DNA from: Deltaproteobacteria bacterium
GTDB lineage: Bacteria > Desulfobacterota > Syntrophia > Syntrophales > UBA2210
Assembly: GCA_016933965.1 (NCBI GenBank)
Contig: JAFGTS010000043.1
Location: 1 to 64,000, forward strand
Length of the DNA: 64,000 bases
Direction: 5' to 3'
Shown here: in pieces, positions 1-64,000 of the stretch
Layout of the letters: every line of letters begins with the position of its first letter
Numbering within the stretch: position 1 is the stretch's first letter
Program-made: the position numbers and the translations under genes
Notes under the pieces: generated by a model
What the model saw: only the letters and a program-made list of their open reading frames with translations
Told to the model about the DNA's origin: nothing
Database searches by the model: none

Positions 1-27
1 AGCCCATAACTGCTTAAAAATACTGGA

Positions 28-46
28 TTCCGTGTCAAGCACGGAA
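28..46. repeat. Inverted repeat, probably a dispersed intergenic palindrome
   Basis: A perfect dyad: TTCCGTG (28-34), spacer TCAAG, CACGGAA (40-46). Its form, GGATTCCGTG...CACGGAATGAC, is like small palindromic repeats scattered between genes in many bacterial genomes. It sits at the window edge, so it could also be the end of a hairpin serving an upstream gene. No T-run follows. Confidence 0.5.
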
Positions 47-132
47 TGACAAGCCAGAGCAGAATCGACTTTTTGCGAGTGCATCAAACTCCCCGTAAAA
101 AAAGGTTGCCTTCATGGGGCAAAAAAGATAAT

Positions 133-154
133 GTGTTATCTATTAACACGTTAA
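133..154. promoter_or_regulatory. Overlapping dyads at the start of the MarR gene, candidate operator
   Basis: Two dyads share bases: GTGTTA-TCTAT-TAACAC (133-149) and TTAAC-AC-GTTAA (143-154). They lie directly before or over the likely start codons of the MarR-family gene. MarR proteins typically bind short A/T-rich palindromes in their own promoters, so autorepression is a reasonable inference. Confidence 0.5.
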
Positions 155-591
155 TGGATGGTAATATCTTGAAATCGATGGAATATTTCTATTGTTTTCG
201 GATCGGCGCCCTGGCTCGGAAGATCTACCGGCATTACGGGACACTCTATGGACCGTATGGGGTCACCGTGCCTCAGTCATTCGTCATTTTTGATCTCCTC
301 GCCCATGAGTACAGCAGTGTTAAGGATATCGCCGCGCGGGTCCAGCTCGACAGCCCGGCGGTAACGGGTATCGTGGACCGCCTGGTAAAAGAGGGCCTCG
401 TAAGGCGGGAGGAAGACCCGGCGGACCGCCGCAGCCTGCGTGTGAGCCTGACGGAGAAAGGACGTGCATTGGGTGAGGAATTGGTCCCGCTTGCCGTTTC
501 GTTCAACCGGCAGCTCCATGATGCGCTCAAGGCCGATGATACGGCGGCCTTCGAGCGCTCGCTGAAGCTGCTTGAGGAAAAACTGACCTGA
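154..591 (+). CDS. MarR-family transcriptional regulator
   Basis: A winged-helix regulator of about 145 residues. The recognition region (SSVKDIAARVQLDSPAVTGI) is followed by the beta-wing motif DPADRRSLRVSLTEKGRAL, which is characteristic of MarR. The open frame extends upstream to 46, but those residues look unlike MarR and cross a palindrome. Possible starts are 154, TTG 169 and 178, and none has a strong ribosome-binding site. The overlapping dyads at 133-154 suggest autoregulation. The next gene, a Cys-rich ferredoxin protein, starts 40 bp downstream and is the obvious candidate target. The ligand is unknown. Confidence 0.85.
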   Translation: MDGNILKSMEYFYCFRIGALARKIYRHYGTLYGPYGVTVPQSFVIFDLLAHEYSSVKDIAARVQLDSPAVTGIVDRLVKEGLVRREEDPADRRSLRVSLTEKGRALGEELVPLAVSFNRQLHDALKADDTAAFERSLKLLEEKLT

Positions 592-631
592 AGGTCTTAA
601 AGAACAGTCATTGTGAACGGGAGGTGCGGTT

Positions 632-1699
632 ATGGATGATGTGTACCGGCAATTGCGGAAGAAACTCGACATGTATCCCATCGGGTTTCCTGAAAGTGAT
701 GAGGCCTATGCGATCCTGCAGGTTCTGTTCACACCGGAAGAGGCGGAGTTCGCCCTGAAATTGCCCATGATGGATATGAAACTCGACGACATCGCCGCGA
801 GCCTCGGTGAGGGACCCGACGAGGTGAGAAAAAGGCTCGATGCCATGGCCGACCGGGGGACCGTCTTTGTGGCCGTCCGTGATGATATCAGGTATTACCG
901 GCTTCTGCCGTCTGTGGTGGGTTTTTCCGAGACGCCCTTCTGGCCGGGAAAGGAGACCGACAAGACGCAAAAACTGGCGCCTCTCTGGCGGCGGTATTTT
1001 TTTGACAAGTTCGGCCGCGAGATCGGGGACCGGGCGCAGTCGATTATGCGGATCATTCCACTGAACGAAACGATCTCGAACGAGGCCCAGGTGACCCCCT
1101 ATGATGATCTTACCCGGCTGCTCGAAAGGAATGAGTACTTTGCCGTTGCCCATTGCCCCTGCCGTCTCTACATGAAGGGAACCGGCCAGGAATGCGATCA
1201 TTCACTTGAGGTCTGTCTTCATTTCGATGATGAGGGACGCTACATGGTGGAGCACGGGATGGCGCGTGAGATCACCCGGGAAGAAACGTTGCAGCTCCTG
1301 AAAAAATGTAACGAAGAAGGACTGGTGCACTCGACCTATAACATGAAGGGGAAGGTCTACACCATCTGCAACTGCTGTTCCTGCTGCTGCGTGTTTTTCA
1401 AGGCCATGAAAGAACTGAAGCTTCCCGGTGCCTTTGCCCGGTCGAACTATGTCAGTTACATTGATCCGGACCTGTGCTCGGCCTGCGAGGTCTGTGCCGA
1501 CCGCTGTCCCGTGGAGGCCATAACCGTCGATGAGTATGCCGTTGTCGATGAAGAACGGTGCGTCGGTTGCGGTGTCTGTGTTCCCGCGTGCCCCACCGAG
1601 GCGATCGTTCTCATCGGGCGGCCGGAAGAGGCAATGGTGGAGCTGCCGGATCGAAAGACCTGGGTGGTGGACCTCCTGAAGGAAAAGGGAGTCCTCTGA
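632..1699 (+). CDS. Cys-rich 4Fe-4S ferredoxin-domain protein
   Basis: A protein of 355 residues. The N-terminal part (about residues 30-100) looks like a helical, winged-helix-type region (MDDIAASLGEGPDEVRKRLD). The middle has a CPCR segment and the striking run CNCCSCCC. The C-terminus holds two ferredoxin [4Fe-4S] motifs, CSACEVCADRCP and CVGCGVCVPACP. There is no signal peptide or membrane segment, so it is probably cytoplasmic. It is a distant paralogue of the protein at 16645-17628. The reaction is unknown; an electron-transfer or sensor role is inferred from the clusters. It is well placed for translation (GGGAGG before ATG) and probably co-transcribed with the MarR gene. Confidence 0.8.
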   Translation: MDDVYRQLRKKLDMYPIGFPESDEAYAILQVLFTPEEAEFALKLPMMDMKLDDIAASLGEGPDEVRKRLDAMADRGTVFVAVRDDIRYYRLLPSVVGFSETPFWPGKETDKTQKLAPLWRRYFFDKFGREIGDRAQSIMRIIPLNETISNEAQVTPYDDLTRLLERNEYFAVAHCPCRLYMKGTGQECDHSLEVCLHFDDEGRYMVEHGMAREITREETLQLLKKCNEEGLVHSTYNMKGKVYTICNCCSCCCVFFKAMKELKLPGAFARSNYVSYIDPDLCSACEVCADRCPVEAITVDEYAVVDEERCVGCGVCVPACPTEAIVLIGRPEEAMVELPDRKTWVVDLLKEKGVL

Positions 1700-1727
1700 T
1701 AGATTCACCCCTCGATAGCGGTGAGAC

Positions 1728-2468
1728 ATGGTTCGAAGGACGGCTGCCGGGATAGTGATGTTGCTTCTGCTGCTTGCGCCGGACGGCGTGTCGGTCGCCG
1801 GTGAGGTCCACGGCCGTGAATGCGTCATTCTGCTTCACGGCCTGTTGCGCACCTCCGACTCCATGGAAAGGCTTGCCGGGTACCTCGAGGAGCGGGGCTA
1901 CCGCGTGCTGAATGTGGACTATCCCTCGCGGGATGGATCGATCGGCGCCCTTGCGGAAGGATATGTAACGCCAGCGGTGCGCCGGTGCCGGGAGGAGGGC
2001 TGCGGAACGATACATTTCGTCACCCATTCCCTGGGAGGTATCCTGGTCCGGCAGTATCTGCAGAACGGGACCGTTCCCCCGGGGAGCAGGGTGGTCATGC
2101 TCAGCCCGCCGAACGGTGGAACGGAAGTGGCCGATTTCTTCGGGAATGTCTTTCTCTATCACTGGATAACCGGCCCGGCGGGGGAAGAACTGGGAACGGG
2201 GGCGGACAGCACGCCGAACCGGCTTGCCCCGATCGATGCGCCGGTGGGGATCATTGCCGGCACCCGCTGTTACAATCCCCTTTTTTCGGTGCTCATTCCC
2301 GGAACCGATGACGGTACTGTCGGGATTGAACGGATGAAACTGGAGGAGATGGCCGGTTACATCGAAGTGCCCTGCGGTCATTTCTTCATGATGAACAATG
2401 CCGCCGTGATGAGACAGACCGCGTACTTTCTTGAGCGGGGTGTTTTTGACCATGACGGCGGCCGGTAG
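1728..2468 (+). CDS. Secreted alpha/beta hydrolase, lipase-like
   Basis: A protein of 246 residues with a hydrophobic N-terminal signal segment (residues 5-20). The oxyanion-type motif LLHGLLR follows, then the nucleophile elbow THSLGG, and a late His in CGHFFMMNN that would complete the Ser-His-Asp triad. This pattern fits lipases and esterases of the LipA/PGAP1-like type. It probably acts in the periplasm or outside the cell on lipid or ester substrates; the substrate cannot be told from sequence. It starts 28 bp after the ferredoxin gene and ends 9 bp before thrC, so the genes may share a transcript. Confidence 0.8.
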   Translation: MVRRTAAGIVMLLLLLAPDGVSVAGEVHGRECVILLHGLLRTSDSMERLAGYLEERGYRVLNVDYPSRDGSIGALAEGYVTPAVRRCREEGCGTIHFVTHSLGGILVRQYLQNGTVPPGSRVVMLSPPNGGTEVADFFGNVFLYHWITGPAGEELGTGADSTPNRLAPIDAPVGIIAGTRCYNPLFSVLIPGTDDGTVGIERMKLEEMAGYIEVPCGHFFMMNNAAVMRQTAYFLERGVFDHDGGR

Positions 2469-2477
2469 AGGGAGAAC

Positions 2478-3680
2478 ATGAAGGATTGGAACCTGGTATG
2501 CACGGGGTGCGGTGCGGTTCTTCCCGTCGCGGATGCCCGTCCCCGGTGTGCCGTCTGCGGAGAACCTCTCGAGGTGGAGGGGGTATCACGGGGGACCGTC
2601 AGGGAGGGGAACAGGTTCGGCCAGACCATCTTTGACCGGTATGCCGATTTTCTTCCCTTTTCACCCGATGACCCGCCGGCGGGCATGCGGGAAGGGTTCA
2701 CCCCGCTGGTGGGGTCAGAGAAAATTGCCGGGGAACTTCCCGTCGGCTCTCTCGATCTGAAGGATGAAAGCCGGAATCCCACCTGGTCCTTCAAGGACCG
2801 CGGAACGGCATCCGCGGTCCGGCACGCCCTGGCACTCGGATTCAAAAGGATCGGGACCCTCTCGTCGGGCAATATGGCCGCATCCGTCGCCGCCTATGGC
2901 GCCCGTGCCGGTCTTCCGGCGATCATCCTGGTCAGTGCCTCTATCCCCGTTGAAAAGCTGAATCCCATCGCCGTCTATCATCCGGTACTGCTCCGTGTCG
3001 AGGGTGATTACGGCGACCTCTATTTCAGGAGCCTCGAGATCGGTTCCCGGGAGGGCATTTATTTTATGAATTCCGATGTGCCCTTCAGGGTCGAGGGGTC
3101 CAAGACGATCGCTTATGAGATCTGTGAACAGCTTGGCTTCAATGCCCCCGATTTCGTGGTGGTGCCCACCAGTTCCGGAGGAAATCTGCGGGGAATCATC
3201 AAGGGTTTTGAAGACTTTTACCGCTGCGGCCTGATCGGAAGGCTTCCGCGCTTCATCTGTGCCCAGGCGAAGGGATGTTCTCCCATCTTCAATGCCTTCA
3301 CATCGGGAGAGGAACGGGTGCGGCCGCTGGAAAAGACCGACACCATCGCCCACGCGATCGAGAACCCCTTTCCACCCAGTGGAAATGAAGTGCTCAGGCA
3401 ACTGCGGGAGAGGAACGGTATCGCCCTTGCCGTCACGGATGACGAGATCCTGAGCGCCCAGGGGCGGCTTGCCGGGGCAGGGGTCTTCTGCCAGCCGGCG
3501 GCGGCGGTCCCCCTGGCGGCGGTGCGGCGTCTGTGCGCCGATGGCGTGATAGGAAAGAACGACCACGTCGTCTGCATCGTGACCGGTGGCGGGCTGAAAT
3601 ATACGGCGGTTCTCGACCGCCTGGGGTTCGACGTCCGGACCTGCCGGGCCGGGGAACTGGAGGAGTTGCTGGGAGAGTAA
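2478..3680 (+). CDS. thrC: Threonine synthase
   Basis: A PLP-dependent enzyme of 400 residues that converts O-phosphohomoserine to threonine. An N-terminal zinc-ribbon (CTGCGAVLP...CAVCGEPL) precedes the fold-type II core. The PLP lysine lies in ESRNPTWSFKDRG, the phosphate-binding loop is SSGNMAAS, and the glycine-rich VTGGGLK is near the C-terminus. The zinc ribbon and length fit the class found in archaea and many anaerobes. AGGGAGA precedes the ATG. No other threonine-pathway gene is nearby. Confidence 0.88.
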   Translation: MKDWNLVCTGCGAVLPVADARPRCAVCGEPLEVEGVSRGTVREGNRFGQTIFDRYADFLPFSPDDPPAGMREGFTPLVGSEKIAGELPVGSLDLKDESRNPTWSFKDRGTASAVRHALALGFKRIGTLSSGNMAASVAAYGARAGLPAIILVSASIPVEKLNPIAVYHPVLLRVEGDYGDLYFRSLEIGSREGIYFMNSDVPFRVEGSKTIAYEICEQLGFNAPDFVVVPTSSGGNLRGIIKGFEDFYRCGLIGRLPRFICAQAKGCSPIFNAFTSGEERVRPLEKTDTIAHAIENPFPPSGNEVLRQLRERNGIALAVTDDEILSAQGRLAGAGVFCQPAAAVPLAAVRRLCADGVIGKNDHVVCIVTGGGLKYTAVLDRLGFDVRTCRAGELEELLGE

Positions 3681-3735
3681 GCTGATAAGTTCATAAGTTC
3701 ATGAACATGAATACACAGAGGAAGGAGAATGCCGG

Positions 3736-4185
3736 ATGAATCAAGGACGTGAATTGGCGGCGCCATGCGGGTTGTACTGCGGGGTATGCGGAATATTGAT
3801 CGCCCACCGTGACAATAATGAAAAGTTCAAGGAAAAGCTGGCGCCCGTCTACGGGGTCCGCCCCGAGGACATCAGGTGCGAGGGATGCCTGTCCGAGGAT
3901 GTGTTCTTTTACTGCCGGGTCTGCCCCATAAAAAGCTGCGCCCGGGAAAAGGGTTTCGAGGGATGCTACCAGTGTGACGAGTTTCCCTGCAAAATAATCG
4001 AGGACTTCCCGATCGCCGTGGGGAAGAAGGTCATGCTCCGGGCGGTCCCGGCCTGGCGCGAGCTCGGTACGGAAAGATGGATGGAGGAAGAGGAAAAACG
4101 CTATACCTGTCCGAACTGCGGTACAAAACTCTTCCGGGGCGCGAAACGGTGCCGGAACTGCCAGGAACCGGTTGACCTGGATTAA
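3736..4185 (+). CDS. DUF3795 Cys-rich protein with C-terminal zinc ribbon
   Basis: A protein of 149 residues. The N-terminal three quarters match the DUF3795 pattern: CGLYCGVCGI near the start, then CEGC, CRVCPIKSCA and CYQCDEFPC. A separate zinc ribbon (CPNCGTKL...CRNCQEP) ends the protein. The family is common in anaerobes; its function is unknown, and the cysteines suggest metal binding. It lies between thrC and the hdrC-hdrB-fdhA genes, all on the same strand. Confidence 0.8.
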   Translation: MNQGRELAAPCGLYCGVCGILIAHRDNNEKFKEKLAPVYGVRPEDIRCEGCLSEDVFFYCRVCPIKSCAREKGFEGCYQCDEFPCKIIEDFPIAVGKKVMLRAVPAWRELGTERWMEEEEKRYTCPNCGTKLFRGAKRCRNCQEPVDLD

Positions 4186-4239
4186 GCGTCGATCTTTTCA
4201 CCCTTGACCTCTCACGGCCTTTCATGAAAGCATATCGGC

Positions 4240-4722
4240 ATGATCGAGATCACCTGCCGGAAGGCTCAAATTGGACAGGGTGTCGAATATCTGCGCGAGG
4301 TCTGTTTCGAATGCAGCGTCTGCAGTCTCCACTGCGTCGTCCAGAATGTGGAAGGATACGACGGGAAGAACACATTCGTCTACGACCTCTTTCAGTCGAA
4401 TGAGCCCTGGGGGCACCGGGCCCTCTGGGCCTGTTCCGGTTGCCATAAATGTTATGAGACCTGTCCCCAGGATGCAGACCCCCTGCGGGTCATCTCGGTC
4501 CTTCGCCAGCAGGCCTTTGTGGAAGGAATCGCGCCCCCCTATGTCTATGACCTGATCACGCTCGTCCTGGAGACGGGGCGGGCCTTTCCGGTGACGAAAA
4601 AAACACTAAAAGACCGTGAGAAGCTGGGGCTTCGGGAACCTGAACCGACACCGGTCGATGAGATCGGTCATATTGCCGGGCGAACGGGTCTGCTTGAAAA
4701 GCTGGGGAAAAGAGAAAAATGA
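4240..4722 (+). CDS. hdrC: HdrC-like 4Fe-4S electron-transfer subunit
   Basis: A protein of 160 residues with two [4Fe-4S] motifs, CFECSVCSLHC and CSGCHKCYETCP, in the arrangement of the heterodisulfide reductase C subunit. It has no membrane helices. It is followed by an HdrB-like protein and a formate dehydrogenase catalytic subunit, so it probably relays electrons between them. No HdrA gene is adjacent. The substrate of the Hdr module is unknown; in bacteria lacking coenzyme M it is often a different thiol, disulfide or ferredoxin partner. Confidence 0.85.
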   Translation: MIEITCRKAQIGQGVEYLREVCFECSVCSLHCVVQNVEGYDGKNTFVYDLFQSNEPWGHRALWACSGCHKCYETCPQDADPLRVISVLRQQAFVEGIAPPYVYDLITLVLETGRAFPVTKKTLKDREKLGLREPEPTPVDEIGHIAGRTGLLEKLGKREK

Positions 4723-4798
4723 TCCCGTCGTGCCTTCCGGTGAGCGGGCCGTGAACTGACGGTATGTGACCACGCGGGCCCGCCGGGTATGCCAGGTT

Positions 4799-5716
4799 AT
4801 GGATGATCAGGGAAAAAGCAGCAAGCGGTTCGCCTTCTTCACGGGTTGTCTCGTGCCGTCCCGGTTTCCCCGTTTCGAGGCCATGGCCCGGGAGCTCTTT
4901 CCCGAGCTGGGGATCGAACTGATTGATATCACGGGATTTTCCTGCTGCCCCGATCCCGTCAGGGTCGGCGGCGCCGATCGTTTTACCTGGCTTGTCATGG
5001 CGGCACGAAATCTCGCCGTTGCCGCCGGCGCGGGGTTGCCCGTTCTCACCCTCTGCCCCGCCTGCACCGTGACGCTGGCATCGGCAAATGCGGAACTTGA
5101 AAGGGACGCGGGTCTCCTGGCCGAGGTGAACCATATCCTGGCAGGCACGGGCCGGTACCTTGCCGGCCCCGTTCGGGTGCGGCATTTTTTGAAGGTTTTC
5201 TGGGAGGACATCGGCCTCGACGGCCTCCGCGCCACGGTTACGCGCCCCCTTCACGGGTTTCGCCTCTCCTATCACAGCGGCTGTCATGAGAACAGCCCCC
5301 GGCCGGTCATGGAGTTCGACAATCCCTTCAACCCGCAAAAAACGGAACGGATGCTCGATGCCCTGGGAGTGACGGTTGTCGATTATCCTGAAAAATCGCA
5401 CTGCTGCGGTTCCCCCCTCACGCTTGACGGCAAGCAGGACGATGCCCTGCGAGCCACGGTCCGCAAAGTGGCGGATATGAAGCGATGCGGCGCCGATGCG
5501 CTTGCAGCCGGCTGTGCCTCCTGTTTCCAGCAGTTTGAGATCGGCCAGATGATGGCCTCCCGCAAAGGTTGCCTGGAAGAGCCTCTTCCGGTCTTCCATG
5601 TTCTTGAGATACTGGCCCTTGCCATGGGGCGAAGCCTCGATGATATCGGTTTCGGCGAGCACAAGATAAAGGGGAGCCGGGAAATGCTGGAAGAAAAACT
5701 GGGAGGGACGGTCTGA
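4799..5716 (+). CDS. hdrB: HdrB-like subunit, two CCG domains
   Basis: A protein of about 305 residues. It has the two cysteine-rich CCG domains typical of HdrB. The first includes GCLVPSR and SCCPDPV. The second includes YHSGCHENS, SHCCGSPL and AGCASCFQ. In methanogen HdrB these bind the noncubane Fe-S clusters that reduce disulfides. GTG 4766 in the same frame is possible, but ATG 4799 gives the expected N-terminus. It ends one base before the GTG start of fdhA, so the two are translationally coupled. Confidence 0.85.
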   Translation: MDDQGKSSKRFAFFTGCLVPSRFPRFEAMARELFPELGIELIDITGFSCCPDPVRVGGADRFTWLVMAARNLAVAAGAGLPVLTLCPACTVTLASANAELERDAGLLAEVNHILAGTGRYLAGPVRVRHFLKVFWEDIGLDGLRATVTRPLHGFRLSYHSGCHENSPRPVMEFDNPFNPQKTERMLDALGVTVVDYPEKSHCCGSPLTLDGKQDDALRATVRKVADMKRCGADALAAGCASCFQQFEIGQMMASRKGCLEEPLPVFHVLEILALAMGRSLDDIGFGEHKIKGSREMLEEKLGGTV

Positions 5717-5717
5717 C

Positions 5718-7781
5718 GTGTTCAGGGATGTTGAGACCATATGTCCCTTCTGCGGTGTCGGGTGCCGCATCGTGCTCCGGGTCGACCGGGGACGGGTCGT
5801 CGGGCTCTACCCCGCCGAAAACGGTATAAACGAGGGTAAGCTATGCATCAAAGGATGGAGCGCGCATGAATTCATTCACCATCCGAAACGGCTGACCGCT
5901 CCCCTGCTCAGGGAGAAACGGTCCGGCACGTTCCGGACCGTTACCTGGGATGCAGCCCTTTCCCATATCCGTGAAAACCTCAGTGCCGCCCTCGATGCCG
6001 GTGGTCCGGCCGCCGTCGGCGTTCTGGGATCGGCCAAATGCACCAACGAGGATAATTACGTCCTCCAGAAGTTCGCCCGCGCCGTCGTGGGGACCCCCCA
6101 CATCGACCACTGTGCCCGGCTCTGTCATGCCTCGACCCTGACCGGTCTGTCGGAGACCTTTGGAAGCGGCGCCATGACGAACAGCATCGAAGAGCTTGAA
6201 AAGGCCGACGTGATGTTCGTCATCGGTTCCAATACAACGGAGCAGCATCCCCTGATCGGCAGGCGGATACTACGGGCCATGCGCGACGGTGTGGCCCGCC
6301 TGATCGTGGCCGATCCCCGGCGGACAGACATGGCCCGGTGCGCTCATGTACACCTCGCGCACCGGCCCGGAACCGATACGGCCCTCATTAACGGTATGCT
6401 GCGGGTGATCGTCGATGAGGCGCTGGCGGACGATGAATTCATCACGGGCCGGACCGAGGGGTTTGAAGCGTTCCTGGGATCACTCAGGGAATATTCACCG
6501 GAGCGCGTTGCCGACATCACGGGTGTTTCTCCGGAGATGATAGTCGCGGCGGCCCGGATGTACGGCACCGCCGAAAAGGCCTCCATCATCTATGCCATGG
6601 GTATCACCCAGCATGTGGCCGGGACCGCGAATGTCCGCGCCCTGGCGAACCTCGCCCTGGCAACGGGCAATGTGGGAAAGCCCTCGACGGGGGTCAATCC
6701 GCTGCGCGGTCAGAACAACGTGCAGGGTGCCTGTGACATGGGCGTTCTGCCGTCCCATTACCCGGGATACCAGCCGGTGGAGGACGATGGGAACCGTGAT
6801 CGTTTTTCCCGGGATTGGCGGACGGACCGCCTGCCGCAACAGGCGGGACTGACCCTCTGTGAAATGATGGACGCCGCCCTCGATGGACGGACCCGGTTTC
6901 TGTGGATCATGGGCGAGAACCCGGCCCTTTCCGACCCCGATACGGCCCACGTGCGAAGGGCCCTCGAAGCGGCTGATTTTCTCATCGTCCAGGATATCTT
7001 TCCATCGGAAACGACGGCCTTCGCTCACGTGGTCCTCCCCGGGGCGAGTTATGCCGAAAAAGAGGGGACCTTTACGTCGACGGAACGCCGGGTTCAGCGG
7101 GTTCGTGCAGCCATCGAGCCGGTCGGTTCGGCACGGCCCGAATGGGCGGTGATCGCCGAGCTCGCCCGGCTGATGGGATATGATGGTATGAACTGGCGCT
7201 CGGCGGAGGCCGTCTTCGAGGAGATCGCCCGGGTCGTTCCCCAGTACCGGGGCATGTCGTACCTCCGCCTGGGAGGTGACGGACTGCAATGGCCCTGTCC
7301 CGACGCAGCGCACCCCGGGACCCCCTTCCTGCACGAACATACCTTCAGCCGGGGAAAGGGACGTTTCATTCCCGTCGAACATGTTCCGCCGCCGGAGCAG
7401 CCTGATGAGGAATATCCCCTGGTATTGACCACGGGCCGTTCCCTGTTCCAGTTTCACACGGGTACCATGACCCGCAGGTCTCCGATCCTGAAGGAGCGGC
7501 TCGATGAGTCCTACGGAGAGGTCAATCCCGCCGACGCCGTGCGAGCGGGGATCGAAGACGGTGACCCCGTGGTGATACGGTCACGGCGGGGTGAGATCGT
7601 CACTACGGCGCGGGTCACGGAAACCGTCCCCGAAGGGACCGTCTTCGTGCCGATCCATTTCGCCGAGGCCGCCGCCAATATGCTGACCCTGCGGGAACTG
7701 GATCCCCTGTCGAAGATCCCGGAGCTCAAGGTATGTGCCGTTTCCCTGAAGAAAAGGACGCGGAGTCAGGGTGAGGCGTGA
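5718..7781 (+). CDS. fdhA: Formate dehydrogenase catalytic subunit, Cys-type
   Basis: A molybdopterin oxidoreductase of 687 residues. The N-terminus carries the [4Fe-4S] motif CPFCGVGC with a fourth Cys in KLCIKGW. The active-site segment is HCARLCH, where Cys136 stands in the position of selenocysteine in E. coli FdhH and is followed by the conserved His. The C-terminal domain has the LTTGRSLFQFH and NPADA motifs of the dinucleotide-binding region. The enzyme interconverts formate and CO2. It lacks the N-terminal NuoG-like ferredoxin extension seen in many NAD-linked enzymes. Start is GTG. Confidence 0.88.
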   Translation: MFRDVETICPFCGVGCRIVLRVDRGRVVGLYPAENGINEGKLCIKGWSAHEFIHHPKRLTAPLLREKRSGTFRTVTWDAALSHIRENLSAALDAGGPAAVGVLGSAKCTNEDNYVLQKFARAVVGTPHIDHCARLCHASTLTGLSETFGSGAMTNSIEELEKADVMFVIGSNTTEQHPLIGRRILRAMRDGVARLIVADPRRTDMARCAHVHLAHRPGTDTALINGMLRVIVDEALADDEFITGRTEGFEAFLGSLREYSPERVADITGVSPEMIVAAARMYGTAEKASIIYAMGITQHVAGTANVRALANLALATGNVGKPSTGVNPLRGQNNVQGACDMGVLPSHYPGYQPVEDDGNRDRFSRDWRTDRLPQQAGLTLCEMMDAALDGRTRFLWIMGENPALSDPDTAHVRRALEAADFLIVQDIFPSETTAFAHVVLPGASYAEKEGTFTSTERRVQRVRAAIEPVGSARPEWAVIAELARLMGYDGMNWRSAEAVFEEIARVVPQYRGMSYLRLGGDGLQWPCPDAAHPGTPFLHEHTFSRGKGRFIPVEHVPPPEQPDEEYPLVLTTGRSLFQFHTGTMTRRSPILKERLDESYGEVNPADAVRAGIEDGDPVVIRSRRGEIVTTARVTETVPEGTVFVPIHFAEAAANMLTLRELDPLSKIPELKVCAVSLKKRTRSQGEA

Positions 7782-7835
7782 GACGTGAAGCGTTAAGCGT
7801 GAGGCGATTTCCCGAAGCATCCAGGACCCCGATTC

Positions 7836-7903
7836 CACTAATCCACGTAATCCGTAATCCCTAATCCCTAATCCCTAATCCGTAATCCGTAATCCCTGAT
7901 CCC
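7836..7903. repeat. AATCC-rich microsatellite (locus 1 of 4)
   Basis: About nine near-tandem copies of a 7-8-base unit of the form TAATCCS(T). Similar arrays occur at 10122-10186, 28049-28086 and 53941-53997. The array lies in the gap between fdhA and the S41 protease gene. No coding function is seen. Confidence 0.8.
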
Positions 7904-7944
7904 CGGAACCCGTGGGTTTTTTACGGAGTTTCCCCTTTTATGGC

Positions 7945-7973
7945 TTGACAGAATGTTCACGACATGCTTTGTT
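7945..7973 (+). promoter_or_regulatory. Weak sigma-70 promoter candidate
   Basis: TTGACA at 7945-7950 is a perfect -35 box. The hexamer 17 bases on is TTTGTT, a poor -10. It lies about 37 bp before the preferred start of the S41 protease gene, so the position is sensible but the support is weak. Confidence 0.3.
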
Positions 7974-8009
7974 GACCGGCAGGGTCGGGGGTGGGGAAGG
8001 GATTCCTTC

Positions 8010-9461
8010 ATGTATAAAAATCGTTGCATTCTGCTTGCCATATTTCTGTTCATATGGTCCATCTTCATTGTGTCCTGCGCGTCGTCTGTCCGGGAGACGA
8101 AAAAACCCTGTGACGGCCTGATGGTCCTGACCAATGCTTTTAACCTGATCGAGGAAAATTATATCGATCCCGTCGATACGTCTCTCCTGGCGAATGAGGC
8201 GGTCCTCGGCATGGAGGAGCACCTGAAATCACGCAGCAAGTTCGTTTCGGCCAATCACGGCATTAATTTTTACAACAGCCGGAGCGAGCGGGCAAAGGCC
8301 CTTGGGTATCTTTCATCCTCATTCAATTATTACGTTTCCGTCGCGGACGGCGACCCCTTTGAACTGCAATATGCTGCCATCGAGGCCATGGTCAAGAGCC
8401 TCGATCCCTACTGTTCCTATCTGACGCCTGAGCTGTACGAAGACCTGAGATCGTTCACGCGGGGGAATTACTGCGGCATCGGCATCGAGGTGGCCATGAT
8501 CGATGGCGTGATCACCGTCGTTTCTCCCATAGACGATACCCCGGCCTATCACGCGGGGGTCGAAGCCGGCGACCGGATCATCGCGATCAACGGTGAGCTG
8601 ACGGCGGGGTTCACCGTGAACGATGCGTTCCGGGCCCTTCGGGGGCCGGCGGGAACGACGGTCACCATCACGATAGACCGCAACGGCGATCGGCAGAGGA
8701 AATTCATCATTCAGCGGAAGGATATTACCATCCAAAGCGTCAAACACCGGATCATGGAGGGCGGCGTCGGCTATGTCAGGGTTGCCGCCTTTCAGGAAAC
8801 GACGACGACCGAACTCCGAAACGCCCTGCGGGACATACAGGCGGCGGGTACGCTCAGGGGGATCATCATCGACCTGAGAAATAATCCCGGGGGACTCCTT
8901 GATGAAGCCATAACCGTGTCCGATATGTTCCTGGCCTCGGGGGTGATCGTGCGGTCCGAGGGGCGGGCGGATTATACGAACCGGACCTACCAGGCGACCC
9001 GTGACGGTGAAGAGGCGCTCTGTCCCATGATAATCCTCGTGAACAGGGGAACGGCCAGTGCATCCGAGGTTGTTGCCTTTGCCCTTCGTGATAATGATAA
9101 GGCCCTGCTCTTCGGTTCACGGACGGCGGGGAAGGGAACCATTCAAAGCGTGACGGAGCTCTGTGATGGTTCAGCACTGAAGCTGACGATGGCGAAGTAT
9201 TATTCGGCCAAGGGACGGGCGTTTCAGGAAACGGGCATTATTCCCGACCTGTATGTGGGTGATCGGAAGGAGAGGGAAAAATGCGGTGTTGCCGGAGACG
9301 GGGCAGGTGCACCGAACGGGGACGGGCCGGTCTTCATTCTCTATGAAGGGGGCAGTCTCGATCTACCCCTTATGATCGCCCATGCTGCTCTGTCCCGGGG
9401 AAAGGGACTTCCCGGGACGGAGGAACTGAAAATGCTTGCCGGTCAGGTCCTGAACCGGTAG
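8010..9461 (+). CDS. S41-family C-terminal processing protease, lipoprotein
   Basis: A protein of 483 residues. ATG 8010 is preferred over the upstream in-frame start because it gives a clean lipoprotein signal peptide with lipobox IVSC and follows GGGAAGGG. A PDZ domain (YCGIGIEVA...GVEAGDRIIAINGE) precedes the S41 catalytic domain. The nucleophile Ser lies in NRGTASASEVVAFAL and the general-base Lys in RTAGKGTIQS, the Ser-Lys dyad of CtpA/Prc. It probably acts at the periplasmic face of a membrane. It stands alone between unrelated genes. Confidence 0.87.
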   Translation: MYKNRCILLAIFLFIWSIFIVSCASSVRETKKPCDGLMVLTNAFNLIEENYIDPVDTSLLANEAVLGMEEHLKSRSKFVSANHGINFYNSRSERAKALGYLSSSFNYYVSVADGDPFELQYAAIEAMVKSLDPYCSYLTPELYEDLRSFTRGNYCGIGIEVAMIDGVITVVSPIDDTPAYHAGVEAGDRIIAINGELTAGFTVNDAFRALRGPAGTTVTITIDRNGDRQRKFIIQRKDITIQSVKHRIMEGGVGYVRVAAFQETTTTELRNALRDIQAAGTLRGIIIDLRNNPGGLLDEAITVSDMFLASGVIVRSEGRADYTNRTYQATRDGEEALCPMIILVNRGTASASEVVAFALRDNDKALLFGSRTAGKGTIQSVTELCDGSALKLTMAKYYSAKGRAFQETGIIPDLYVGDRKEREKCGVAGDGAGAPNGDGPVFILYEGGSLDLPLMIAHAALSRGKGLPGTEELKMLAGQVLNR

Positions 9462-9499
9462 GCGCTGTTCAATGACGGTCATGGGGGAGGAAAAACGCC

Positions 9500-10075
9500 G
9501 TGATTTCAAGGATTGACCACGTATCGCTCGCGGTCCGGGACACTGAGTATGACCGGGCCGTTCATTTTTTCCGCGATATCCTGGGCGCCGTGCCCGGTGT
9601 CGGGTTCGATGATGAAGGAATGCGGTTTTTCTGGCGCATCTATTCACTCGGTGACCTGTCGCGTATCGAATTGATGAAGCCCACCGGTGAAGGAAGTTTT
9701 CTTGATAATTTTCTCGGCGATAGGAACGGCGGTGTTCATCATATCACCCTCGAGACGCCGGATATCGAAAAGGCCCGGGAGATCCTGGACGGGAACGGCA
9801 TTCCCTATTTCGGATTTCACGATCTCGGGGCGATATGGAAAGAACTCTTCATCCACCCGAAAGACGCCTTCGGCGTTCTCATACAGATCGCCCAGTTCAA
9901 TCCCGATGACTGGGTCGATGATTCCGTCAAGCTGCCTCCGGGAAGGAAGTTCGAGGTCACGAAAAACGACACCGGATGCATCCTGACCGTCGCCCATCCG
10001 GGCGGCGGGACCGCCCGCCTTAAACTCTCACGGGATGAAATGACCATGCTGGCCGGGGAACTTACCGACGGATAA
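9500..10075 (+). CDS. VOC-superfamily protein, methylmalonyl-CoA epimerase-like
   Basis: A protein of 191 residues starting at GTG after GGGAGG. The N-terminal 130 residues are a vicinal-oxygen-chelate fold: IDHVSLAVRD, ELMKP, and GVHHITLETPDIEKA with metal-binding His and Glu positions. FGVLIQIAQ closes the second module. The C-terminal 50 residues have no match I recognise. Methylmalonyl-CoA epimerase is the closest family, but the extension and isolated location leave the substrate open. A second, truncated VOC gene lies at the right edge of the window. Confidence 0.7.
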   Translation: MISRIDHVSLAVRDTEYDRAVHFFRDILGAVPGVGFDDEGMRFFWRIYSLGDLSRIELMKPTGEGSFLDNFLGDRNGGVHHITLETPDIEKAREILDGNGIPYFGFHDLGAIWKELFIHPKDAFGVLIQIAQFNPDDWVDDSVKLPPGRKFEVTKNDTGCILTVAHPGGGTARLKLSRDEMTMLAGELTDG

Positions 10076-10086
10076 ATCCCTCTCGG

Positions 10087-10107
10087 CCTCCCTTTACGAA
10101 AGGGAGG
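10087..10107. repeat. CCTCCCTTT palindrome (copy 1)
   Basis: A perfect 9-bp stem, CCTCCCTTT (10087-10095) and AAAGGGAGG (10099-10107), with a 3-base loop. The same stem recurs at 28095-28115. Both copies sit beside an AATCC microsatellite. It could also serve as a weak hairpin after the VOC gene. Confidence 0.75.
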
Positions 10108-10121
10108 TGAAAAACCTTATC

Positions 10122-10186
10122 CATAATCCTTCTAATCCCGTAATCCGTAATCCGTAATCCGTAATCCGCAATCCGTAATCCCGATC
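10122..10186. repeat. AATCC-rich microsatellite (locus 2 of 4)
   Basis: About eight copies of a GTAATCC-type unit in tandem, between the VOC gene and the 3' end of the lipoprotein gene on the other strand. Confidence 0.8.
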
Positions 10187-10191
10187 CCCCC

Positions 10192-10692
10192 TCATTCCCG
10201 CAGCGTCAGGAGCGCACGGATGAGCCGCCGCGCCTCCGTCTCCGAGGGGGTCTCCATCAGGGTCACCTTCTGATATTCACTCAGCGCGCAGGGCGGTATG
10301 AACCACAGATCAACGCGGTAGAGCGATTGCTCGCGGTTTTGAAAAAGCCGCACCTCCTGTTTTCCCTTCATTGACAATATTTCTTCGATGGTGACGGGAT
10401 ACCGGGTATACACGGGGATCTCGCGGTCCGCGGGCTCATGTTCAAGAAGCACCCCGCCTCTCACAATGCGGGGTGAATGGAGGGGGCCCTCCGGAACCTC
10501 CCACCTCGTTCCCGTTCTGCACGCGTAGGAAAGCTCGGGAGAGATCTTCACGGAGGCGAGAACGTTCAGGGCTTCCTCGCGGGTCATTCCGGGGATGTGC
10601 CCATCGGGGGGTATCTCCCGCCATGCCGAGCATCCTCCGGCAACGAGGAGGATACAGAAGTATGCGATACAAAGGATGTACCGTGTCTTCAT
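10192..10692 (-). CDS. Hypothetical lipoprotein
   Basis: A protein of 166 residues with a type II signal peptide (ILLVAGGC lipobox, Cys around residue 21). GGAGG precedes the ATG at a normal distance. The mature part has no motif I recognise. It follows the TerC gene on the same strand by 37 bp, so the two may be co-transcribed. The function is unknown. Confidence 0.7.
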   Translation of the reverse strand: MKTRYILCIAYFCILLVAGGCSAWREIPPDGHIPGMTREEALNVLASVKISPELSYACRTGTRWEVPEGPLHSPRIVRGGVLLEHEPADREIPVYTRYPVTIEEILSMKGKQEVRLFQNREQSLYRVDLWFIPPCALSEYQKVTLMETPSETEARRLIRALLTLRE

Positions 10693-10729
10693 GGCTTCGA
10701 CCTCCAGTGGTGACTCCCGGTATCACCGG

Positions 10730-11476
10730 TCATTCCTGGGCCAGGGGTTTTCTCAGCTTCACCGGCGGTGCCTGTCGCTTCCTGATCTTCATGTTCAGTA
10801 TCTCAATGCACACCGAAAAGGCCATGGAGAAGTAAATATATCCCTTCGGGATATGATAATCAAACCCCTCCGCGATCAGGGTTACACCGATCAGGATGAG
10901 AAAGCTCAGGGCAAGCATCTTGACGGTCGGATGGGAATCGACGAATTCTCCGATCGGGCCTGCGGTGAGCATCATGACCAGGACGGCGATGACGATGGCG
11001 AGGACCATGACCGGCACATGCTGGGCCAGTCCCACGGCGGTGATGACCGAATCCAGCGAGAAAACGATATCGAGGACCATGATCTGAACCAGCGTTCCGC
11101 AAAAATGTGCCGTCCCGACGGACGCCGCCGGCGATGAGCCCCCTGATTCGAGGCTGCCGTGGATCTCGTGGGTGCTTTTTACCAGCAGGAACAGACCGCC
11201 GCCGATGAGGATAAGGTCCCTGCCGGATATGACGTGGTCAAGGACCGTGAAAAGCGGTCTTACCAGCGTCATTATCCATACAATGCAGAGGAGCAGGGCG
11301 ATCCGGGTCAGCATTGCGAGGGCGAGCCCGATGATCCGAGCTCTCTGGCGCTGGCGCTGCGGCAGGCGAGACACCAGAACGGTGATAAAAATGATATTGT
11401 CGATACCCAGGACGATCTCCAGTGCCGTCAATGTCGCCAGGGCGATCCATGCTTCGGGGGAATAGAACCACGCCAT
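10730..11476 (-). CDS. TerC-family integral membrane protein
   Basis: A protein of 248 residues with about seven hydrophobic segments. The family signatures are near-complete: IVLGIDNIIFI in the first helix and VLDIVFSLDSVITA in the fourth, each with membrane-embedded acidic residues thought to bind metal ions. Members are linked to metal export, especially Mn, and to tellurite resistance. AGGAGAC precedes the ATG. It heads a two-gene unit with the lipoprotein. Confidence 0.88.
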   Translation of the reverse strand: MAWFYSPEAWIALATLTALEIVLGIDNIIFITVLVSRLPQRQRQRARIIGLALAMLTRIALLLCIVWIMTLVRPLFTVLDHVISGRDLILIGGGLFLLVKSTHEIHGSLESGGSSPAASVGTAHFCGTLVQIMVLDIVFSLDSVITAVGLAQHVPVMVLAIVIAVLVMMLTAGPIGEFVDSHPTVKMLALSFLILIGVTLIAEGFDYHIPKGYIYFSMAFSVCIEILNMKIRKRQAPPVKLRKPLAQE

Positions 11477-11680
11477 TGCCGTCTCCTTGCTTTGTTATGG
11501 ACCGGAGAGCCGGTCCCCTTTCTTCGTGAGCAGTATGTTCGTCGATAATAGTGGATTTTTTGCAAGCCGTCCATTGCTGTCTGTATTATAATAGGTTCAC
11601 ACGAACGACACCTGCGGGGAGGTATCCGAAGAATATTCGATCGGTCTCTCTGAGAGCAGGCGGGAGAAGCGGAGGGAGCC

Positions 11681-12655
11681 ATGCACTTCAGTATTGTGGT
11701 AAACGGTACCGGACACGCCTTTCTGCGTGAATTCGGCTGTTCCTGTGAGCGGTGCCTTTCCGCCGGGCACCGCGCGAACACGTCCGTATCCATTATCGGG
11801 AGGAACGAGAAAAGCGGTCTTATCTGCTGGCACGCCCTCGTCGATGTGGGGCTCGGCGTCGTGACCAGCCTCTGCGATCTCTTCCGGCCCGCCGACGCCC
11901 GGCTGGACTGGCTGCTTCTGACACACTGGCATCCTGACCATTGTCTTGAGCTGAACCGCCTCGGTGAAACGATGCGCCGGTTGTCCCGCGCGCGGGGAGA
12001 AGAGAAATTCAGGCGGATCCCCACCTGGGTGCGGACCGGAACGGCCTGCTGGCTCCAGAAAAATAATTCCTACGAATGGCATCGCTGCCTGAAACCCCTG
12101 GTCAGCGGGGAACAATCACCGCCGGGGACGCTTCTCGACCCCATTCCGGTGGAACCTGAGGAACTGGTCATAACGCCTGTCAGTGTTTCTCACGTGACGG
12201 CCGATATTGATCACGTCACCTTCAAGGAGACCTTCCATTCAAGCGCATCCTTCGTGGTGGAAGCGGGGAACAGGAAGGCCGTCCTTCTCTGGGACCTGGA
12301 CAACGGAAATGACTGGATCATGAATCCCGATTCCCGCGAACGCGAGGATGCGGTGAACCTGATGTCCGATGCCGATTATCTTTTCATCGACTGCCTGACC
12401 TGGGGGGTCGAAGAGGTCCGTGGACACAATACGGGTCATCTGTCTTTTGGAACGGTCAGGAAATATGCGGCGAAGCTGCGACCGCGGCAGACCTTGCTGG
12501 TCCACCTGAGCGGTCACGAGGACGGGGAAGGGGCCGGCCGGGGGTGGTCCGATGAACGCTGGACCGATGAGGCCGGCAGGGTGTGGCGTGAAGAGGGTCT
12601 GCCGGGTACGGTCGGCGTTCCGGGCATCGCTGATGAATTTTCGCTGCGGGCCTGA
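11681..12655 (+). CDS. Metallo-beta-lactamase-fold hydrolase
   Basis: A protein of 324 residues. The metal-binding motif THWHPDHCLEL is intact (HxHxDH). Later conserved positions include LLWDLDN and the His in GHLSF. The N-terminal half has a Cys pair (CSCERC) unusual in this fold. The overall pattern is like the PhnP/lactonase branch, which acts on phosphodiesters or lactones, but the substrate is not clear. GGAGGGAGCC precedes the ATG. Confidence 0.78.
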   Translation: MHFSIVVNGTGHAFLREFGCSCERCLSAGHRANTSVSIIGRNEKSGLICWHALVDVGLGVVTSLCDLFRPADARLDWLLLTHWHPDHCLELNRLGETMRRLSRARGEEKFRRIPTWVRTGTACWLQKNNSYEWHRCLKPLVSGEQSPPGTLLDPIPVEPEELVITPVSVSHVTADIDHVTFKETFHSSASFVVEAGNRKAVLLWDLDNGNDWIMNPDSREREDAVNLMSDADYLFIDCLTWGVEEVRGHNTGHLSFGTVRKYAAKLRPRQTLLVHLSGHEDGEGAGRGWSDERWTDEAGRVWREEGLPGTVGVPGIADEFSLRA

Positions 12656-12744
12656 ACAGAATGAGGAAAGAAGGCGGTCCGGCGGAAGCATATACCGGTA
12701 AGCCACCGATGTATCAATACGATATCACTGAATATATTTCATTC

Positions 12745-12773
12745 TTGACAGGCCCCGGCTCCCTCCCTATACT
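12745..12773 (+). promoter_or_regulatory. Sigma-70 promoter for the mrfA-mrfB pair
   Basis: TTGACA (12745-12750), a 17-bp spacer and TATACT (12768-12773): a full -35 match, ideal spacing and five of six -10 bases. It lies 56 bp before ATG 12830. Confidence 0.8.
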
Positions 12774-12829
12774 CATCCGCAACATCGGTCCTCCGGAAGG
12801 GACCGTGAGGTCTGGAACAGGTGCCGTAC

Positions 12830-15199
12830 ATGGCGAAACTTACGCTGCAGGAATGGCTGGGTCGTGTTGAGAAAGACCGGCGCTTTCTCGAGAATGTGAG
12901 TGCCATTGAACATTTTCCCGCCAGTGAGGGGGAATTTGCCCCGTACCCCGGATGGATACATCCAAAGCTCAGATCCGTTCTTGAAAAGCGGGGGATGACA
13001 CGCCTGTACAGCCATCAGGCAGAGGCGGTTAACGGCATCCGCGAAGGGCGCAACATCGTTCTGGTGACCCCCACGGCCAGTGGAAAGACCCTGTGCTACA
13101 ATCTGCCGGTCCTTCAGAAAATCCTTGAAGACCCGGAGACCAGGGCCCTCTATATCTTTCCCACAAAGGCCCTCGCCCAGAACCAGATGCACGAAGCCCA
13201 CAGCCTTATTGGTGAACTTGGGGAACATATCGGGACATACACCTATGACGGCGATACCCCCGCCGACGCGCGCCAGGCGATCCGCAAGCAGGGGAACATC
13301 GTGGTTACTAATCCGGACATGCTTCATGCCGGGATCCTGCCGCATCATCCGAAATGGCAGAAACTGTTCAGCAATCTCAGGTATGTGGTCATTGATGAAC
13401 TGCATGTGTACCGGGGCGTCTTCGGCAGCCACCTGGCCAATGTGATCCGGCGCCTCGTGAGGATCTGCCGATTTTACGGGACCGACCCGGTCTTCATCTG
13501 TTGCTCGGCCACCGTGGCGAACCCCGCCGAGCACGCTGAGCGGATACTGGAACGGCCCGTGGACCTGATCGACAGGAGCGGAGCGCCCTCGGCATCCAAG
13601 ACGTTCATTCTCTATAACCCCCCCATTGTGAACCGTGAACTCGGCATTCGCCAGTCGGCCCTGACGCCGGCGCGGAAGATAGCCGCCGAACTGATCGAAA
13701 ACGATATCCAGACCATCCTTTTTACCACGAGCCGGCTCAATGTGGAGGTCCTCACCAAGTATCTCAAGGACCGCTTCGCAAAGGGAAAACCCCGTGATGA
13801 CCAGTTTGTCGCGGGATACCGGGGAGGATACCTGCCGAACCTGCGACGGCAGATAGAAAAGGGGCTCAGGGAACGGAAGGTCATGGGGGTCGTCAGCACG
13901 AACGCCCTGGAACTGGGGATCGACATCGGTGACCTGGAAGCATCCCTCATCGTCGGGTATCCGGGCTCCATCGCCAGCACCTGGCAGCAGTCGGGCCGGG
14001 CCGGGAGACGCAGGGGCCACAGCCTGTCGATACTCATGGCCAGGAGCAATCCCATGGACCAGTTCATCGTTGAAAACCCGAGCTACTTTTTCTCCCGTTC
14101 ACCCGAGCATTGCCGGATAAATCCCGATAATCTGCTCATACTGCTGCACCACCTGAAAAGCGCCGCCTTTGAACTGCCCTTTGAACGGGGGGAGCATTTC
14201 GGCGGTGAGGAACTGGAAGAGCTGCTTTCCTACCTCGAGGAGCAGGGTGTCCTGCACCGGGTCGACCAACGATGGCACTGGGCGGCTGAAAGTTACCCTG
14301 CCGATGAGATCAGTCTCCGGAGCGTCAACCCGGAGAATGTGGTCGTCGTCGACACGACGATCGCCGGCGATCATAAGGCCATCGCGGAAGTCGACTGGGA
14401 CAGCGCCTTCACCATGGTCCACGATGAGGCGATATATATGGTCGAATCCCAGCAGTACCATGTGGACAAGCTGGACCTTGAACGAAAGAAAGCCTACGTC
14501 AGAAAAGTGGATGTCGATTATTTCACCGACGCGATGACCTACACCAACGTCAGGGTCATCGACGGATTTGATTCGAAGCAGAAGGAGCGGCTCATCGTCG
14601 AGCACGGGGAAGTGCAGGTCGTCAGAAAGGTGGTGGGATACAAGAAGATCAAGTTCTACACCTCCGAGAACCTGGGGTACGGTGATGTCTCCCTTCCCGA
14701 AAAGGACATGCATACCACCAGTTACTGGTTCACCATTCCCCGGGACCTTCTGCTGGGGCTTCCTTACAATCAGGCGGAGATCATCGATGGGCTTGCCGGT
14801 CTTTCCTACGGCCTCCACCATCTGGCGGCGGTGCTGCTCATGGCCGATATCAGGGATATCGATCGGTGTATCGGGGACAAGAGCGGCGAGTGGTTCGTCC
14901 GTTACGGGGGAAACCGGCGTCTCATCACGGTTTCTCCGGGAGAGCATGAATCGGACCGGGTACGTTTTGATGAATTTGATCCTACGGTGTTCATTTTCGA
15001 CGCCTATCCGGGAGGCATCGGTTTCTCAGCGCTCCTTTACGAGCAGCACGACCACCTGCTCGGCATGGTCAGGCGCCTCATCGATTCCTGTCCCTGCAGC
15101 CACGGCTGTCCCATGTGCGTGGGGCCCACCCTGGAGGTCGGACCCGTCGCCAAGGAGGCGGCCCGGGCGATCCTCGACGGAATCGCGGTCTTCTCATGA
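12830..15199 (+). CDS. mrfA: Lhr-like DEAD/DEAH helicase with DUF1998 zinc domain (MrfA/YprA type)
   Basis: A superfamily 2 helicase of 789 residues (GTG 12821 is an alternative start). Walker A is PTASGKT, the DExH box is VIDELH, and motif VI is QSGRAGRRRG. The C-terminus holds the DUF1998 four-Cys signature CPCSHGCPMC. This architecture matches YprA, renamed MrfA, of Bacillus subtilis, which works with the nuclease MrfB in repair of mitomycin C damage. The next gene is the YprB/MrfB homologue, overlapping by four bases, which supports the assignment. Transcribed from the promoter at 12745-12773. Confidence 0.88.
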   Translation: MAKLTLQEWLGRVEKDRRFLENVSAIEHFPASEGEFAPYPGWIHPKLRSVLEKRGMTRLYSHQAEAVNGIREGRNIVLVTPTASGKTLCYNLPVLQKILEDPETRALYIFPTKALAQNQMHEAHSLIGELGEHIGTYTYDGDTPADARQAIRKQGNIVVTNPDMLHAGILPHHPKWQKLFSNLRYVVIDELHVYRGVFGSHLANVIRRLVRICRFYGTDPVFICCSATVANPAEHAERILERPVDLIDRSGAPSASKTFILYNPPIVNRELGIRQSALTPARKIAAELIENDIQTILFTTSRLNVEVLTKYLKDRFAKGKPRDDQFVAGYRGGYLPNLRRQIEKGLRERKVMGVVSTNALELGIDIGDLEASLIVGYPGSIASTWQQSGRAGRRRGHSLSILMARSNPMDQFIVENPSYFFSRSPEHCRINPDNLLILLHHLKSAAFELPFERGEHFGGEELEELLSYLEEQGVLHRVDQRWHWAAESYPADEISLRSVNPENVVVVDTTIAGDHKAIAEVDWDSAFTMVHDEAIYMVESQQYHVDKLDLERKKAYVRKVDVDYFTDAMTYTNVRVIDGFDSKQKERLIVEHGEVQVVRKVVGYKKIKFYTSENLGYGDVSLPEKDMHTTSYWFTIPRDLLLGLPYNQAEIIDGLAGLSYGLHHLAAVLLMADIRDIDRCIGDKSGEWFVRYGGNRRLITVSPGEHESDRVRFDEFDPTVFIFDAYPGGIGFSALLYEQHDHLLGMVRRLIDSCPCSHGCPMCVGPTLEVGPVAKEAARAILDGIAVFS

Positions 15200-16542
15200 G
15201 CACCATAGAACGTATCCGCCGCCTGACGGGCGGACAGAAAAGAACGGATCCAAAGGGGGGACGGTCCGAAGAACTGGAAGAGCTCCGCAGGCGGATCGAT
15301 GCGGTCATGTCCCGCCGGCCCGGTTCTCAATCCCGTACCCGCCCCCTTGAGACCGACGCGTCATTCGGTTGTGACGGGGTCATTGACGGGGAAGAACTGC
15401 ACAATGACGGCGGGACGTTCTTCGCCACCCTGAAACGGGTGACAAGCGGTAATCCTCACGGCTTTCGCTGTCCCGATGAACTGACCGGTCTCGACATGCG
15501 CAGGGCGGCCCTTCTCACGGGCGATCTTCAGGTCTCTGCCGCGGCCGTCACCGATGCCCTCTTCCTTGATACTGAAACGACGGGTCTCGCCGGCGGCGCG
15601 GGGACCATGGCCTTCCTGATCGGGCTCGGCTGGCTCGAAGGTTCCGCCTTCGTCACGGAACAGCTCTTCGCCCGCGATTTCCGGGAGGAACGCGCAGCCC
15701 TTTATCACCTGCGGGAACGGGCGAAGGAGAAGCGGTTCCTGGTTACCTTCAACGGGAAATCCTTCGACGTGAATCTCCTGGCGAACCGCTTTATCATGAA
15801 CCGGATGCCCGACCCGCTTTCCGGAATGCCTCACCTCGACCTGCTCCATCCGGCGCGGCGGCTCCTGGGCCATCGCCTGCCCGACAGCCGCCTGGTCACC
15901 ATAGAAGAGAAGGTCCTTGGGTTTGAACGGGACGGCGATGTCCCGGGACATGAGATCCCGCAGCGATACTTTGACTGGCTCAGGCTGCACGACCCCCGGC
16001 TCATGGCCGACGTCTTCGAGCACAACCGCCTTGACGTGGTTTCCCTGGCCGTTCTCATGGTTCACCTGGCGGAATTGCTCGGTTCCGATGCCGGGGGTGT
16101 GGAGCGGGACCATGGAGACATCCTGGCGGCCGCACGGCTGCTGCTCGACCGGAAACACCGGTCGGTGGCGCTGGAACACCTGGAGATGCTCCTGTCCTGC
16201 TGCCGGGATGCCGGTGTCAGGTACGAAGCCCGCATGATGCTGTCACTGTTTCACAAACGGGAAGGACGGTGGGATCGGGCCGTGGAGCTTTGGGAAAGCA
16301 TGCTTCAGGAAACGCCGGCCGATGTCTTTGCCTCCGTCGAACTTGCCAAATGGTACGAACACCGGGTCTGCGATTTCGAGCGCGCACTGGCCCTGGTCAG
16401 CAACGTGCTGGACGGGAACGATTCCCTTGAAGGACCCCTGGCGGACGCTCTCCTCCACAGACTTGACCGGCTCAGACGGCGCAGGGAACCCGGCCGACAG
16501 GGAGAAAAAAACGGTACCCCTTCAGGTAAAAAGCAAGAATAA
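15196..16542 (+). CDS. mrfB: DEDD-type exonuclease with TPR-like C-terminus (MrfB/YprB)
   Basis: A protein of 448 residues. ATG 15196 overlaps the mrfA stop as ATGA, so the pair is translationally coupled and the longer in-frame extension upstream is rejected. The ribonuclease H-like domain carries acidic motifs of DEDD exonucleases: FLDTETTGL, TFNGKSFDVNLL and HNRLDVVSL. The last 130 residues are helical repeats. In B. subtilis, MrfB is the metal-dependent exonuclease partner of the MrfA helicase. The N-terminal 60 residues are Arg-rich and probably flexible. Confidence 0.85.
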   Translation: MSTIERIRRLTGGQKRTDPKGGRSEELEELRRRIDAVMSRRPGSQSRTRPLETDASFGCDGVIDGEELHNDGGTFFATLKRVTSGNPHGFRCPDELTGLDMRRAALLTGDLQVSAAAVTDALFLDTETTGLAGGAGTMAFLIGLGWLEGSAFVTEQLFARDFREERAALYHLRERAKEKRFLVTFNGKSFDVNLLANRFIMNRMPDPLSGMPHLDLLHPARRLLGHRLPDSRLVTIEEKVLGFERDGDVPGHEIPQRYFDWLRLHDPRLMADVFEHNRLDVVSLAVLMVHLAELLGSDAGGVERDHGDILAAARLLLDRKHRSVALEHLEMLLSCCRDAGVRYEARMMLSLFHKREGRWDRAVELWESMLQETPADVFASVELAKWYEHRVCDFERALALVSNVLDGNDSLEGPLADALLHRLDRLRRRREPGRQGEKNGTPSGKKQE

Positions 16543-16550
16543 ATAATGTG

Positions 16551-16579
16551 TTGACCGGGGGTGGTGAGTCATCTATCAT
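16551..16579 (+). promoter_or_regulatory. Sigma-70 promoter for the second ferredoxin gene
   Basis: TTGACC (16551-16556), 17-bp spacer, TATCAT (16574-16579), 65 bp before ATG 16645. It lies after the mrfB stop, so the downstream gene can be transcribed separately. Confidence 0.65.
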
Positions 16580-16644
16580 GATCCTGCCGTAACAGTTCGC
16601 ATACCGGTCGGGCATTGTTGAACCCGGGGGAACGGAGGAAAACA

Positions 16645-17628
16645 ATGAAGATACTGGTAATCGCCGGTTCCATCGTGTTTCTGCTCGTTCTCTTCTGGCT
16701 CTGGGTTGAGCGGGGGCACCTCCTGCTTCCCGGGACGTGGCCGGCCCTGAAATGGCTTGGTTTCAGAAGAACGCTCACGCAGGGACTCCACGGGATCTGG
16801 TACGGCCGTCACATCGTTTCCTACCTGAATTTTCTTCGCATGCTTGCGTACCGGTTCGGGCCCGAAGGCAGGTACGCCCGGTGGCTCGCCGATTCCTATC
16901 ATGGAAAGATACTGCCGCCGGAACTCGCTCGCTCGATCATCACGGTCAAGGAGAACGTTCCGCTCCAGGACCTGGGGACACGGGTGATCCCTTACGCCAG
17001 AGCGCGTGACATCGTGCTCAAGGCGCCGGTCGATATCGTCGTGACACAGTGCGGCTGCAAGGCGCTTCATGCGGCCAGGGGAAACCCCTGCAGGATGGTG
17101 CAGCCGCCGTATATGACCTGCATGCTCGTGGGGAAGCCCCTGACCGATTTTCTTCTGGATCATAAGCCGGAAAACACGAAGAGGATAAGCCGGGATGAGG
17201 CGCTTGCCCTGCTTGAAGAACTGCACGATGCGGGTCTTGTCCACACCGCCTGGTTCAAGGACTGTATCAAGGACCAGTTCTATGTGATCTGTAACTGCTG
17301 CTCCTGTTGCTGCCTGGGCTTTGAAATGGGGTCCCTGGGAATCCGGCAGCTCGCTTCATCTGGATATGTGGCCGCCGTCGATGCCGAGCTCTGTGAAGGG
17401 TGCGGGGTGGCCCTCGAGTGGTGCCCCTTCGACGCCATCGAGATACAGGATACGATATCCGCCGTTCGATGGGATGCCTGTATGGGATGTGGGATCTGCG
17501 TGGCGAAGTGTCCCCATGAGGCCCGCCGCCTCATCACCGACCGGCGCAAGGGGCTTCCCCTGGATGTACGTACCCTGCCGTCATCCTCAGGAGAGATAAT
17601 GGATAGCACCGGCCACACAGTGTCATGA
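16645..17628 (+). CDS. Membrane-anchored Cys-rich 4Fe-4S ferredoxin protein
   Basis: A protein of 327 residues; ATG 16645 is chosen because GGAGG stands nine bases before it. A single N-terminal membrane segment (residues 3-20) is followed by a soluble domain. It has CGCKAL, the run CNCCSCCC, and two C-terminal cluster motifs: CEGCGVALEWCP, which has only three Cys in the usual spacing, and a complete CMGCGICVAKCP. It is a paralogue of the protein at 632-1699, but with a membrane anchor instead of the helical N-terminal domain. Function unknown; electron transfer at the membrane is inferred. Confidence 0.8.
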   Translation: MKILVIAGSIVFLLVLFWLWVERGHLLLPGTWPALKWLGFRRTLTQGLHGIWYGRHIVSYLNFLRMLAYRFGPEGRYARWLADSYHGKILPPELARSIITVKENVPLQDLGTRVIPYARARDIVLKAPVDIVVTQCGCKALHAARGNPCRMVQPPYMTCMLVGKPLTDFLLDHKPENTKRISRDEALALLEELHDAGLVHTAWFKDCIKDQFYVICNCCSCCCLGFEMGSLGIRQLASSGYVAAVDAELCEGCGVALEWCPFDAIEIQDTISAVRWDACMGCGICVAKCPHEARRLITDRRKGLPLDVRTLPSSSGEIMDSTGHTVS

Positions 17629-17697
17629 GCAGGGACGGCCGAAGCAGTGGCCCATTCCCTGTTGGAAGGTATAATGAATAACCCGCGGGAGGAACCA

Positions 17698-18018
17698 ATG
17701 AGTGAAGAAAAACAAGGCAGTATCGTGATGGGAATGGTGTGGATGCTGGTGATCTCCCTGCTTCTCTTCTGGGCACCCCTCATCGGGCCGCTGGTGGCGG
17801 GGTTTGTCGGCGGGAAACGGGCCGGCGGGATCGGAGCGGCCTTTGTGGCCGTCCTGCTGCCCGGTATCATCGTGGGTTTTCTGCTGTTTGTCTTCGCCTC
17901 GAGTCTGACGGGTGTCCCGCTCATCGGCGCCCTGGCGGGAATGGGTGCCTTTATCCTGTCATTGAGCGGCATCGGGCCGCTTCTGATAGGCGCCCTGATC
18001 GGCGGTGCCTTTGCCTGA
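17698..18018 (+). CDS. Small multi-pass membrane protein
   Basis: A protein of 106 residues with three or four hydrophobic, Gly-rich segments (GPLVAGFVGGKRAGG is typical). ATG 17698 is preferred over two upstream in-frame starts because GGGAGGAACC lies directly before it. The pattern resembles small DUF5518-like membrane proteins, but I cannot assign a function. It follows the ferredoxin gene on the same strand and ends before a strong hairpin. Confidence 0.65.
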   Translation: MSEEKQGSIVMGMVWMLVISLLLFWAPLIGPLVAGFVGGKRAGGIGAAFVAVLLPGIIVGFLLFVFASSLTGVPLIGALAGMGAFILSLSGIGPLLIGALIGGAFA

Positions 18019-18033
18019 AAGTGATAAGGAGGG

Positions 18034-18066
18034 GGTGTACCCCGCCGGGGGGCGGCGGGGTACACC
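18034..18066. terminator. Strong hairpin between convergent genes
   Basis: GGTGTACCCCGCC (18034-18046) pairs perfectly with 18054-18066, extendable by one more G-C pair, around a five-base loop. There is no T-run on either side, but the position between convergent genes suggests a bidirectional terminator. Confidence 0.6.
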
Positions 18067-18126
18067 ATTGCCAAGGAGATAATCGCCGATAGTGAGGCAT
18101 CAGCGCGGCAATGAAATGAAACCGTT

Positions 18127-19563
18127 CTATTTCGTTATTTTTACCGCCATGAATCCACCGCGGCCTCTTTTTACGAGCAGGTTGATCACAGCTCCGTCGG
18201 AGACCTTCCGAACTTCTTCCTGAAGATCGGAGAGAGATGTCACGGTAACCGTGTTCACCCCCTTTATGAGATCACCGGGGCGAAGGCCGGCCAGCTCGGC
18301 CTTGCTTCCGGGGGTGACCTCGGTCACGACGACGCCCTTTTCGTTATCCGGGTATCCAAAACGGTCGGCCAGTTCAGGTGACATGGTGGAGACCGCGAAC
18401 CCCAGATTACCGTAGTCGTTCTCACTTGCCGCCGCCGAGACCACGTCATCGGTCCGTTTTGCCAGCGTGACGGTGAAATGCTTCTCCGCGCCGTCACGGA
18501 GCACTGTTACGTCCACCTTCTTTTCAACGGGAAGGGCGGCCACGGTCCGGGACAGCTCCTTCGCGGAGGACACGGTCTTGCCGTCTATGGATGTAATGAT
18601 GTCTTCCGCCTTGACCCCGCCTTTTTCAGCCGGGCTGTCTTCAAATACTTCGGTGATCAGGACGCCGTTGCGGTCGCCTGTTCCGTAGTACTCCCGCAGT
18701 TCCCTTGTCAGGTCCTGTATGCCCACACCAAGCCAGGCGCGCGTGACCTCTCCGGTATCCTTCAACTGGGAAATGATCTCCCGTGCCAGGTTGATGGGGA
18801 TGGCGAAACCGATCCCCTGGCCGTTGGCGATGATGGCGGTATTGATGCCCACCACCTCACCCTTCATGTTCACCAGGGGGCCGCCGCTGTTGCCGGGGTT
18901 GATGGATGCGTCGGTCTGAATGAAATCATCGTAGGGGCCCGAGCCGATAACCCGTCCCTTGGCGCTGACGATCCCCGCCGTTACGGTCTGTTCGAGTCCG
19001 AAGGGGCTGCCGACGGCAACGACCCAGCTTCCCACGTCGAGCCGGTCCGAATCTCCCAGACACAGCGGTTTCAGGTCCTTCGCGCCTTTAATCCTGATCA
19101 GCGCCAGGTCGGTATTGGCATCCCGGCCCACGAGCTCTCCAGTGTATTCCTCCCCGGTCGAGAGTTTGACCGTCATCGTATCGGCATTGTCTATGACGTG
19201 GTTGTTGGTGACGATGTATCCGTCACCGTCAATGATGAACCCCGACCCGAGTCCCTGCCGTTTCTTGAGGGGGCTTCGTTTTCTGTCCTGGAACTGTTTG
19301 AAGAACTCTTCAAAGGGATGTCCCTCAGGAAAGGGGTTGCCGCGGAAGAAATATGAAATGTCATCACTGCCCTTGACGGCTTGCTCCGTTCTGATATGTA
19401 CCACGCCCGGCTTTACCTTCTCCGCTATGCCGCTGAAGTTGGCCGGTACCATCGGCGTGCCCGTGTCCGCCGGTTTCGCCGCTCCCCATGACCCGAACCC
19501 GGTGACACACAGGAACATGATGAGAACCATGCCGGCTATTACGGTTTTTGATCGTGTGTTCAT
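18127..19563 (-). CDS. DegP/HtrA-family periplasmic serine protease
   Basis: A protein of 478 residues; the start is placed at 19563 because GGGAGG precedes it and a signal peptide follows. The trypsin-like domain has the catalytic triad His in VTNNHVID, Asp in ANTDLALI and Ser in NPGNSGGPL. Two PDZ domains follow (LGVGIQDLT... and a second ending near the C-terminus). It degrades or refolds damaged envelope proteins. The two-component system and the BON lipoprotein just upstream on the same strand suggest an envelope-stress group. An AT-rich dyad lies in its upstream region. Confidence 0.88.
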   Translation of the reverse strand: MNTRSKTVIAGMVLIMFLCVTGFGSWGAAKPADTGTPMVPANFSGIAEKVKPGVVHIRTEQAVKGSDDISYFFRGNPFPEGHPFEEFFKQFQDRKRSPLKKRQGLGSGFIIDGDGYIVTNNHVIDNADTMTVKLSTGEEYTGELVGRDANTDLALIRIKGAKDLKPLCLGDSDRLDVGSWVVAVGSPFGLEQTVTAGIVSAKGRVIGSGPYDDFIQTDASINPGNSGGPLVNMKGEVVGINTAIIANGQGIGFAIPINLAREIISQLKDTGEVTRAWLGVGIQDLTRELREYYGTGDRNGVLITEVFEDSPAEKGGVKAEDIITSIDGKTVSSAKELSRTVAALPVEKKVDVTVLRDGAEKHFTVTLAKRTDDVVSAAASENDYGNLGFAVSTMSPELADRFGYPDNEKGVVVTEVTPGSKAELAGLRPGDLIKGVNTVTVTSLSDLQEEVRKVSDGAVINLLVKRGRGGFMAVKITK

Positions 19564-19654
19564 GAGTGTCCTCCCTGAAATGATGATGTCATAAAACCGG
19601 TTGCAATGATGGGATGACAATACCGGAACAACCTTACCGGAAGATGACGGATAC

Positions 19655-19670
19655 ATTACAAAATGGTAAT
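19655..19670. promoter_or_regulatory. Small dyad upstream of the DegP-like gene
   Basis: ATTAC-AAAATG-GTAAT, a perfect 5-bp dyad with a 6-bp spacer, in the 156-bp gap between the histidine kinase stop and the protease start. It could be a binding site for the adjacent OmpR-family regulator. This is inference from position and form only. Confidence 0.3.
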
Positions 19671-19719
19671 CTTCGACGGGCCGCTGCCGGAGTGGTGCTG
19701 GGATGGAAGGGGGAATTCA

Positions 19720-21117
19720 TCACCGGAGCGTGACGATGAAGGTGCTGCCCTCCCCGGGTCTGCTTGTCACGGTGATGTCGCCTCCGTGTGAGCGGGCGAC
19801 GGCGCGCGCAAGGCTCAGACCAAGCCCGATGCCGCGCTCCGAGCGGCTTCGGTCACCCCGGTAGAAGCGTTCAAAGATGTGGGGGAGGTCATCGGAAGGA
19901 ATGCCGATCCCCGTGTCGGAAATCCGGATGGTTGCAGATCCTCCTGCACAGGTGACGGCGGCCGTTACCGACCCTCCCGTTGCGGTGTACTTGATGGCGT
20001 TGTCGATCAGATTGGCGATCATACGCTGCAGTTTTCTTATGTCTCCCCGGTAGGGACAGCTGCCGGAAATATCGGTACGGAGGATGACATTCTTGTCTTC
20101 GGCGATGGGCTGAAGCAATTCACAGGCGTCCTCGACAAGCCGGCACAGGTCAAGGTCCTCCACGCTGGTCGTTTCAACCCCTGCCTCGACCTCCGAAATG
20201 ACGAGCATGGTGTTGATCATATCCAGGAGCCGGTCGCACTCCTCGATGATGCTTGCGGCCATTGATTCATAATCCTCGAGGGAGGTGCCCGTCGTCATGG
20301 TGACCTCGGCGATCCCCCTGATACGGGTGATGGGGCTTCTCAGGTCGTGGGCGATATTGTCGCTCATTTCCTTCATGCCCGTAACAAGCTTTTCGATTCG
20401 GTCGAGCATCTGGTTGAAAGTGGTGGCGAGCTGGGCGATCTCGTCTCCCCGCCTGTTGACGGGGACCCGCGTTTCAAGATCGTCCTTCGATATGCGACGG
20501 GCTGTGGATGTTACGGCCTCGACACCGGAGAGGGCGCGCCGGGCCATGAACCAGCCGATGGCCGCCGACGCGAGGAGGAGGATGGACATGGTGATGATAA
20601 ATATCCTTTTGAAGGCCTCGATGAACTGGCTCTGGAGCTCCATTGCCTGTCCTATCTGGAGGACCATGCCCCGGCCGATGACACTGTACAACACGCGCAC
20701 CTTTTCCCTGCGGTCCGGGATCGAGATCGTTTCGTAGAAATGAGGTGTGCCCTTCAGGATCTCCTCTATGGCATTCAGGTTGACCCCCAGGGCCTGCCAG
20801 TAGGACATGTTTGTCGATGAGAATACCCTGCCGTCCCGGTATAGGAGACGGAAGAAGGTTTTTTTGACACCGCCCGCCCGTGATTCGGCGACGGCGACGC
20901 TCTTGACGGCTTCCAGCCCCTCGGTACGCAGGAGCGTGGAGAATTTGCCCACCTGGTTCAGAAGTTCGCGGTCGGTCTGCTCTTCCATGACCGTCGTGAC
21001 GAGAAAGTAAAAGAAGAAAAAGGCCAGGATCGAGGAGAGAGTGAAGATCGCCGCGTACCAGAGGGTCAGACGGAATGCCAGTGTATGGCGGAGATCAGTC
21101 GGACGCTTTGAGGACAT
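19720..21117 (-). CDS. Membrane sensor histidine kinase
   Basis: A protein of about 465 residues. Two membrane segments (about residues 15-40 and 165-190) enclose a periplasmic sensor domain. A HAMP linker and a dimerisation domain follow, with the phospho-accepting His in DNIAHDLRSPITRIRG. The ATPase domain has the N box (ANLIDNAIKYT), DTGIGI, and a glycine-rich GIGLGLSLA. The type resembles CusS/heavy-metal and envelope sensors. The start overlaps the response regulator gene by 23 bp, so the two are coupled. Confidence 0.88.
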   Translation of the reverse strand: MSSKRPTDLRHTLAFRLTLWYAAIFTLSSILAFFFFYFLVTTVMEEQTDRELLNQVGKFSTLLRTEGLEAVKSVAVAESRAGGVKKTFFRLLYRDGRVFSSTNMSYWQALGVNLNAIEEILKGTPHFYETISIPDRREKVRVLYSVIGRGMVLQIGQAMELQSQFIEAFKRIFIITMSILLLASAAIGWFMARRALSGVEAVTSTARRISKDDLETRVPVNRRGDEIAQLATTFNQMLDRIEKLVTGMKEMSDNIAHDLRSPITRIRGIAEVTMTTGTSLEDYESMAASIIEECDRLLDMINTMLVISEVEAGVETTSVEDLDLCRLVEDACELLQPIAEDKNVILRTDISGSCPYRGDIRKLQRMIANLIDNAIKYTATGGSVTAAVTCAGGSATIRISDTGIGIPSDDLPHIFERFYRGDRSRSERGIGLGLSLARAVARSHGGDITVTSRPGEGSTFIVTLR

Positions 21118-21772
21118 AACCCGCACCCCGCACGGTGTGTATGAGTTTCGTGTCGAAATCCTTGTCCACCTTATCCCGCAGGCGACAGATCCGCGCCTCA
21201 ACCACGTTCGTCATGGGATCGAAGTTGTAGTCCCAGACATGTTCCATGATCATCGTCCGGGAGACCACATTCCCGGCGTTGCGCATCAGGTATTCGAGAA
21301 GGGAAAATTCCAGCGGCTGCAGGTCGATCTTCCGATCTCCCCGGAAAACCTCCCGTGTCAAAAGATTGAGGGAAAGGTCTTCCACGGTGAGGCGTGTTGG
21401 TTCCGCCGTTCCGCCGGCCCGCCGGATGAGGGCCTGGATACGGGCAAGGAGTTCCGTGAATGCGAAAGGTTTTGTCAGATAGTCATCGCTTCCCGTCCGA
21501 AGACCCTTGATGCGGTCCTCAACGGTTCCCCGGGCGCTCAGAATGATGACGGGTGTGTTGATCCCCTCGCCTCGTATTTCCCTGATCAGGGACAGGCCGT
21601 CCCGTTTCGGGAGCATGATGTCGATGACGGCCGCATCGTAGGGTTCCGTCAGTGCCAGGTTCAGACCCGTTTCACCGTCGGCGGCGCAGTCCACGGCATA
21701 GCCGGCCTCCTTCAAACCCCGGGTGACAAAAGAGGCTATCTTGCGGTCATCTTCCACGAGAAGGATTCTCAT
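21095..21772 (-). CDS. OmpR-family response regulator
   Basis: A protein of 225 residues. The receiver domain (residues 1-115) carries the phospho-accepting Asp in VIDIMLPKRDG, and the Lys in YLTKPF. The C-terminal winged helix has the OmpR/PhoB pattern (LEYLMRNAGNVVSRTMI...VVEARICRLRDKV). It overlaps its cognate kinase gene by 23 bp and lies 24 bp after the BON gene. Likely targets are neighbouring envelope genes; this is inferred from position. Confidence 0.9.
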   Translation of the reverse strand: MRILLVEDDRKIASFVTRGLKEAGYAVDCAADGETGLNLALTEPYDAAVIDIMLPKRDGLSLIREIRGEGINTPVIILSARGTVEDRIKGLRTGSDDYLTKPFAFTELLARIQALIRRAGGTAEPTRLTVEDLSLNLLTREVFRGDRKIDLQPLEFSLLEYLMRNAGNVVSRTMIMEHVWDYNFDPMTNVVEARICRLRDKVDKDFDTKLIHTVRGAGYVLKASD

Positions 21773-21796
21773 TGCCGATGGTCCCCCGTAACCATA

Positions 21797-22414
21797 TCAG
21801 GGCGCTTTCACGATGATATTGTCGATGACCCGGCGTGTTCCCGGTGTCTCCCTGGCGATATCGATGATCTTTCGCTTCAGATCGGCCCCGGCAACGATCC
21901 CCGAAAGCGAAACGACACCCCCGTAGACATCGACGTCAATGTTCAGTGAGCGGACGCCGGGTTCGGAGATCAGTTTCGCCTTGATCCGGTTTCCCAGGAT
22001 GGTGTCGTCAATGACCTGGCCGGCCGTCCGGGAGCCGATCTGCAGGTCGTTCTTCACGGATCTGACGCCGGGGACCGCCGCCGCCGTTTGAAAGGCCCGC
22101 GTGGCCTCTTCCTGTGTCTCCACCATGCCCGTGAGGGTGACAATGCCCTCGAGCACGTCGACATCGATGTTCCGGGCCCTGACCGCCGGTTCGTCGATCA
22201 GTCTCGCCTTTACTTCCGTAGACAGGGCGGCATCATCCACTATCCCGCCGGCGGTCCGCTCATCGGTCGAGACCTTGTACGCACCGGTGGCGCCCGTTCC
22301 GATCAGGACCGGCGCGCACCCCACCAGGAGGGACAGAAGGACCGCCCCCATGATCCGCAGTATTGGTTTCACGGTGAACACCCCCATTTTTTTGTCATGT
22401 ATTGTTCGTTTCAT
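21797..22414 (-). CDS. Lipoprotein with two BON domains (OsmY/DolP-like)
   Basis: A protein of 205 residues with a lipobox LLVGC near residue 33. Two BON domains follow, about residues 62-125 and 138-200, each with the pattern V-x-G-x-V-x-L-x-G (EGIVTLTGMV and GGVVSLSGIV). Such proteins bind phospholipid and keep the outer membrane intact in enterobacteria. Its ATG overlaps the malic enzyme stop by four bases, so it is translationally coupled. It precedes the two-component system. Confidence 0.83.
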   Translation of the reverse strand: MKRTIHDKKMGVFTVKPILRIMGAVLLSLLVGCAPVLIGTGATGAYKVSTDERTAGGIVDDAALSTEVKARLIDEPAVRARNIDVDVLEGIVTLTGMVETQEEATRAFQTAAAVPGVRSVKNDLQIGSRTAGQVIDDTILGNRIKAKLISEPGVRSLNIDVDVYGGVVSLSGIVAGADLKRKIIDIARETPGTRRVIDNIIVKAP

Positions 22415-23820
22415 TTCCGGTGCCCCCTGTCGGCTTTCTCATGAGCGGAAGAACCGGCGAGCGCGGCTTCCTTCACCACGTCGGCGATCTTTCTGTGTAC
22501 GGCCGGATTCATGAAATTGGGGACGATATCGTACTTTCCCGAAAGGTCCGCCAGCGCCTCGGCGGCGGCGAACTTCATGGGATAGGTGATCCGGGTAGCC
22601 CGGGCGTCGAGGGTTCCCCGGATAAGCCCCGGAAAGACGAGGCAGTTGTTGATCGTTCTCCCGTCAAGGCCGACGGCGGCTCCCGCGCTGATTGCCTCGG
22701 CGGGGAATATTTCCGGTATGGGGTTTGCGAGTGCCAGAACGATGGGCTTCCGGGACATGCTGTGCACCATCTCTTTCGAAACCAGCTTCGGAGAGGAGAC
22801 ACCGATAAAGATGTCCTTTCCCTTGATGATGTCGGAGAGGGTCCCCCGTTCCTTCTTTTCATTGGTCCGTGCCGCCAGGGCCCGCTTGTAGGGGTTCATG
22901 CCCCGTTTCCGCCCCCGGTAGAGGGCGCCGGAACGGTCGCAGACGGTGATGTTCCGGAACCCGTATTCAATGAGCATGGTGCCGGTGGCGATGCCCGCGG
23001 CGCCCGCGCCGTTGATGACGATACGTACCGTCTCCTTCTTTTTACCCGTTATCTGAAGACAGCGGATCAGTGCGGCCAGGACGACCGTGGCCGTGCCATG
23101 CTGATCATCGTGAAAGACGGGCACTGAGACCCGGTCCTGAAGTTTTTCCTCCACCTCGAAACACAGCGGTGCCTGGATGTCCTCGATCATGATGACGCCG
23201 AAGGTCTTGGATATGGCCTCAAGGGTGTCCACGATCCGGTCCGCGTCGTCACTGTCGATCAGGATCGGTGTGCAGCTGACACCTCCCATCCTGTTGAGAA
23301 TGACCGATTTCCCTTCCATGACGGGCATCCCGGCGAGGACGCCGATATTTCCCAGGCCGAGGATGGCTGAGCCGTTCGTGGCGATGCAGGCCGAATTGCC
23401 GATCGTCGTGTATTCGAAGACCGCCTCCGGATTATCCATGAGGTATCGGCACGCCTGAGCCACGCCGGGCGTGTAGATAAGGCGCAGGTCACTCAGGGTT
23501 TCCATCTTTACCGTGGGTGTGACGGCTATCTTTCCGCCCCGGTGGACATTGAGCACCTCGTCTTCAATGGATATGACGGTGTACCCCTTGAGCTTCTCGA
23601 TCGCCTGGACGGTATCGGTGAACTGCTTTTCCGAGTCGAAATAGGCGATGATGTCCCTGGTAATATGCTGCGACGTCATGTGGACCTTTGTGATATCTCC
23701 CAGCATGGCGCCGTGCTTTCCCAGTTCCATGGCCACTCTCCCGAACGAACTGGGGACATCGGGGATGCGAAGCCGCATCTTCTTGACCAGCTTGAACGCA
23801 TACCGTTCCAGTTCTTTCAT
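22411..23820 (-). CDS. NAD(P)-dependent malic enzyme with N-terminal ACT-like domain
   Basis: A protein of 469 residues; the start at 23820 is chosen because AAGGAGAC lies before it. The N-terminal 80 residues look like an ACT regulatory domain (VAMELGKHGAMLGDITKV). The malic enzyme core follows: YTPGVAQAC, GLGNIGVLAGMPVMEGK with the catalytic Lys, FHDDQHGTA, and the dinucleotide-binding VINGAGAAGIA. It decarboxylates malate to pyruvate, linking C4 and C3 pools. It lies inside the purine gene run, 13 bp after tsaC. Confidence 0.88.
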   Translation of the reverse strand: MKELERYAFKLVKKMRLRIPDVPSSFGRVAMELGKHGAMLGDITKVHMTSQHITRDIIAYFDSEKQFTDTVQAIEKLKGYTVISIEDEVLNVHRGGKIAVTPTVKMETLSDLRLIYTPGVAQACRYLMDNPEAVFEYTTIGNSACIATNGSAILGLGNIGVLAGMPVMEGKSVILNRMGGVSCTPILIDSDDADRIVDTLEAISKTFGVIMIEDIQAPLCFEVEEKLQDRVSVPVFHDDQHGTATVVLAALIRCLQITGKKKETVRIVINGAGAAGIATGTMLIEYGFRNITVCDRSGALYRGRKRGMNPYKRALAARTNEKKERGTLSDIIKGKDIFIGVSSPKLVSKEMVHSMSRKPIVLALANPIPEIFPAEAISAGAAVGLDGRTINNCLVFPGLIRGTLDARATRITYPMKFAAAEALADLSGKYDIVPNFMNPAVHRKIADVVKEAALAGSSAHEKADRGHRK

Positions 23821-23833
23821 GACCGGTCTCCTT

Positions 23834-24493
23834 TCAGTTCCCGCGGGTCGCGGTTGTTCCGAGGGGGACGACCTCGCCGATACGTGCCGCGGAAATGACA
23901 CCCTCCCGCAGGATGACGGCGGGAGCGACGGTTATGTCCACGATCGTTGATCCCCGCCCCCCGGGAGAAGCTCCGCCGTCGACGACGGCATCGACCAGAA
24001 CACCCAGGGAACGGATGACATCGCCGGCGGTGGAACATTCCTTTTCGTTCGAGATGTTAGCGCTCGTTGCGGTGATCGCTCCTCCGAGGCGGCGGGCGAG
24101 TTCCGCCGGGATGGGGTTCGGAGAGAGGCGGATGCCGATCTTTCCCGTGTTCGCCGTCAGGACGCCGGGAAGCAGGGATGCCGCGGGGAAAAGGATGGTA
24201 AGCGGCCCCGGCCAGAAATGGTCCATCAGCCGCCGGCCTTCATCGCTGATCGTCCGGACGTATCGTTCAGCATCGGACCGCTGCCCGATAATGAGAGGGA
24301 TCGGCTTGCTGAAGGTTCGTCCCTTGATGAGGTAGAGCCGGCGCAGGGCGCTTTCGTTGAGCGGGTCCGCGCCGAGGCCGTAAAATGTCTCGGTCGGGTA
24401 GGCGATGACCCCGCCCTCCTGCATGATACGGGTTGCTTTTTCCAGCAGCGACGGGTCCGGATGGTCCCCGTCGATGGGAATCCTATCGGGCAT
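23834..24493 (-). CDS. tsaC: L-threonylcarbamoyladenylate synthase (YrdC/TsaC)
   Basis: A protein of 219 residues comprising one YrdC domain: YPTETFYGLGADP, KGRTFSKPIPLII, and ITATSANISNE near the nucleotide site. It makes threonylcarbamoyl-AMP for the t6A modification of tRNA. It lacks the extra C-terminal Sua5 domain, so the short TsaC form applies. It overlaps the end of purE by 11 bp, so both are likely on one transcript. Confidence 0.87.
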   Translation of the reverse strand: MPDRIPIDGDHPDPSLLEKATRIMQEGGVIAYPTETFYGLGADPLNESALRRLYLIKGRTFSKPIPLIIGQRSDAERYVRTISDEGRRLMDHFWPGPLTILFPAASLLPGVLTANTGKIGIRLSPNPIPAELARRLGGAITATSANISNEKECSTAGDVIRSLGVLVDAVVDGGASPGGRGSTIVDITVAPAVILREGVISAARIGEVVPLGTTATRGN

Positions 24494-24989
24494 CGAGCCG
24501 TTCCTGATCCTTCTGAATGTTTTCAGCGAGGGTTTTCCTGTAGGCAGCGAGTTTTTTCTTCAATGCCCCGTCCTCCAGGGCCAGTATCCTGACGGCCATG
24601 AGGGCGGCGTTCTTTGCGCCGGCTTTTCCCAGCGCCATGGTTGCCACGGGGACGCCGCCGGGCATCTGGACCGTTGAGAGCAGGGCGTCAAGCCCCTTGA
24701 TCGGCGATGATTCGATGGGTACACCGATAACGGGGAGTGCCGTCTGGGATGCGATGACACCGGCGAGGTGGGCCGCCGCGCCGGCGCCGGCGATGATGAT
24801 CCTGATACCCCGCGATTCGGCCTTCCCGGCGAAGGCCGTGGTCCGCTCCGGTGAGCGGTGCGCCGATGTGAGGACCATCTCGTGAGCGATACCGAACTCT
24901 TTCAGGAGCGATGATGCTTCCTCCATGACGGAAACATCGGAATTGCTTCCCATGACGATGCTGATGACCGGTTTTTCCTTTTTTTTCAT
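24483..24989 (-). CDS. purE: N5-carboxyaminoimidazole ribonucleotide mutase
   Basis: A protein of 168 residues, the class I PurE size. The nucleotide-binding GSNSDVSVME, SAHRSPERT with the catalytic His, and the GAGAAAHLAGV and GVPIESS motifs are all present. It converts N5-CAIR to CAIR in purine synthesis. No purK is visible beside it. It lies 27 bp after purH. Confidence 0.93.
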   Translation of the reverse strand: MKKKEKPVISIVMGSNSDVSVMEEASSLLKEFGIAHEMVLTSAHRSPERTTAFAGKAESRGIRIIIAGAGAAAHLAGVIASQTALPVIGVPIESSPIKGLDALLSTVQMPGGVPVATMALGKAGAKNAALMAVRILALEDGALKKKLAAYRKTLAENIQKDQERLDAR

Positions 24990-25016
24990 TTCCCTGCTCC
25001 CTTCATCGCCGGGTTT

Positions 25017-26582
25017 CTAATGCCTGAAATGACGTTTTCCCGTAAAGAGCATGGCTATGCCGTGCTCGTCGGCTGCCTGGATCGATTCTTCGTCCCTGAT
25101 GGAGCCGCCCGGTTGAATAATGGCCGTGATGCCCGCCTCGGCGGCGGTGTCGACAACGTCTCTGAAGGGGAAGAAGGCATCGGAACCGAGGACGGTCCCC
25201 TTCGTGGGTGCCTGGGCCTTCATCAGGGCGATCTTCATGGAATCGATACGGCTCATCTGGCCGGCACCGACACCCACGAGCCGGTCCTTTGCGGCAATGA
25301 CGATCGCGTTCGATTTGACGTTCTTTACCACCCGCCAGGCGAAATCGAGGGCCTGGTATTCCTCTTCCGTGGGCTTACGCTTTGTGACGACCCGGGCATT
25401 GCGAACGTTGTCGGTATCCAGGTCCCGGTCCTGCACCAGCAGGCCGCCCGCCACGCGGCGGAAGTCGAGCTCGCCCACCCGTGGGCCTGCGGGGGGATCG
25501 ATGGCCAGCAGCCGGAGGTTCTTTTTGGATTGCAGTATTTCCCGTGCCTCGGCGTCAAAGCCGGGGGCGATGATGACTTCGAGAAAGATCTTTCCAAGTT
25601 CCTCCGCCGCCGCCTTGTCGACGGGACGGTTGAAACTGACGATGCCGCCGAAGGCCGATACGGGATCGGTCTGAAAGGCCTTCAGAAAGGCCTCGCGGAG
25701 GTCGCCGTCCGAGGTCGCGGCACCGCAGGGATTGGCATGTTTCATGATGATGGCCGTGGGTGCCGTGAATTCGGACACCATCTGCCAGGCCGCGTCGCTG
25801 TCCATGATATTGTTGTATGACAGTTCCTTGCCCTGGAGTTGCCGGGCGTTTGAGATGACCGACGCCGAGAGATCCGGCTCGCCGTAGAAAACGGCCTTCT
25901 GGTGTGGATTTTCGCCATATCGAAGGTCCTGGACCTTCCGGAACTGCATGGTCATGGTATCGGGGAATTCTCTTTTGGCGCCGGTGATGTCTGTTCGTCC
26001 GAGATAGTTCGAAATGGCGGCGTCATAGCGGGCGGTCAATTGGAAGGTCTTGACGGCCAGGGAAAAATTCGTTTCCTCGGAAACGCTCCCCTTTCGTTCC
26101 TTCATCTCATCGAGCACCCGGCCGTAGTCGACGGGGTCGGTGACGACCGTGACGAACCGGTAGTTCTTGGCGGCGGCGCGCAGCATGGTCGGCCCGCCGA
26201 TGTCGATGTTTTCGATGGCGTCCTCGAGGGTGCACCCCTCGTGCCGCACCGTGTCCTCGAACCGGTACAGATTGATGACCACCATGTCGATGGGCACAAT
26301 ACCATGCTCGGCGATGGCCTTCATGTGTTCCTCGTTGTCCCGCATGGCAAGCAGCCCGCCGTGCACCTTCGGATGGAGCGTCTTCAGGCGCCCGTCCATC
26401 ATTTCGGGAAACCCCGTGTAATCGGAGACATCGATAACGGCGATCCCGTTTTCCCGAAGCTGGGCCGCCGTGCCGCCCGTTGAAAGGATCTCCACGTCGA
26501 ATTTTTTCAATTCCCTGACAAATTCGATGATACCGCTCTTGTCCGTGACACTGACCAGCGCCCGTTTGATCTTTGTTTCCAT
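25017..26582 (-). CDS. purH: Bifunctional AICAR transformylase/IMP cyclohydrolase
   Basis: A protein of 521 residues; ATG 26582 is chosen because GAGGAG precedes it by five bases. The N-terminal IMP cyclohydrolase (about residues 1-190) has STGGTA and GRLKTLHPKVHGG. The C-terminal AICAR transformylase has the KHANPCGAA motif with the catalytic Lys-His and a late QPGGSIRDEE. It carries out the last two steps to IMP. It lies 10 bp after purD. Confidence 0.95.
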   Translation of the reverse strand: METKIKRALVSVTDKSGIIEFVRELKKFDVEILSTGGTAAQLRENGIAVIDVSDYTGFPEMMDGRLKTLHPKVHGGLLAMRDNEEHMKAIAEHGIVPIDMVVINLYRFEDTVRHEGCTLEDAIENIDIGGPTMLRAAAKNYRFVTVVTDPVDYGRVLDEMKERKGSVSEETNFSLAVKTFQLTARYDAAISNYLGRTDITGAKREFPDTMTMQFRKVQDLRYGENPHQKAVFYGEPDLSASVISNARQLQGKELSYNNIMDSDAAWQMVSEFTAPTAIIMKHANPCGAATSDGDLREAFLKAFQTDPVSAFGGIVSFNRPVDKAAAEELGKIFLEVIIAPGFDAEAREILQSKKNLRLLAIDPPAGPRVGELDFRRVAGGLLVQDRDLDTDNVRNARVVTKRKPTEEEYQALDFAWRVVKNVKSNAIVIAAKDRLVGVGAGQMSRIDSMKIALMKAQAPTKGTVLGSDAFFPFRDVVDTAAEAGITAIIQPGGSIRDEESIQAADEHGIAMLFTGKRHFRH

Positions 26583-26592
26583 TGACACTCCT

Positions 26593-27918
26593 CTATCCTC
26601 GTATTTGCTTCATGTGCTGAATTCTTTTTTCGATCAGTTCCTTCGTGCCGATATCCGGGCGGTGATCCACGGGCCCGCTGATCGCCGATACGGCCGATTC
26701 AGCCTTTTTCTCGGCCCCGTCCAGGTCCCCCGCTATCCCCACCACGCCGACGGCCCGCGATGTGGTCATGAAAAGCCCGTCATCGCGACGGTCCACCGAG
26801 GAATAGTAGAGATTCACATCCTGCACGTTCTCCACCTCTATTTTCGCAGAGGTGGTCTTCGCGTCGGGATGGTCCTTTGGCAGGCCATATCCCCGGGGCA
26901 CGACGTATTTGCATACTGTGGCTTTCTTTTCGAACTCCACGGGCAGCCTGTCGAGCGTTCCGTCGATGACGGCCCGGCAGAGTTCCACAAAATCGGTGCG
27001 GAGCAGGGGCAGGATGTTCATCGCCTCGGGGTCCCCGAAGCGCGCGTTGTACTCGAGAAGCCGCACGCCGTCCCGGGTGATGATGAAGCCGCCGTACATG
27101 ATCCCCTTGTAATACTCGCCGGTTTCCCGGTAAATGGCGTCGGCTACCCTCCGGGTGATATCAAGACCGGCTTCAACATCCTCCCGCCCCATGAAGGGAA
27201 GTAAATGGTCCTCCATTGAATAGGAACCCATCCCGCCCGTGTTCGGACCCCTGTCCCCCACGAAGCGTCGCTTATGGTCCTGCACCGGTGGTGTGGCGAC
27301 GACGGTCTTTCCGTCACAGAGACACTGTAATGAAAATTCCTCGCCGTCGAATTTTTCTTCCACGATGACCGAGGCGTGTTCGCTGAGTATCGACCGGCAC
27401 TGTTCCAGGGCTTCCTCTTTGCTCTGAAAATGATCACCCTGGACCAGGACGCCCTTTCCCCCCGTCAGGCCGTCCGGTTTGATCACCACCTGTTCGAGTT
27501 CGCTCATGAACCCGGCGATGCCCTCGAGGGAATGAAAGACCCTGAACCGTGGGTTCCCGGGAATGTCGTATTTTTTCAGCAGCTCCCGCGTGAAGGATTT
27601 CGATGTTTCCAGCCGTGCCAGGTTCCTGGTGGGGCCAACGGCGGGGATACCCCGCGCCGCCAGCGCGTCGACGACGCCCCTGTCAAGAGGGTCCTCCGGG
27701 CCGATACAGGCGAAATCCACGGCATGCTCGACGGCGAATCGCGCGATGGCGTCCGGGTCGTCATAGGTTCCAAGCCGGACCGCCTTCGAGAGCGACGCGA
27801 TGCCGGGGTTGTTGGATTTCATATATGCGTACAACACCGGATCATGACCGGAACGCATGATGCGTTCCGCCATGACGTGCTCCCGCGCGCCGTTTCCGAC
27901 CAAGAGAACCTGTACCAT
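26593..27918 (-). CDS. purD: Phosphoribosylamine-glycine ligase
   Basis: A protein of about 441 residues; ATG 27927 is also possible. AGGAGG precedes both, with better spacing for 27918. It is an ATP-grasp enzyme with N-terminal VGNGAREHVMAE, the PDGLTGGKGV loop, and EYNARFGDPE near the active site. It makes glycinamide ribonucleotide. It is the first gene of the run down to the histidine kinase, read from the promoter at 27999-28027. Confidence 0.93.
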   Translation of the reverse strand: MVQVLLVGNGAREHVMAERIMRSGHDPVLYAYMKSNNPGIASLSKAVRLGTYDDPDAIARFAVEHAVDFACIGPEDPLDRGVVDALAARGIPAVGPTRNLARLETSKSFTRELLKKYDIPGNPRFRVFHSLEGIAGFMSELEQVVIKPDGLTGGKGVLVQGDHFQSKEEALEQCRSILSEHASVIVEEKFDGEEFSLQCLCDGKTVVATPPVQDHKRRFVGDRGPNTGGMGSYSMEDHLLPFMGREDVEAGLDITRRVADAIYRETGEYYKGIMYGGFIITRDGVRLLEYNARFGDPEAMNILPLLRTDFVELCRAVIDGTLDRLPVEFEKKATVCKYVVPRGYGLPKDHPDAKTTSAKIEVENVQDVNLYYSSVDRRDDGLFMTTSRAVGVVGIAGDLDGAEKKAESAVSAISGPVDHRPDIGTKELIEKRIQHMKQIRG

Positions 27919-27998
27919 GTGCGTCATACCTCCTGTAGACCTGCCGTTACCATTCCTGTCGTTCAATTGGATGTGATCAGATCGATCATAGAAAATCA

Positions 27999-28027
27999 CC
28001 TATATCCAAAAAGACATTATTCGTCAA
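27999..28027 (-). promoter_or_regulatory. Sigma-70 promoter for the purD-led gene run
   Basis: On the minus strand: TTGACG (28022-28027), 17-bp spacer, TATAGG (27999-28004), about 80 bp before the purD start. No riboswitch-like structure is evident in the short leader. Confidence 0.6.
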
Positions 28028-28048
28028 TGATTGACAACTTCGGGGATC

Positions 28049-28086
28049 GGGATTGGGGATTACGGAGTAGAAGGATTATGGATTAG
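28049..28086. repeat. AATCC-rich microsatellite (locus 3 of 4)
   Basis: Reads GGATT-type units on the plus strand, the complement of loci 1 and 2. It adjoins a CCTCCCTTT palindrome, as locus 2 does. Confidence 0.7.
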
Positions 28087-28094
28087 ATTTTTCA

Positions 28095-28115
28095 CCTCCC
28101 TTTTGCAAAGGGAGG
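28095..28115. repeat. CCTCCCTTT palindrome (copy 2)
   Basis: CCTCCCTTT (28095-28103), loop TGC, AAAGGGAGG (28107-28115). Same stem and loop size as 10087-10107, with flanking bases TTTTTCA in inverted orientation. Confidence 0.75.
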
Positions 28116-28162
28116 CCGGGAGGGATTTTTGTATGTAAAATCCCCCCAACCCCCCCTTTGTC

Positions 28163-28264
28163 AAAGGGGGGCTCTGGGTACGTTACTTTATCAAAGGGGG
28201 GCTTTCGGTTTGGTGCTTTACCAAAGGAGGGGCTTTCAGTACGTTACTTTATTAAAGGGGGGCT
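28163..28264. repeat. 30-bp imperfect tandem repeat, four copies
   Basis: Units start AAAGGGGGGCT or AAAGGAGGGGCT at 28163, 28193, 28223 and 28254, a period of 30-31 bp. An open frame runs through it, but the low-complexity product looks like repeat translation, not a protein. There are no unique spacers, so it is not a CRISPR array. Confidence 0.75.
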
Positions 28265-28267
28265 TTT

Positions 28268-28303
28268 CACTTTGCCACTTTGCCACTTTGTCGCTTTGCC
28301 ACT
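28268..28303. repeat. 8-bp tandem repeat CACTTTGC, 4.5 copies
   Basis: Five consecutive units with two substitutions directly follow the 30-bp repeat array, in the gap upstream of the sigma-54 activator gene. The rest of this gap (28000-28452) holds the other repeats listed and one -24/-12 element. Confidence 0.75.
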
Positions 28304-28380
28304 CTTCCCTCGCGTCTACCGTTCCAGCGACCTGTCGGGAAACATCATGATCGCCCTGCGAAAAACCTGTTTGACAAACA

Positions 28381-28396
28381 TGGCATGAATGCTGCA
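28381..28396 (+). promoter_or_regulatory. Sigma-54 promoter before the activator gene
   Basis: TGGCATGAATGCTGCA has the GG (-24) and GC (-12) dinucleotides at the right spacing and matches the TGGCACG-N4-TTGCA consensus except two positions. It lies 57 bp before ATG 28453. No GATGC-N6-GCATC dyad is seen nearby. Confidence 0.6.
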
Positions 28397-28452
28397 AAGT
28401 ACTCCGATATTGGTGGCTGGTTGATGAGAACGGCAATACCGGTGGTGCATAT

Positions 28453-30216
28453 ATGATGCTGAAAGACAGCCCGGAATTCCTGATGAAGATCATTCCCGAT
28501 ACGTTCTTCCGGGCATTGATCGATTCCGCCTATTTCGGAATTCTCGCGGTCGACCGGGAGGGGGGTGTGTTCTACGCCAACCAGGCGGCGAAAAAACTCC
28601 TGGGCTATGAGGATGTTACGGACTTCGCATCAATGCGTATCGCTGACATGGATGCCCAACTCTGGGAGGATTACAGAAAGATCATCGGCACGGGGGTTCC
28701 CCAGTTGAACGTGCCCTATAGTCACCGGGGCAGTAACGTGATCAGTCACCGTACGCCCATTGAAGCGGAAGGTGAGATAATCGGGATCGTCAGCGTGTTC
28801 CAGAGCCTCGAGGAGTATGAGAAGCTTGCCATGGACATATTCAGGGTCAGGGAATATGCCGACGAAATAGAAGCGATCATCGGCTCGTCGTACGACGGCA
28901 TCTACGTGACCGACGGAGACGCCAACACGATCAGGGTCAACGCCGCCTATGAGAAGATCACCGGTATCAAGGCCGCCGAGGTGCTGGGAAGGAACATGCG
29001 GGACCTTGTCAGGGAGGGGTATTATGACGAGAGCGTATCACTGAAGGTCCTCGAAAAGCGGGAGACCATCACCATCCGCCAGACGCTGAAATCGGGCAAG
29101 GAGATACTGGTAACGGGCAATCCCATCTATGACGAGGCGGGCAACATCAAGATGATCGTTACCAACGTGCGGGATATGACGGAGCTGGTCGAGTTGAACA
29201 AACGCCTGGAAGCGTCGCTGGGGTTGACGACGGCCTACAAGGAGCGGCTCCAGGAACTGCAGCGATCGGCCGTCCGGCAGAGCGATCTGATACGGGTGTC
29301 CGAGGCCATGCTCCATGTCTATGATCTGGTTGAGCGGGTATGCATGACGGACGCGACGGTCCTGATATACGGTGAGACCGGCGTAGGTAAGGACCGGGTG
29401 GCCGAGGAGATACACGACAAGTCGAAGCGCTCCGAGAGCGGCATATTTGTCAAGATAAACTGCGGTGCCATTCCCGAAACGCTCCTCGAAAGCGAACTGT
29501 TCGGCTACGACAAGGGGGCTTTTACCGGGGCGAAGCGGGAAGGCAAGGCGGGGCTCTTCGAGGTGGCCGACGGGGGGACGCTGTTCCTCGATGAAGTGGA
29601 ATCGATGCCGCTGGTCCTGCAGTCAAAGCTGCTGCGGGTGCTTCAGAACTTCGAGATCACCCGGGTCGGTGGAACTGTGCCGAAAAAGGTCGACGTCCGC
29701 CTGATCTGTGCCTCGAATCAGGACCTGAAGGAACTGATCGAAAGAAAGGAATTCAGGGCGGACCTTTACTACCGGCTGAACGTGGTCCCCATTTATGTCC
29801 CGCCCCTGCGGGAACGGAGGGACGACATTCCCTACCTGATCAATCTTTTTCTCAAGCAATTCAATGAGAAACACGGGAGGAACATGATGCTCAGTCGTGA
29901 TTCCTTCGACATGCTCTGCCATTATAACTGGCCGGGGAATGTCCGCGAACTGGCAAACGTCATCGAGCGGCTCGTGGTCGTCACCTCGGACAGCATCATT
30001 TATCCCCATCACCTTCCCCTGGAGTTCTGCGAAAAGGTCCGGTATGACACGCTGAGCGGCGACGTAACGCTCAAAGAACACCTGGAAAAGGTTGAAATGG
30101 CGGTCATCAGGAACGCCGTCGAAAAATATGGAAGTGCCAGAAAGGCGGCACCCCATCTCGGCATCGATCCCTCCACGCTCACGCGCAAGCTGAAAAAAAG
30201 CACCACTAACGGTTAA
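28453..30216 (+). CDS. Sigma-54-dependent activator with PAS sensor domains
   Basis: A protein of 587 residues. Two PAS domains fill about residues 15-100 and 130-245. The AAA+ domain follows with Walker A GETGVGKD at residues 307-314 and the sigma-54-contacting GAFTGA at 355-360. A Fis-type helix-turn-helix ([21 protein letters not shown]) ends the protein. There is no receiver domain, so it senses a ligand or redox state directly, not by phosphorylation. It is probably expressed from its own sigma-54 promoter. The next gene block on the same strand is the 4-hydroxybutyrate pathway with a matching promoter, so it is the likely activator. Confidence 0.9.
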
Positions 30217-30364
30217 TTAAAAAGGAAACAATCCAGAGTGCCGCCTGGATCAAGGCCCCGGTCGTGGCGGCAGGCATCTCGTCGGGCGTCAATTTGTCGT
30301 CGTCCCTGTCATAATGACCTGCCATGACCGGATGTCGAAAACGGTTTGGGGTGCTTACCCACGA

Positions 30365-30380
30365 GATGCAATTCTGCATC
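30365..30380. promoter_or_regulatory. Upstream activator-site candidate A1
   Basis: GATGC-AATTCT-GCATC, a perfect 5+5 dyad, 306 bp before the -24/-12 element at 30671. The first of three evenly placed copies in the 573-bp gap between the activator gene and abfD. The rest of that gap shows no gene. Confidence 0.7.
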
Positions 30381-30462
30381 GGGGTTCTCACCTGTCGCGA
30401 TTTGGGTGTTATGTAATTAAATCAGATGGCTGTGAGATGCTCACGCTATGCGGTGCACGCCC

Positions 30463-30478
30463 GTTGCATTCCTGCATC
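30463..30478. promoter_or_regulatory. Upstream activator-site candidate A2
   Basis: GTTGC-ATTCCT-GCATC, nine of ten dyad bases, 98 bp after A1. Confidence 0.68.
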
Positions 30479-30543
30479 AATAGTGTGAAAAAGAAGATAT
30501 TTTCCCTGATTTCAATGACATGTTTTTTTCATCATCCCCTGTT

Positions 30544-30559
30544 GATGCATTGCTGCATT
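30544..30559. promoter_or_regulatory. Upstream activator-site candidate A3
   Basis: GATGC-ATTGCT-GCATT, nine of ten dyad bases, 81 bp after A2 and 127 bp before the -24/-12 element. Confidence 0.68.
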
Positions 30560-30670
30560 ATTCTTTTTTTCACTTTCCTGTGGATCGATGAGGAACGGGT
30601 TGCCCCGTAAGAACGGTAACCCTTTGTATTTTAATCACTATTGTGGAATGAGCCGGCCGGACCGATTCTG

Positions 30671-30686
30671 TGGCATGATAATTGTA
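30671..30686 (+). promoter_or_regulatory. Sigma-54-type promoter before abfD
   Basis: TGGCATGATAATTGTA: the -24 GG is intact and the -12 reads GT instead of GC. Spacing is correct and the element is 119 bp before ATG 30790. It shares TGGCATGA with the elements at 28381 and 50969. Confidence 0.55.
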
Positions 30687-30789
30687 GGACCTTTTGCAGC
30701 GTTACAGAATGCCGGCGGTCCGCTGGCGCGGTTCGGCCGGTTCAGAAATATAAACCGTTTTTTCACAGCATTTCCGAAGGAGGCTCTGT

Positions 30790-32256
30790 ATGAGTAAATT
30801 AATGAATGCCAAAGAATATGAGGAAAGCCTTCGAAAATTGAATTTGAAGGTATACATGTTCGGTAAACGGGTCGAGAGCCCCGTTGATGATCCGATCATC
30901 CGCCCTTCCATGAACGCCGTGGCAATGACCTATGAGCTTGCCCACCGGCCCGAATATGAAGACCTGATGACCGACACGTCTCACCTCACCGGAGAAAAGG
31001 TAAACCGGTTCTGCCACATTCACCAGTCGGTGGGTGACCTGGTAAAAAAGAGCAAAATGGGTCGCCTCCTTGGCATGAAGACCGGTTGCTGCTTTCAGCG
31101 CTGCGTGGGCATGGATGCCTTGAACGCCCTTTCCATCACCACCCACGCGATCGATCAGAAGTACGGCACGGAATACAACAAACGCTTTTTGGAGTACCTG
31201 AAGTACGTACAGGAAAACGACCTCACCTGTGACGGTGCCATGACGGACCCGAAAGGTGACCGGAGCCTGGCGCCCCACGCGCAGCCCGATCCGGACGCCT
31301 TCATGCATGTCGTGGAAGAACGTCCCGACGGAATCGTCGTGAGCGGCGCGAAAGCCCATCAGACGGGCGCCGTCAATTCCCACGAGATCATCATCATGCC
31401 CACCATTACTATGCGGGAGGCCGATAAGGATTACGCCATTTCCTTCGCCCTGCCGAGCGATGCCGAGGGTATCACCTACATTATCGGCCGCCAGTCCTGT
31501 GACACCAGGAAATCGGAAGGGATGACGCTCGACCGCGGCAACATGCACTACGGTGGTCACGAGGCGCTGGTCGTCTTCGACAAGGTCTTCGTTCCCTGGG
31601 ACCGCGTGTTCATGTACAAGGAATATGACTTCTCGACCCAGCTGGTGGAGAATTTCGCCGCCTATCACCGGCAGAGTTACGCGTGCAAGGTCGGTGTCGG
31701 CGATGTCCTGATCGGTGCCACCCAGACAGTCGCAGAGTATAACGGTGCCGATAAGGCTTCCCATGTGAAGGACAAGATCGTCGAGATGAACCACCTCAAC
31801 GAGACGCTTTACTGCGGCTGCATCGCCTGCGCGTCCGAAGGTCACAAGGAGCCGAGCGGCACCTATCTGGTTGACGTGCTTCTCGCCAATATCCACAAAC
31901 ACAACGTCACCCGTTTCCCTTATCAGATAGCGCGGCTTGCGCAGGACATCGCCGGCGGCCTGCTGGTCACATTGCCTTCGGCGGCCGATTTCGCATCGCC
32001 TGAAGTGGGGAAATTGATGGAAAAGTACTACAAGGCGAAAGCCGATGTGCCCACGGAGCACAGAATGAGGATTCTGCGGCTTATCGAGAATCTGACGCTC
32101 GGTACGGCGGCAGTGGGGTACCTGACGGAGTCGATGCATGGTGCCGGTTCTCCCCAGGCGCAGCGGATCATGATTACCCGGATGATCAACCTTGAATTGA
32201 AAAAACAAACGGCGAAGGAACTGTGCGGGATAGAGAAGGGGGATCACCTCAGCTGA
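30790..32256 (+). CDS. abfD: 4-hydroxybutyryl-CoA dehydratase/vinylacetyl-CoA isomerase
   Basis: A protein of 488 residues, the usual family length. The enzyme is an FAD and [4Fe-4S] dehydratase that turns 4-hydroxybutyryl-CoA into crotonyl-CoA. The cluster ligands are recognisable: Cys101 and Cys105 in CCFQRC and His293 and Cys299 in YHRQSYACK. The flavin region (QTGAVNSHEII) is also typical. The His-to-Cys gap is six residues here against seven by the published numbering of the clostridial enzyme (His292, Cys299). GGAGG precedes the ATG. It leads the pathway block abfD, CGGC protein, abfT, dehydrogenase and gabT. Confidence 0.88.
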   Translation: MSKLMNAKEYEESLRKLNLKVYMFGKRVESPVDDPIIRPSMNAVAMTYELAHRPEYEDLMTDTSHLTGEKVNRFCHIHQSVGDLVKKSKMGRLLGMKTGCCFQRCVGMDALNALSITTHAIDQKYGTEYNKRFLEYLKYVQENDLTCDGAMTDPKGDRSLAPHAQPDPDAFMHVVEERPDGIVVSGAKAHQTGAVNSHEIIIMPTITMREADKDYAISFALPSDAEGITYIIGRQSCDTRKSEGMTLDRGNMHYGGHEALVVFDKVFVPWDRVFMYKEYDFSTQLVENFAAYHRQSYACKVGVGDVLIGATQTVAEYNGADKASHVKDKIVEMNHLNETLYCGCIACASEGHKEPSGTYLVDVLLANIHKHNVTRFPYQIARLAQDIAGGLLVTLPSAADFASPEVGKLMEKYYKAKADVPTEHRMRILRLIENLTLGTAAVGYLTESMHGAGSPQAQRIMITRMINLELKKQTAKELCGIEKGDHLS

Positions 32257-32510
32257 AAATCGGTCTTAAGTACTGTGGCGGATGCAGGGCACAGTATAAC
32301 AGGGTTAAGACCGTCGAATATATACGATCACGATTGGGGGACGATGTTTCATTCGTTCCCCCCGATCGTGACGATCTCGATTTTGTTCTGATCGTGGCGG
32401 GATGTAAAACGGCCTGTGTCGATGTCTCACCCTTTGAAGGCCATCCCATCCGCTACATTACGAGCGAGGAAGATGCGGAGCAACTGATTGCTGATTTGCG
32501 CAAGGATTAA
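32223..32510 (+). CDS. Small CGGC-motif protein, unknown function
   Basis: A protein of about 95 residues. The GTG start at 32223 overlaps the end of abfD by 34 bp, so it appears translationally coupled. The sequence opens IGLKYCGGCRAQYNR, and a second Cys pair occurs in VAGCKTACVD. The CxxC at the end of a predicted first beta-strand is reminiscent of thioredoxin-like or SelW-type proteins, but I cannot name a family. Its place between the dehydratase and CoA-transferase suggests a helper role, for example cluster maintenance or redox. No other data support that. Confidence 0.7.
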   Translation: MRDREGGSPQLKIGLKYCGGCRAQYNRVKTVEYIRSRLGDDVSFVPPDRDDLDFVLIVAGCKTACVDVSPFEGHPIRYITSEEDAEQLIADLRKD

Positions 32511-32531
32511 ATCAAGGAGGTCACGAGACTG

Positions 32532-33827
32532 ATGTGCTGGGAGGAAATATACAAAAGTAAACTGACCACCGCGGAAGAAGCGGTGAAACATATCAAGTCG
32601 GGCGACCGGGTCGTCGTCGGCCACGCCTCGGGGTCACCCGAGGTACTCCTCAAGGCAATGGTGGAAAACAAGGAAGCCTATGAGGACGTTGAGATCGTAC
32701 ACATGGTCGCCATGGGTCCATCTGAGTATTGCCTGCCTGAAAACGCCAAGCATTTCATCCACAACTCACTTTTTGCGGGCGGGACATCCCGCAAGGCCAT
32801 TCATGACGGGCGGGCCGTCTTCACACCGTCCCACTTCAGCCAGATACCGCGCCTGTTCCGGAAGAAGGTGCTCCCCGTCGACGTCACCCTGTGCATGTTG
32901 TCATCTCCCGATGAGCATGGCTATTGTTCGTTCGGTATTTCCGTCGATTATACGAAACCAGCGGCGGAGAGCTCGAAGATCGTGATAGCCGAGGTGACGC
33001 CCCATATGCCGAGGACGCTGGGTGACGCGTTCATCCACGTATCCCGGATCGATCATATCGTTGAATGCGACTCGAAACCGATCGTTCTGCAGCCGCCGAA
33101 GATCGGCGAACTCGATGAAAAGATCGGCGGGTACTGCGCCGAACTGATCGAGGACGGTGCCTGCCTGCAGCTGGGTATCGGTGCCGTTCCCGATTCGATC
33201 CTGAGCTTTTTGAAAAGCAAGAAAGATCTGGGGATTCACACGGAAATGTTTTCCGACGGTGTTGTTGACCTGGTGAAAGAAGGGGTCATCAACTGCTCCC
33301 GAAAGAATTTTCATCCCAACAAGATGGTGGCGACCTTTTTCATGGGTACCGAGAAGCTGTACAACTTCGTACACAATAACCCCATGGTGGAGATGTTTCC
33401 CGTTGATTACACCAACAACCCGGCCAATGTGGCACGCAATGACAACGTGGTCTCCATCAATTCCGCCCTGCAGGTGGACCTGACGGGCCAGGCCTGCTCG
33501 GAGTCGATCGGATACAAGCAGTTCAGCGGGACGGGCGGCCAGGCCGATTTCGTGCGAGGTGCCGCGTGGTCCCATGGCGGGGTCTCCATCCTTGCCTTCC
33601 ACTCGACCGCCGCAAAGGGGACCCTGTCGAGGATCGTCCCCCATCTCGACGAAGGCGCCATCGTGACCACGACGAGGACGGATATCCATTATGCCGTTTC
33701 GGAATACGGCATCGCCGAACTCCGGGGGAAATCGGTTCCCCAGCGCGCGGAAGCACTTATCAGTATAGCCCATCCGGATTTCAGGGCCGATCTGAAGAAG
33801 GAATTCTCACGGATCTATAACAGATAG
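32532..33827 (+). CDS. abfT: 4-hydroxybutyrate CoA-transferase
   Basis: A protein of 431 residues of the acetyl-CoA hydrolase/transferase family. It moves CoA from acetyl-CoA or butyryl-CoA to 4-hydroxybutyrate. The predicted catalytic glutamate, Glu238 in GIHTEMFSDG, sits at the same number as in the characterised clostridial AbfT. CoA-binding loops such as FSGTGGQADFVRGA are conserved. AAGGAGG precedes the ATG. Context, between abfD and a 4-hydroxybutyrate dehydrogenase, favours this substrate over acetate or butyrate. Confidence 0.88.
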   Translation: MCWEEIYKSKLTTAEEAVKHIKSGDRVVVGHASGSPEVLLKAMVENKEAYEDVEIVHMVAMGPSEYCLPENAKHFIHNSLFAGGTSRKAIHDGRAVFTPSHFSQIPRLFRKKVLPVDVTLCMLSSPDEHGYCSFGISVDYTKPAAESSKIVIAEVTPHMPRTLGDAFIHVSRIDHIVECDSKPIVLQPPKIGELDEKIGGYCAELIEDGACLQLGIGAVPDSILSFLKSKKDLGIHTEMFSDGVVDLVKEGVINCSRKNFHPNKMVATFFMGTEKLYNFVHNNPMVEMFPVDYTNNPANVARNDNVVSINSALQVDLTGQACSESIGYKQFSGTGGQADFVRGAAWSHGGVSILAFHSTAAKGTLSRIVPHLDEGAIVTTTRTDIHYAVSEYGIAELRGKSVPQRAEALISIAHPDFRADLKKEFSRIYNR

Positions 33828-33873
33828 TCAGTGTTCTCGATGGCGGTAACGCGACCCTTTCCTTGCGGGAGCG

Positions 33874-33903
33874 CATCCCGCCGGTGACCATGCCGGCGGG
33901 ATG
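33874..33903. terminator. Hairpin between abfT and the dehydrogenase gene
   Basis: CATCCCGCCGG (33874-33884) pairs perfectly with 33893-33903, an 11-bp stem with an 8-base loop. Only TTT follows, so termination is probably partial and may set different levels for the genes after it. Confidence 0.55.
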
Positions 33904-33978
33904 TTTCCGTGAGCCATCGATTCGATACATCCGCCATGCCGGCGGAACAACTACATACTGCCGAGAGGAGGAAACAGC

Positions 33979-35130
33979 ATGGTTCATGTCTTTACGACCA
34001 CACCCAGGATCGTAATGGGCCCCGGTGCCATCAAGACCATCGGGGAAGAAGTCAGGAACCGGGGTGTCAGAAAGGTCCTGATCGTGACCGATAAAGGGGT
34101 TGTCGGTGCCGGCCTGACAAAGGCCGTTGAGTCGTCGCTCAAGGCCGCAAAGGTCAGCTACGCGATATTCGACGGCGTTGAACCGGATCCGCGCTATGAG
34201 ATCGTCGCCGACTGCGTTGCCATGGCAAAGAAGGAAAAGGCGAAACTGCTCATCGGTCTGGGCGGCGGAAGTCCCATTGACATCGCCAAGACATCGGCCG
34301 TCATGGTGACGAACAAGGGACCCATCGGCGCGTACTTCGGCGTCAACCTGATCCCGAAACCGGGACTGCCCACCATCATGGTTCCGACGACGGCGGGTAC
34401 GGGCAGCGAAGTGACGCCCATCGCCATTCTTTCGGACGAAGGGGAAAAACTGAAAAAAGGCGTCGTCAGTCCCCACATGTACCCTGCGGCAGGCATTCTT
34501 GATCCGGAACTGACCGTCGGTCTTCCGCCGCATGTCACGGCGGCGACGGGAATGGATGCCCTCATTCATGCCGTCGAGGCCTACACGTCGATCAACGCGA
34601 CGGGCATGACCGACATGTACTGTATCCGGGCGATCAGCCTCATTTATAACAACCTGCGAACGGCATACGCCAAGGGCGATAACATGGCCGCCCGGACGGC
34701 CATGATGGAAGGTGCCCTTCTGGCGGGTATCGGTTTCGCCAATGCGGGCGTCACGGCCGTCCATGCCTTTGCCTACCCGATCGGCGCCGAGTTCCATATC
34801 CCTCACGGGATCGCCAACACCCTGATGCTGCCCCATGTCATCCGTTACAACGTGCTGGGCAATCTTCCGAAATTCGCCGGCCTTGCCGGTCCCTTCGGGA
34901 TCCCCACGGCGGGTCTCGACGACCTGCAGATAGTGGACCGCGTCATCGCGGCGATCGACCGCCTGGCGGACGATATCAGGGTCCCGCGGCATCTCGCCGA
35001 TTACGGGGTGACAGAAAAGGACGTGCCCATGCTGGCGGAAGGCGTGATGAAAGTGACCCGGCTTCTGGCGAACAATCCGAGGACGTTGCTCCTCGAGGAT
35101 GCCAAGGCGATCTACCGGGCGGCCCTGTAA
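33979..35130 (+). CDS. Iron-containing alcohol dehydrogenase, probable 4-hydroxybutyrate dehydrogenase
   Basis: A protein of 383 residues of the type III alcohol dehydrogenase family. NAD(P)-binding is shown by GGGSPIDIAKT and TTAGTGSEVTP. Metal ligands are in GMDALIHAVEAY (Asp and His) and in HAFAYPIGAEFHIPHG (two His). The family includes 4-hydroxybutyrate dehydrogenase, which reduces succinic semialdehyde. Neighbours abfD, abfT and gabT make this the likely substrate, but sequence alone does not exclude another alcohol. GAGGAGG precedes the ATG. Confidence 0.82.
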   Translation: MVHVFTTTPRIVMGPGAIKTIGEEVRNRGVRKVLIVTDKGVVGAGLTKAVESSLKAAKVSYAIFDGVEPDPRYEIVADCVAMAKKEKAKLLIGLGGGSPIDIAKTSAVMVTNKGPIGAYFGVNLIPKPGLPTIMVPTTAGTGSEVTPIAILSDEGEKLKKGVVSPHMYPAAGILDPELTVGLPPHVTAATGMDALIHAVEAYTSINATGMTDMYCIRAISLIYNNLRTAYAKGDNMAARTAMMEGALLAGIGFANAGVTAVHAFAYPIGAEFHIPHGIANTLMLPHVIRYNVLGNLPKFAGLAGPFGIPTAGLDDLQIVDRVIAAIDRLADDIRVPRHLADYGVTEKDVPMLAEGVMKVTRLLANNPRTLLLEDAKAIYRAAL

Positions 35131-35215
35131 GAGAATATCGCCTCAGGGCGGTCTCCGTGTATGGGGCCTCCCTGGGTCTTTATACGGAATTATTGAATCT
35201 CAGGAGGAAGAATTA

Positions 35216-36517
35216 ATGGACAATACAGCTCTTGTGGACAAGCGATCGGCATCGCTCGCGAAGTCATTCGCGGGCGGGAAACCGGCCTTTGCGGCATTCG
35301 GAAAAGGCGCCCTTCTCACCGACGTCGATGGACGTGAGTACATCGATTTCGCCGGCGGCATCGGTGTCATGAACATTGGGCACTCCCATCCCAGAGTGGT
35401 CGCCGCCATTCAGGACCAGGCCGGGAAATTGACCCACTCCTGCTTCATGGTCGTTCCCTATGAACCTGCCGTCAGGCTGGCCGAGCGTCTGTGCGCCCTC
35501 ACTCCCGGCTCATTTCCGAAAAAGGCCTTTTTCGTCAATGCCGGCGCCGAGGCGGTGGAGAACGCCGTCAAGATATCACGGTATTACACAAAAAGGCAGG
35601 GGATCATCGTTTTTGACAATGGTTTTCACGGACGGACCCTGCTCACCATGACCATGACAAGCAAGGCGAAGCCTTACAAATTCGGTTTCGGGCCCTTTGC
35701 GCCGGAGATCTACCATGCGCCCTACGCCTACTGCTACCGGTGCCCCTTCGGCCTGGAGTATCCGAAATGCGGAGTATACTGCGCCGATTTTCTGAAAAAG
35801 GAATTTTTTATTCGGTGTCCCGCGGAAACGACGGCGGCGGTCATCGCTGAACCGGTGCAGGGCGAAGGCGGATTCATCACGCCGCCGCCCGAGTATTTCC
35901 CCAAGGTCGCCGAGATCTGCAAGGAGAACGGCATCCTCTTTGTTTCCGATGAGATACAGGCCGGTATGGCCCGGACGGGTGGAAAACTCTTCGCCATCGA
36001 GCACTGGGGTGTCGAACCCGACATAATGACCATAGCGAAGAGCCTTGCCGCCGGCATGCCGTTGAGCGCCGTCGTCGGCAGGGCGGAGATTATGGATTCG
36101 ATCCATCCCGGCGGCATCGGCGGGACCTACGGCGGCAATCCCGTGGCCTGCGCGGCGGCCAACGCCGTCCTCGACGCCTATGAAGAGGAAAACATGCTCG
36201 AAAAGAGCGAAGCCCTGGGCAAAAAACTGTGGGCGGCCTTCACGGGGATGCAGAAGAAATACGAGATCATCGGGGACGTGCGCGGCAAGGGTCCCATGAT
36301 CGCTCTCGAACTGGTCAAGGACCGCGCGACGAAAGAGACCAATGCCGAGGCTGCGGGCAAGATCGCCGCCTATGCCTTTGAGAAGGGACTGATCCTCCTT
36401 ACCTGTGGTCCCTATGCCAACTGCATCAGGTGCCTGATGCCGCTGGTCATCACCGATGAACATCTCGACCGGGGGTTGGCGATCATCGACGAGGCCTTTG
36501 CCTCCCTCGAGAAGTAG
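35216..36517 (+). CDS. gabT: Class III aminotransferase, probable 4-aminobutyrate aminotransferase
   Basis: A protein of 433 residues; ATG 35216 follows AGGAGG and replaces an upstream in-frame start that overlaps the dehydrogenase gene. It is a fold-type I PLP enzyme: NAGAEAVENAVK, GFHGRTL, the Asp in VSDEIQAGMARTG, and the Schiff-base Lys in TIAKSLAAGMPL. The context supports GABA to succinic semialdehyde with 2-oxoglutarate as acceptor. It closes the pathway block and is followed by a GC-rich hairpin. Confidence 0.86.
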   Translation: MDNTALVDKRSASLAKSFAGGKPAFAAFGKGALLTDVDGREYIDFAGGIGVMNIGHSHPRVVAAIQDQAGKLTHSCFMVVPYEPAVRLAERLCALTPGSFPKKAFFVNAGAEAVENAVKISRYYTKRQGIIVFDNGFHGRTLLTMTMTSKAKPYKFGFGPFAPEIYHAPYAYCYRCPFGLEYPKCGVYCADFLKKEFFIRCPAETTAAVIAEPVQGEGGFITPPPEYFPKVAEICKENGILFVSDEIQAGMARTGGKLFAIEHWGVEPDIMTIAKSLAAGMPLSAVVGRAEIMDSIHPGGIGGTYGGNPVACAAANAVLDAYEEENMLEKSEALGKKLWAAFTGMQKKYEIIGDVRGKGPMIALELVKDRATKETNAEAAGKIAAYAFEKGLILLTCGPYANCIRCLMPLVITDEHLDRGLAIIDEAFASLEK

Positions 36518-36529
36518 AAAATGACCGGG

Positions 36530-36555
36530 GCGGCGCCTCCTCGGGAAGGCGCCGC
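36530..36555. terminator. Hairpin after gabT
   Basis: GCGGCGCCT (36530-36538) and AGGCGCCGC (36547-36555) with an 8-base loop; no T-run. The gap to livK (286 bp) shows no other clear signal and no GATGC-N6-GCATC dyad. Confidence 0.5.
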
Positions 36556-36803
36556 ACCCGATCGAAAGGGATCTTTGAAACACGATAAGGCTGTTGCCGG
36601 TATTCTTCCTTGCAGAGGATACCTGTTCGCGCAGCAGAGGGATAAACGGACATAAGGGTTCCGGATATGGCCGGCGGTGCATTGGGCCATGACGATGGCT
36701 CGAGGATCGGCGATGTTGATATGCGCAATCCGGTGCATTCGGATAACCAACCTCTTCAGTGGGAAGGGGCAACTTCACTATAGCTATAAGGAAGGAGAGC
36801 GGT

Positions 36804-38060
36804 ATGAAGAAAGCGAGTTGGTGGCGAAAAGGATTTGTCTGGTTTGTAACCCTGACCTTGAGCCTTGCCATGGTCGTATCGGTGGGAACACCGGCGATGG
36901 CAAAGGAAAAGGTCATAAAGATCGGGAACATTCTTCCCCTGTCAGGACCCTCGGCATCGGTTGGAATCCAGGGCAAGTATGCACGGGAGCTTGCAACGGA
37001 GATGATAAACGAAGCCGGCGGGATCAAGTCTCTGGGTGGTCTGAAGCTCGAGAACATCTATGTTGACAGCAAGAGCGACCCCACCGTGGGTGTCACGGCG
37101 GCGGAGAGGCTCATCAATACCAATAAGGTAAATATTCTGTCGGGATGCTGGAACTCGGCCGTCACCTATCCCTCAACGCAGGTGGCCGAACGTTACGGAA
37201 TTCCCTTCATCGTGCCTGTTTCCGTTCGGAACACCATCACGGAGAGAGGGTTCAAATATACCTTCAGGATCGCCGCGAAGGACGCCTGGTGGACCCGTGA
37301 CCAGTTCGGTTTCCTTGAAGATATGAAGAAAAAGACCGGCGAGCAGCTGACGACCATGGCCTTCGTCTACGAGAACGGCGACTGGGGTGTCGGCATGGCC
37401 GAGTCATGGCGCGAACTGGCAAAACAATACGGCTACAAGGTCGTTCTCGACGAACCCTATCCCAGCACGGCCAGCGACCTGACACCGGTCGTCATGAAGA
37501 TCAAGAAGGCAAACCCCGACGTCCTGCTTCTGACCTCGAACGCATCCGACGCCATTCTGCTGACGAACACCATGGCCGAAATGAAAGTGAAAACGAAAGC
37601 CGTTATCGGAACCGGCGGCGGCCACGCGGACCCGATGTTCCGGAAGAACTGCGGCAAGAACGCCGAATACATGTTCGACGTCGTTGAATGGGAAGCCGAC
37701 CTGAACAAGACCGGCATTCCCGAGTTGAACGCGGAGTTCAAGAAACGTCACGGCTATGACCTTGCCGGTGAGAGCGTCGATGCCTTCGTGTCGGTCTTTG
37801 TCATCGCCGACGCCCTGGAGCGCGCCGGTTCGCTGGACCCCAAGAAGATCAGAGAGGCCCTTGCGGCGACAAAACTGTGCTCGGGCCCCGGCATGATCGT
37901 TTCCTATGACTGCGTCCAGTTCGATGAGAACGGGCAGAATATTAATGCCGGTATCGTGATGGTCCAGTACCGCATGATCGACGGGAACCTGGAACGGGTT
38001 TCCATCTGGCCTGAAAGCGCCGCGAGAGCCGGGTATGAAGCCATATTCCCCATGCCCTGA
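36804..38060 (+). CDS. livK: Branched-chain amino acid-type ABC transporter, binding protein
   Basis: A protein of 418 residues; ATG 36804 follows AAGGAGAG and gives a typical signal peptide ending in AMA near residue 33. The mature protein is a type I periplasmic binding fold (IGNILPLSGPSASVGIQGK). Such proteins bind branched-chain amino acids, but also amides, urea or other amino acids. The neighbourhood suggests GABA, glutamate or a related compound, with no residue-level proof. First gene of livKHMGF. Confidence 0.88.
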   Translation: MKKASWWRKGFVWFVTLTLSLAMVVSVGTPAMAKEKVIKIGNILPLSGPSASVGIQGKYARELATEMINEAGGIKSLGGLKLENIYVDSKSDPTVGVTAAERLINTNKVNILSGCWNSAVTYPSTQVAERYGIPFIVPVSVRNTITERGFKYTFRIAAKDAWWTRDQFGFLEDMKKKTGEQLTTMAFVYENGDWGVGMAESWRELAKQYGYKVVLDEPYPSTASDLTPVVMKIKKANPDVLLLTSNASDAILLTNTMAEMKVKTKAVIGTGGGHADPMFRKNCGKNAEYMFDVVEWEADLNKTGIPELNAEFKKRHGYDLAGESVDAFVSVFVIADALERAGSLDPKKIREALAATKLCSGPGMIVSYDCVQFDENGQNINAGIVMVQYRMIDGNLERVSIWPESAARAGYEAIFPMP

Positions 38061-38162
38061 AATGGGACACGCTGCTGCGTAACATTGAAATGAACGTTGC
38101 CGGGTCCGGCCGGACGAGACCCGGACCCGGCAACCGCCATCATGAATCGAAATGAGGAAACT

Positions 38163-39047
38163 ATGGATGCAATTCTTCAAGCAATCGTAAACGGTACGCT
38201 TACCGGCTCGATTTACGGTCTTGCTGCGCTGGGTCTGACCCTGATCTTCGGTGTCATCAAGGTCATCAACTTCGCCCACGGGTCCTGTTTGATGGTCGGT
38301 ATGTACGCCGCCTACTGGGTGGTCCTTCTGACGGGGGTAAATCCTTATGTGGCCTTGATAGTCGTTGTTCCTTTTCTCTTCTTCTTCGGCTATTTCCTGC
38401 AGGATATCGTGATCAAGCCCGTCCTTGAAGCTCAGAGCGATGTCAGGGAACCAACGGAGGTCATTATCGTAACGACCGGTGTCTGGTATATTCTGGACAA
38501 CCTGACCTTGATGCTCTTCGGAGCTGAATACCGGGTCGTTCAAACGTCTATTTCTGGAACATCCTTCGAGCTCGGCGAGCTTATCGTATCAGCGCCGAAA
38601 CTCTACGGATTCATCGCCACGATCATTGTTTCCGTGGCGGTTGTCTGGTTTCTCAACAGCACGAAAATGGGAAAGTCCATCCGTGCGGCCTCTCTTGACC
38701 GCGAGGCGGCGAGCCTCATGGGAATCAACCAGTACCGGGTGTACAACATCGCCTTCGGTATCGGAACAGCGATCATGGGTGTCGTCGGTTGCGTATTGAT
38801 TCCTTTCTATTATGTCTTTCCGACGGTCGGTGTCATCTTCGACGTCAAATGTTTCATCATCGTCGTTCTGGGAGGTCTGGGCAGCATTCCCGGCGCCCTG
38901 GTGGGTGGTGTCATTATCGGTCTGATCGAGTCTATCGGTGCTCAGTTCATGGCATCAACCTGGACCGAGTTGATCGTGTATGTCGTCTTCCTGGCGGTTC
39001 TCTTCATCAGACCCGCGGGGCTGTTCGGATCAAAGCTGGACTGGTAG
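38163..39047 (+). CDS. livH: ABC transporter permease LivH
   Basis: A protein of 294 residues with about eight membrane helices. The start is set at ATG 38163 after GAGGAAACT. The LivH pattern is clear: YGLAALGLTLIFGV near the N-terminus and VVLGGLGSIPGALVGG in the cytoplasmic coupling loop that meets the ATPases. It forms the channel with LivM. Confidence 0.92.
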   Translation: MDAILQAIVNGTLTGSIYGLAALGLTLIFGVIKVINFAHGSCLMVGMYAAYWVVLLTGVNPYVALIVVVPFLFFFGYFLQDIVIKPVLEAQSDVREPTEVIIVTTGVWYILDNLTLMLFGAEYRVVQTSISGTSFELGELIVSAPKLYGFIATIIVSVAVVWFLNSTKMGKSIRAASLDREAASLMGINQYRVYNIAFGIGTAIMGVVGCVLIPFYYVFPTVGVIFDVKCFIIVVLGGLGSIPGALVGGVIIGLIESIGAQFMASTWTELIVYVVFLAVLFIRPAGLFGSKLDW

Positions 39048-39065
39048 GAAAGGAGACAAACAACC

Positions 39066-40079
39066 ATGAAACGAGAAACACTGGACAAGATACTCAAAAT
39101 TGTGCTGGTAGCCGGTGTGTTCACCTTGCCGCTCTGGATGAACAGTCCCACCTATCTCCAGATCCTGATCCTGCTTTTCTGGTATGCCTACCTGACCACG
39201 TCATGGAACCTGGTCGGCGGCTGGGCCGGTGTGTTGCCGCTGGGTCATTCGGCCTACATCGGGATCGGTGCCTACACGTCAACGGTACTGGCCATGCATT
39301 ACGGTTTGAGCCCCTGGATCGGCATGTTCGTCGGGGGTATACTCGCCTCGATCGTAGGAATCATTATCGGTGTTCCCACTCTGAAGCTCAGGGGAGCCTA
39401 CTTCGCGCTTTCGACGATGGCCTTCGGCGAGGGCGTGCGTGTCCTTGTGGAGAATACGAACAAGCTGGGACCCTTTGCGATCAATGGTCCCCGCGGTATC
39501 TGTATTCCACTGCAGAACGGATTCTGGAATTTCCAGTTCATCAGCAAGGTTCCCTATTATTATATAATCCTCATCATGCTTTGCGTGGCCCTCTTTGTGA
39601 CGTGGTACATGTCCCGGGTCAGGATCGGATACTATCTGAACGCGGGCGGTGAAGAGCCCGAAGCGGCGGAAGCGCTTGGTGTGAACGTCGCGAAGTACAA
39701 GGTCATCGCCATGGCCATCAGTTGCTTCATGACGGGGCTCGCGGGGACTTTTTACGCGCAGATGGCGCTCTACTTTTACCCGAAGGCGATCCTGGGACTC
39801 GATCTGTCCTTTGAGATCGCCTTTATCGCCCTCATCGGAGGCCGCGGTACCCTGGCCGGCCCCGTTCTTGGCGCCCTGGTCCTCAGACCGGTGACCGATT
39901 TCTCGCGTATCTACTTCAGTTCCATACTCCCCGGTCTGCACCTGGTCATATACGGACTGGTCCTGATCCTGGTCATGATCTACCAGCCGAGAGGCATCCA
40001 GGAGCCGCTGAGTAAGGCCTATGACTGGTTTCTTGACAATATGACGGGTACTGCTCGAGCAAAGGGGGTGAAGTCATAA
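39066..40079 (+). CDS. livM: ABC transporter permease LivM
   Basis: A protein of 337 residues with eight or nine helices. LivM marks are WNLVGGWAGVLPLGHSAYIG and, near the C-terminus, ALIGGRGTLAGPVLGAL, the EAA-like loop. GAAAGGAGA precedes the ATG. Its stop codon shares its last base with the livG start, so translation is coupled. Confidence 0.92.
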   Translation: MKRETLDKILKIVLVAGVFTLPLWMNSPTYLQILILLFWYAYLTTSWNLVGGWAGVLPLGHSAYIGIGAYTSTVLAMHYGLSPWIGMFVGGILASIVGIIIGVPTLKLRGAYFALSTMAFGEGVRVLVENTNKLGPFAINGPRGICIPLQNGFWNFQFISKVPYYYIILIMLCVALFVTWYMSRVRIGYYLNAGGEEPEAAEALGVNVAKYKVIAMAISCFMTGLAGTFYAQMALYFYPKAILGLDLSFEIAFIALIGGRGTLAGPVLGALVLRPVTDFSRIYFSSILPGLHLVIYGLVLILVMIYQPRGIQEPLSKAYDWFLDNMTGTARAKGVKS

Positions 40080-40816
40080 TGGCAACAATGCTTGAAGTTA
40101 AGAACGTATCAAAACATTTCGGCGGTTTGAAAGCGGTCGATCAGGTCTCCCTTTCAATAAATGAGGGAGAGATCTTCGGTCTGATAGGGCCGAACGGTGC
40201 GGGAAAATCGACGCTTTTTAACTGTGTGGCCGGCTACTATCCTCCCACGTTCGGTGAGATCCTTTTCAGGGGTGAATCCATCACCGGCCTGCGGCCCTGG
40301 GACATCTGCAAGAAGAGGATCGCCAGGACCTTTCAACTGGTGAAGCCTTTCAAGATGAAAAGCGTCCTTTACAATACCATGGTGGGGGCCTATGTGCGTT
40401 CCACCAATCCCGCCGAGGTCAGGGACATGGCACTGGAGATCCTGGAGGAACTGCAGTTGGCCGATAAGAAGGATGTGCTGGCGAAAAATCTTACCATAGC
40501 CGACAGGAAACGTCTTGAACTGGCCCGCGCGATGGCGACGGATCCCGAGATGCTGCTTCTGGATGAATGCATGGCGGGTCTGCGGCCGAACGAGGTGGAT
40601 GAAACGCTGGATATCATTCGCGGTATTCGGGACCGCGGGGTCACCATATTCGTGATCGAGCATATCATGCGGGCGATCATGTCCCTCTCCGACCGGATCA
40701 CGGTTATTCAGTTCGGCGCGAAAATAATGGAAGGCACGCCGGCAGAGGTTGCCGCCGACGAGAGAGTCATTAAAGCATATCTGGGGGAAAGCTATGTCGC
40801 TGCTGGAAATAAATAA
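40079..40816 (+). CDS. livG: ABC transporter ATPase LivG, atypical signature motif
   Basis: A protein of 245 residues. Walker A is GPNGAGKST and Walker B ends LLLDE. Length and order fit LivG. Two motifs depart from the norm. The ABC signature, usually LSYGQQ in LivG, reads LTIADRKRLE here. The residue after the Walker B Glu is Cys instead of Pro (LLLDECMAGL). The partner LivF has an orthodox signature, so one ATP site of the pair may be degenerate, as in many asymmetric ABC transporters. Confidence 0.9.
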   Translation: MATMLEVKNVSKHFGGLKAVDQVSLSINEGEIFGLIGPNGAGKSTLFNCVAGYYPPTFGEILFRGESITGLRPWDICKKRIARTFQLVKPFKMKSVLYNTMVGAYVRSTNPAEVRDMALEILEELQLADKKDVLAKNLTIADRKRLELARAMATDPEMLLLDECMAGLRPNEVDETLDIIRGIRDRGVTIFVIEHIMRAIMSLSDRITVIQFGAKIMEGTPAEVAADERVIKAYLGESYVAAGNK

Positions 40817-41504
40817 AATCACATGCTTTTACGGGGACGTCCAGGTCATCTACGATGTATCGATGCATGTCGATGAAGGTGAGATCATCAGCATGATCGG
40901 CGCGAACGGTGCCGGGAAGTCCACCATTCTGAAATGTATCTCGGGCCTGATGAAGGCAAAAACGGGAACGATCACCTTTGATGGTCAGCAGGTTCAGAAT
41001 CTTCGCCCGGAAAAGATCGTCGACAGAGGCGTGATACATGTTCCCGAGGGAAGACGGCTGTTCCCCCTGATGACGGTGAAGGAGAATCTTGAGGTTGGGG
41101 CCCACAATCCACGGGCCTATCCGCACAGGGAAGAGACCATCAAGGATGTTTACAAGTTATTGCCGCGCCTGCAGGAGCGCGAAAAACAGCTCGCCATCAC
41201 TCTGAGCGGCGGTGAACAGCAGATGGTCGCCATCGGCAGGGGCATGATGGCGATGCCGAAGATCCTGATGCTTGATGAACCCTCCCTGGGGCTTGCCCCG
41301 GTCTTGATCCAGGAAATATTCCAGACGATCAGGAAGATCGCAGAACAGGGTACGACGGTATTGCTTGTCGAACAGGACGTGCAGCATTCTCTCAGCCTGA
41401 GCGATCGGGGGTATGTCCTCGAACACGGGCGGGTCGTGCAGGAAGGTCTTGGTTCCGAGTTGCTGAACAATCCGAACATACGGGAAGCGTATCTCGGTAT
41501 ATAG
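40794..41504 (+). CDS. livF: ABC transporter ATPase LivF
   Basis: A protein of 236 residues; ATG 40794 lies inside the end of livG (23-bp overlap) after GGGGGAAA. Walker A is GANGAGKST, signature TLSGGEQQM, and Walker B MLDEPSLGLAP, all regular. It pairs with LivG at the membrane. Confidence 0.93.
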   Translation: MSLLEINKITCFYGDVQVIYDVSMHVDEGEIISMIGANGAGKSTILKCISGLMKAKTGTITFDGQQVQNLRPEKIVDRGVIHVPEGRRLFPLMTVKENLEVGAHNPRAYPHREETIKDVYKLLPRLQEREKQLAITLSGGEQQMVAIGRGMMAMPKILMLDEPSLGLAPVLIQEIFQTIRKIAEQGTTVLLVEQDVQHSLSLSDRGYVLEHGRVVQEGLGSELLNNPNIREAYLGI

Positions 41505-41520
41505 CTCACAAACGATCTCT

Positions 41521-41555
41521 TCGATCCCGGCTAACGGGAAGTGCCGGGATCGAAG
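41521..41555. terminator. Terminator of the liv operon
   Basis: TTCGATCCCGGC (41521-41532) pairs with GCCGGGATCGAA (41544-41555): 12 perfect pairs, 11-base loop, no T-run. It starts 17 bp after the livF stop. The remaining 240 bp before gdhA shows no clear promoter. Confidence 0.65.
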
Positions 41556-41798
41556 GGAAAACCGCTTCCCGTGGTCCTGGGGGAATAAGTCCTTTCAGAT
41601 GGATAGGTGAATTATCGGTGATCGTGATCGCTGTTCGCCGGTTTTTACGAAGAAATGCATCTGAAAAATGTATTATCGGTGTTTTTGCTTGCCAACGCTT
41701 CAAGGGGTTGGTAAAAACGCCCCTTGTTCGGCTTCCCACATGAAAAAAAAGAGGGAATGGATCAATATTGAGTACATGTTTCTAAAAGGAGAACAGCT

Positions 41799-43148
41799 AT
41801 GAAAGAATTTATCAAGATGTGTGAGGAGTGTAATCCGGGTGAGGTTGAGTTTTTGCAGGCCGTGGCGGAGGTGGCTGAGTCGCTGAAGCCGGTCATCGAT
41901 CGTCATCCTGAGTATCGGAAGGCGAAGGTCCTGGAGCGGATGGTGGAACCGGAACGGACCATCATATTCCGGGTGCCTTGGGTCGATGACAGGGGTGAGG
42001 TCCAGGTGAACCGAGGGTACCGTATCGAGATGAATAGCGCGATCGGTCCTTACAAGGGCGGGTTCCGGTTTCATCCGTCGGTGAATCTGAGCATTTTGAA
42101 GTTTCTGGGGTTTGAACAGGTGTACAAGAACGCCTTGACCACGCTTCCCATGGGTGGCGGAAAGGGCGGGTCGAACTTTGACCCCAAGGGAAAATCGGAC
42201 CTTGAGGTGATGCGGTTCTGCCAGAGCTTCATGACCGAGATCTTCCGGCACCTGGGTCCGAACACAGACGTTCCGGCCGGTGACATCGGCGTGGGCAAAC
42301 GGGAGATCGGCTACCTGTTCGGGATGTACAAGAAATTGCGGAACGAGTTTACGGGAGTCCTGACGGGCAAGGGCCTTGAGTGGGGCGGCAGTTTGATCCG
42401 CCCCGAAGCGACGGGGTACGGCTCCGTGTACTTCGCGGCGGAGATGCTCGCCACGCGGAACGAGACACTGGCAGGGAAGACCTGTCTGGTGTCTGGTTCG
42501 GGAAACGTTGCGCAGTACACGGTTGAGAAGCTGCTCGAGCTGGGGGCGAAGGTGGTGACCCTGTCGGATTCGGCGGGCTATATTTACGATGAGAGCGGCA
42601 TAACGCGCGAGAAGCTTGACTACGTGATGTATCTGAAGAACGTGGAGCGCGGCCGGATGAAGGAATACGCCGCGAAGTATCCTGAGGCTGTGTATACGCC
42701 GGTGGACCCCGATCTTGATTATAATCCGCTGTGGGATCACAAGGCGGACTGCGCCTTTCCGTCGGCGACGCAGAACGAGATCAGCGGCAAGGATGCCCAG
42801 CACCTGATCGACAACGGGGTATACGTGGTAAGTGAAGGCGCGAACATGCCGACGGCTCCCGCCGGTGTCGATCTTTTTGTGGAGCACAAGCTGCTCTATG
42901 GTCCGGGCAAGGCGGCGAACGCCGGTGGTGTTTCCGTGTCCGGTCTTGAGATGACGCAGAACAGCCTGCGATTGAACTGGTCCCGCGAGGAGGTTGACTC
43001 CTATCTGCTGAGGATCATGAAGAGCATTCACAGGGCCTGTATGGATGCGTCCGAAGAGTACGGGACGCCGGGCAATTACGTGAACGGGGCGAACATTGCC
43101 GGGTTTGTGAAGGTCGCCGAGGCAATGATGGCCCAGGGGATCGTGTAA
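41799..43148 (+). CDS. gdhA: Glutamate dehydrogenase, hexameric GdhA type
   Basis: A protein of 449 residues, the size of the NADP-type bacterial enzymes. Substrate-binding KGGFRFHP, the catalytic Lys in PMGGGKGGS, the FGSGN-type loop (VSGSGNVAQYT) and NAGGVSVSGLEM are conserved. It deaminates glutamate to 2-oxoglutarate or does the reverse. After GabT it would release the amino group and regenerate 2-oxoglutarate. It is set apart by strong hairpins on both sides, so it is transcribed alone. Confidence 0.92.
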   Translation: MKEFIKMCEECNPGEVEFLQAVAEVAESLKPVIDRHPEYRKAKVLERMVEPERTIIFRVPWVDDRGEVQVNRGYRIEMNSAIGPYKGGFRFHPSVNLSILKFLGFEQVYKNALTTLPMGGGKGGSNFDPKGKSDLEVMRFCQSFMTEIFRHLGPNTDVPAGDIGVGKREIGYLFGMYKKLRNEFTGVLTGKGLEWGGSLIRPEATGYGSVYFAAEMLATRNETLAGKTCLVSGSGNVAQYTVEKLLELGAKVVTLSDSAGYIYDESGITREKLDYVMYLKNVERGRMKEYAAKYPEAVYTPVDPDLDYNPLWDHKADCAFPSATQNEISGKDAQHLIDNGVYVVSEGANMPTAPAGVDLFVEHKLLYGPGKAANAGGVSVSGLEMTQNSLRLNWSREEVDSYLLRIMKSIHRACMDASEEYGTPGNYVNGANIAGFVKVAEAMMAQGIV

Positions 43149-43159
43149 CACCGCAATCC

Positions 43160-43200
43160 ATCGGCGGCGGTCCAACCCTGATCTCATGACCGCCGCCGAT
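43160..43200. terminator. Terminator after gdhA
   Basis: ATCGGCGGCGGTC (43160-43172) and its perfect complement at 43188-43200; 13 pairs with a 15-base loop, followed by CTTTG. Confidence 0.7.
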
Positions 43201-43386
43201 CTTTGACTGTGTCGGTTGTGTTCCAGGAAAGGCTCCGGGGCGTTTGATAGGCCGCGGAGCCGTCATGTTTTTCACTATGGCGGAACCTCCAGTCGATGAC
43301 CCCTTCGTGTTCTTCGTGTGCCTGCGTTGAGAATTCGGAATCGACGTTGTTGACTGATGTGAATCCGGGATGTTTGGAGGTTGATC

Positions 43387-44733
43387 ATGAAAGATGTTTC
43401 TGCGGCGGTTCCTGCAATTGACGGGAGTCCCCGGGAGGACTCCGCCACACTGATCGTCGACGGGAAAATGCACCATATCCCCATTATAGCGGGGACCACG
43501 GGGGAACGGGCGCTCGATATCAGCAATCTCAGGCGGGATACGGGCCTGATCACGCTGGACACGGGCTTTGTAAATACGGGAAGCTGCGAAAGCGCCATCA
43601 CTTATGTCGACGGCGAACGGGGGATTCTGCGATACCGGGGGATCGATATCGAGCAGCTCGCCGAACGATCCAGTTTTGTCGAAACGGCATATCTCCTCAT
43701 CAACAATACGCTTCCCACGGCCGATGAGCTTCATGCCTTTTCGGAACTGCTTACCCAGCACTCGCTCATTCACGAGGATATGCTCGATTTCTTCCGGCAT
43801 TATCCGCCGCGGGCCCATCCCATGGGGATCCTTTCCTCCATGGTGACCGCCCTTGCCGCCTTTTACCCGGACCTGCAGGCCGAAACGGCCGTCGAGGGGA
43901 TCAATATCACCGTGGCGCGGCTCCTTTCGAAGATGAGGACCCTCGCCGCTGTGTCATATAATATTTCCATCGGACACAAGGTGATCTATCCCCGGTATGA
44001 CCTGAGCTACTGTGCCAACTTCCTCTACATGATGTTCGACACGCCCGTGAAGAACTATGTCATCGATGCGGACATCGTTCGAGCCCTTAACGTCTTCTGG
44101 ATACTTCATGCCGATCATGAGCAGAATTGCTCGACCACGGCGGTGCGCCTCGTGGGCAGCGCCCGGGTGAATCTCTACGCGGCGGTGGCAGCGGGCATCT
44201 CTGCCCTGTGGGGACCGCTTCACGGAGGAGCCAACCAGGCGGTCATGGAAATGCTCCAGGATATTGAACGGTCCGGTGGTGATATACGGCCCTTCATTGC
44301 CCGGGCAAAGGATCGGAAGGACCCCTTCAGGCTTATGGGATTCGGCCATCGCGTCTATAAAACCTTCGATCCGCGGGCGCAGATAATGGAAAGCATCTGT
44401 GAGGCGGTTCTCAGTAAGCTGAACATCGAGGACCCGCTGCTCGATATCGCGCGGAGGCTCCGCGACGCTGTTGCCGGCGATCCCTATTTTATCGATCACC
44501 ATCTCTATCCGAACGTTGATTTCTACAGCGGCATTTTCCTGCGGGCGATACGGATCCCTCTCAACATGTACACCGTCATGTTCGCCATCGGACGGCTGCC
44601 CGGATGGATCGCACAATGGAAGGAGAGCCTCGACGATCCCAAGCGGAAGCTGGACCGGCCGCGGCAGGTATATACGGGTCCTGAGAAACGGGATTATATC
44701 CCTCTGGACCGCCGGGACCCGGAACGGATGTAA
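43387..44733 (+). CDS. gltA: Citrate synthase
   Basis: A protein of 448 residues; ATG 43387 follows GGAGG by six bases (a TTG two codons earlier is less likely). Catalytic motifs are GPLHGGANQAV with the first His, GFGHRVYKTFDPRA with the second His, and VDFYSGIFLRA with Asp. It condenses acetyl-CoA and oxaloacetate. It is an si-type citrate synthase by length and motifs. Alone between terminators and a small-protein gene. Confidence 0.9.
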   Translation: MKDVSAAVPAIDGSPREDSATLIVDGKMHHIPIIAGTTGERALDISNLRRDTGLITLDTGFVNTGSCESAITYVDGERGILRYRGIDIEQLAERSSFVETAYLLINNTLPTADELHAFSELLTQHSLIHEDMLDFFRHYPPRAHPMGILSSMVTALAAFYPDLQAETAVEGINITVARLLSKMRTLAAVSYNISIGHKVIYPRYDLSYCANFLYMMFDTPVKNYVIDADIVRALNVFWILHADHEQNCSTTAVRLVGSARVNLYAAVAAGISALWGPLHGGANQAVMEMLQDIERSGGDIRPFIARAKDRKDPFRLMGFGHRVYKTFDPRAQIMESICEAVLSKLNIEDPLLDIARRLRDAVAGDPYFIDHHLYPNVDFYSGIFLRAIRIPLNMYTVMFAIGRLPGWIAQWKESLDDPKRKLDRPRQVYTGPEKRDYIPLDRRDPERM

Positions 44734-44794
44734 GCGATCGGCTACCGGCACCGGACATGATAAGAAAATGTGTCTTCCACAGGGGATGTGACGG

Positions 44795-45019
44795 ATGAAA
44801 AGAAGAGCGGCCGCAGGTGCACTGATGGTCCTTGTTCTTCTGTTCTTCATGGCGACGGTGACGGCGGCCGCCGTTGATTCCCCGGACATGGCCGGCGGTT
44901 CCGGAAATGCCGTTGAAGGGGAGCGGGTCCATGACCCCGTGACACCGCTTCGCGTCATCTCCGTGATCGTCATGGCCCTTTTCCTCGCGTGGTATATCCG
45001 GCGAAAAATGAAGCTCTGA
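44795..45019 (+). CDS. Small exported or membrane protein
   Basis: A protein of 74 residues. A hydrophobic N-terminal segment ends near residue 27 (TVTAAAVD), like a signal peptide, and a second hydrophobic stretch (VISVIVMALFLAWYI) precedes a basic tail. It may be a membrane protein with two passes. No family is recognised. It lies 61 bp after citrate synthase and 10 bp before the next gene. Confidence 0.5.
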   Translation: MKRRAAAGALMVLVLLFFMATVTAAAVDSPDMAGGSGNAVEGERVHDPVTPLRVISVIVMALFLAWYIRRKMKL

Positions 45020-45029
45020 GGTACGGTGT

Positions 45030-45488
45030 ATGAGAAGAAAGGACAAGGAGATCACGGAACGAAACGTCATTGATTCGATCATTGCCCGTGCCGATGTCTG
45101 CCGTCTGGCGCTCTCCGGTGACAACAACCCCTACCTGGTGCCGCTCTGCTTCGGCTATGACGGGACCTGCCTGTACTTTCACAGTGCCGGGGAGGGAAGG
45201 AAGATCGACATGCTCCGCAGGAACCCGGCGGTCTGCTTCGAGATGACCGTTGACTGCAAACCCGTGGAGGGCGCCAGGTCATGCAACTGGACGATGCGCT
45301 TCATGAGCGTCATCGGGTTCGGCAGGGTGTCGTTCATCGAGGATGCCGACGAGAAGCGAAGGGCACTGGGCATCATATTCTCGCGCTATTCAGACGCTCC
45401 CTTTGCCGCCGATGAGCCGATCATTGAAAAAACCCTTGTATTCAAGGTGGACATTACGGATATATCTGGTAAAAAATCGGGATATTGA
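45030..45488 (+). CDS. FMN-binding split-barrel protein (PNPOx-like, NimA type)
   Basis: A protein of 152 residues. The pattern PYLVPLCFGYDGTCLYFHSAGEGRK, then RRNPAVCFEM, is that of the pyridoxamine phosphate oxidase-like flavin-binding barrel, close to 5-nitroimidazole reductase-type NimA proteins. It may bind FMN or heme. The natural substrate is unknown. It overlaps no neighbour and starts 10 bp after the small protein. Confidence 0.8.
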   Translation: MRRKDKEITERNVIDSIIARADVCRLALSGDNNPYLVPLCFGYDGTCLYFHSAGEGRKIDMLRRNPAVCFEMTVDCKPVEGARSCNWTMRFMSVIGFGRVSFIEDADEKRRALGIIFSRYSDAPFAADEPIIEKTLVFKVDITDISGKKSGY

Positions 45489-45647
45489 GTTTTGTCGCCT
45501 GAATGTTCTCCATCGGCCGCTTCGCGGGGAGTTCACCTTTGAACGGCCCGTCGTCCCGACCGGGGGTCGCTCACGGATCGGCGGGGAACCACCGAAACGT
45601 GCCACGCCGGGCATCCGGAGGAGTTCAGGGCGGGGAAGGGGGTCTTG

Positions 45648-46520
45648 ATGAAAAATCCTGTTCAGCGGGTCGCCGCGATCCATGACCTGTCCGGCTTCGG
45701 GCGCGCGTCGCTCACCGTGGTGATACCGATCCTTTCGACCATGGGCATCCAGGTCTGTCCCCTGCCGACAGCGGTGCTTTCAACGCACAGCAAGTTTTCA
45801 AATTTCTATTTTGTCGACCTGACCGAACATATCGAGCGGTTCATCAGCCACTGGAAGGAACTGGAACTGTCCTTCGACGCCGTATACAGCGGGTTTCTCG
45901 GGTCGCACCGCCAGATCGGTATCGTTATCGATTTCATCGATTATTTTCACCGGGAGGATCAACTCGTTGTCGTCGATCCCGTCCTGGGAGATGACGGTGC
46001 CCTGTACGGTCCTCTGGGGATCGACATGGTCGCGGAGATGCGGAAGCTGATCGGAAAGGCCCACGTCATCACGCCGAACCTGACGGAAGCGTGCCTGCTC
46101 CTGGATGAACCGTACCGGCGTTCATTTCCGATCGAGGCGGCGAAGGACATGATCGTTCGGCTGTCGGAAAAGGGCCCCCGCATCGTCATCATTACCGGTA
46201 TCCCGGAAGAGGAAGGAAGCCGCATGACGTCGGTGATTGCCTACGACCGGAACAGTCGGCGGTTCTGGAAGGTCGTCTGCGAGTACCTGCCGGCCACCTA
46301 TCCCGGTACCGGCGATGCCTTCACCAGCGTCATCGTGGGCAGTCTCCTGCAGGGTGACAGTTTGCCGATCGCGCTGGACCGGGCCGTCCAGTTCATTTCC
46401 CTCGGTGTGCGTGCAACCTTCGGATATCTGTACAATACCAAAGAGGGCATTCTGCTTGAACGGATACTGAGTAATCTTCGCTCAAGCGTGCAGATCAGCA
46501 GTTACGAAATACTTGATTGA
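45648..46520 (+). CDS. pdxY: Pyridoxal/pyridoxamine kinase-like protein
   Basis: A protein of 290 residues of the ribokinase superfamily. The N-terminus IHDLSGFGRASLTV and the C-terminal anion-hole motif YPGTGDAFTSVIVG match PdxK/PdxY. It would phosphorylate vitamin B6 forms to PLP. PLP enzymes are frequent in this window (ThrC, GabT, MetB-like, TrpB2). ATG 45648 follows GGGGAAGGGGG. Confidence 0.82.
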   Translation: MKNPVQRVAAIHDLSGFGRASLTVVIPILSTMGIQVCPLPTAVLSTHSKFSNFYFVDLTEHIERFISHWKELELSFDAVYSGFLGSHRQIGIVIDFIDYFHREDQLVVVDPVLGDDGALYGPLGIDMVAEMRKLIGKAHVITPNLTEACLLLDEPYRRSFPIEAAKDMIVRLSEKGPRIVIITGIPEEEGSRMTSVIAYDRNSRRFWKVVCEYLPATYPGTGDAFTSVIVGSLLQGDSLPIALDRAVQFISLGVRATFGYLYNTKEGILLERILSNLRSSVQISSYEILD

Positions 46521-46571
46521 GTGACCCGGCAGGTCCATGACCGGGTGTGAGAGAAGGCGGGAGGGGACCCC

Positions 46572-46745
46572 GTGAAAAAGTATTATCTTTTCATCTTTGT
46601 CGTTCTGGGCGCCGCCGACCTGATATACGGTCTTGTCAAGCCCGACCGCCTCAGCGTGCTTATCGGTGCCGTCATGGTGTTCATCGCCCTGTCGGTTTTC
46701 TACAAACAGGTAAAACAGGAAAAGCGGGAAAAGAAAGAGGGTTGA
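46572..46745 (+). CDS. Small membrane protein of 57 residues
   Basis: A GTG-started frame ending exactly one base before the start of the next gene. The product has two hydrophobic segments (YYLFIFVVLGAADLIYGL and LIGAVMVFIALSVFY) and a Lys/Glu-rich tail. GGCGGGAGGGG precedes the GTG. The coupling to the metB-like gene and the clean two-helix pattern support a real gene. Function unknown. Confidence 0.6.
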   Translation: MKKYYLFIFVVLGAADLIYGLVKPDRLSVLIGAVMVFIALSVFYKQVKQEKREKKEG

Positions 46746-47954
46746 ATGGCGAGGAGAAGGCAGAGCTCAGCGACAGAGAACAGGGCTCCCGGCCCCGGGA
46801 CGACGTCCGTCTGGGCAGGTGAGGAAGGACCCTTCTGGAAAGGTTCGACGCAGGTCCCCATCGTACCGAGCGTTTCATTCGGCTATGATGATCTCGACCG
46901 GTGGATGGAGGTCGGTGCCGGAAGAAGGGGAGGACACATCTACAGCAGGAACACGAACCCCACGGTCCGGGTATTTGAAGAGAAGATCCGTCTTCTTGAG
47001 GGAGCTGAAGCGGCAACGGCCTTTGCGACGGGAATGGCGGCCGTCAGCAATACCCTCTTTGCCCTGCTGTCACCGGGGGACCGTGTTGTCTCCATCAAGG
47101 ACAGTTACGGCGGTACCAACAAGCTTTTCATCGAGTTCCTGCCCCGCTTCGGCATAGAGGTAACCCTCTGTGAAACCACCGATCATGATGAGATCGAGCG
47201 GGAGATCGCCGCCGGATGCCGCCTGCTCTACCTGGAAAGCCCCACCAACCCGACCCTGAAGATGGTCGACATCGCCCAGCTTGCCGACGCGGCGAAGCGG
47301 CGCGGCGTGCTGGTCGTCGTCGATAACACCTTCGCCACGCCCATCAACCAGAAGCCATTGAAACTCGGCGCCGACCTGGTGGTCCACAGCGCTACCAAGT
47401 TCCTCGGCGGTCACGCCGACGCCCTGGGCGGCGCCCTCTGCGGTCCCGCTGATCTGGTCGAATCGGTCTTCCATTTTCGTGAGATCAACGGGGCGATGCT
47501 GGACCCGCAGTCCGCCTATCTTCTCCTGCGCGGCATGAAAACCCTTCATCTTCGCGTCGCCAGGCAGTGTGAAAGCGCCATGAAGATCGCCCGCTTTCTT
47601 GAATCCCATGATCTGGTGGAACGGGTCTTTTATCCGGGCCTTGAAAGTCACCCACAGCATGAACTGGCACGGCGGCAGATGAACGGCTTCGGCGGCATTC
47701 TCAGTTTCATGCTGAAAGGTGATTTTGACGAGGTGCGAAAATTCCTGCCGCGCCTGCGGTATGCCCATCGGGCGGCCAACCTCGGTGCCGTCGAGACGAT
47801 CGCGGGACCGCCGGCGGTCACGAGTCACGTGGAGTGCACCCCGGCTGAGCGGGCGGCTATGGGTATCCCCGAAAGCCTTATTCGCTACTCCGTGGGCATC
47901 GAAGACGCTGAAGACCTCATGGACGATCTTGCCGCGGCCCTCTCCGGGAGGTGA
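46746..47954 (+). CDS. Trans-sulfuration PLP enzyme, cystathionine gamma-synthase/lyase-like
   Basis: A protein of 402 residues of the Cys/Met metabolism PLP family. The PLP Lys is in HSATKFLGGHADALGG, the substrate-binding YSRNTNPT is near residue 60, and the cofactor loop ATGMAAVS follows. The family includes cystathionine gamma-synthase, O-acylhomoserine sulfhydrylase and methionine gamma-lyase, which sequence alone does not separate well. It starts on the base after the preceding stop. Confidence 0.85.
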   Translation: MARRRQSSATENRAPGPGTTSVWAGEEGPFWKGSTQVPIVPSVSFGYDDLDRWMEVGAGRRGGHIYSRNTNPTVRVFEEKIRLLEGAEAATAFATGMAAVSNTLFALLSPGDRVVSIKDSYGGTNKLFIEFLPRFGIEVTLCETTDHDEIEREIAAGCRLLYLESPTNPTLKMVDIAQLADAAKRRGVLVVVDNTFATPINQKPLKLGADLVVHSATKFLGGHADALGGALCGPADLVESVFHFREINGAMLDPQSAYLLLRGMKTLHLRVARQCESAMKIARFLESHDLVERVFYPGLESHPQHELARRQMNGFGGILSFMLKGDFDEVRKFLPRLRYAHRAANLGAVETIAGPPAVTSHVECTPAERAAMGIPESLIRYSVGIEDAEDLMDDLAAALSGR

Positions 47955-48013
47955 GGGACATCACGGCTCATCACCGGCATGAGGGAATTTCCGAAGGGGA
48001 TGAAGAAGAGACC

Positions 48014-48925
48014 ATGGATGTCGTTTTTCGTCACGCGGGATCCGATGATATCCCCGGCGTGGCCCGCGTATACCGTGAGGCCGTGTCGGAACTCAACCGG
48101 ACCAGGGGGTTTGAATATCGTTCGCTTCGAGATCTGCCGGTAAACCCTTTTTACGCCTATTCGTTGAAGTATGAACCCCGGGGGTTCCGGGTGGCTGAGC
48201 ACCGCGGTGAGATCGTCGGTTCCGCCATCAGCTGGACCCGCGGCACCTTCTGGTTCCTTTCCCATCTCTTCGTAAAACCTTCCTGGCAGAATCACGGCAT
48301 CGGCAGGACCCTCCTGGAGGAGGTCCTTTCCGCCGGAACGGGTTCGGAGGGAATGGAACGGGGGGTTGTCACCTATGCCTATAATCCCGTTTCCCAGAGG
48401 CTTTATGACTCATTCGGCATGGGCCGGCGGGAGATCATATACCGCTTGACCGGCACGGCCGGACGGCTTCCCGCGTTCCTGAAAGCGGAGCACCCCCCGA
48501 AGGGATATGAGGTAAAAAAAGTGTCTGCCCGGGGCTCACGGGAACTGTCGCCAGTGGACGAACAGGTGCTGGGAATGGTCCGGCAGCGCCATCACCGGTT
48601 TTTCCTGTCCGGACCGGGCGTGAGTTGTTATGCCTTTCTGCGGGGAGGGGCGATACGAGGCTATGTCTATATCTGGCCGGACGGCCATGTGGGTCCCCTC
48701 GCGGTCCTGAAACCGTCCCTCCTCATGAAGGTGCTGCGTTTTTCACTTGCCCGCGCCGGGGGTGCCGGCGGCCGCCTGTCAATGCTCGTGCCGGCGTCCA
48801 ACAGAGAAGCACTGAACCTTCTCCTCACAGGTGGTTTCAAGGTACAGTATCCTCTCTGTTTCATGTCTTCCCGGCGCCGGTGGAAATGGGACCGCTATTT
48901 CTTTCATTCCCCCGGTATGATGTGA
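48014..48925 (+). CDS. GNAT-family N-acetyltransferase
   Basis: A protein of about 303 residues with start uncertain (GTG 47951 overlaps the previous stop). The N-terminal half is a GNAT domain with the acetyl-CoA loop VKPSWQNHGIGRTLLEE. The C-terminal half resembles a second, degenerate GNAT fold (FLRGGAIRGYVYIWPDGHVGPL). The acceptor is unknown. Confidence 0.75.
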   Translation: MDVVFRHAGSDDIPGVARVYREAVSELNRTRGFEYRSLRDLPVNPFYAYSLKYEPRGFRVAEHRGEIVGSAISWTRGTFWFLSHLFVKPSWQNHGIGRTLLEEVLSAGTGSEGMERGVVTYAYNPVSQRLYDSFGMGRREIIYRLTGTAGRLPAFLKAEHPPKGYEVKKVSARGSRELSPVDEQVLGMVRQRHHRFFLSGPGVSCYAFLRGGAIRGYVYIWPDGHVGPLAVLKPSLLMKVLRFSLARAGGAGGRLSMLVPASNREALNLLLTGGFKVQYPLCFMSSRRRWKWDRYFFHSPGMM

Positions 48926-48943
48926 GCCGGCGCCGCCCGAGGG

Positions 48944-50392
48944 CTACGCCGCAAGAAGCGCTTCGATCCGCCTGATGGACTCATCCCTGCCCAGGGCGTC
49001 CACCAACGTGGGTATGTCCGGGCCGTGACAGCTTCCGAAGAGGGCCAGCCGGAGCGGGAAGTAGAAATCCTTTCCCTTGATGCCCAGTTCTTTCATCGAC
49101 TGTTTTACCAGGAGGGAAAGCTCCTCAAGGGTCCAGGCGCGCTGTTTTTTCAACGCCGCCGCCCAGAACGCGTATATCGCCTGAGATGGATCGCCGGTGA
49201 TAAATTCCAGGTCCTCTTCGGATAAGGTCGGGTCCTCGTAGAACATGCGGGCGTGGTTCACAATATCCGACAGTCGTGAAATATAATCACGGGCAATGGT
49301 GATGACCTTGAGATATTTTGCGTCCTCACCGATGTCGATCCCCGCATTCTCGAAGTAAGGCTTTGCCTGCTCGGCCACGTATTCCAGCGGAAGGCGGCGA
49401 ATATACTGGCCGCCCATCCAGTTGAGCTTCTCTATATCAAAGATCGCCCCCGCTTTGTTGATGCGGTCAAGGGTGAAAACCTCCTCCAGTTCCTTCAATG
49501 TGTACAGTTCCCGGTCGTCGGGACCATGCCAGCCCAGGAGGGCGATAAAGTTCAGCAGCGCCTCGGGCAGGTATCCCGATGCGAGATAACTTTCAACGGC
49601 CACGTCACCCTGCCTTTTGCTCAGCTTGCTCCGGTCCGAGTTGAGCAGCAGGGGCAGATGGGCGAACTCCGGTGGCTGCCACCCGAAGGATTCGTAAAGA
49701 TACAGATGTTTCGGGACGCTTGAAAGCCATTCTTCACCGCGGATGACATGGCTGATACTCATCAGGTGATCGTCGACGACGCTGGCGAGGTGGTAGGTGG
49801 GGAAACCGTCGGATTTGAGCAGCACCTGGTCGTCCATCTGTGAATTGTCCATGGCCACCTTGCCGCGGATGATGTCGTCAAAAACGACCCGTCCTTCCCG
49901 GGGATATTTGAGCCTGACGACCCGGGGAACATCCTTTTCCAGGTTTTCATCAACCACGCGTCGCGGTAGGTCGCGGCATTTTCCGTCGTACATGGTGGGC
50001 CGCTTTGTTTTCCGCTGCATCTCCCGGAGTTCGTCGAGGCGCTCTTCCGTGCAGAAACAATAGTAGGCATGCCCGCTTTCAATAAGTCTGTCCGTATATT
50101 CCCGATAGAGTTCAAGCCGTTCCGACTGGATATAGGGACCCGCATCTCCACCGGCATCGGGGCCTTCGTCATAATCGAGACCAACCGCTCTGAGCGTGCC
50201 GATCAGATTTTCCAGCGCTCCCGGGATCGAGCGTTTCTGATCCGTATCCTCGATCCGAAGGATGAATTTTCCCTCTCTGCTTCTGGCGAAGAGATAATTA
50301 AAGAGGGCCGTCCGCAGGCCGCCCACGTGCAGATACCCCGTCGGGCTTGGCGCGAATCGCACCCTGACTTCTTTTCCGTTGTCTGTTTTCAT
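48944..50392 (-). CDS. gltX: Glutamyl-tRNA synthetase
   Basis: A protein of 482 residues of class I. The HIGH-type signature is SPTGYLHVGGLRTALFN and the KMSKS-type is SKLSKRQGD. It charges tRNA-Glu, and in organisms lacking GlnRS may also charge tRNA-Gln. It is convergent with the GNAT gene, and its 5' end faces the large sigma-54-type regulatory gap. A GTG codon directly precedes the ATG. Confidence 0.94.
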   Translation of the reverse strand: MKTDNGKEVRVRFAPSPTGYLHVGGLRTALFNYLFARSREGKFILRIEDTDQKRSIPGALENLIGTLRAVGLDYDEGPDAGGDAGPYIQSERLELYREYTDRLIESGHAYYCFCTEERLDELREMQRKTKRPTMYDGKCRDLPRRVVDENLEKDVPRVVRLKYPREGRVVFDDIIRGKVAMDNSQMDDQVLLKSDGFPTYHLASVVDDHLMSISHVIRGEEWLSSVPKHLYLYESFGWQPPEFAHLPLLLNSDRSKLSKRQGDVAVESYLASGYLPEALLNFIALLGWHGPDDRELYTLKELEEVFTLDRINKAGAIFDIEKLNWMGGQYIRRLPLEYVAEQAKPYFENAGIDIGEDAKYLKVITIARDYISRLSDIVNHARMFYEDPTLSEEDLEFITGDPSQAIYAFWAAALKKQRAWTLEELSLLVKQSMKELGIKGKDFYFPLRLALFGSCHGPDIPTLVDALGRDESIRRIEALLAA

Positions 50393-50637
50393 CACAGAGA
50401 AATTCCTTTGCTGTTACCGAGATGGCCGCCATTATAACCCGGCCGGCCGAGAACCGCAATCATCATGAACAGTGCCACCCCTGTGTTTTGCATACCCTGT
50501 GCCCGGGATGGAGGCTTCACAGGAGGGCCTCATAGTCCATCGGCCGTGATCTTGTCAAGGAAAACAACGAACACCGGGACGGTCCCGCGCCTCGGTGGTG
50601 GACACACACCCCGGCACCGCATCAATTTGACATGGTT

Positions 50638-50654
50638 TACGCCAATCTGGCGTA
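50638..50654. promoter_or_regulatory. Perfect dyad TACGCCA-ATC-TGGCGTA
   Basis: A 7-bp perfect dyad with a 3-bp spacer, 16 bp before activator-site candidate B1. It is unlike the GATGC-N6-GCATC sites and could be the site of another regulator. Confidence 0.45.
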
Positions 50655-50669
50655 TGTGTCGAAAGGAGT

Positions 50670-50685
50670 GGTGCGACCATGCATC
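50670..50685. promoter_or_regulatory. Upstream activator-site candidate B1
   Basis: GGTGC-GACCAT-GCATC, nine of ten dyad bases, 299 bp before the -24/-12 element at 50969. First of three copies in the 731-bp gap between gltX and the transporter gene. That gap otherwise holds only the two dyads listed and no credible gene. Confidence 0.6.
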
Positions 50686-50765
50686 ATCTCTCAAGAGAGG
50701 AAAATGCGTCATTTGTCACTGTATATTCGATAATTACAGGCTTTGTGCAATGATCGGGAAAAGAT

Positions 50766-50781
50766 GATGCAAAAACGCAAT
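50766..50781. promoter_or_regulatory. Upstream activator-site candidate B2
   Basis: GATGC-AAAAAC-GCAAT, eight of ten dyad bases and the weakest copy, 96 bp after B1. A palindrome ATGACCGGTCAT (50780-50791) adjoins it. Confidence 0.5.
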
Positions 50782-50846
50782 GACCGGTCATGAAAACAAA
50801 ATATAATCGTGATAACAATATGTTACTGACCATCTCGCCAGCAGGT

Positions 50847-50862
50847 GATGCAGCGAAGCATC
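50847..50862. promoter_or_regulatory. Upstream activator-site candidate B3
   Basis: GATGC-AGCGAA-GCATC, perfect dyad (extendable by GT/AC), 81 bp after B2 and 122 bp before the -24/-12 element. Confidence 0.65.
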
Positions 50863-50968
50863 ACTGGTTCGGGGACATGGGAAACGGTCCCTTGTGAATG
50901 AGCCCGTGTGGTTTTTGTAACAGCATAAAATCACTGGATTTGTTGATTTTTTATGACAGTGCCCCGGA

Positions 50969-50984
50969 TGGCATGAATATTGAT
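50969..50984 (+). promoter_or_regulatory. Sigma-54-type promoter before the transporter gene
   Basis: TGGCATGAATATTGAT: the -24 GG is intact and the -12 reads GA. Shares TGGCATGAAT with 28381. It is 155 bp before ATG 51124. Confidence 0.5.
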
Positions 50985-51123
50985 ATATACCCGGCAAGGT
51001 GTTGGATCTTCCCGACACCGCCAAGGCCTGAGTTGATTCGATTATTGTGATGGTGACCAAAGGGCTTTCTAACATGTAATTTTCAGGATCGGGAATTGAA
51101 TTCCCGCATGGAGGAGGAAAGAA

Positions 51124-52581
51124 ATGAGAAAAGAGAGAGAGTATGGAGGGATTCAACCGGGAATCCACATTGCCGGACCCCTGACACTCAGAATCCCGTT
51201 TGTTCACTACCGCTTTGAGTGGGCCGACTACATCCAGGGTCTCCTGATGTGTACGGTCTGCCTTTCAATAATTCCCGTGCTGACCGGCAAACTGGGTATG
51301 TCCTTCGAGGTGGCGCTCGCCATCGTTATTTTGAACGGGACCCTCTATCTGGCACACGTAACCTTTGGTGATCCCGTTGTACCGGGATGGGTCACACCGG
51401 CGATCCCGCTCTTGATCGCATACTGCGAAACCTTTGCCCCCGGTGTTGAGCGGATGCAGGCCCTGATCGCCTTTGAGATGACCTTCGGTCTTTTCTGCGT
51501 CCTGCTGGGTGTTACGGGGCTGGCGAAAAAGTTCATTTCGCTTATTCCCAACGCCGTGCAGGCCGCGATCCTCCTGGGTGCCGGTTTCGCCGCGATCATG
51601 CTGGTGTTCAAGCCCGGTGAAGGTCTGAAGAGCTTCGATTCCTATCCCTGGACGATCATCATCTGTATCGGTCTTGCCTACTACCTGCTGTTCTCGGGTC
51701 ATTTCAAGAAGATCAGAAACAAGAACAAGGTTCTCTACTATCTGTCCAACCTGGGCATGATGCCCGCCCTGGCCCTTGCGGTCATCGTCGGTCCCCTGGT
51801 CGGCGAAATTCCCTGGCCCACCTATGAAGCGAAGATATTCACCAATCCGGATTTCGGTTCACTGCTCAGAGACTGGACCATGTTGGGGGCCATTCCGGTA
51901 CCGCCTTTCAAGATGTTCATCACGGGCCTTCCCATGGTTATCAGCGCTTACATCGTCGTGTTCGGCGACGTTATTCAGAGCCAGGCCCTTCTGGAAGACG
52001 CCCAGCGGTATCGCCCCGATGAGGACGTAGACTACAACCCGAACCGGTCGCACATCATTTTCGGCGCCCGTAACCTGATCATGAGCGTCTTCGGCCCCGA
52101 TATCTCCATGTGCGGGCCCCTGTGGGCGGCCATGCAGGTCGTCGTCTGCGAGCGTTACAAACACGGCCCGGTGGCAATGGAATCCGTCAACGGCGGCGCC
52201 GGCTCGTTCCGGTGGGGTACCTGGACGGGGTACTTCCTGGCCCCCATTCTTGCGACGGTGAAACCGATACTTGGCGTGGGACTGGCCTCGACAATGCTCA
52301 TCCAGGGGTACGTCAGTGTCAGGATCGGTGTTCTGAAAGCGCGCTCCTTCAACGACCTTGGTATCGCCGGTGTGGCCGGCGCCATTCTGGCGACCCGCGG
52401 CGCCGCCTGGGGTCTTGGTTCCGCCATTCTCCTCTGCCTGCTCATTTACCTGGGAACGACCCTGGATCACGCCTACATGAAGGATGAGCCGATATTCCCC
52501 TTCGACAGCCCCGAGAAGATCAAGGCTGAAGTGGCGAAGCATATTGAAGAAAAGAAACTGCATGACGCAGGGAAAATGTAA
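51124..52581 (+). CDS. Multi-pass membrane transporter, possibly UraA/SulP-fold
   Basis: A protein of 485 residues with about 12-14 hydrophobic segments and a charged C-terminal tail. The order of helices and short Pro/Gly-rich segments (FGDPVVPGWVTPAIPL) recall the 7+7 inverted-repeat fold of NCS2 and SulP carriers, but I see no diagnostic signature, so family and substrate are open. GGAGGAAAG precedes the ATG. Its upstream region copies the activator-site array of abfD, which suggests a substrate connected with the GABA/4-hydroxybutyrate pathway. That is inference. Confidence 0.72.
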   Translation: MRKEREYGGIQPGIHIAGPLTLRIPFVHYRFEWADYIQGLLMCTVCLSIIPVLTGKLGMSFEVALAIVILNGTLYLAHVTFGDPVVPGWVTPAIPLLIAYCETFAPGVERMQALIAFEMTFGLFCVLLGVTGLAKKFISLIPNAVQAAILLGAGFAAIMLVFKPGEGLKSFDSYPWTIIICIGLAYYLLFSGHFKKIRNKNKVLYYLSNLGMMPALALAVIVGPLVGEIPWPTYEAKIFTNPDFGSLLRDWTMLGAIPVPPFKMFITGLPMVISAYIVVFGDVIQSQALLEDAQRYRPDEDVDYNPNRSHIIFGARNLIMSVFGPDISMCGPLWAAMQVVVCERYKHGPVAMESVNGGAGSFRWGTWTGYFLAPILATVKPILGVGLASTMLIQGYVSVRIGVLKARSFNDLGIAGVAGAILATRGAAWGLGSAILLCLLIYLGTTLDHAYMKDEPIFPFDSPEKIKAEVAKHIEEKKLHDAGKM

Positions 52582-52641
52582 CAAGTAGTACCGAAACAGA
52601 GTGTTTACACTGCAACATCGTCTGCCCGCCCATAACCCTCC

Positions 52642-52665
52642 GCCTCCCCCGCAGAAGGGGGAGGC
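52642..52665. repeat. GC-rich hairpin after the transporter gene
   Basis: GCCTCCCCC (52642-52650) and GGGGGAGGC (52657-52665) with a 6-base loop, within a flanking partial complement (CCGCC...GGCGGG). It resembles a dispersed palindromic element and may end the transporter transcript. Confidence 0.5.
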
Positions 52666-52810
52666 AGGGCGGGTAACGCCCTCCGGATACGGCCAGGAAA
52701 TAACGACTGGCATTAATTACCGTAACAGTATATATATTCTGCATAAATCGGACACGGAATGGGTGCTTTCAAGCTGCTGATCATAAGGTACGCGGAAGGG
52801 AGCGGTAACC

Positions 52811-53518
52811 ATGGCCTACATCGAGGGATATCCCGGAGAAAAGATCGAAACCACTACGGGAAAGCACCTCGGATTCATCGTCATCGTGGTGGTCCTGCTG
52901 GTGGGGTTCCTGGCGTACAGTGCCGATGACTGGCGGGAGGAGATACCCTCGATCATTTTAACCGTCTCCATTGTCGTCGCCGTTATCCTCTTTGTTTCCT
53001 ATAAAATAAATCCCCTGGGATGGCGCAGGATCTTCAGAAAAGAACGGGTGGAGGAATCTCTGAGGATGGACCGCCTGATCGCCGACCGTCTTGCGGAACT
53101 GGACGACTCCCATTTCATCTTTCATGACATCACCTTTGAGCTCTTTCACGTGGAGAACCTGGTCATCTGTCCCGGCGGCATTTTTGTGATAGAGAAGCTG
53201 GAGTCGCCCGATGCGCTTGCCGTGCGGGGGAAAATACTCTTCGCCGGTGATGAGCCTCTTGATACGGTGACGGGAAACCTGTGGCGGGTTTGCCACCTGA
53301 TCAACATCGTCATGGAAAAGGGGTTCAAGGAAGATATCATGCCGCAGCCCCTGCTGGTGAGGCCCGGCGAAGCCTCGGTCAACATCGGTGATTTCGACGG
53401 CATCATCATAACGACCCTTGATGGAATGATTAAGGCCGTCGAGGGCCGGCACAAGAAAGCGATCGAGCAGGAACTCGTCGAGAGATTCGCGTTCTACATG
53501 AAAAAGCGTTACACCTGA
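52811..53518 (+). CDS. Membrane-anchored NERD-domain protein
   Basis: A protein of 235 residues. Two membrane segments (about residues 21-38 and 47-67) precede a soluble domain with the NERD pattern: LDDSHFIFHDITF, then HVENLVICPGGIFVIE, which matches the strand-turn-strand core of nuclease-related domains. The predicted fold is a restriction-endonuclease type, but catalytic residues are not certain. The biological role is unknown. Confidence 0.72.
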   Translation: MAYIEGYPGEKIETTTGKHLGFIVIVVVLLVGFLAYSADDWREEIPSIILTVSIVVAVILFVSYKINPLGWRRIFRKERVEESLRMDRLIADRLAELDDSHFIFHDITFELFHVENLVICPGGIFVIEKLESPDALAVRGKILFAGDEPLDTVTGNLWRVCHLINIVMEKGFKEDIMPQPLLVRPGEASVNIGDFDGIIITTLDGMIKAVEGRHKKAIEQELVERFAFYMKKRYT

Positions 53519-53561
53519 GCGCGCCCGCCGCGGTCATGCCTGAAACGGAAAGGATGAGATC

Positions 53562-53939
53562 GTGCAGAAAATACCCTTTAAGCAGTTTCCACCGTCGGTG
53601 AAGAGGGGGATCATTTTTCTCTTCACCGCCTGGGGAGGCTTCATTCTCGTCCAGTTCGTTATGCTGGGCCAGCTTCTGTTCATTCATGACACGGTGGGGC
53701 TCTTCTGCTGTTTCATGGTTTACGCGCTCAGGGACATGGGGCGTTATTTCTGCGTCGTGGTCAATATTCTCATGATCGCCTTTCTTGTGTATCTCCTGAC
53801 GGCCATGGAGCAGCCCCACCTTCTTTTCCTGCTGCTCGCGGGGTGCAACATCGTCCTCTTCGCCCTTGCCACTTTTTTCATCATGACCAGGGAAACGGCG
53901 GCATTCTTCAAAGATAGGAGCGGTGCGAGTGGGGGGTAG
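53562..53939 (+). CDS. Small integral membrane protein
   Basis: A protein of 125 residues with four predicted helices (GIIFLFTAWGGFILVQFVML and FVVVNILMIAFLVYLL-like segments). No conserved motif is recognised. The starting codon is GTG and follows the NERD gene by 43 bp on the same strand. Confidence 0.6.
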   Translation: MQKIPFKQFPPSVKRGIIFLFTAWGGFILVQFVMLGQLLFIHDTVGLFCCFMVYALRDMGRYFCVVVNILMIAFLVYLLTAMEQPHLLFLLLAGCNIVLFALATFFIMTRETAAFFKDRSGASGG

Positions 53940-53940
53940 G

Positions 53941-53997
53941 GGTACGGATTATGGATTATGGGGATTACGGATTACGGGGTACGGATTGGGGATGGTG
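53941..53997. repeat. AATCC-rich microsatellite (locus 4 of 4)
   Basis: Units of GGATTA(T/C)-type on the plus strand (for example TACGGATTATGGATTATGGG). Lies directly after the membrane protein gene and before the trp leader region. Confidence 0.75.
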
Positions 53998-54076
53998 ATA
54001 AAATTACGCTTGACGGGCCGGGTTTCCTGTGATATCGGTTTTCGAAATTTCCGGTTTGAAAGGTTTTGAACGGATC

Positions 54077-54127
54077 ATGAAGAGGGCGTTGATCCATAGA
54101 CTGTACTGGTGGTGGCAGGTGATATAG
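54077..54127 (+). CDS. trpL: Tryptophan leader peptide, 16 codons with three consecutive Trp
   Basis: ATG 54077 to TAG 54125-54127 encodes MKRALIHRLYWWWQVI, with Trp at positions 11-13. Three tandem TGG codons in a peptide this short are the hallmark of ribosome-mediated attenuation. A short self-complementary segment (GCAGG at 54115-54119 with CCTGC at 54129-54133) overlaps the Trp codons, as expected for the 1:2 structure. Two hairpins follow before trpB2. No strong ribosome-binding site is seen, only ACGGATC. Confidence 0.8.
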   Translation: MKRALIHRLYWWWQVI

Positions 54128-54171
54128 GCCTGCTCCCATACGCTCTCCCTTGACAACATGATGAGAAAAGA

Positions 54172-54209
54172 GCCGTGGGTGTGGATACGGTGACCCCCAC
54201 GGCGTTTTT
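54172..54209 (+). promoter_or_regulatory. First hairpin of the trp attenuator
   Basis: GCCGTGGG (54172-54179) pairs with CCCACGGC (54196-54203), then G and five T. CCACGG and CCGTGG each occur twice in 54172-54239, so alternative pairings with the second hairpin are possible. This allows mutually exclusive structures. Confidence 0.65.
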
Positions 54210-54219
54210 GTATATGCGA

Positions 54220-54246
54220 GCCACGGGGCGTCCCGTGGCTTTTTTT
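54220..54246 (+). terminator. Attenuator terminator before trpB2
   Basis: GCCACGGG (54220-54227), loop GCGT, CCCGTGGC (54232-54239), then seven T (54240-54246). A regular intrinsic terminator, 55 bp before the trpB2 start, so read-through must be controlled. Confidence 0.85.
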
Positions 54247-54300
54247 ATGTGTAAGAGATGAAGAGGAACTATCAGTGAGAGCATGAAAGGAGGAAAAGGA

Positions 54301-55662
54301 ATGAAAGAGGTAAAAGTATTTCTCAATGAAAGCGAGATGCCCCGGCAGTGGTACAACATCCTGTCCGATATGCCCGTACCCCTGAGGCCGCCGCTCCATC
54401 CGGGAACGGGGCAGCCGATCAGTCCCGATGACATGGCGGCGATCTTTCCGATGAATCTCATCGAGCAGGAGATGAGCCCGCAGCAGTGGATCGATATCCC
54501 GGAAGAGGTTCTTGAAAAATACCTCATCTGGCGGCCCACGCCGCTGTGCCGGGCGTATAATCTCGAAAAACTGCTCGGCGCGCCGGTGCGGATCTATTAC
54601 AAGAACGAGGGGACGAGCCCCGCGGGTTCCCACAAGCCGAACACCGCGATCGCCCAGGCCTATTACAACAAGGCTTTCGGCATCAAGCGGCTTTCCACGG
54701 AAACGGGTGCTGGCCAGTGGGGGAGCGCTCTCAGCATGGCCTGCTGCATGTTCGGTTTGGAATGCCGCGTCTTCATGGTCCGTGTCAGTTATGACCAGAA
54801 GCCGTACCGGCGGATAATGATGGAGACCTGGGGTGCCCAGTGCTTTCCGAGTCCCAGCGATATCACCGAAACGGGGAAAAAGGTCCTTGCGGAACATCCC
54901 GATTCGCCGGGGAGCCTTGGTATCGCCATCAGCGAGGCGATCGAGGATGCCGTCGGAAACGGTGATTCACGGTATTCTCTGGGAAGCGTGCTGAACCATG
55001 TCCTGCTCCATCAGACCATCATCGGCCTGGAGGCGCAGCGGCAGCTCGAGAAGATTGGTGAGTATCCCGACGTGGTCATCGGCTGCGCCGGCGGCGGCAG
55101 CAATTTCGCCGGTATCGCGCTTCCCTTCTGCCGGGACAAGATCAACGGAAAGGACATCTCCATCATCGCTGCGGAACCGTCCTCCTGTCCGACCATCACC
55201 CGCGGTCCCTACGCCTATGACTTCGGTGACCTGGCGATGACGACCCCGCTGCTCCCCATGCATTCCCTGGGTCATGATTTCGTGCCCGCTCCGATACATG
55301 CCGGAGGTCTCCGGTATCACGGCATGGCGCCCATTATCAGCCATCTCGTGAAGGAAGGTGTCATCGAAGGCAGGGCGTACCATCAGCTTGAGACCTTTGA
55401 CGCCGGCATCAAGTTCGCACGGACCGAAGGGTTCATTCCGGCGCCCGAAACGGACCACGCCATCGCGGCGGTCATTGAAGAGGCATTGCGGGCGAAGGAG
55501 GAGGGGAAGGAAAAGGTCATTCTCTTCAACTGGAGCGGACACGGGCTGGTCGATCTCGCGTCATACGACGCCTATCTGGCGGGGAAACTGTTCAATTATG
55601 AACTTCCCGACGAGGAGATCGAGCGGGCCCGTAAGGTGGTCGGCCAGTATCCGAGACCCTGA
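54301..55662 (+). CDS. trpB2: Tryptophan synthase beta chain-like TrpB2
   Basis: A protein of 453 residues, longer than TrpB1. ATG 54301 follows AGGAGGAAAAGGA. The PLP Lys lies in [13 protein letters not shown], typical of TrpB2 (TrpB1 has HKxN in another context). The serine-handling TGAGQWGSA and the glycine-rich [11 protein letters not shown] are conserved. It makes Trp from indole and serine. No trpA or trpB1 gene is near. Its leader carries a Trp-codon attenuator, so expression should rise on Trp starvation. Confidence 0.9.
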
Positions 55663-55676
55663 CGAGGATGGATGAC

Positions 55677-55934
55677 ATGTCAGATTATGATTCAAGGATG
55701 ATCCGGTGTCTTAAACTCGGGGGCGAGGTTACCTTCGCTTACTGCCGGCGCGAGCAGGGCGGCCTTCCCTGCTCGCGTATCATCGGCTGCTGGCGCGGTA
55801 TGCTCCCCGTCGAGGACTATCTGAAAAGCGCCCTGTCGCCGGAGGAAATGGCCCGATGCTTCGGGCAACTGCCGAAGGATCGCATCACCACGATGTTTGA
55901 GATCGTCGATGCGGTGAAGAAACAGGGGAAATAG
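55677..55934 (+). CDS. Small Cys-containing conserved protein
   Basis: A protein of 85 residues. The start at 55677 sits 9 bp after GAGG. The pattern MIRCLKLGGEVTFAYCRREQGGLPCSRIIGCW has four Cys and could bind a metal or redox partner. Nothing more is recognised. It follows trpB2 by 14 bp, so it probably shares the attenuated transcript. Confidence 0.65.
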   Translation: MSDYDSRMIRCLKLGGEVTFAYCRREQGGLPCSRIIGCWRGMLPVEDYLKSALSPEEMARCFGQLPKDRITTMFEIVDAVKKQGK

Positions 55935-56145
55935 GCGGCCTGTCGCGTGGAGTCGGGTCCTTTTGGTGTGTCCATTGAAACGGGGCGTTACAGGGATCGC
56001 ACCATGATGAACCCGTTGCGATTCGCGTTGTAATTCATTGCCCTTCGAATCGAGTTTCTATATGATGATTCGGTATTGCACGGGTGTCCCGCACCATCTG
56101 GAAACCGACGGGTACTCTGTGCAGGGTTTATGAACGGGGTGTGCC

Positions 56146-57474
56146 ATGGATTTGAACCGTCCGCTGGCAGACAGGATGCGTCCCCGCGTCCTCGATGAAT
56201 TTGTCGGACAGCAGCACCTGCTTGGGAAGGACAGCCTCCTTCGAAGGGCAGTCGAGGAGGACCGCCTTTTCTCCATCATTTTCTGGGGGCCGCCGGGTTC
56301 CGGAAAAACGACGCTTGCCCGGCTCGTGTCGGCGGAGACGGAGTCGCACTTCGTCACGTTTTCGGCGGTCCTCTCGGGAGTGAAGGAGATCCGGGGCGTC
56401 ATCGCCGAGGCGCGGTCACAGCTTGAGGAACAGGGCAGGAAGACGATCCTCTTCGTCGATGAGATCCACCGGTTCAACAAAGCCCAGCAGGACGCCTTTC
56501 TCCCCCACGTTGAGAGCGGCCTGATCACGCTCATCGGTGCCACCACGGAGAATCCCTCTTTCGAGGTCATTGCGCCGCTGCTTTCCCGTACCCGGGTCAT
56601 GGTGCTGGATCCCTATTCTGAAGAGGAACTGACCCTTATCCTGGAGCGGGCCCTCCATGACCGTGAACGGGGACTGGGGTCGCTGGGGTTGTCCATCGAC
56701 GATGACGCCCGGGAACATATCGTCGCCACGGCCGACGGTGACGCCCGGGCGGCGCTGAACACTCTTGAGGCGGCGGTCCCCCTCGTTGGGGAAAGCGGAA
56801 CGGCTCCGGGAAGGATCACCCTGAAGATTGCCGAAGAGGCGCTTCAGCGGAAGGCCCTCCGGTATGATAAGGGGGGCGAGGAACACTATAACCTGATATC
56901 GGCCTTTCACAAGAGCCTCAGAGGAAGCGACCCCGATGCGGCGCTTTACTGGCTGGGACGCATGCTCGAGGCCGGTGAAGATCCCCTGTACATCGCACGG
57001 CGCATGGTCCGCTTCGCCTCGGAGGATGTGGGGAACGCGGACCCCCAGGCCCTGGGCATAGCCATGGCGGCCATGGAGGCCTTTCATTTTATCGGGCTTC
57101 CCGAGGGAGACCTGGCACTCGCCCAGGCGGCCGTGTATCTTGCCACGGCACCGAAGAGCAACTCGCTTTACGCGGGGTTCGGCAGGGTCAGGGAGGCCAT
57201 CAGAACGACGGGGGCGCTCCCCGTTCCGCTCCATATCAGGAATGCCCCGACCCGGCTCATGAAAGGCCTGGGTTACGGGAAAGGTTACCGGTACGCCCAT
57301 GATTACCCCGAGGCATATACGCCTCAGGAATACCTTCCGGAAAAACTTCGCGGCCAGCGATACTACACACCCACCGAACGGGGATATGAGAAGATCATCA
57401 GGGAACGGCTCGAAAAGTGGTACCGGCTGCGTGACAGGACCCGCGGCACACGTGAAAAGGACGACACAAAGTAA
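56146..57474 (+). CDS. rarA: Replication-associated recombination protein A
   Basis: A protein of 442 residues of the AAA+ clamp-loader family, also called MgsA. Walker A is [14 protein letters not shown], Walker [18 protein letters not shown], and sensor 1 [12 protein letters not shown]. The C-terminal region ([20 protein letters not shown]) is the RarA signature. It acts at stalled replication forks. It stands alone. Confidence 0.94.
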
Positions 57475-57484
57475 CTCCCGTGGG

Positions 57485-58270
57485 TCATGGCTCTTCGATG
57501 ATCGCCACCGGCCGCACCCAACCGGCGCTGGCGGCCCTGATATTCACCGGGAAGCAGCAAACCCTGAATCCTGAGGATCTTCCGATCGCCGAAAGGTTCG
57601 CCATCTTTTCCATGTGACAGTACCCGATCTCGATCCCCGCGAAGTGCGCTTCCCAGATGACCCGGGGGTCACCGGTCCTTTTGAATTCCTCCGCTAGATA
57701 GGGCAGGGGACGGTCCCAGCTCCAGGCGTCGATACCCACCACCCGCACGCCCCGCTTCGTCAGGTACAGGGTGCTCTCCCGGTCCATGCCGGCCCCCTTG
57801 ACCAGGTACTCGGCGGTCCCCCAGTACCGGTCGGCCCCGGTCTGGACGAGCACGATATCAAGAGGCCTGATCACATGGCCGATCCGTTCGAGCTCTTCTT
57901 CGACATCCCGCGCGGTGATCCGCTCCCCGTCCCCCTTGTGGCGGAAATCAAGAAGCACTCCGTCGCCGAAGCACCACTCCAGCGGTATTTCGTCGATGGT
58001 GAGAGACGGTTTTCCTCCATCCATGGTGGGGTGATAATGATAGGGGGCGTCGAGATGTGTCCCGCTGTGGGTCGTCAGGCTGATGAACTCGAGGGCCCAC
58101 CCCAGTCCTTCCGGCAACTGCTCGCGTCTGACACCGGGAAAGAACTCCTGCATCGATGGGGCGCCCATTTCGTGATCGATGTAATCAATCTTCGGGATCA
58201 TCATCGCCGGGTCGCTGGGGAGCCCGGACTCTATGGCGATGCTGAGGTCGACGAAACGATATGCGGCCAT
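57485..58270 (-). CDS. Cyclase-family metal-dependent hydrolase (kynurenine formamidase-like)
   Basis: A protein of 261 residues; ATG 58270 follows AAGGAGG. The signature THSGTHLDAPYH supplies metal ligands of the cyclase/KynB family. Later conserved HxxxE-type residues include EAHFAGIEIGYCH. The family hydrolyses formamides, isatin and similar compounds. The substrate is unknown, and no kyn genes are nearby. Confidence 0.8.
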   Translation of the reverse strand: MAAYRFVDLSIAIESGLPSDPAMMIPKIDYIDHEMGAPSMQEFFPGVRREQLPEGLGWALEFISLTTHSGTHLDAPYHYHPTMDGGKPSLTIDEIPLEWCFGDGVLLDFRHKGDGERITARDVEEELERIGHVIRPLDIVLVQTGADRYWGTAEYLVKGAGMDRESTLYLTKRGVRVVGIDAWSWDRPLPYLAEEFKRTGDPRVIWEAHFAGIEIGYCHMEKMANLSAIGRSSGFRVCCFPVNIRAASAGWVRPVAIIEEP

Positions 58271-58588
58271 ACCGCCTCCTTTCATGTGAAGCGCTTTTCG
58301 AAATGCCTGTTTTTCCCCTTTCCTGGAAATCGTCGTTACTAAACCATGTTGGACGGTTCCTGTCAATATTCCACGACCCTGCCGTGTGCCCGCGGAAGCG
58401 ATCCTGTCGCACACCGGACCCCGGAAAGGAGCCCTGTGATCATGGCTCCGGCGACTCCGCGCTTTCTATTTGCAGCCGGCTGTGGTATAGGGTTACATCA
58501 TTTGCCCCATCGATCTCATTGTTGCAGGCGGCGGATCATCGGCCCGGCCGGATCCATCCCGCTCCCCGCCGGCAAGAAGGAGGACCTC

Positions 58589-59017
58589 ATGACCCACCGG
58601 TTTTGTCGCCATGCCGCCGTTTTCCTGCTGTGTTTCCTGCTGCTGATGCTGCTTGGTTGCGCGGCGTCATCCCCCGCGAAGAAGGGGAAGCCGGGCGATG
58701 AAACCGGCCGGCACAGCATCGCCGGCATCTGGAAGTCTCACATCTGGGGATCGATGATACTCAAGCAGTCCGGCGATCAGGTCTGGGGCACCTATGATTA
58801 CAACCAGGGGCAGCTCAGAGGGGTCCTGGAGGGAGATCGTTTCAGCTACCGCTGGTGGGAGCTGGTGCCGCATCGTTCCTATGAACAGGCCTTTAAAAAT
58901 CATAGGGGGGACGGGTACTTCGACCTTTCCGACGACGGGAAAAAGCTTGAGGGGAAGTGGCGTCTCGAAGGGGTCGAGGAATGGGGCGGCGACTGGTTCT
59001 TCAGAAGGATCAGGTAA
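58589..59017 (+). CDS. Hypothetical lipoprotein
   Basis: A protein of 142 residues. ATG 58589 follows AAGGAGG and begins a type II signal peptide with lipobox LMLLGC (Cys near residue 24). The mature part is a small beta-rich region with Trp/Gly repeats (SGDQVWGTYDYNQGQLRGVLEGDRF is cut short here). The 318-bp gap upstream, between divergent genes, shows no strong promoter or other feature. Confidence 0.68.
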   Translation: MTHRFCRHAAVFLLCFLLLMLLGCAASSPAKKGKPGDETGRHSIAGIWKSHIWGSMILKQSGDQVWGTYDYNQGQLRGVLEGDRFSYRWWELVPHRSYEQAFKNHRGDGYFDLSDDGKKLEGKWRLEGVEEWGGDWFFRRIR

Positions 59018-59169
59018 GTCACAGAAGAGGTCAAGTCTACCGTTGACCCTTGACAAGCAGGAGATCGTGTCGTTCACCATGCCCTGTCTGCTCAGAAGAA
59101 CATGAACCGGTGCGCGGATAAAGGGGGCGTACCCTCACCCGCGTTTCCGGTTCACGCGCTGTGTTTCCA

Positions 59170-59658
59170 TCATGCCGGCTGGAAATAGTCGATGTCGGTG
59201 ACGTTCCCTACCCGTTTCTTTTTCCAGACCGCCTTCATCCGGGTCCCGATCTTCAGCTCTTTGCCGGCCTTATCGATGTCGGAAAGGTCGATCCCCCTGA
59301 TGAAATGCAGGATCGCGGTGTCGGCGCCGTCGAGCTTTATCAGACCCATGATATAGGGTGGATCGGGCATTCCCACATACTTGATGCAGTTGATGGAAAA
59401 GGTGACGAGACGCCCCTCGTCCTTTACTTCAACCCATTCGTCCGTTTCGGTAAAGCAGCGCTCACAGTTCTTGCGGGCCGGTACGAGGACCTGCTTGCAT
59501 TTCGGGCACCGCCTTCCCATGATCTTCTTGTTGTCCCGAAATTCCCGCAGGTACCTGCTTGTGATCTCCCCGGCATAATGCCTGAAGGGAACGCTCCATG
59601 TCTGTTCGACCACGATATACTGATCCTTTGTATCTTTTCCGCCACTTTGCTGTGTCAT
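59170..59658 (-). CDS. DUF35 OB-fold zinc-ribbon protein (ChsH2/BbsA-like)
   Basis: A protein of 162 residues. A rubredoxin-like zinc ribbon (CPKCKQVLVPARKNCERC) precedes an OB fold with GLIKLDGADTAILHF. Such DUF35 proteins are obligate partners of thiolase-fold enzymes; examples are Ltp2-ChsH2 in steroid side-chain cleavage and BbsA-BbsB in benzylsuccinate breakdown. Two thiolase-fold genes precede it on the same strand, 16 bp away. Confidence 0.85.
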   Translation of the reverse strand: MTQQSGGKDTKDQYIVVEQTWSVPFRHYAGEITSRYLREFRDNKKIMGRRCPKCKQVLVPARKNCERCFTETDEWVEVKDEGRLVTFSINCIKYVGMPDPPYIMGLIKLDGADTAILHFIRGIDLSDIDKAGKELKIGTRMKAVWKKKRVGNVTDIDYFQPA

Positions 59659-59674
59659 GTCATTTCCTCCTTTG

Positions 59675-60835
59675 TCATCGCGGCTGTGCGCCGAGCATCA
59701 TCAGTGTATGAAACTGCAGCATGCCCCCGAGCCCTGAAGCCAGGGCCGTCTCGGCGTTCGGCACCTGTCTGAGCCCGCCTTTCCCCATGATCTGGATCGC
59801 CGCTTCGGCGACCCGCAGCTCCGCCGTCGCGCCGATGCAATTCGTGCACAGAACGCCGCCGGAGGGATTGATGGGCAACTCTCCTCCCATCCAGGTGACG
59901 CCTTCTTCAAGGAGCTCACCACCCTTGCCCTCATCGCAGAAGCCGTAGGCCTCCGTCTGGGTCAGCTCGAGACTGGTGAAGGGGATGTAAAGCTCGGCCA
60001 CGTCGATCTCCTTCAGGGGATTTTTGATCCCGCACTTCTCATAGAGACGCCTGGCCGCGACCGCCAGGGATGCCTCGTAGGAGACATCCGGCCTGTCGCC
60101 GAAGAAGGGGCCATCGGCGATCGATATGACGCCGTTTATCCACGCCGGCCTGTCAGTGATGGTCTTTACGACGTTCTCTGAGGCGAAGATGACCGCCACG
60201 GCACCGTCGGAACGGGGGCAGCATTCGAGAAGCCGCAGGGGCCACTCGACGATCATTGAATTCAGCACGTCCTCCACGGTGACCTCGAACCTCAGGTGAG
60301 CGTGGGGATTGTTCATCCCGTGTTTATGCGCCTTCACGGCGGAAAGCGCCCGCTGTTCATGGGTGCTTCCGTACTTGTGCATGTGCCGGGTCGCCGGGAT
60401 GGCGCCGAGCGAGATGGCGCTTCCTCCCATGACCCGCTCATGGTAGGGGCAGGTGCAGGTGTTCAGAAGCGGCTGGGCGTCGACTGGCTCGCTGACGCGC
60501 TGTTCCGATACGGCCATGACGATGTCGAACATTCCCGAAGCGACCTGCTCATAGGCGGCCATGGCCGTCGACATGCCCGTGGCACCCGCCGTGTTGATCC
60601 TGATGACCGGTTTGTTGTATCCCCCGGCGGAGCCGCATATCCATCGGTCACAGCAATCGACACCGTCAAAGGGGTCCATGACACCCATGGTCAGCGCTTC
60701 GATGTCGTCTATTGAGAGTTTTGCGTCATCAAGGGCGGCCTTCGATGCTTCAAAGGTGACCTCGGGATGAATAACATCCCGGCGGCGGGACACGAATTTC
60801 GTCTGTCCGACACCAACTATTGCAACTCGTTTCAT
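59675..60835 (-). CDS. Thiolase-fold protein lacking the usual catalytic Cys and His
   Basis: A protein of 386 residues of the SCP2/lipid-transfer thiolase branch (VAIVGVGQTKF, then PSDG-type and NPSGG motifs). The nucleophile segment, normally ACASG, reads NTAGATGMSTA, so no Cys is present. The NPSGG segment continues VLCTNCIGATA, where the usual GHP His is absent. This argues against a Claisen thiolase and for a retro-aldolase or structural role, as in Ltp2. It pairs with the DUF35 protein and a second Cys-less protein. Confidence 0.82.
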   Translation of the reverse strand: MKRVAIVGVGQTKFVSRRRDVIHPEVTFEASKAALDDAKLSIDDIEALTMGVMDPFDGVDCCDRWICGSAGGYNKPVIRINTAGATGMSTAMAAYEQVASGMFDIVMAVSEQRVSEPVDAQPLLNTCTCPYHERVMGGSAISLGAIPATRHMHKYGSTHEQRALSAVKAHKHGMNNPHAHLRFEVTVEDVLNSMIVEWPLRLLECCPRSDGAVAVIFASENVVKTITDRPAWINGVISIADGPFFGDRPDVSYEASLAVAARRLYEKCGIKNPLKEIDVAELYIPFTSLELTQTEAYGFCDEGKGGELLEEGVTWMGGELPINPSGGVLCTNCIGATAELRVAEAAIQIMGKGGLRQVPNAETALASGLGGMLQFHTLMMLGAQPR

Positions 60836-60841
60836 CGTATT

Positions 60842-61984
60842 TTACCTCCTCGCGATAACAACGCAGCTTCTCTGCGCCCCGTACCCGCTGATGCAGTGTG
60901 CAAGGGCCGTTTTCACATCCTTTACCTGATGGTCCTTCGCATCGCCACGGAGCTGAAGAACACATTCAACAAAACGGGCGAGGCCGGATGCGGAAAGCGG
61001 ATTAGAGGACAGGACACCCCCCGACGGGTTGACGGGAAGTTTTCCATCGATCACGGTCATTTCTTCGTCGATCAGGCGACTCCCCTCTCCTTTTTTGCAG
61101 AAACCCAGGGCTTCGCAGGCCATGAGCTCGTGATAGGTGGTGATATCGTACACCTCGGCGACATCGATATCTCCCGCGGGGTCTTCTATCCCCGCCATTT
61201 TGTATGCCGCCCTGGCGGCATGTTTCGTGGCCGTCAGTTCGGAAAGGTCCTTGTCTTCAAGATAGTACGTATGATTTGACCATCCGATGCCCTCGAGCCA
61301 TACGGGATTCCTGCAGATGCGGCGCGCAAATGGCTCGTTTGCCAGGACCACGGCGCAGCCACCGTCCGACCAGGGGGCGCGTTCGAGGGTGCGCACGGGC
61401 CAGCAGTCGAAAGCGGAATGCAGCACGTCCGTTTCGGTTACTTTCTTGCGCAGGTGGGCAAAGGGATTTTTCAGCGCGTTGTTCCTGTTCTTTACCGCCA
61501 CCTTCGCGCTCTGCGATTCCGTGATGCCGTACTTCTCTCGGTATTGAAATGCCTGCATGCCGTTCGCGAGCTTTTCGTGCAGTCCCAGGTGTCGATGGTA
61601 AAACGGAGCCAGGCGCATGTTCGTGACCAGTTCCTGGGGACCTTCCGACGAGATTCCCGTCGAGATGACAAGGGTCGTTTCGAACTCACCGGCCATAATG
61701 CCCATGAAGGCCTGGGCCAGGGCGAAGAGGCCGTCATCGTTGATCCGGATTTCGTCCTTGAGATACCCGCCCGCAGCCGGAACGGTATACATGTGCTCGG
61801 CGGTCCTTCCCGTCACGAGGTCGTATTCACCGGCGACGACATTGTTGATCTGCCCGATGTCCAGTGCGGCGTCGGCGAGCGCCGTTTTCGCGATCAGGGC
61901 GGACTGATCGCTGAAGACATCGCCTTTACATTCTTCGGATGGTATCTGTCCCACTCCGATAACTGCAACTCTCATAGGATTCAC
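60842..61984 (-). CDS. Second thiolase-fold protein lacking the usual catalytic Cys and His
   Basis: A protein of 380 residues, homologous to its neighbour (VAVIGVGQIPS, NPSGGVLSSNPLSASG). The nucleophile segment reads INDDGLFALAQA, with no Cys, and the NPSGG segment has Asn in place of the GHP His. The C-terminal CISGYGAQRS retains a Cys at a place where some thiolases have their second catalytic residue. It lies 6 bp before the first thiolase-like gene, so a heteromeric complex is plausible. Confidence 0.82.
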   Translation of the reverse strand: MNPMRVAVIGVGQIPSEECKGDVFSDQSALIAKTALADAALDIGQINNVVAGEYDLVTGRTAEHMYTVPAAGGYLKDEIRINDDGLFALAQAFMGIMAGEFETTLVISTGISSEGPQELVTNMRLAPFYHRHLGLHEKLANGMQAFQYREKYGITESQSAKVAVKNRNNALKNPFAHLRKKVTETDVLHSAFDCWPVRTLERAPWSDGGCAVVLANEPFARRICRNPVWLEGIGWSNHTYYLEDKDLSELTATKHAARAAYKMAGIEDPAGDIDVAEVYDITTYHELMACEALGFCKKGEGSRLIDEEMTVIDGKLPVNPSGGVLSSNPLSASGLARFVECVLQLRGDAKDHQVKDVKTALAHCISGYGAQRSCVVIARR

Positions 61985-61996
61985 CCCCTTCGGTTC

Positions 61997-62458
61997 TTAC
62001 GATTGCGGTTTCTTTTTCATCAGGATGATCAGCCTGCCGCACATGGTCGACTGCCCGTTCTGATTGAGGACGTCGCAATCGATGAATATCAGTCCCCGGT
62101 CGGTCTTGCTCGTTTCCTTCTTCTGGGCCACCGTCGCGACGACGTGAATGGTGTCTCCGAGCATGATGGGCCATTTGAACCGCCAGTTTTCGATGCCGAA
62201 AAACGCCATGATGGTTCCTTCCAGGAAATTCAGCCGCACCAGGAGACCGACGGCGATCGACATGCCGCACATGCCGTGAGCAATGCGGCCCCCGAAGGGC
62301 TGGGTCGAGGCGAATGCGGCATCGGTGTGGAGCGGATTGAAATCGCCGCTGAATCCGGAAAAATTGACCACATCGGCCTCCGTGACGGTCCGCCCCAGCG
62401 TGCGGATCTCTTCCCCCTCGGTGAAATCTTCAAAGTATCTTCCCAATACAATAGACAT
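61997..62458 (-). CDS. MaoC-family (R)-enoyl-CoA hydratase
   Basis: A protein of 153 residues with the single hot-dog domain of MaoC hydratases. The catalytic signature is FSGDFNPLHTD (Asp and His). GGRIAHGMCG is also conserved. It would hydrate an enoyl-CoA made by the acyl-CoA dehydrogenase upstream, giving a 3-hydroxyacyl-CoA that a retro-aldolase could cleave. AGGAGG precedes the ATG. Confidence 0.88.
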   Translation of the reverse strand: MSIVLGRYFEDFTEGEEIRTLGRTVTEADVVNFSGFSGDFNPLHTDAAFASTQPFGGRIAHGMCGMSIAVGLLVRLNFLEGTIMAFFGIENWRFKWPIMLGDTIHVVATVAQKKETSKTDRGLIFIDCDVLNQNGQSTMCGRLIILMKKKPQS

Positions 62459-62488
62459 GAGTACCTCCTTTTCATGAACGGGTGTGCC

Positions 62489-63640
62489 TCAGCGCATCCC
62501 CATTTCTCTGATGATAACGTGCCGCATGATCTGTGACGTGCCGGCCCCGATGGTACCGACCTTCGCGTCGCGGTAGAGCCTTGAAACAAGGTATTCATCC
62601 ATGAACCCGTATCCACCGTGTACCTGAACAGCCCGGTCGATCACCTTAAGCGACGTTTCCGTGCAGAAAAGCTTGGCCATTGATACTTCCTTGTTACAGG
62701 GGATGCCACCATCGACCAGTGCGGCGGCGTGATAGGCCAGCCTTTTGCTTGCTTCCACCTCCGTCGCCATGTCGGCGAGCATGTGGGCGATCACCTGATG
62801 GCGGATGATGGGCCTGTTGAACTGCACCCGTTCACGTGCGTAGCGGATCGCTTCCTCCATTGCCACCTGGGCTCCCATGTAGGCTAGAACACAGGCGGAA
62901 AGGCGTTCCCGCTCAAGACCGGCCATGAGAGCGAAAAACCCCTGACCTTCCTGTCCAAGCAGGTTTTCCTTCGGGACCATGCAGTCCTCGAAGACCAGTT
63001 CCGCCGTATCGGAGGATTTCATGCCCATCTTGTCGAGCTTTCTTCCGACGGAAAAGCCGGGCGTGTCCGTATCGATGAGCAGCAGGCTGACACCTTCGTA
63101 CCCGGGGCCGCCCGTCCTGACGACGGTATTGATCACGTCGGCCTGGGTTCCGTTGGTGATGAACATCTTCGACCCGTTGACCCGGTAGTGATCCCCTTCG
63201 ATGACCGCCCTCGTTTCGATGTTGGCCACGTCTGAACCGTGATTGGGTTCAGTAATGGCGACCGCAATGATCTTGTCGCCGCTGCACACCGGTTTCAAAT
63301 ACTTAACCTTTTGCTCGTGCGTGCCCGCAGCGTTCAGCGACGGGCTTGCCATGTCCGTCTGCACGCAGACGCTCATGGGAAACCCCATGGCGCCGCAGCG
63401 GCACAGCTCTTCCCAGAAGACGATGGTCATCTTGATATCGGCGTCCTGCCCCCCGTATTCGGCGGGATAGCCGAGGCCCAGGAATCCCAGGTCGCCCATG
63501 CGCTTGAAGATGGTCCTGTCATAGCAGCCGTTGTGCTCCCATTCATCGATCTTCGGACGAACCTCCTTCTGAATGAAGCGCCGCACCGTCTCACGAAACG
63601 CGTTGTGTTCATCATTGAAGAAATAGTCCTGTGAATTCAC
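62489..63640 (-). CDS. Acyl-CoA dehydrogenase
   Basis: A protein of 383 residues, full length. The FAD/substrate motif VAITEPNHGSDVANIET and the C-terminal GTSQIMRHVI are typical. The residue before GTSQI is Ala, so the medium-chain-type Glu is absent. A Glu in GLERERL aligns with the alternative base position used in isovaleryl-CoA and long-chain enzymes. Electrons would pass to ETF. It lies upstream of the MaoC gene. Confidence 0.9.
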   Translation of the reverse strand: MNSQDYFFNDEHNAFRETVRRFIQKEVRPKIDEWEHNGCYDRTIFKRMGDLGFLGLGYPAEYGGQDADIKMTIVFWEELCRCGAMGFPMSVCVQTDMASPSLNAAGTHEQKVKYLKPVCSGDKIIAVAITEPNHGSDVANIETRAVIEGDHYRVNGSKMFITNGTQADVINTVVRTGGPGYEGVSLLLIDTDTPGFSVGRKLDKMGMKSSDTAELVFEDCMVPKENLLGQEGQGFFALMAGLERERLSACVLAYMGAQVAMEEAIRYARERVQFNRPIIRHQVIAHMLADMATEVEASKRLAYHAAALVDGGIPCNKEVSMAKLFCTETSLKVIDRAVQVHGGYGFMDEYLVSRLYRDAKVGTIGAGTSQIMRHVIIREMGMR

Positions 63641-63673
63641 TGCATCCTCCTTTTTGTGTATTGACCGGCATGA

Positions 63674-64000
63674 TCAAGAGTTCACTTCGCCGTCCGGGAA
63701 TACATAATCCTTGGGGTATTCAATGAGCTCGAACATGACCCCCGAAAATGCCTTGGGGTGAACGAAGGCAAATTTCCCCCCCAGCAGGTCAAGGGGGGTC
63801 TCGTTTATCAGGCGGCAGCCCTGTTCTTTCAGCGCAAGGAGACGCCCGGCAAGGTCGTCGACGGCAAAGGCGACATGGTGCAGTCCCTCGCCGCGGCTGT
63901 CGATGAACCGGGCGATGAGGCCGTTTTCATCGGTAGGTTCCATGAGCTCAAAATCCACGTTGCCGAGCTTCACCATTCGAAAGCGCATCCCGAACAGGGG
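63674..64000 (-). CDS. VOC-fold methylmalonyl-CoA epimerase-like protein, truncated by window end
   Basis: The C-terminal 109 residues or so of a VOC protein. The frame stays open to base 64000, so the start lies outside. FELMEPTDENGLIARFI, then GLHHVAFAVDDL and FELIEYP carry the metal-site pattern of methylmalonyl-CoA epimerase. It is probably the first visible gene of the acyl-CoA gene run on this strand. Confidence 0.82.
   Translation of the reverse strand, partial: PLFGMRFRMVKLGNVDFELMEPTDENGLIARFIDSRGEGLHHVAFAVDDLAGRLLALKEQGCRLINETPLDLLGGKFAFVHPKAFSGVMFELIEYPKDYVFPDGEVNS

Follow-up and report, generated by a model that had tools for sequence, protein, structure and literature searches.

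A 64,000-nucleotide stretch of DNA from an uncultured, anaerobic Desulfobacterota lineage (hereafter, the window) carries two arrays of palindromic sites 20 kb apart, one before each of two gene groups: the abfD operon and a transporter unit. This raises the question of whether one regulator controls both groups, and to which metabolism the transporter then belongs. A first-pass annotation, made from the sequence alone, had proposed a single sigma-54 activator for both.

Two three-site arrays in one window

We located all six dyads and both -24/-12-like elements of that annotation where it had placed them. The ranks given here refer to the relatives-only matrix described below.

30365..30380, + strand: abfD dyad 1, GATGCAATTCTGCATC, perfect GATGC-N6-GCATC; matrix rank 1 in the window
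30463..30478, + strand: abfD dyad 2, GTTGCATTCCTGCATC, one mismatch; matrix rank 3
30544..30559, + strand: abfD dyad 3, GATGCATTGCTGCATT, one mismatch; matrix rank 2
30671..30686, + strand: abfD -24/-12 element, TGGCATGATAATTGTA; position conserved in relatives
50670..50685, + strand: transporter dyad 1, GGTGCGACCATGCATC, one mismatch; matrix rank 6
50766..50781, + strand: transporter dyad 2, GATGCAAAAACGCAAT, two mismatches; matrix rank 4
50847..50862, + strand: transporter dyad 3, GATGCAGCGAAGCATC, perfect GATGC-N6-GCATC; matrix rank 7
50969..50984, + strand: transporter -24/-12 element, TGGCATGAATATTGAT

Each promoter has three palindromes, starting 122-306 bp upstream of the -24 box, in line with the activator sites of sigma-54 promoters, which lie some 100-250 bp or more upstream. 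The dyads are spaced 98/81 bp at abfD and 96/81 bp at the transporter, and the third dyad precedes the -24 box by 127 bp (30671) and 122 bp (50969), respectively. The sites described as GATGC-N6-GCATC exist, but only two of the six are perfect and one carries two mismatches. Of the GG (-24) and GC (-12) boxes at a fixed distance that mark a sigma-54 promoter, the first (TGGCAT) is good at both promoters, but the -12 halves are poor (TTGTA and TTGAT rather than TTGCA/T, with the GC missing). Degenerate -12 boxes (TTGTA, TTGAT, TTGAA) occur in most promoters of the regulon, and TTGC is kept only in L001, L007, and G018. Between the dyads and the promoter, no IHF consensus site was consistent across the promoters compared. 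Recent copying of one window array to the other place was considered and rejected, as the similarity of their spacers is small (61% vs 56% when shuffled, z 2.5).

We discarded exact GATGC-N6-GCATC as a working motif, since it is too common at one or two mismatches: with up to two, the window held 54 matches vs 46 +/- 6 in shuffles, and with up to one, there were 167 genome-wide. The literal motif being weak evidence, we built a 16-bp matrix trained on the abfD promoters of eight relatives, leaving the window out. Its consensus, RATGCR-N4-YGCATY, is sharper than the original motif; the TGC-N6-GCA core is invariant partly by construction, because the training sites were collected with that core. 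In the matrix scan, a check that the first-pass annotation had suggested, the six sites took ranks 1, 2, 3, 4, 6, and 7 when every 16-mer in the 64 kb was scored, rank 5 (23764) lying inside a malic-enzyme-like gene. The sites at 50670 and 50847 scored clearly below the abfD sites. Shuffled windows contained on average 0.67 sites of this matrix strength, and none of 300 shuffles contained a spaced triple.

A genome-wide count had also been suggested earlier. The combination of a -24 box and two upstream dyads with approximately correct spacing occurs twice in the 2.85-Mb genome, at the abfD and transporter promoters, while the reversed control pattern occurs nowhere. No further regulon members emerged in this genome, as the other strict-dyad matches lie in open frames or have no suitably placed -24 box. 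Across the order, the two-dyad pattern matched 37 times and its reversed control about twelve times; outside abfD and transporter promoters, many of the matches look like coding-region ones. The initial judgement that the paired layouts would not easily arise by chance is thus borne out. The concern that the motif might often fall at random positions holds for the loose consensus, which is common, but not for matrix and geometry combined, which are rare.

Conservation of the layout and the adjacent activator

An AbfD scan of species genomes returned 80 loci. The same triple dyad precedes abfD in eight of them and, with a weakened third dyad, in a further genome of the family (G018), giving nine loci beyond the window. 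The transporter array recurs as well: in a different genus (G001), an 86% identical orthologue is preceded by its own triple (99/80/126), and G167 combines an abfD triple (L045) with a second triple (96/80/125) before a CoA-transferase–transporter–NERD-like operon. Comparing upstream regions of relatives, as had been proposed, returned the same geometry before both genes.

We calculated spacing statistics over twelve distinct promoters, counting L003 and L065 once. The distance between dyads 1 and 2 was 87-100 bp (SD 3.7), that between dyads 2 and 3 was 78-81 bp (SD 1.0), and that from dyad 3 to the -24 box was 122-127 bp (SD 1.4), corresponding to about 9.1, 7.6, and 11.9 turns of 10.5 bp. 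Over 78 pairs, similarity of the DNA between the dyads was undetectable (median z 0.8): what is conserved is the layout, not the spacer sequence. As many of the twelve promoters are orthologous, they do not represent twelve independent events.

The gene directly upstream of the abfD array encodes the proposed regulator.

28381..28396, + strand: -24/-12-like element before the activator gene, TGGCATGAATGCTGCA, 72 bp upstream; dyads absent nearby; role uncertain
28453..30216, + strand: sigma-54 activator, proposed regulator, with two PAS domains, AAA+, and Fis-type HTH (Pfam/NCBIfam; co-occurrence with the dyads)

The product has a GAFTGA loop in its AAA+ domain and a Fis-type HTH, the features by which sigma-54 enhancer-binding proteins are recognized, and the genome encodes rpoN (Sigma54_DBD match, E 4.8e-66). 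Among the readable genomes, the 11 with an activator orthologue of at least 58% identity all have dyads before abfD, and the 15 that bear abfD but no such orthologue all lack the triple. A Fisher test with 16 genomes in the latter group gave p about 8e-8. One of these, G017, yielded no abfD match at the chosen cut-off; with the correct number of 15, p is still near 1e-7, a value that is optimistic given the relatedness of the genomes. Lowering the identity limit to 50% would bring in one exception, G043, whose activators of 51-52% identity are accompanied by no such dyads before the readable abfD copies. In G211, the dyads are present and the activator is absent from the fetched stretch; L010, with an activator and apparently no array, has a 100-N assembly gap directly before abfD. 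Because orthologue and dyads co-occur across genomes, the adjacent activator is the best candidate for the regulator of these sites.

The element at 28381 may provide separate control of the activator. We rejected autoregulation: this element has no dyads, its G001 counterpart lies at another distance, and others have none. Upstream of the activator gene, 28090-28300 contains a run of short repeats, degenerate versions of TTTGTCAAAGGGGGGCTTTCGGT and CTTTGCCAC. Separately, beside the 65% activator orthologue of the genome containing L005, three similar dyads with a spacing of 18/69 (L179:5300-5506, G157:C30) lie, together with a perfect TGGCAC-N5-TTGCT, upstream of an operon for a 5-oxoprolinase-type protein (LamB/YcsF) and biotin carboxylase, which the activator may control as well.

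The two transcription units

The genes behind the two arrays are as follows.

30790..32256, + strand: abfD, 4-hydroxybutyryl-CoA dehydratase-like (HpaB family; domain match)
32532..33827, + strand: CoA-transferase, butyryl-CoA/4-hydroxybutyrate type (domain/family match)
33979..35130, + strand: iron alcohol dehydrogenase, probable 4-hydroxybutyrate dehydrogenase (domain/family match)
35099..36517, + strand: GABA transaminase (above the TIGR00700 cut-off)
36759..41504, + strand: branched-chain-amino-acid-type ABC importer genes after the abfD genes
51124..52581, + strand: membrane transporter, relative of PurT (7TAK) by homology; an abfD-operon gene in other lineages
52811..53518, + strand: membrane protein with a weak NERD-like domain, transporter companion
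53562..53939, + strand: small protein, companion; homologues follow the NERD-like gene elsewhere
54218..54241, + strand: terminator-like hairpin after the transporter unit

We take the first gene to be abfD from family knowledge and cluster context. In the window, its operon includes the alcohol dehydrogenase and GABA transaminase genes, followed by the ABC importer in place of the transporter. Elsewhere, the transporter belongs to the operon itself. Spirochaetia show the order activator–abfD–CoA-transferase–transporter–NERD-like protein–small protein. Other Desulfobacterota families show activator–[dyads]–abfD–CoA-transferase–transporter–companions (G304 and G449; G212 has the same order, with a 53-55% transporter homologue) or dyads, abfD, CoA-transferase, transporter, and companion (G211). 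The NERD-like membrane protein directly after the transporter is conserved in two phyla. Five further genomes of the order have a 55-58% transporter homologue next to abfD, and some of these clusters sit behind a different activator type. In this group (L088-L092, L191), we observed an activator with the HTH ...VDRATIFRKA... upstream in several loci, together with TTGCA/TGCAA-type dyads and TGGC-type promoters; this would probably be a sister regulator whose site is related. All abfD–transporter clusters examined lacked alcohol dehydrogenase and GABA transaminase genes.

The only solved relative detected for the transporter was 7TAK, "Putative membrane protein PurT" (E 4e-82, residues 5-464, full length), which we assume to be a NAT-fold protein that carries purines. 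A NAT/NCS2-like fold is therefore probable, but homology does not reveal the substrate. Judging from its gene neighborhoods, the transporter is most likely an importer for a substrate of the 4-hydroxybutyryl-CoA route. Our best guess would be 4-hydroxybutyrate rather than GABA, because in clusters devoid of the alcohol dehydrogenase and GABA transaminase the transporter would most simply serve 4-hydroxybutyrate.

The shared triple, together with orthologues inside the abfD operon of other lineages, agrees with the earlier assignment of transporter and abfD to one regulon, and strongly supports the transporter's predicted place in a 4-hydroxybutyrate regulon. The name "GABA/4-hydroxybutyrate regulon" stands as to the regulon but not as to putting GABA first. 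"4-hydroxybutyrate/GABA regulon" is the better wording, since lineages with the transporter in the abfD operon have neither the GABA transaminase nor the 4-hydroxybutyrate dehydrogenase gene there.

Regulon model, alternatives, and known systems

One regulator very probably turns on both the 4-hydroxybutyrate breakdown genes and the transporter, because the same three-site array precedes both, with near-fixed spacing in relatives despite changed intervening DNA. We are confident in reading the arrays as sigma-54 enhancers of one small regulon, in which the 28453-30216 activator serves two transcription units, one of them for a transporter of the 4-hydroxybutyrate route. By analogy with the three-site enhancers of NorR and GcsR, three dimers of this PAS-containing activator would bind the three 16-bp palindromes RATGCR-N4-YGCATY and assemble into an active AAA+ hexamer. 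DNA looping over roughly 125 bp would bring it to the -24/-12 element, where sigma-54 RNA polymerase would be opened. This would drive abfD, the CoA-transferase, the alcohol dehydrogenase, and the GABA transaminase, probably with the ABC importer genes behind them, and, 20 kb away, the transporter, NERD-like protein, and small protein. Sister lineages keep the transporter set within the abfD operon under the same activator type; here it is a unit of its own with a separate array. The sequence itself shows the sites, their geometry and conservation, their co-occurrence with the activator, and the operon context; binding, hexamer formation, activation, inducer, and substrate are inferred from these.

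Two alternatives concern the regulator and its second target. The dyads might be bound by a different, unlinked regulator, either another sigma-54 activator or a repressor, with the adjacent activator acting elsewhere. The genome indeed gave 55 first-look candidates for activator-like matches, and in the genome containing L005 about 26 kb separate the activator gene from abfD, where the array remains. Against this, the activator gene adjoins the array in most loci, orthologue and dyads occur together, and homologues of 44-46% in Syntrophorhabdus and Goldiibacteriota, with a similar recognition helix (the comparison includes YGSTHKAAKNLKISQSTIVRK), neighbor GATGCA-N4-TGCATC or close variants, so we regard an unlinked regulator as quite improbable. 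Still less credible, to the point of being nearly negligible, is a chance resemblance of the transporter array, with the transporter regulated separately. Its sites are the weaker ones, one deviates twice from GATGC-N6-GCATC, and its -12 box is poor; yet all three are within the top seven of a matrix trained on relatives only, the shuffles yielded no triple, and in another genus the orthologue is preceded by this layout with dissimilar spacers.

The remaining alternatives concern the transporter's cargo and the meaning of the spacing. Full-length similarity to PurT would fit a purine permease whose link to abfD is incidental. However, the gene travels with abfD and the CoA-transferase in Spirochaetia and several Desulfobacterota families, five more genomes of the order have its 53-58% homologues beside abfD, and one aligned stretch reads GPDISMCGPLW here vs APWPGLAGPLW in PurT; a purine permease is thus unlikely. 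As for the spacing, the dyads and promoter could form a fixed-length DNA ruler. Selection would then keep dyads 2 and 3 at 80 +/- 1 bp from each other, and the sigma-54 promoter at 125 +/- 1.4 bp, as the sequence in between drifts to saturation. For the activator hexamer of this clade, this would mean a requirement for a defined, widely spaced DNA path, in a layout common to separate transcription units. Usual sigma-54 enhancers tolerate changes in distance, whereas such an enhancer would be distance-strict. We give this proposal about an even chance. A fixed spacing that is a relic of common descent rather than a working requirement is a serious contender, falling somewhat short of even chances: most promoters are orthologous, and more distant activator homologues come with other spacings (G304, about 102/103/113; G449; Syntrophorhabdus), which also argues against a universal spacing rule. 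On the other side, spacer similarity is gone, yet the lengths vary with SDs of only 1.0 and 1.4 bp; between the -24 box and the start codon, by contrast, these twelve promoters measure 102-193 bp (SD 31).

The regulon described here, with one probable activator and two transcription units, gives this lineage a defined regulon for GABA/4-hydroxybutyrate use. In at least two phyla, it links 4-hydroxybutyrate metabolism to a transporter that had no annotation and to the two proteins accompanying it. Its promoters form a natural series that has kept enhancer spacing but not sequence, allowing a direct test of whether sigma-54 enhancers can be distance-strict. In the open-licence literature searched, we found no description of this regulon, its motif, or the transporter link.

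Several known systems resemble it in part. The best NCBIfam match of the activator is PrdR (NF041552), with the AAA+ and HTH regions aligning; we rejected this identity, as 427 bits is far below the curated equivalog cut-off of 795 bits, and PrdR sites are TGT-N10-12-ACA vs TGC-N6-GCA here. In the XanR regulon of Clostridium (abfD-nifU-hyp-ach-golB), predicted control of an abfD operon likewise involves a sigma-54 activator acting at UAS sites (Nie et al. 2019, PMC6615313). That operon holds other genes and belongs to another phylum, the source names no transporter of this kind, and the XanR motif is described only as distinct. NorR at E. coli norVW also uses three enhancer sites, which are needed for assembly of the hexameric activator, but its sensor is a GAF domain rather than PAS, and a 266-bp fragment there is enough to contain the intergenic region and its three sites (PMC2941729), whereas here the stretch from dyad 1 to the -24 box is by itself about 300 bp long. 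In Pseudomonas aeruginosa, GcsR likewise has three palindromes for one activator upstream of a metabolic operon, gcs2; the protein is TyrR-like, its motif (TGTAACG-N4-CGTTCCG) differs from RATGCR-N4-YGCATY, and its three sites fit within a 200-bp probe, closer together than those described here (PMC4894688). Predicted sigma-54 control of abfD and three-site enhancers are thus already known. This is a real, well-conserved new sigma-54 regulon of a known kind, whose unusually strict and wide spacing sets it apart.
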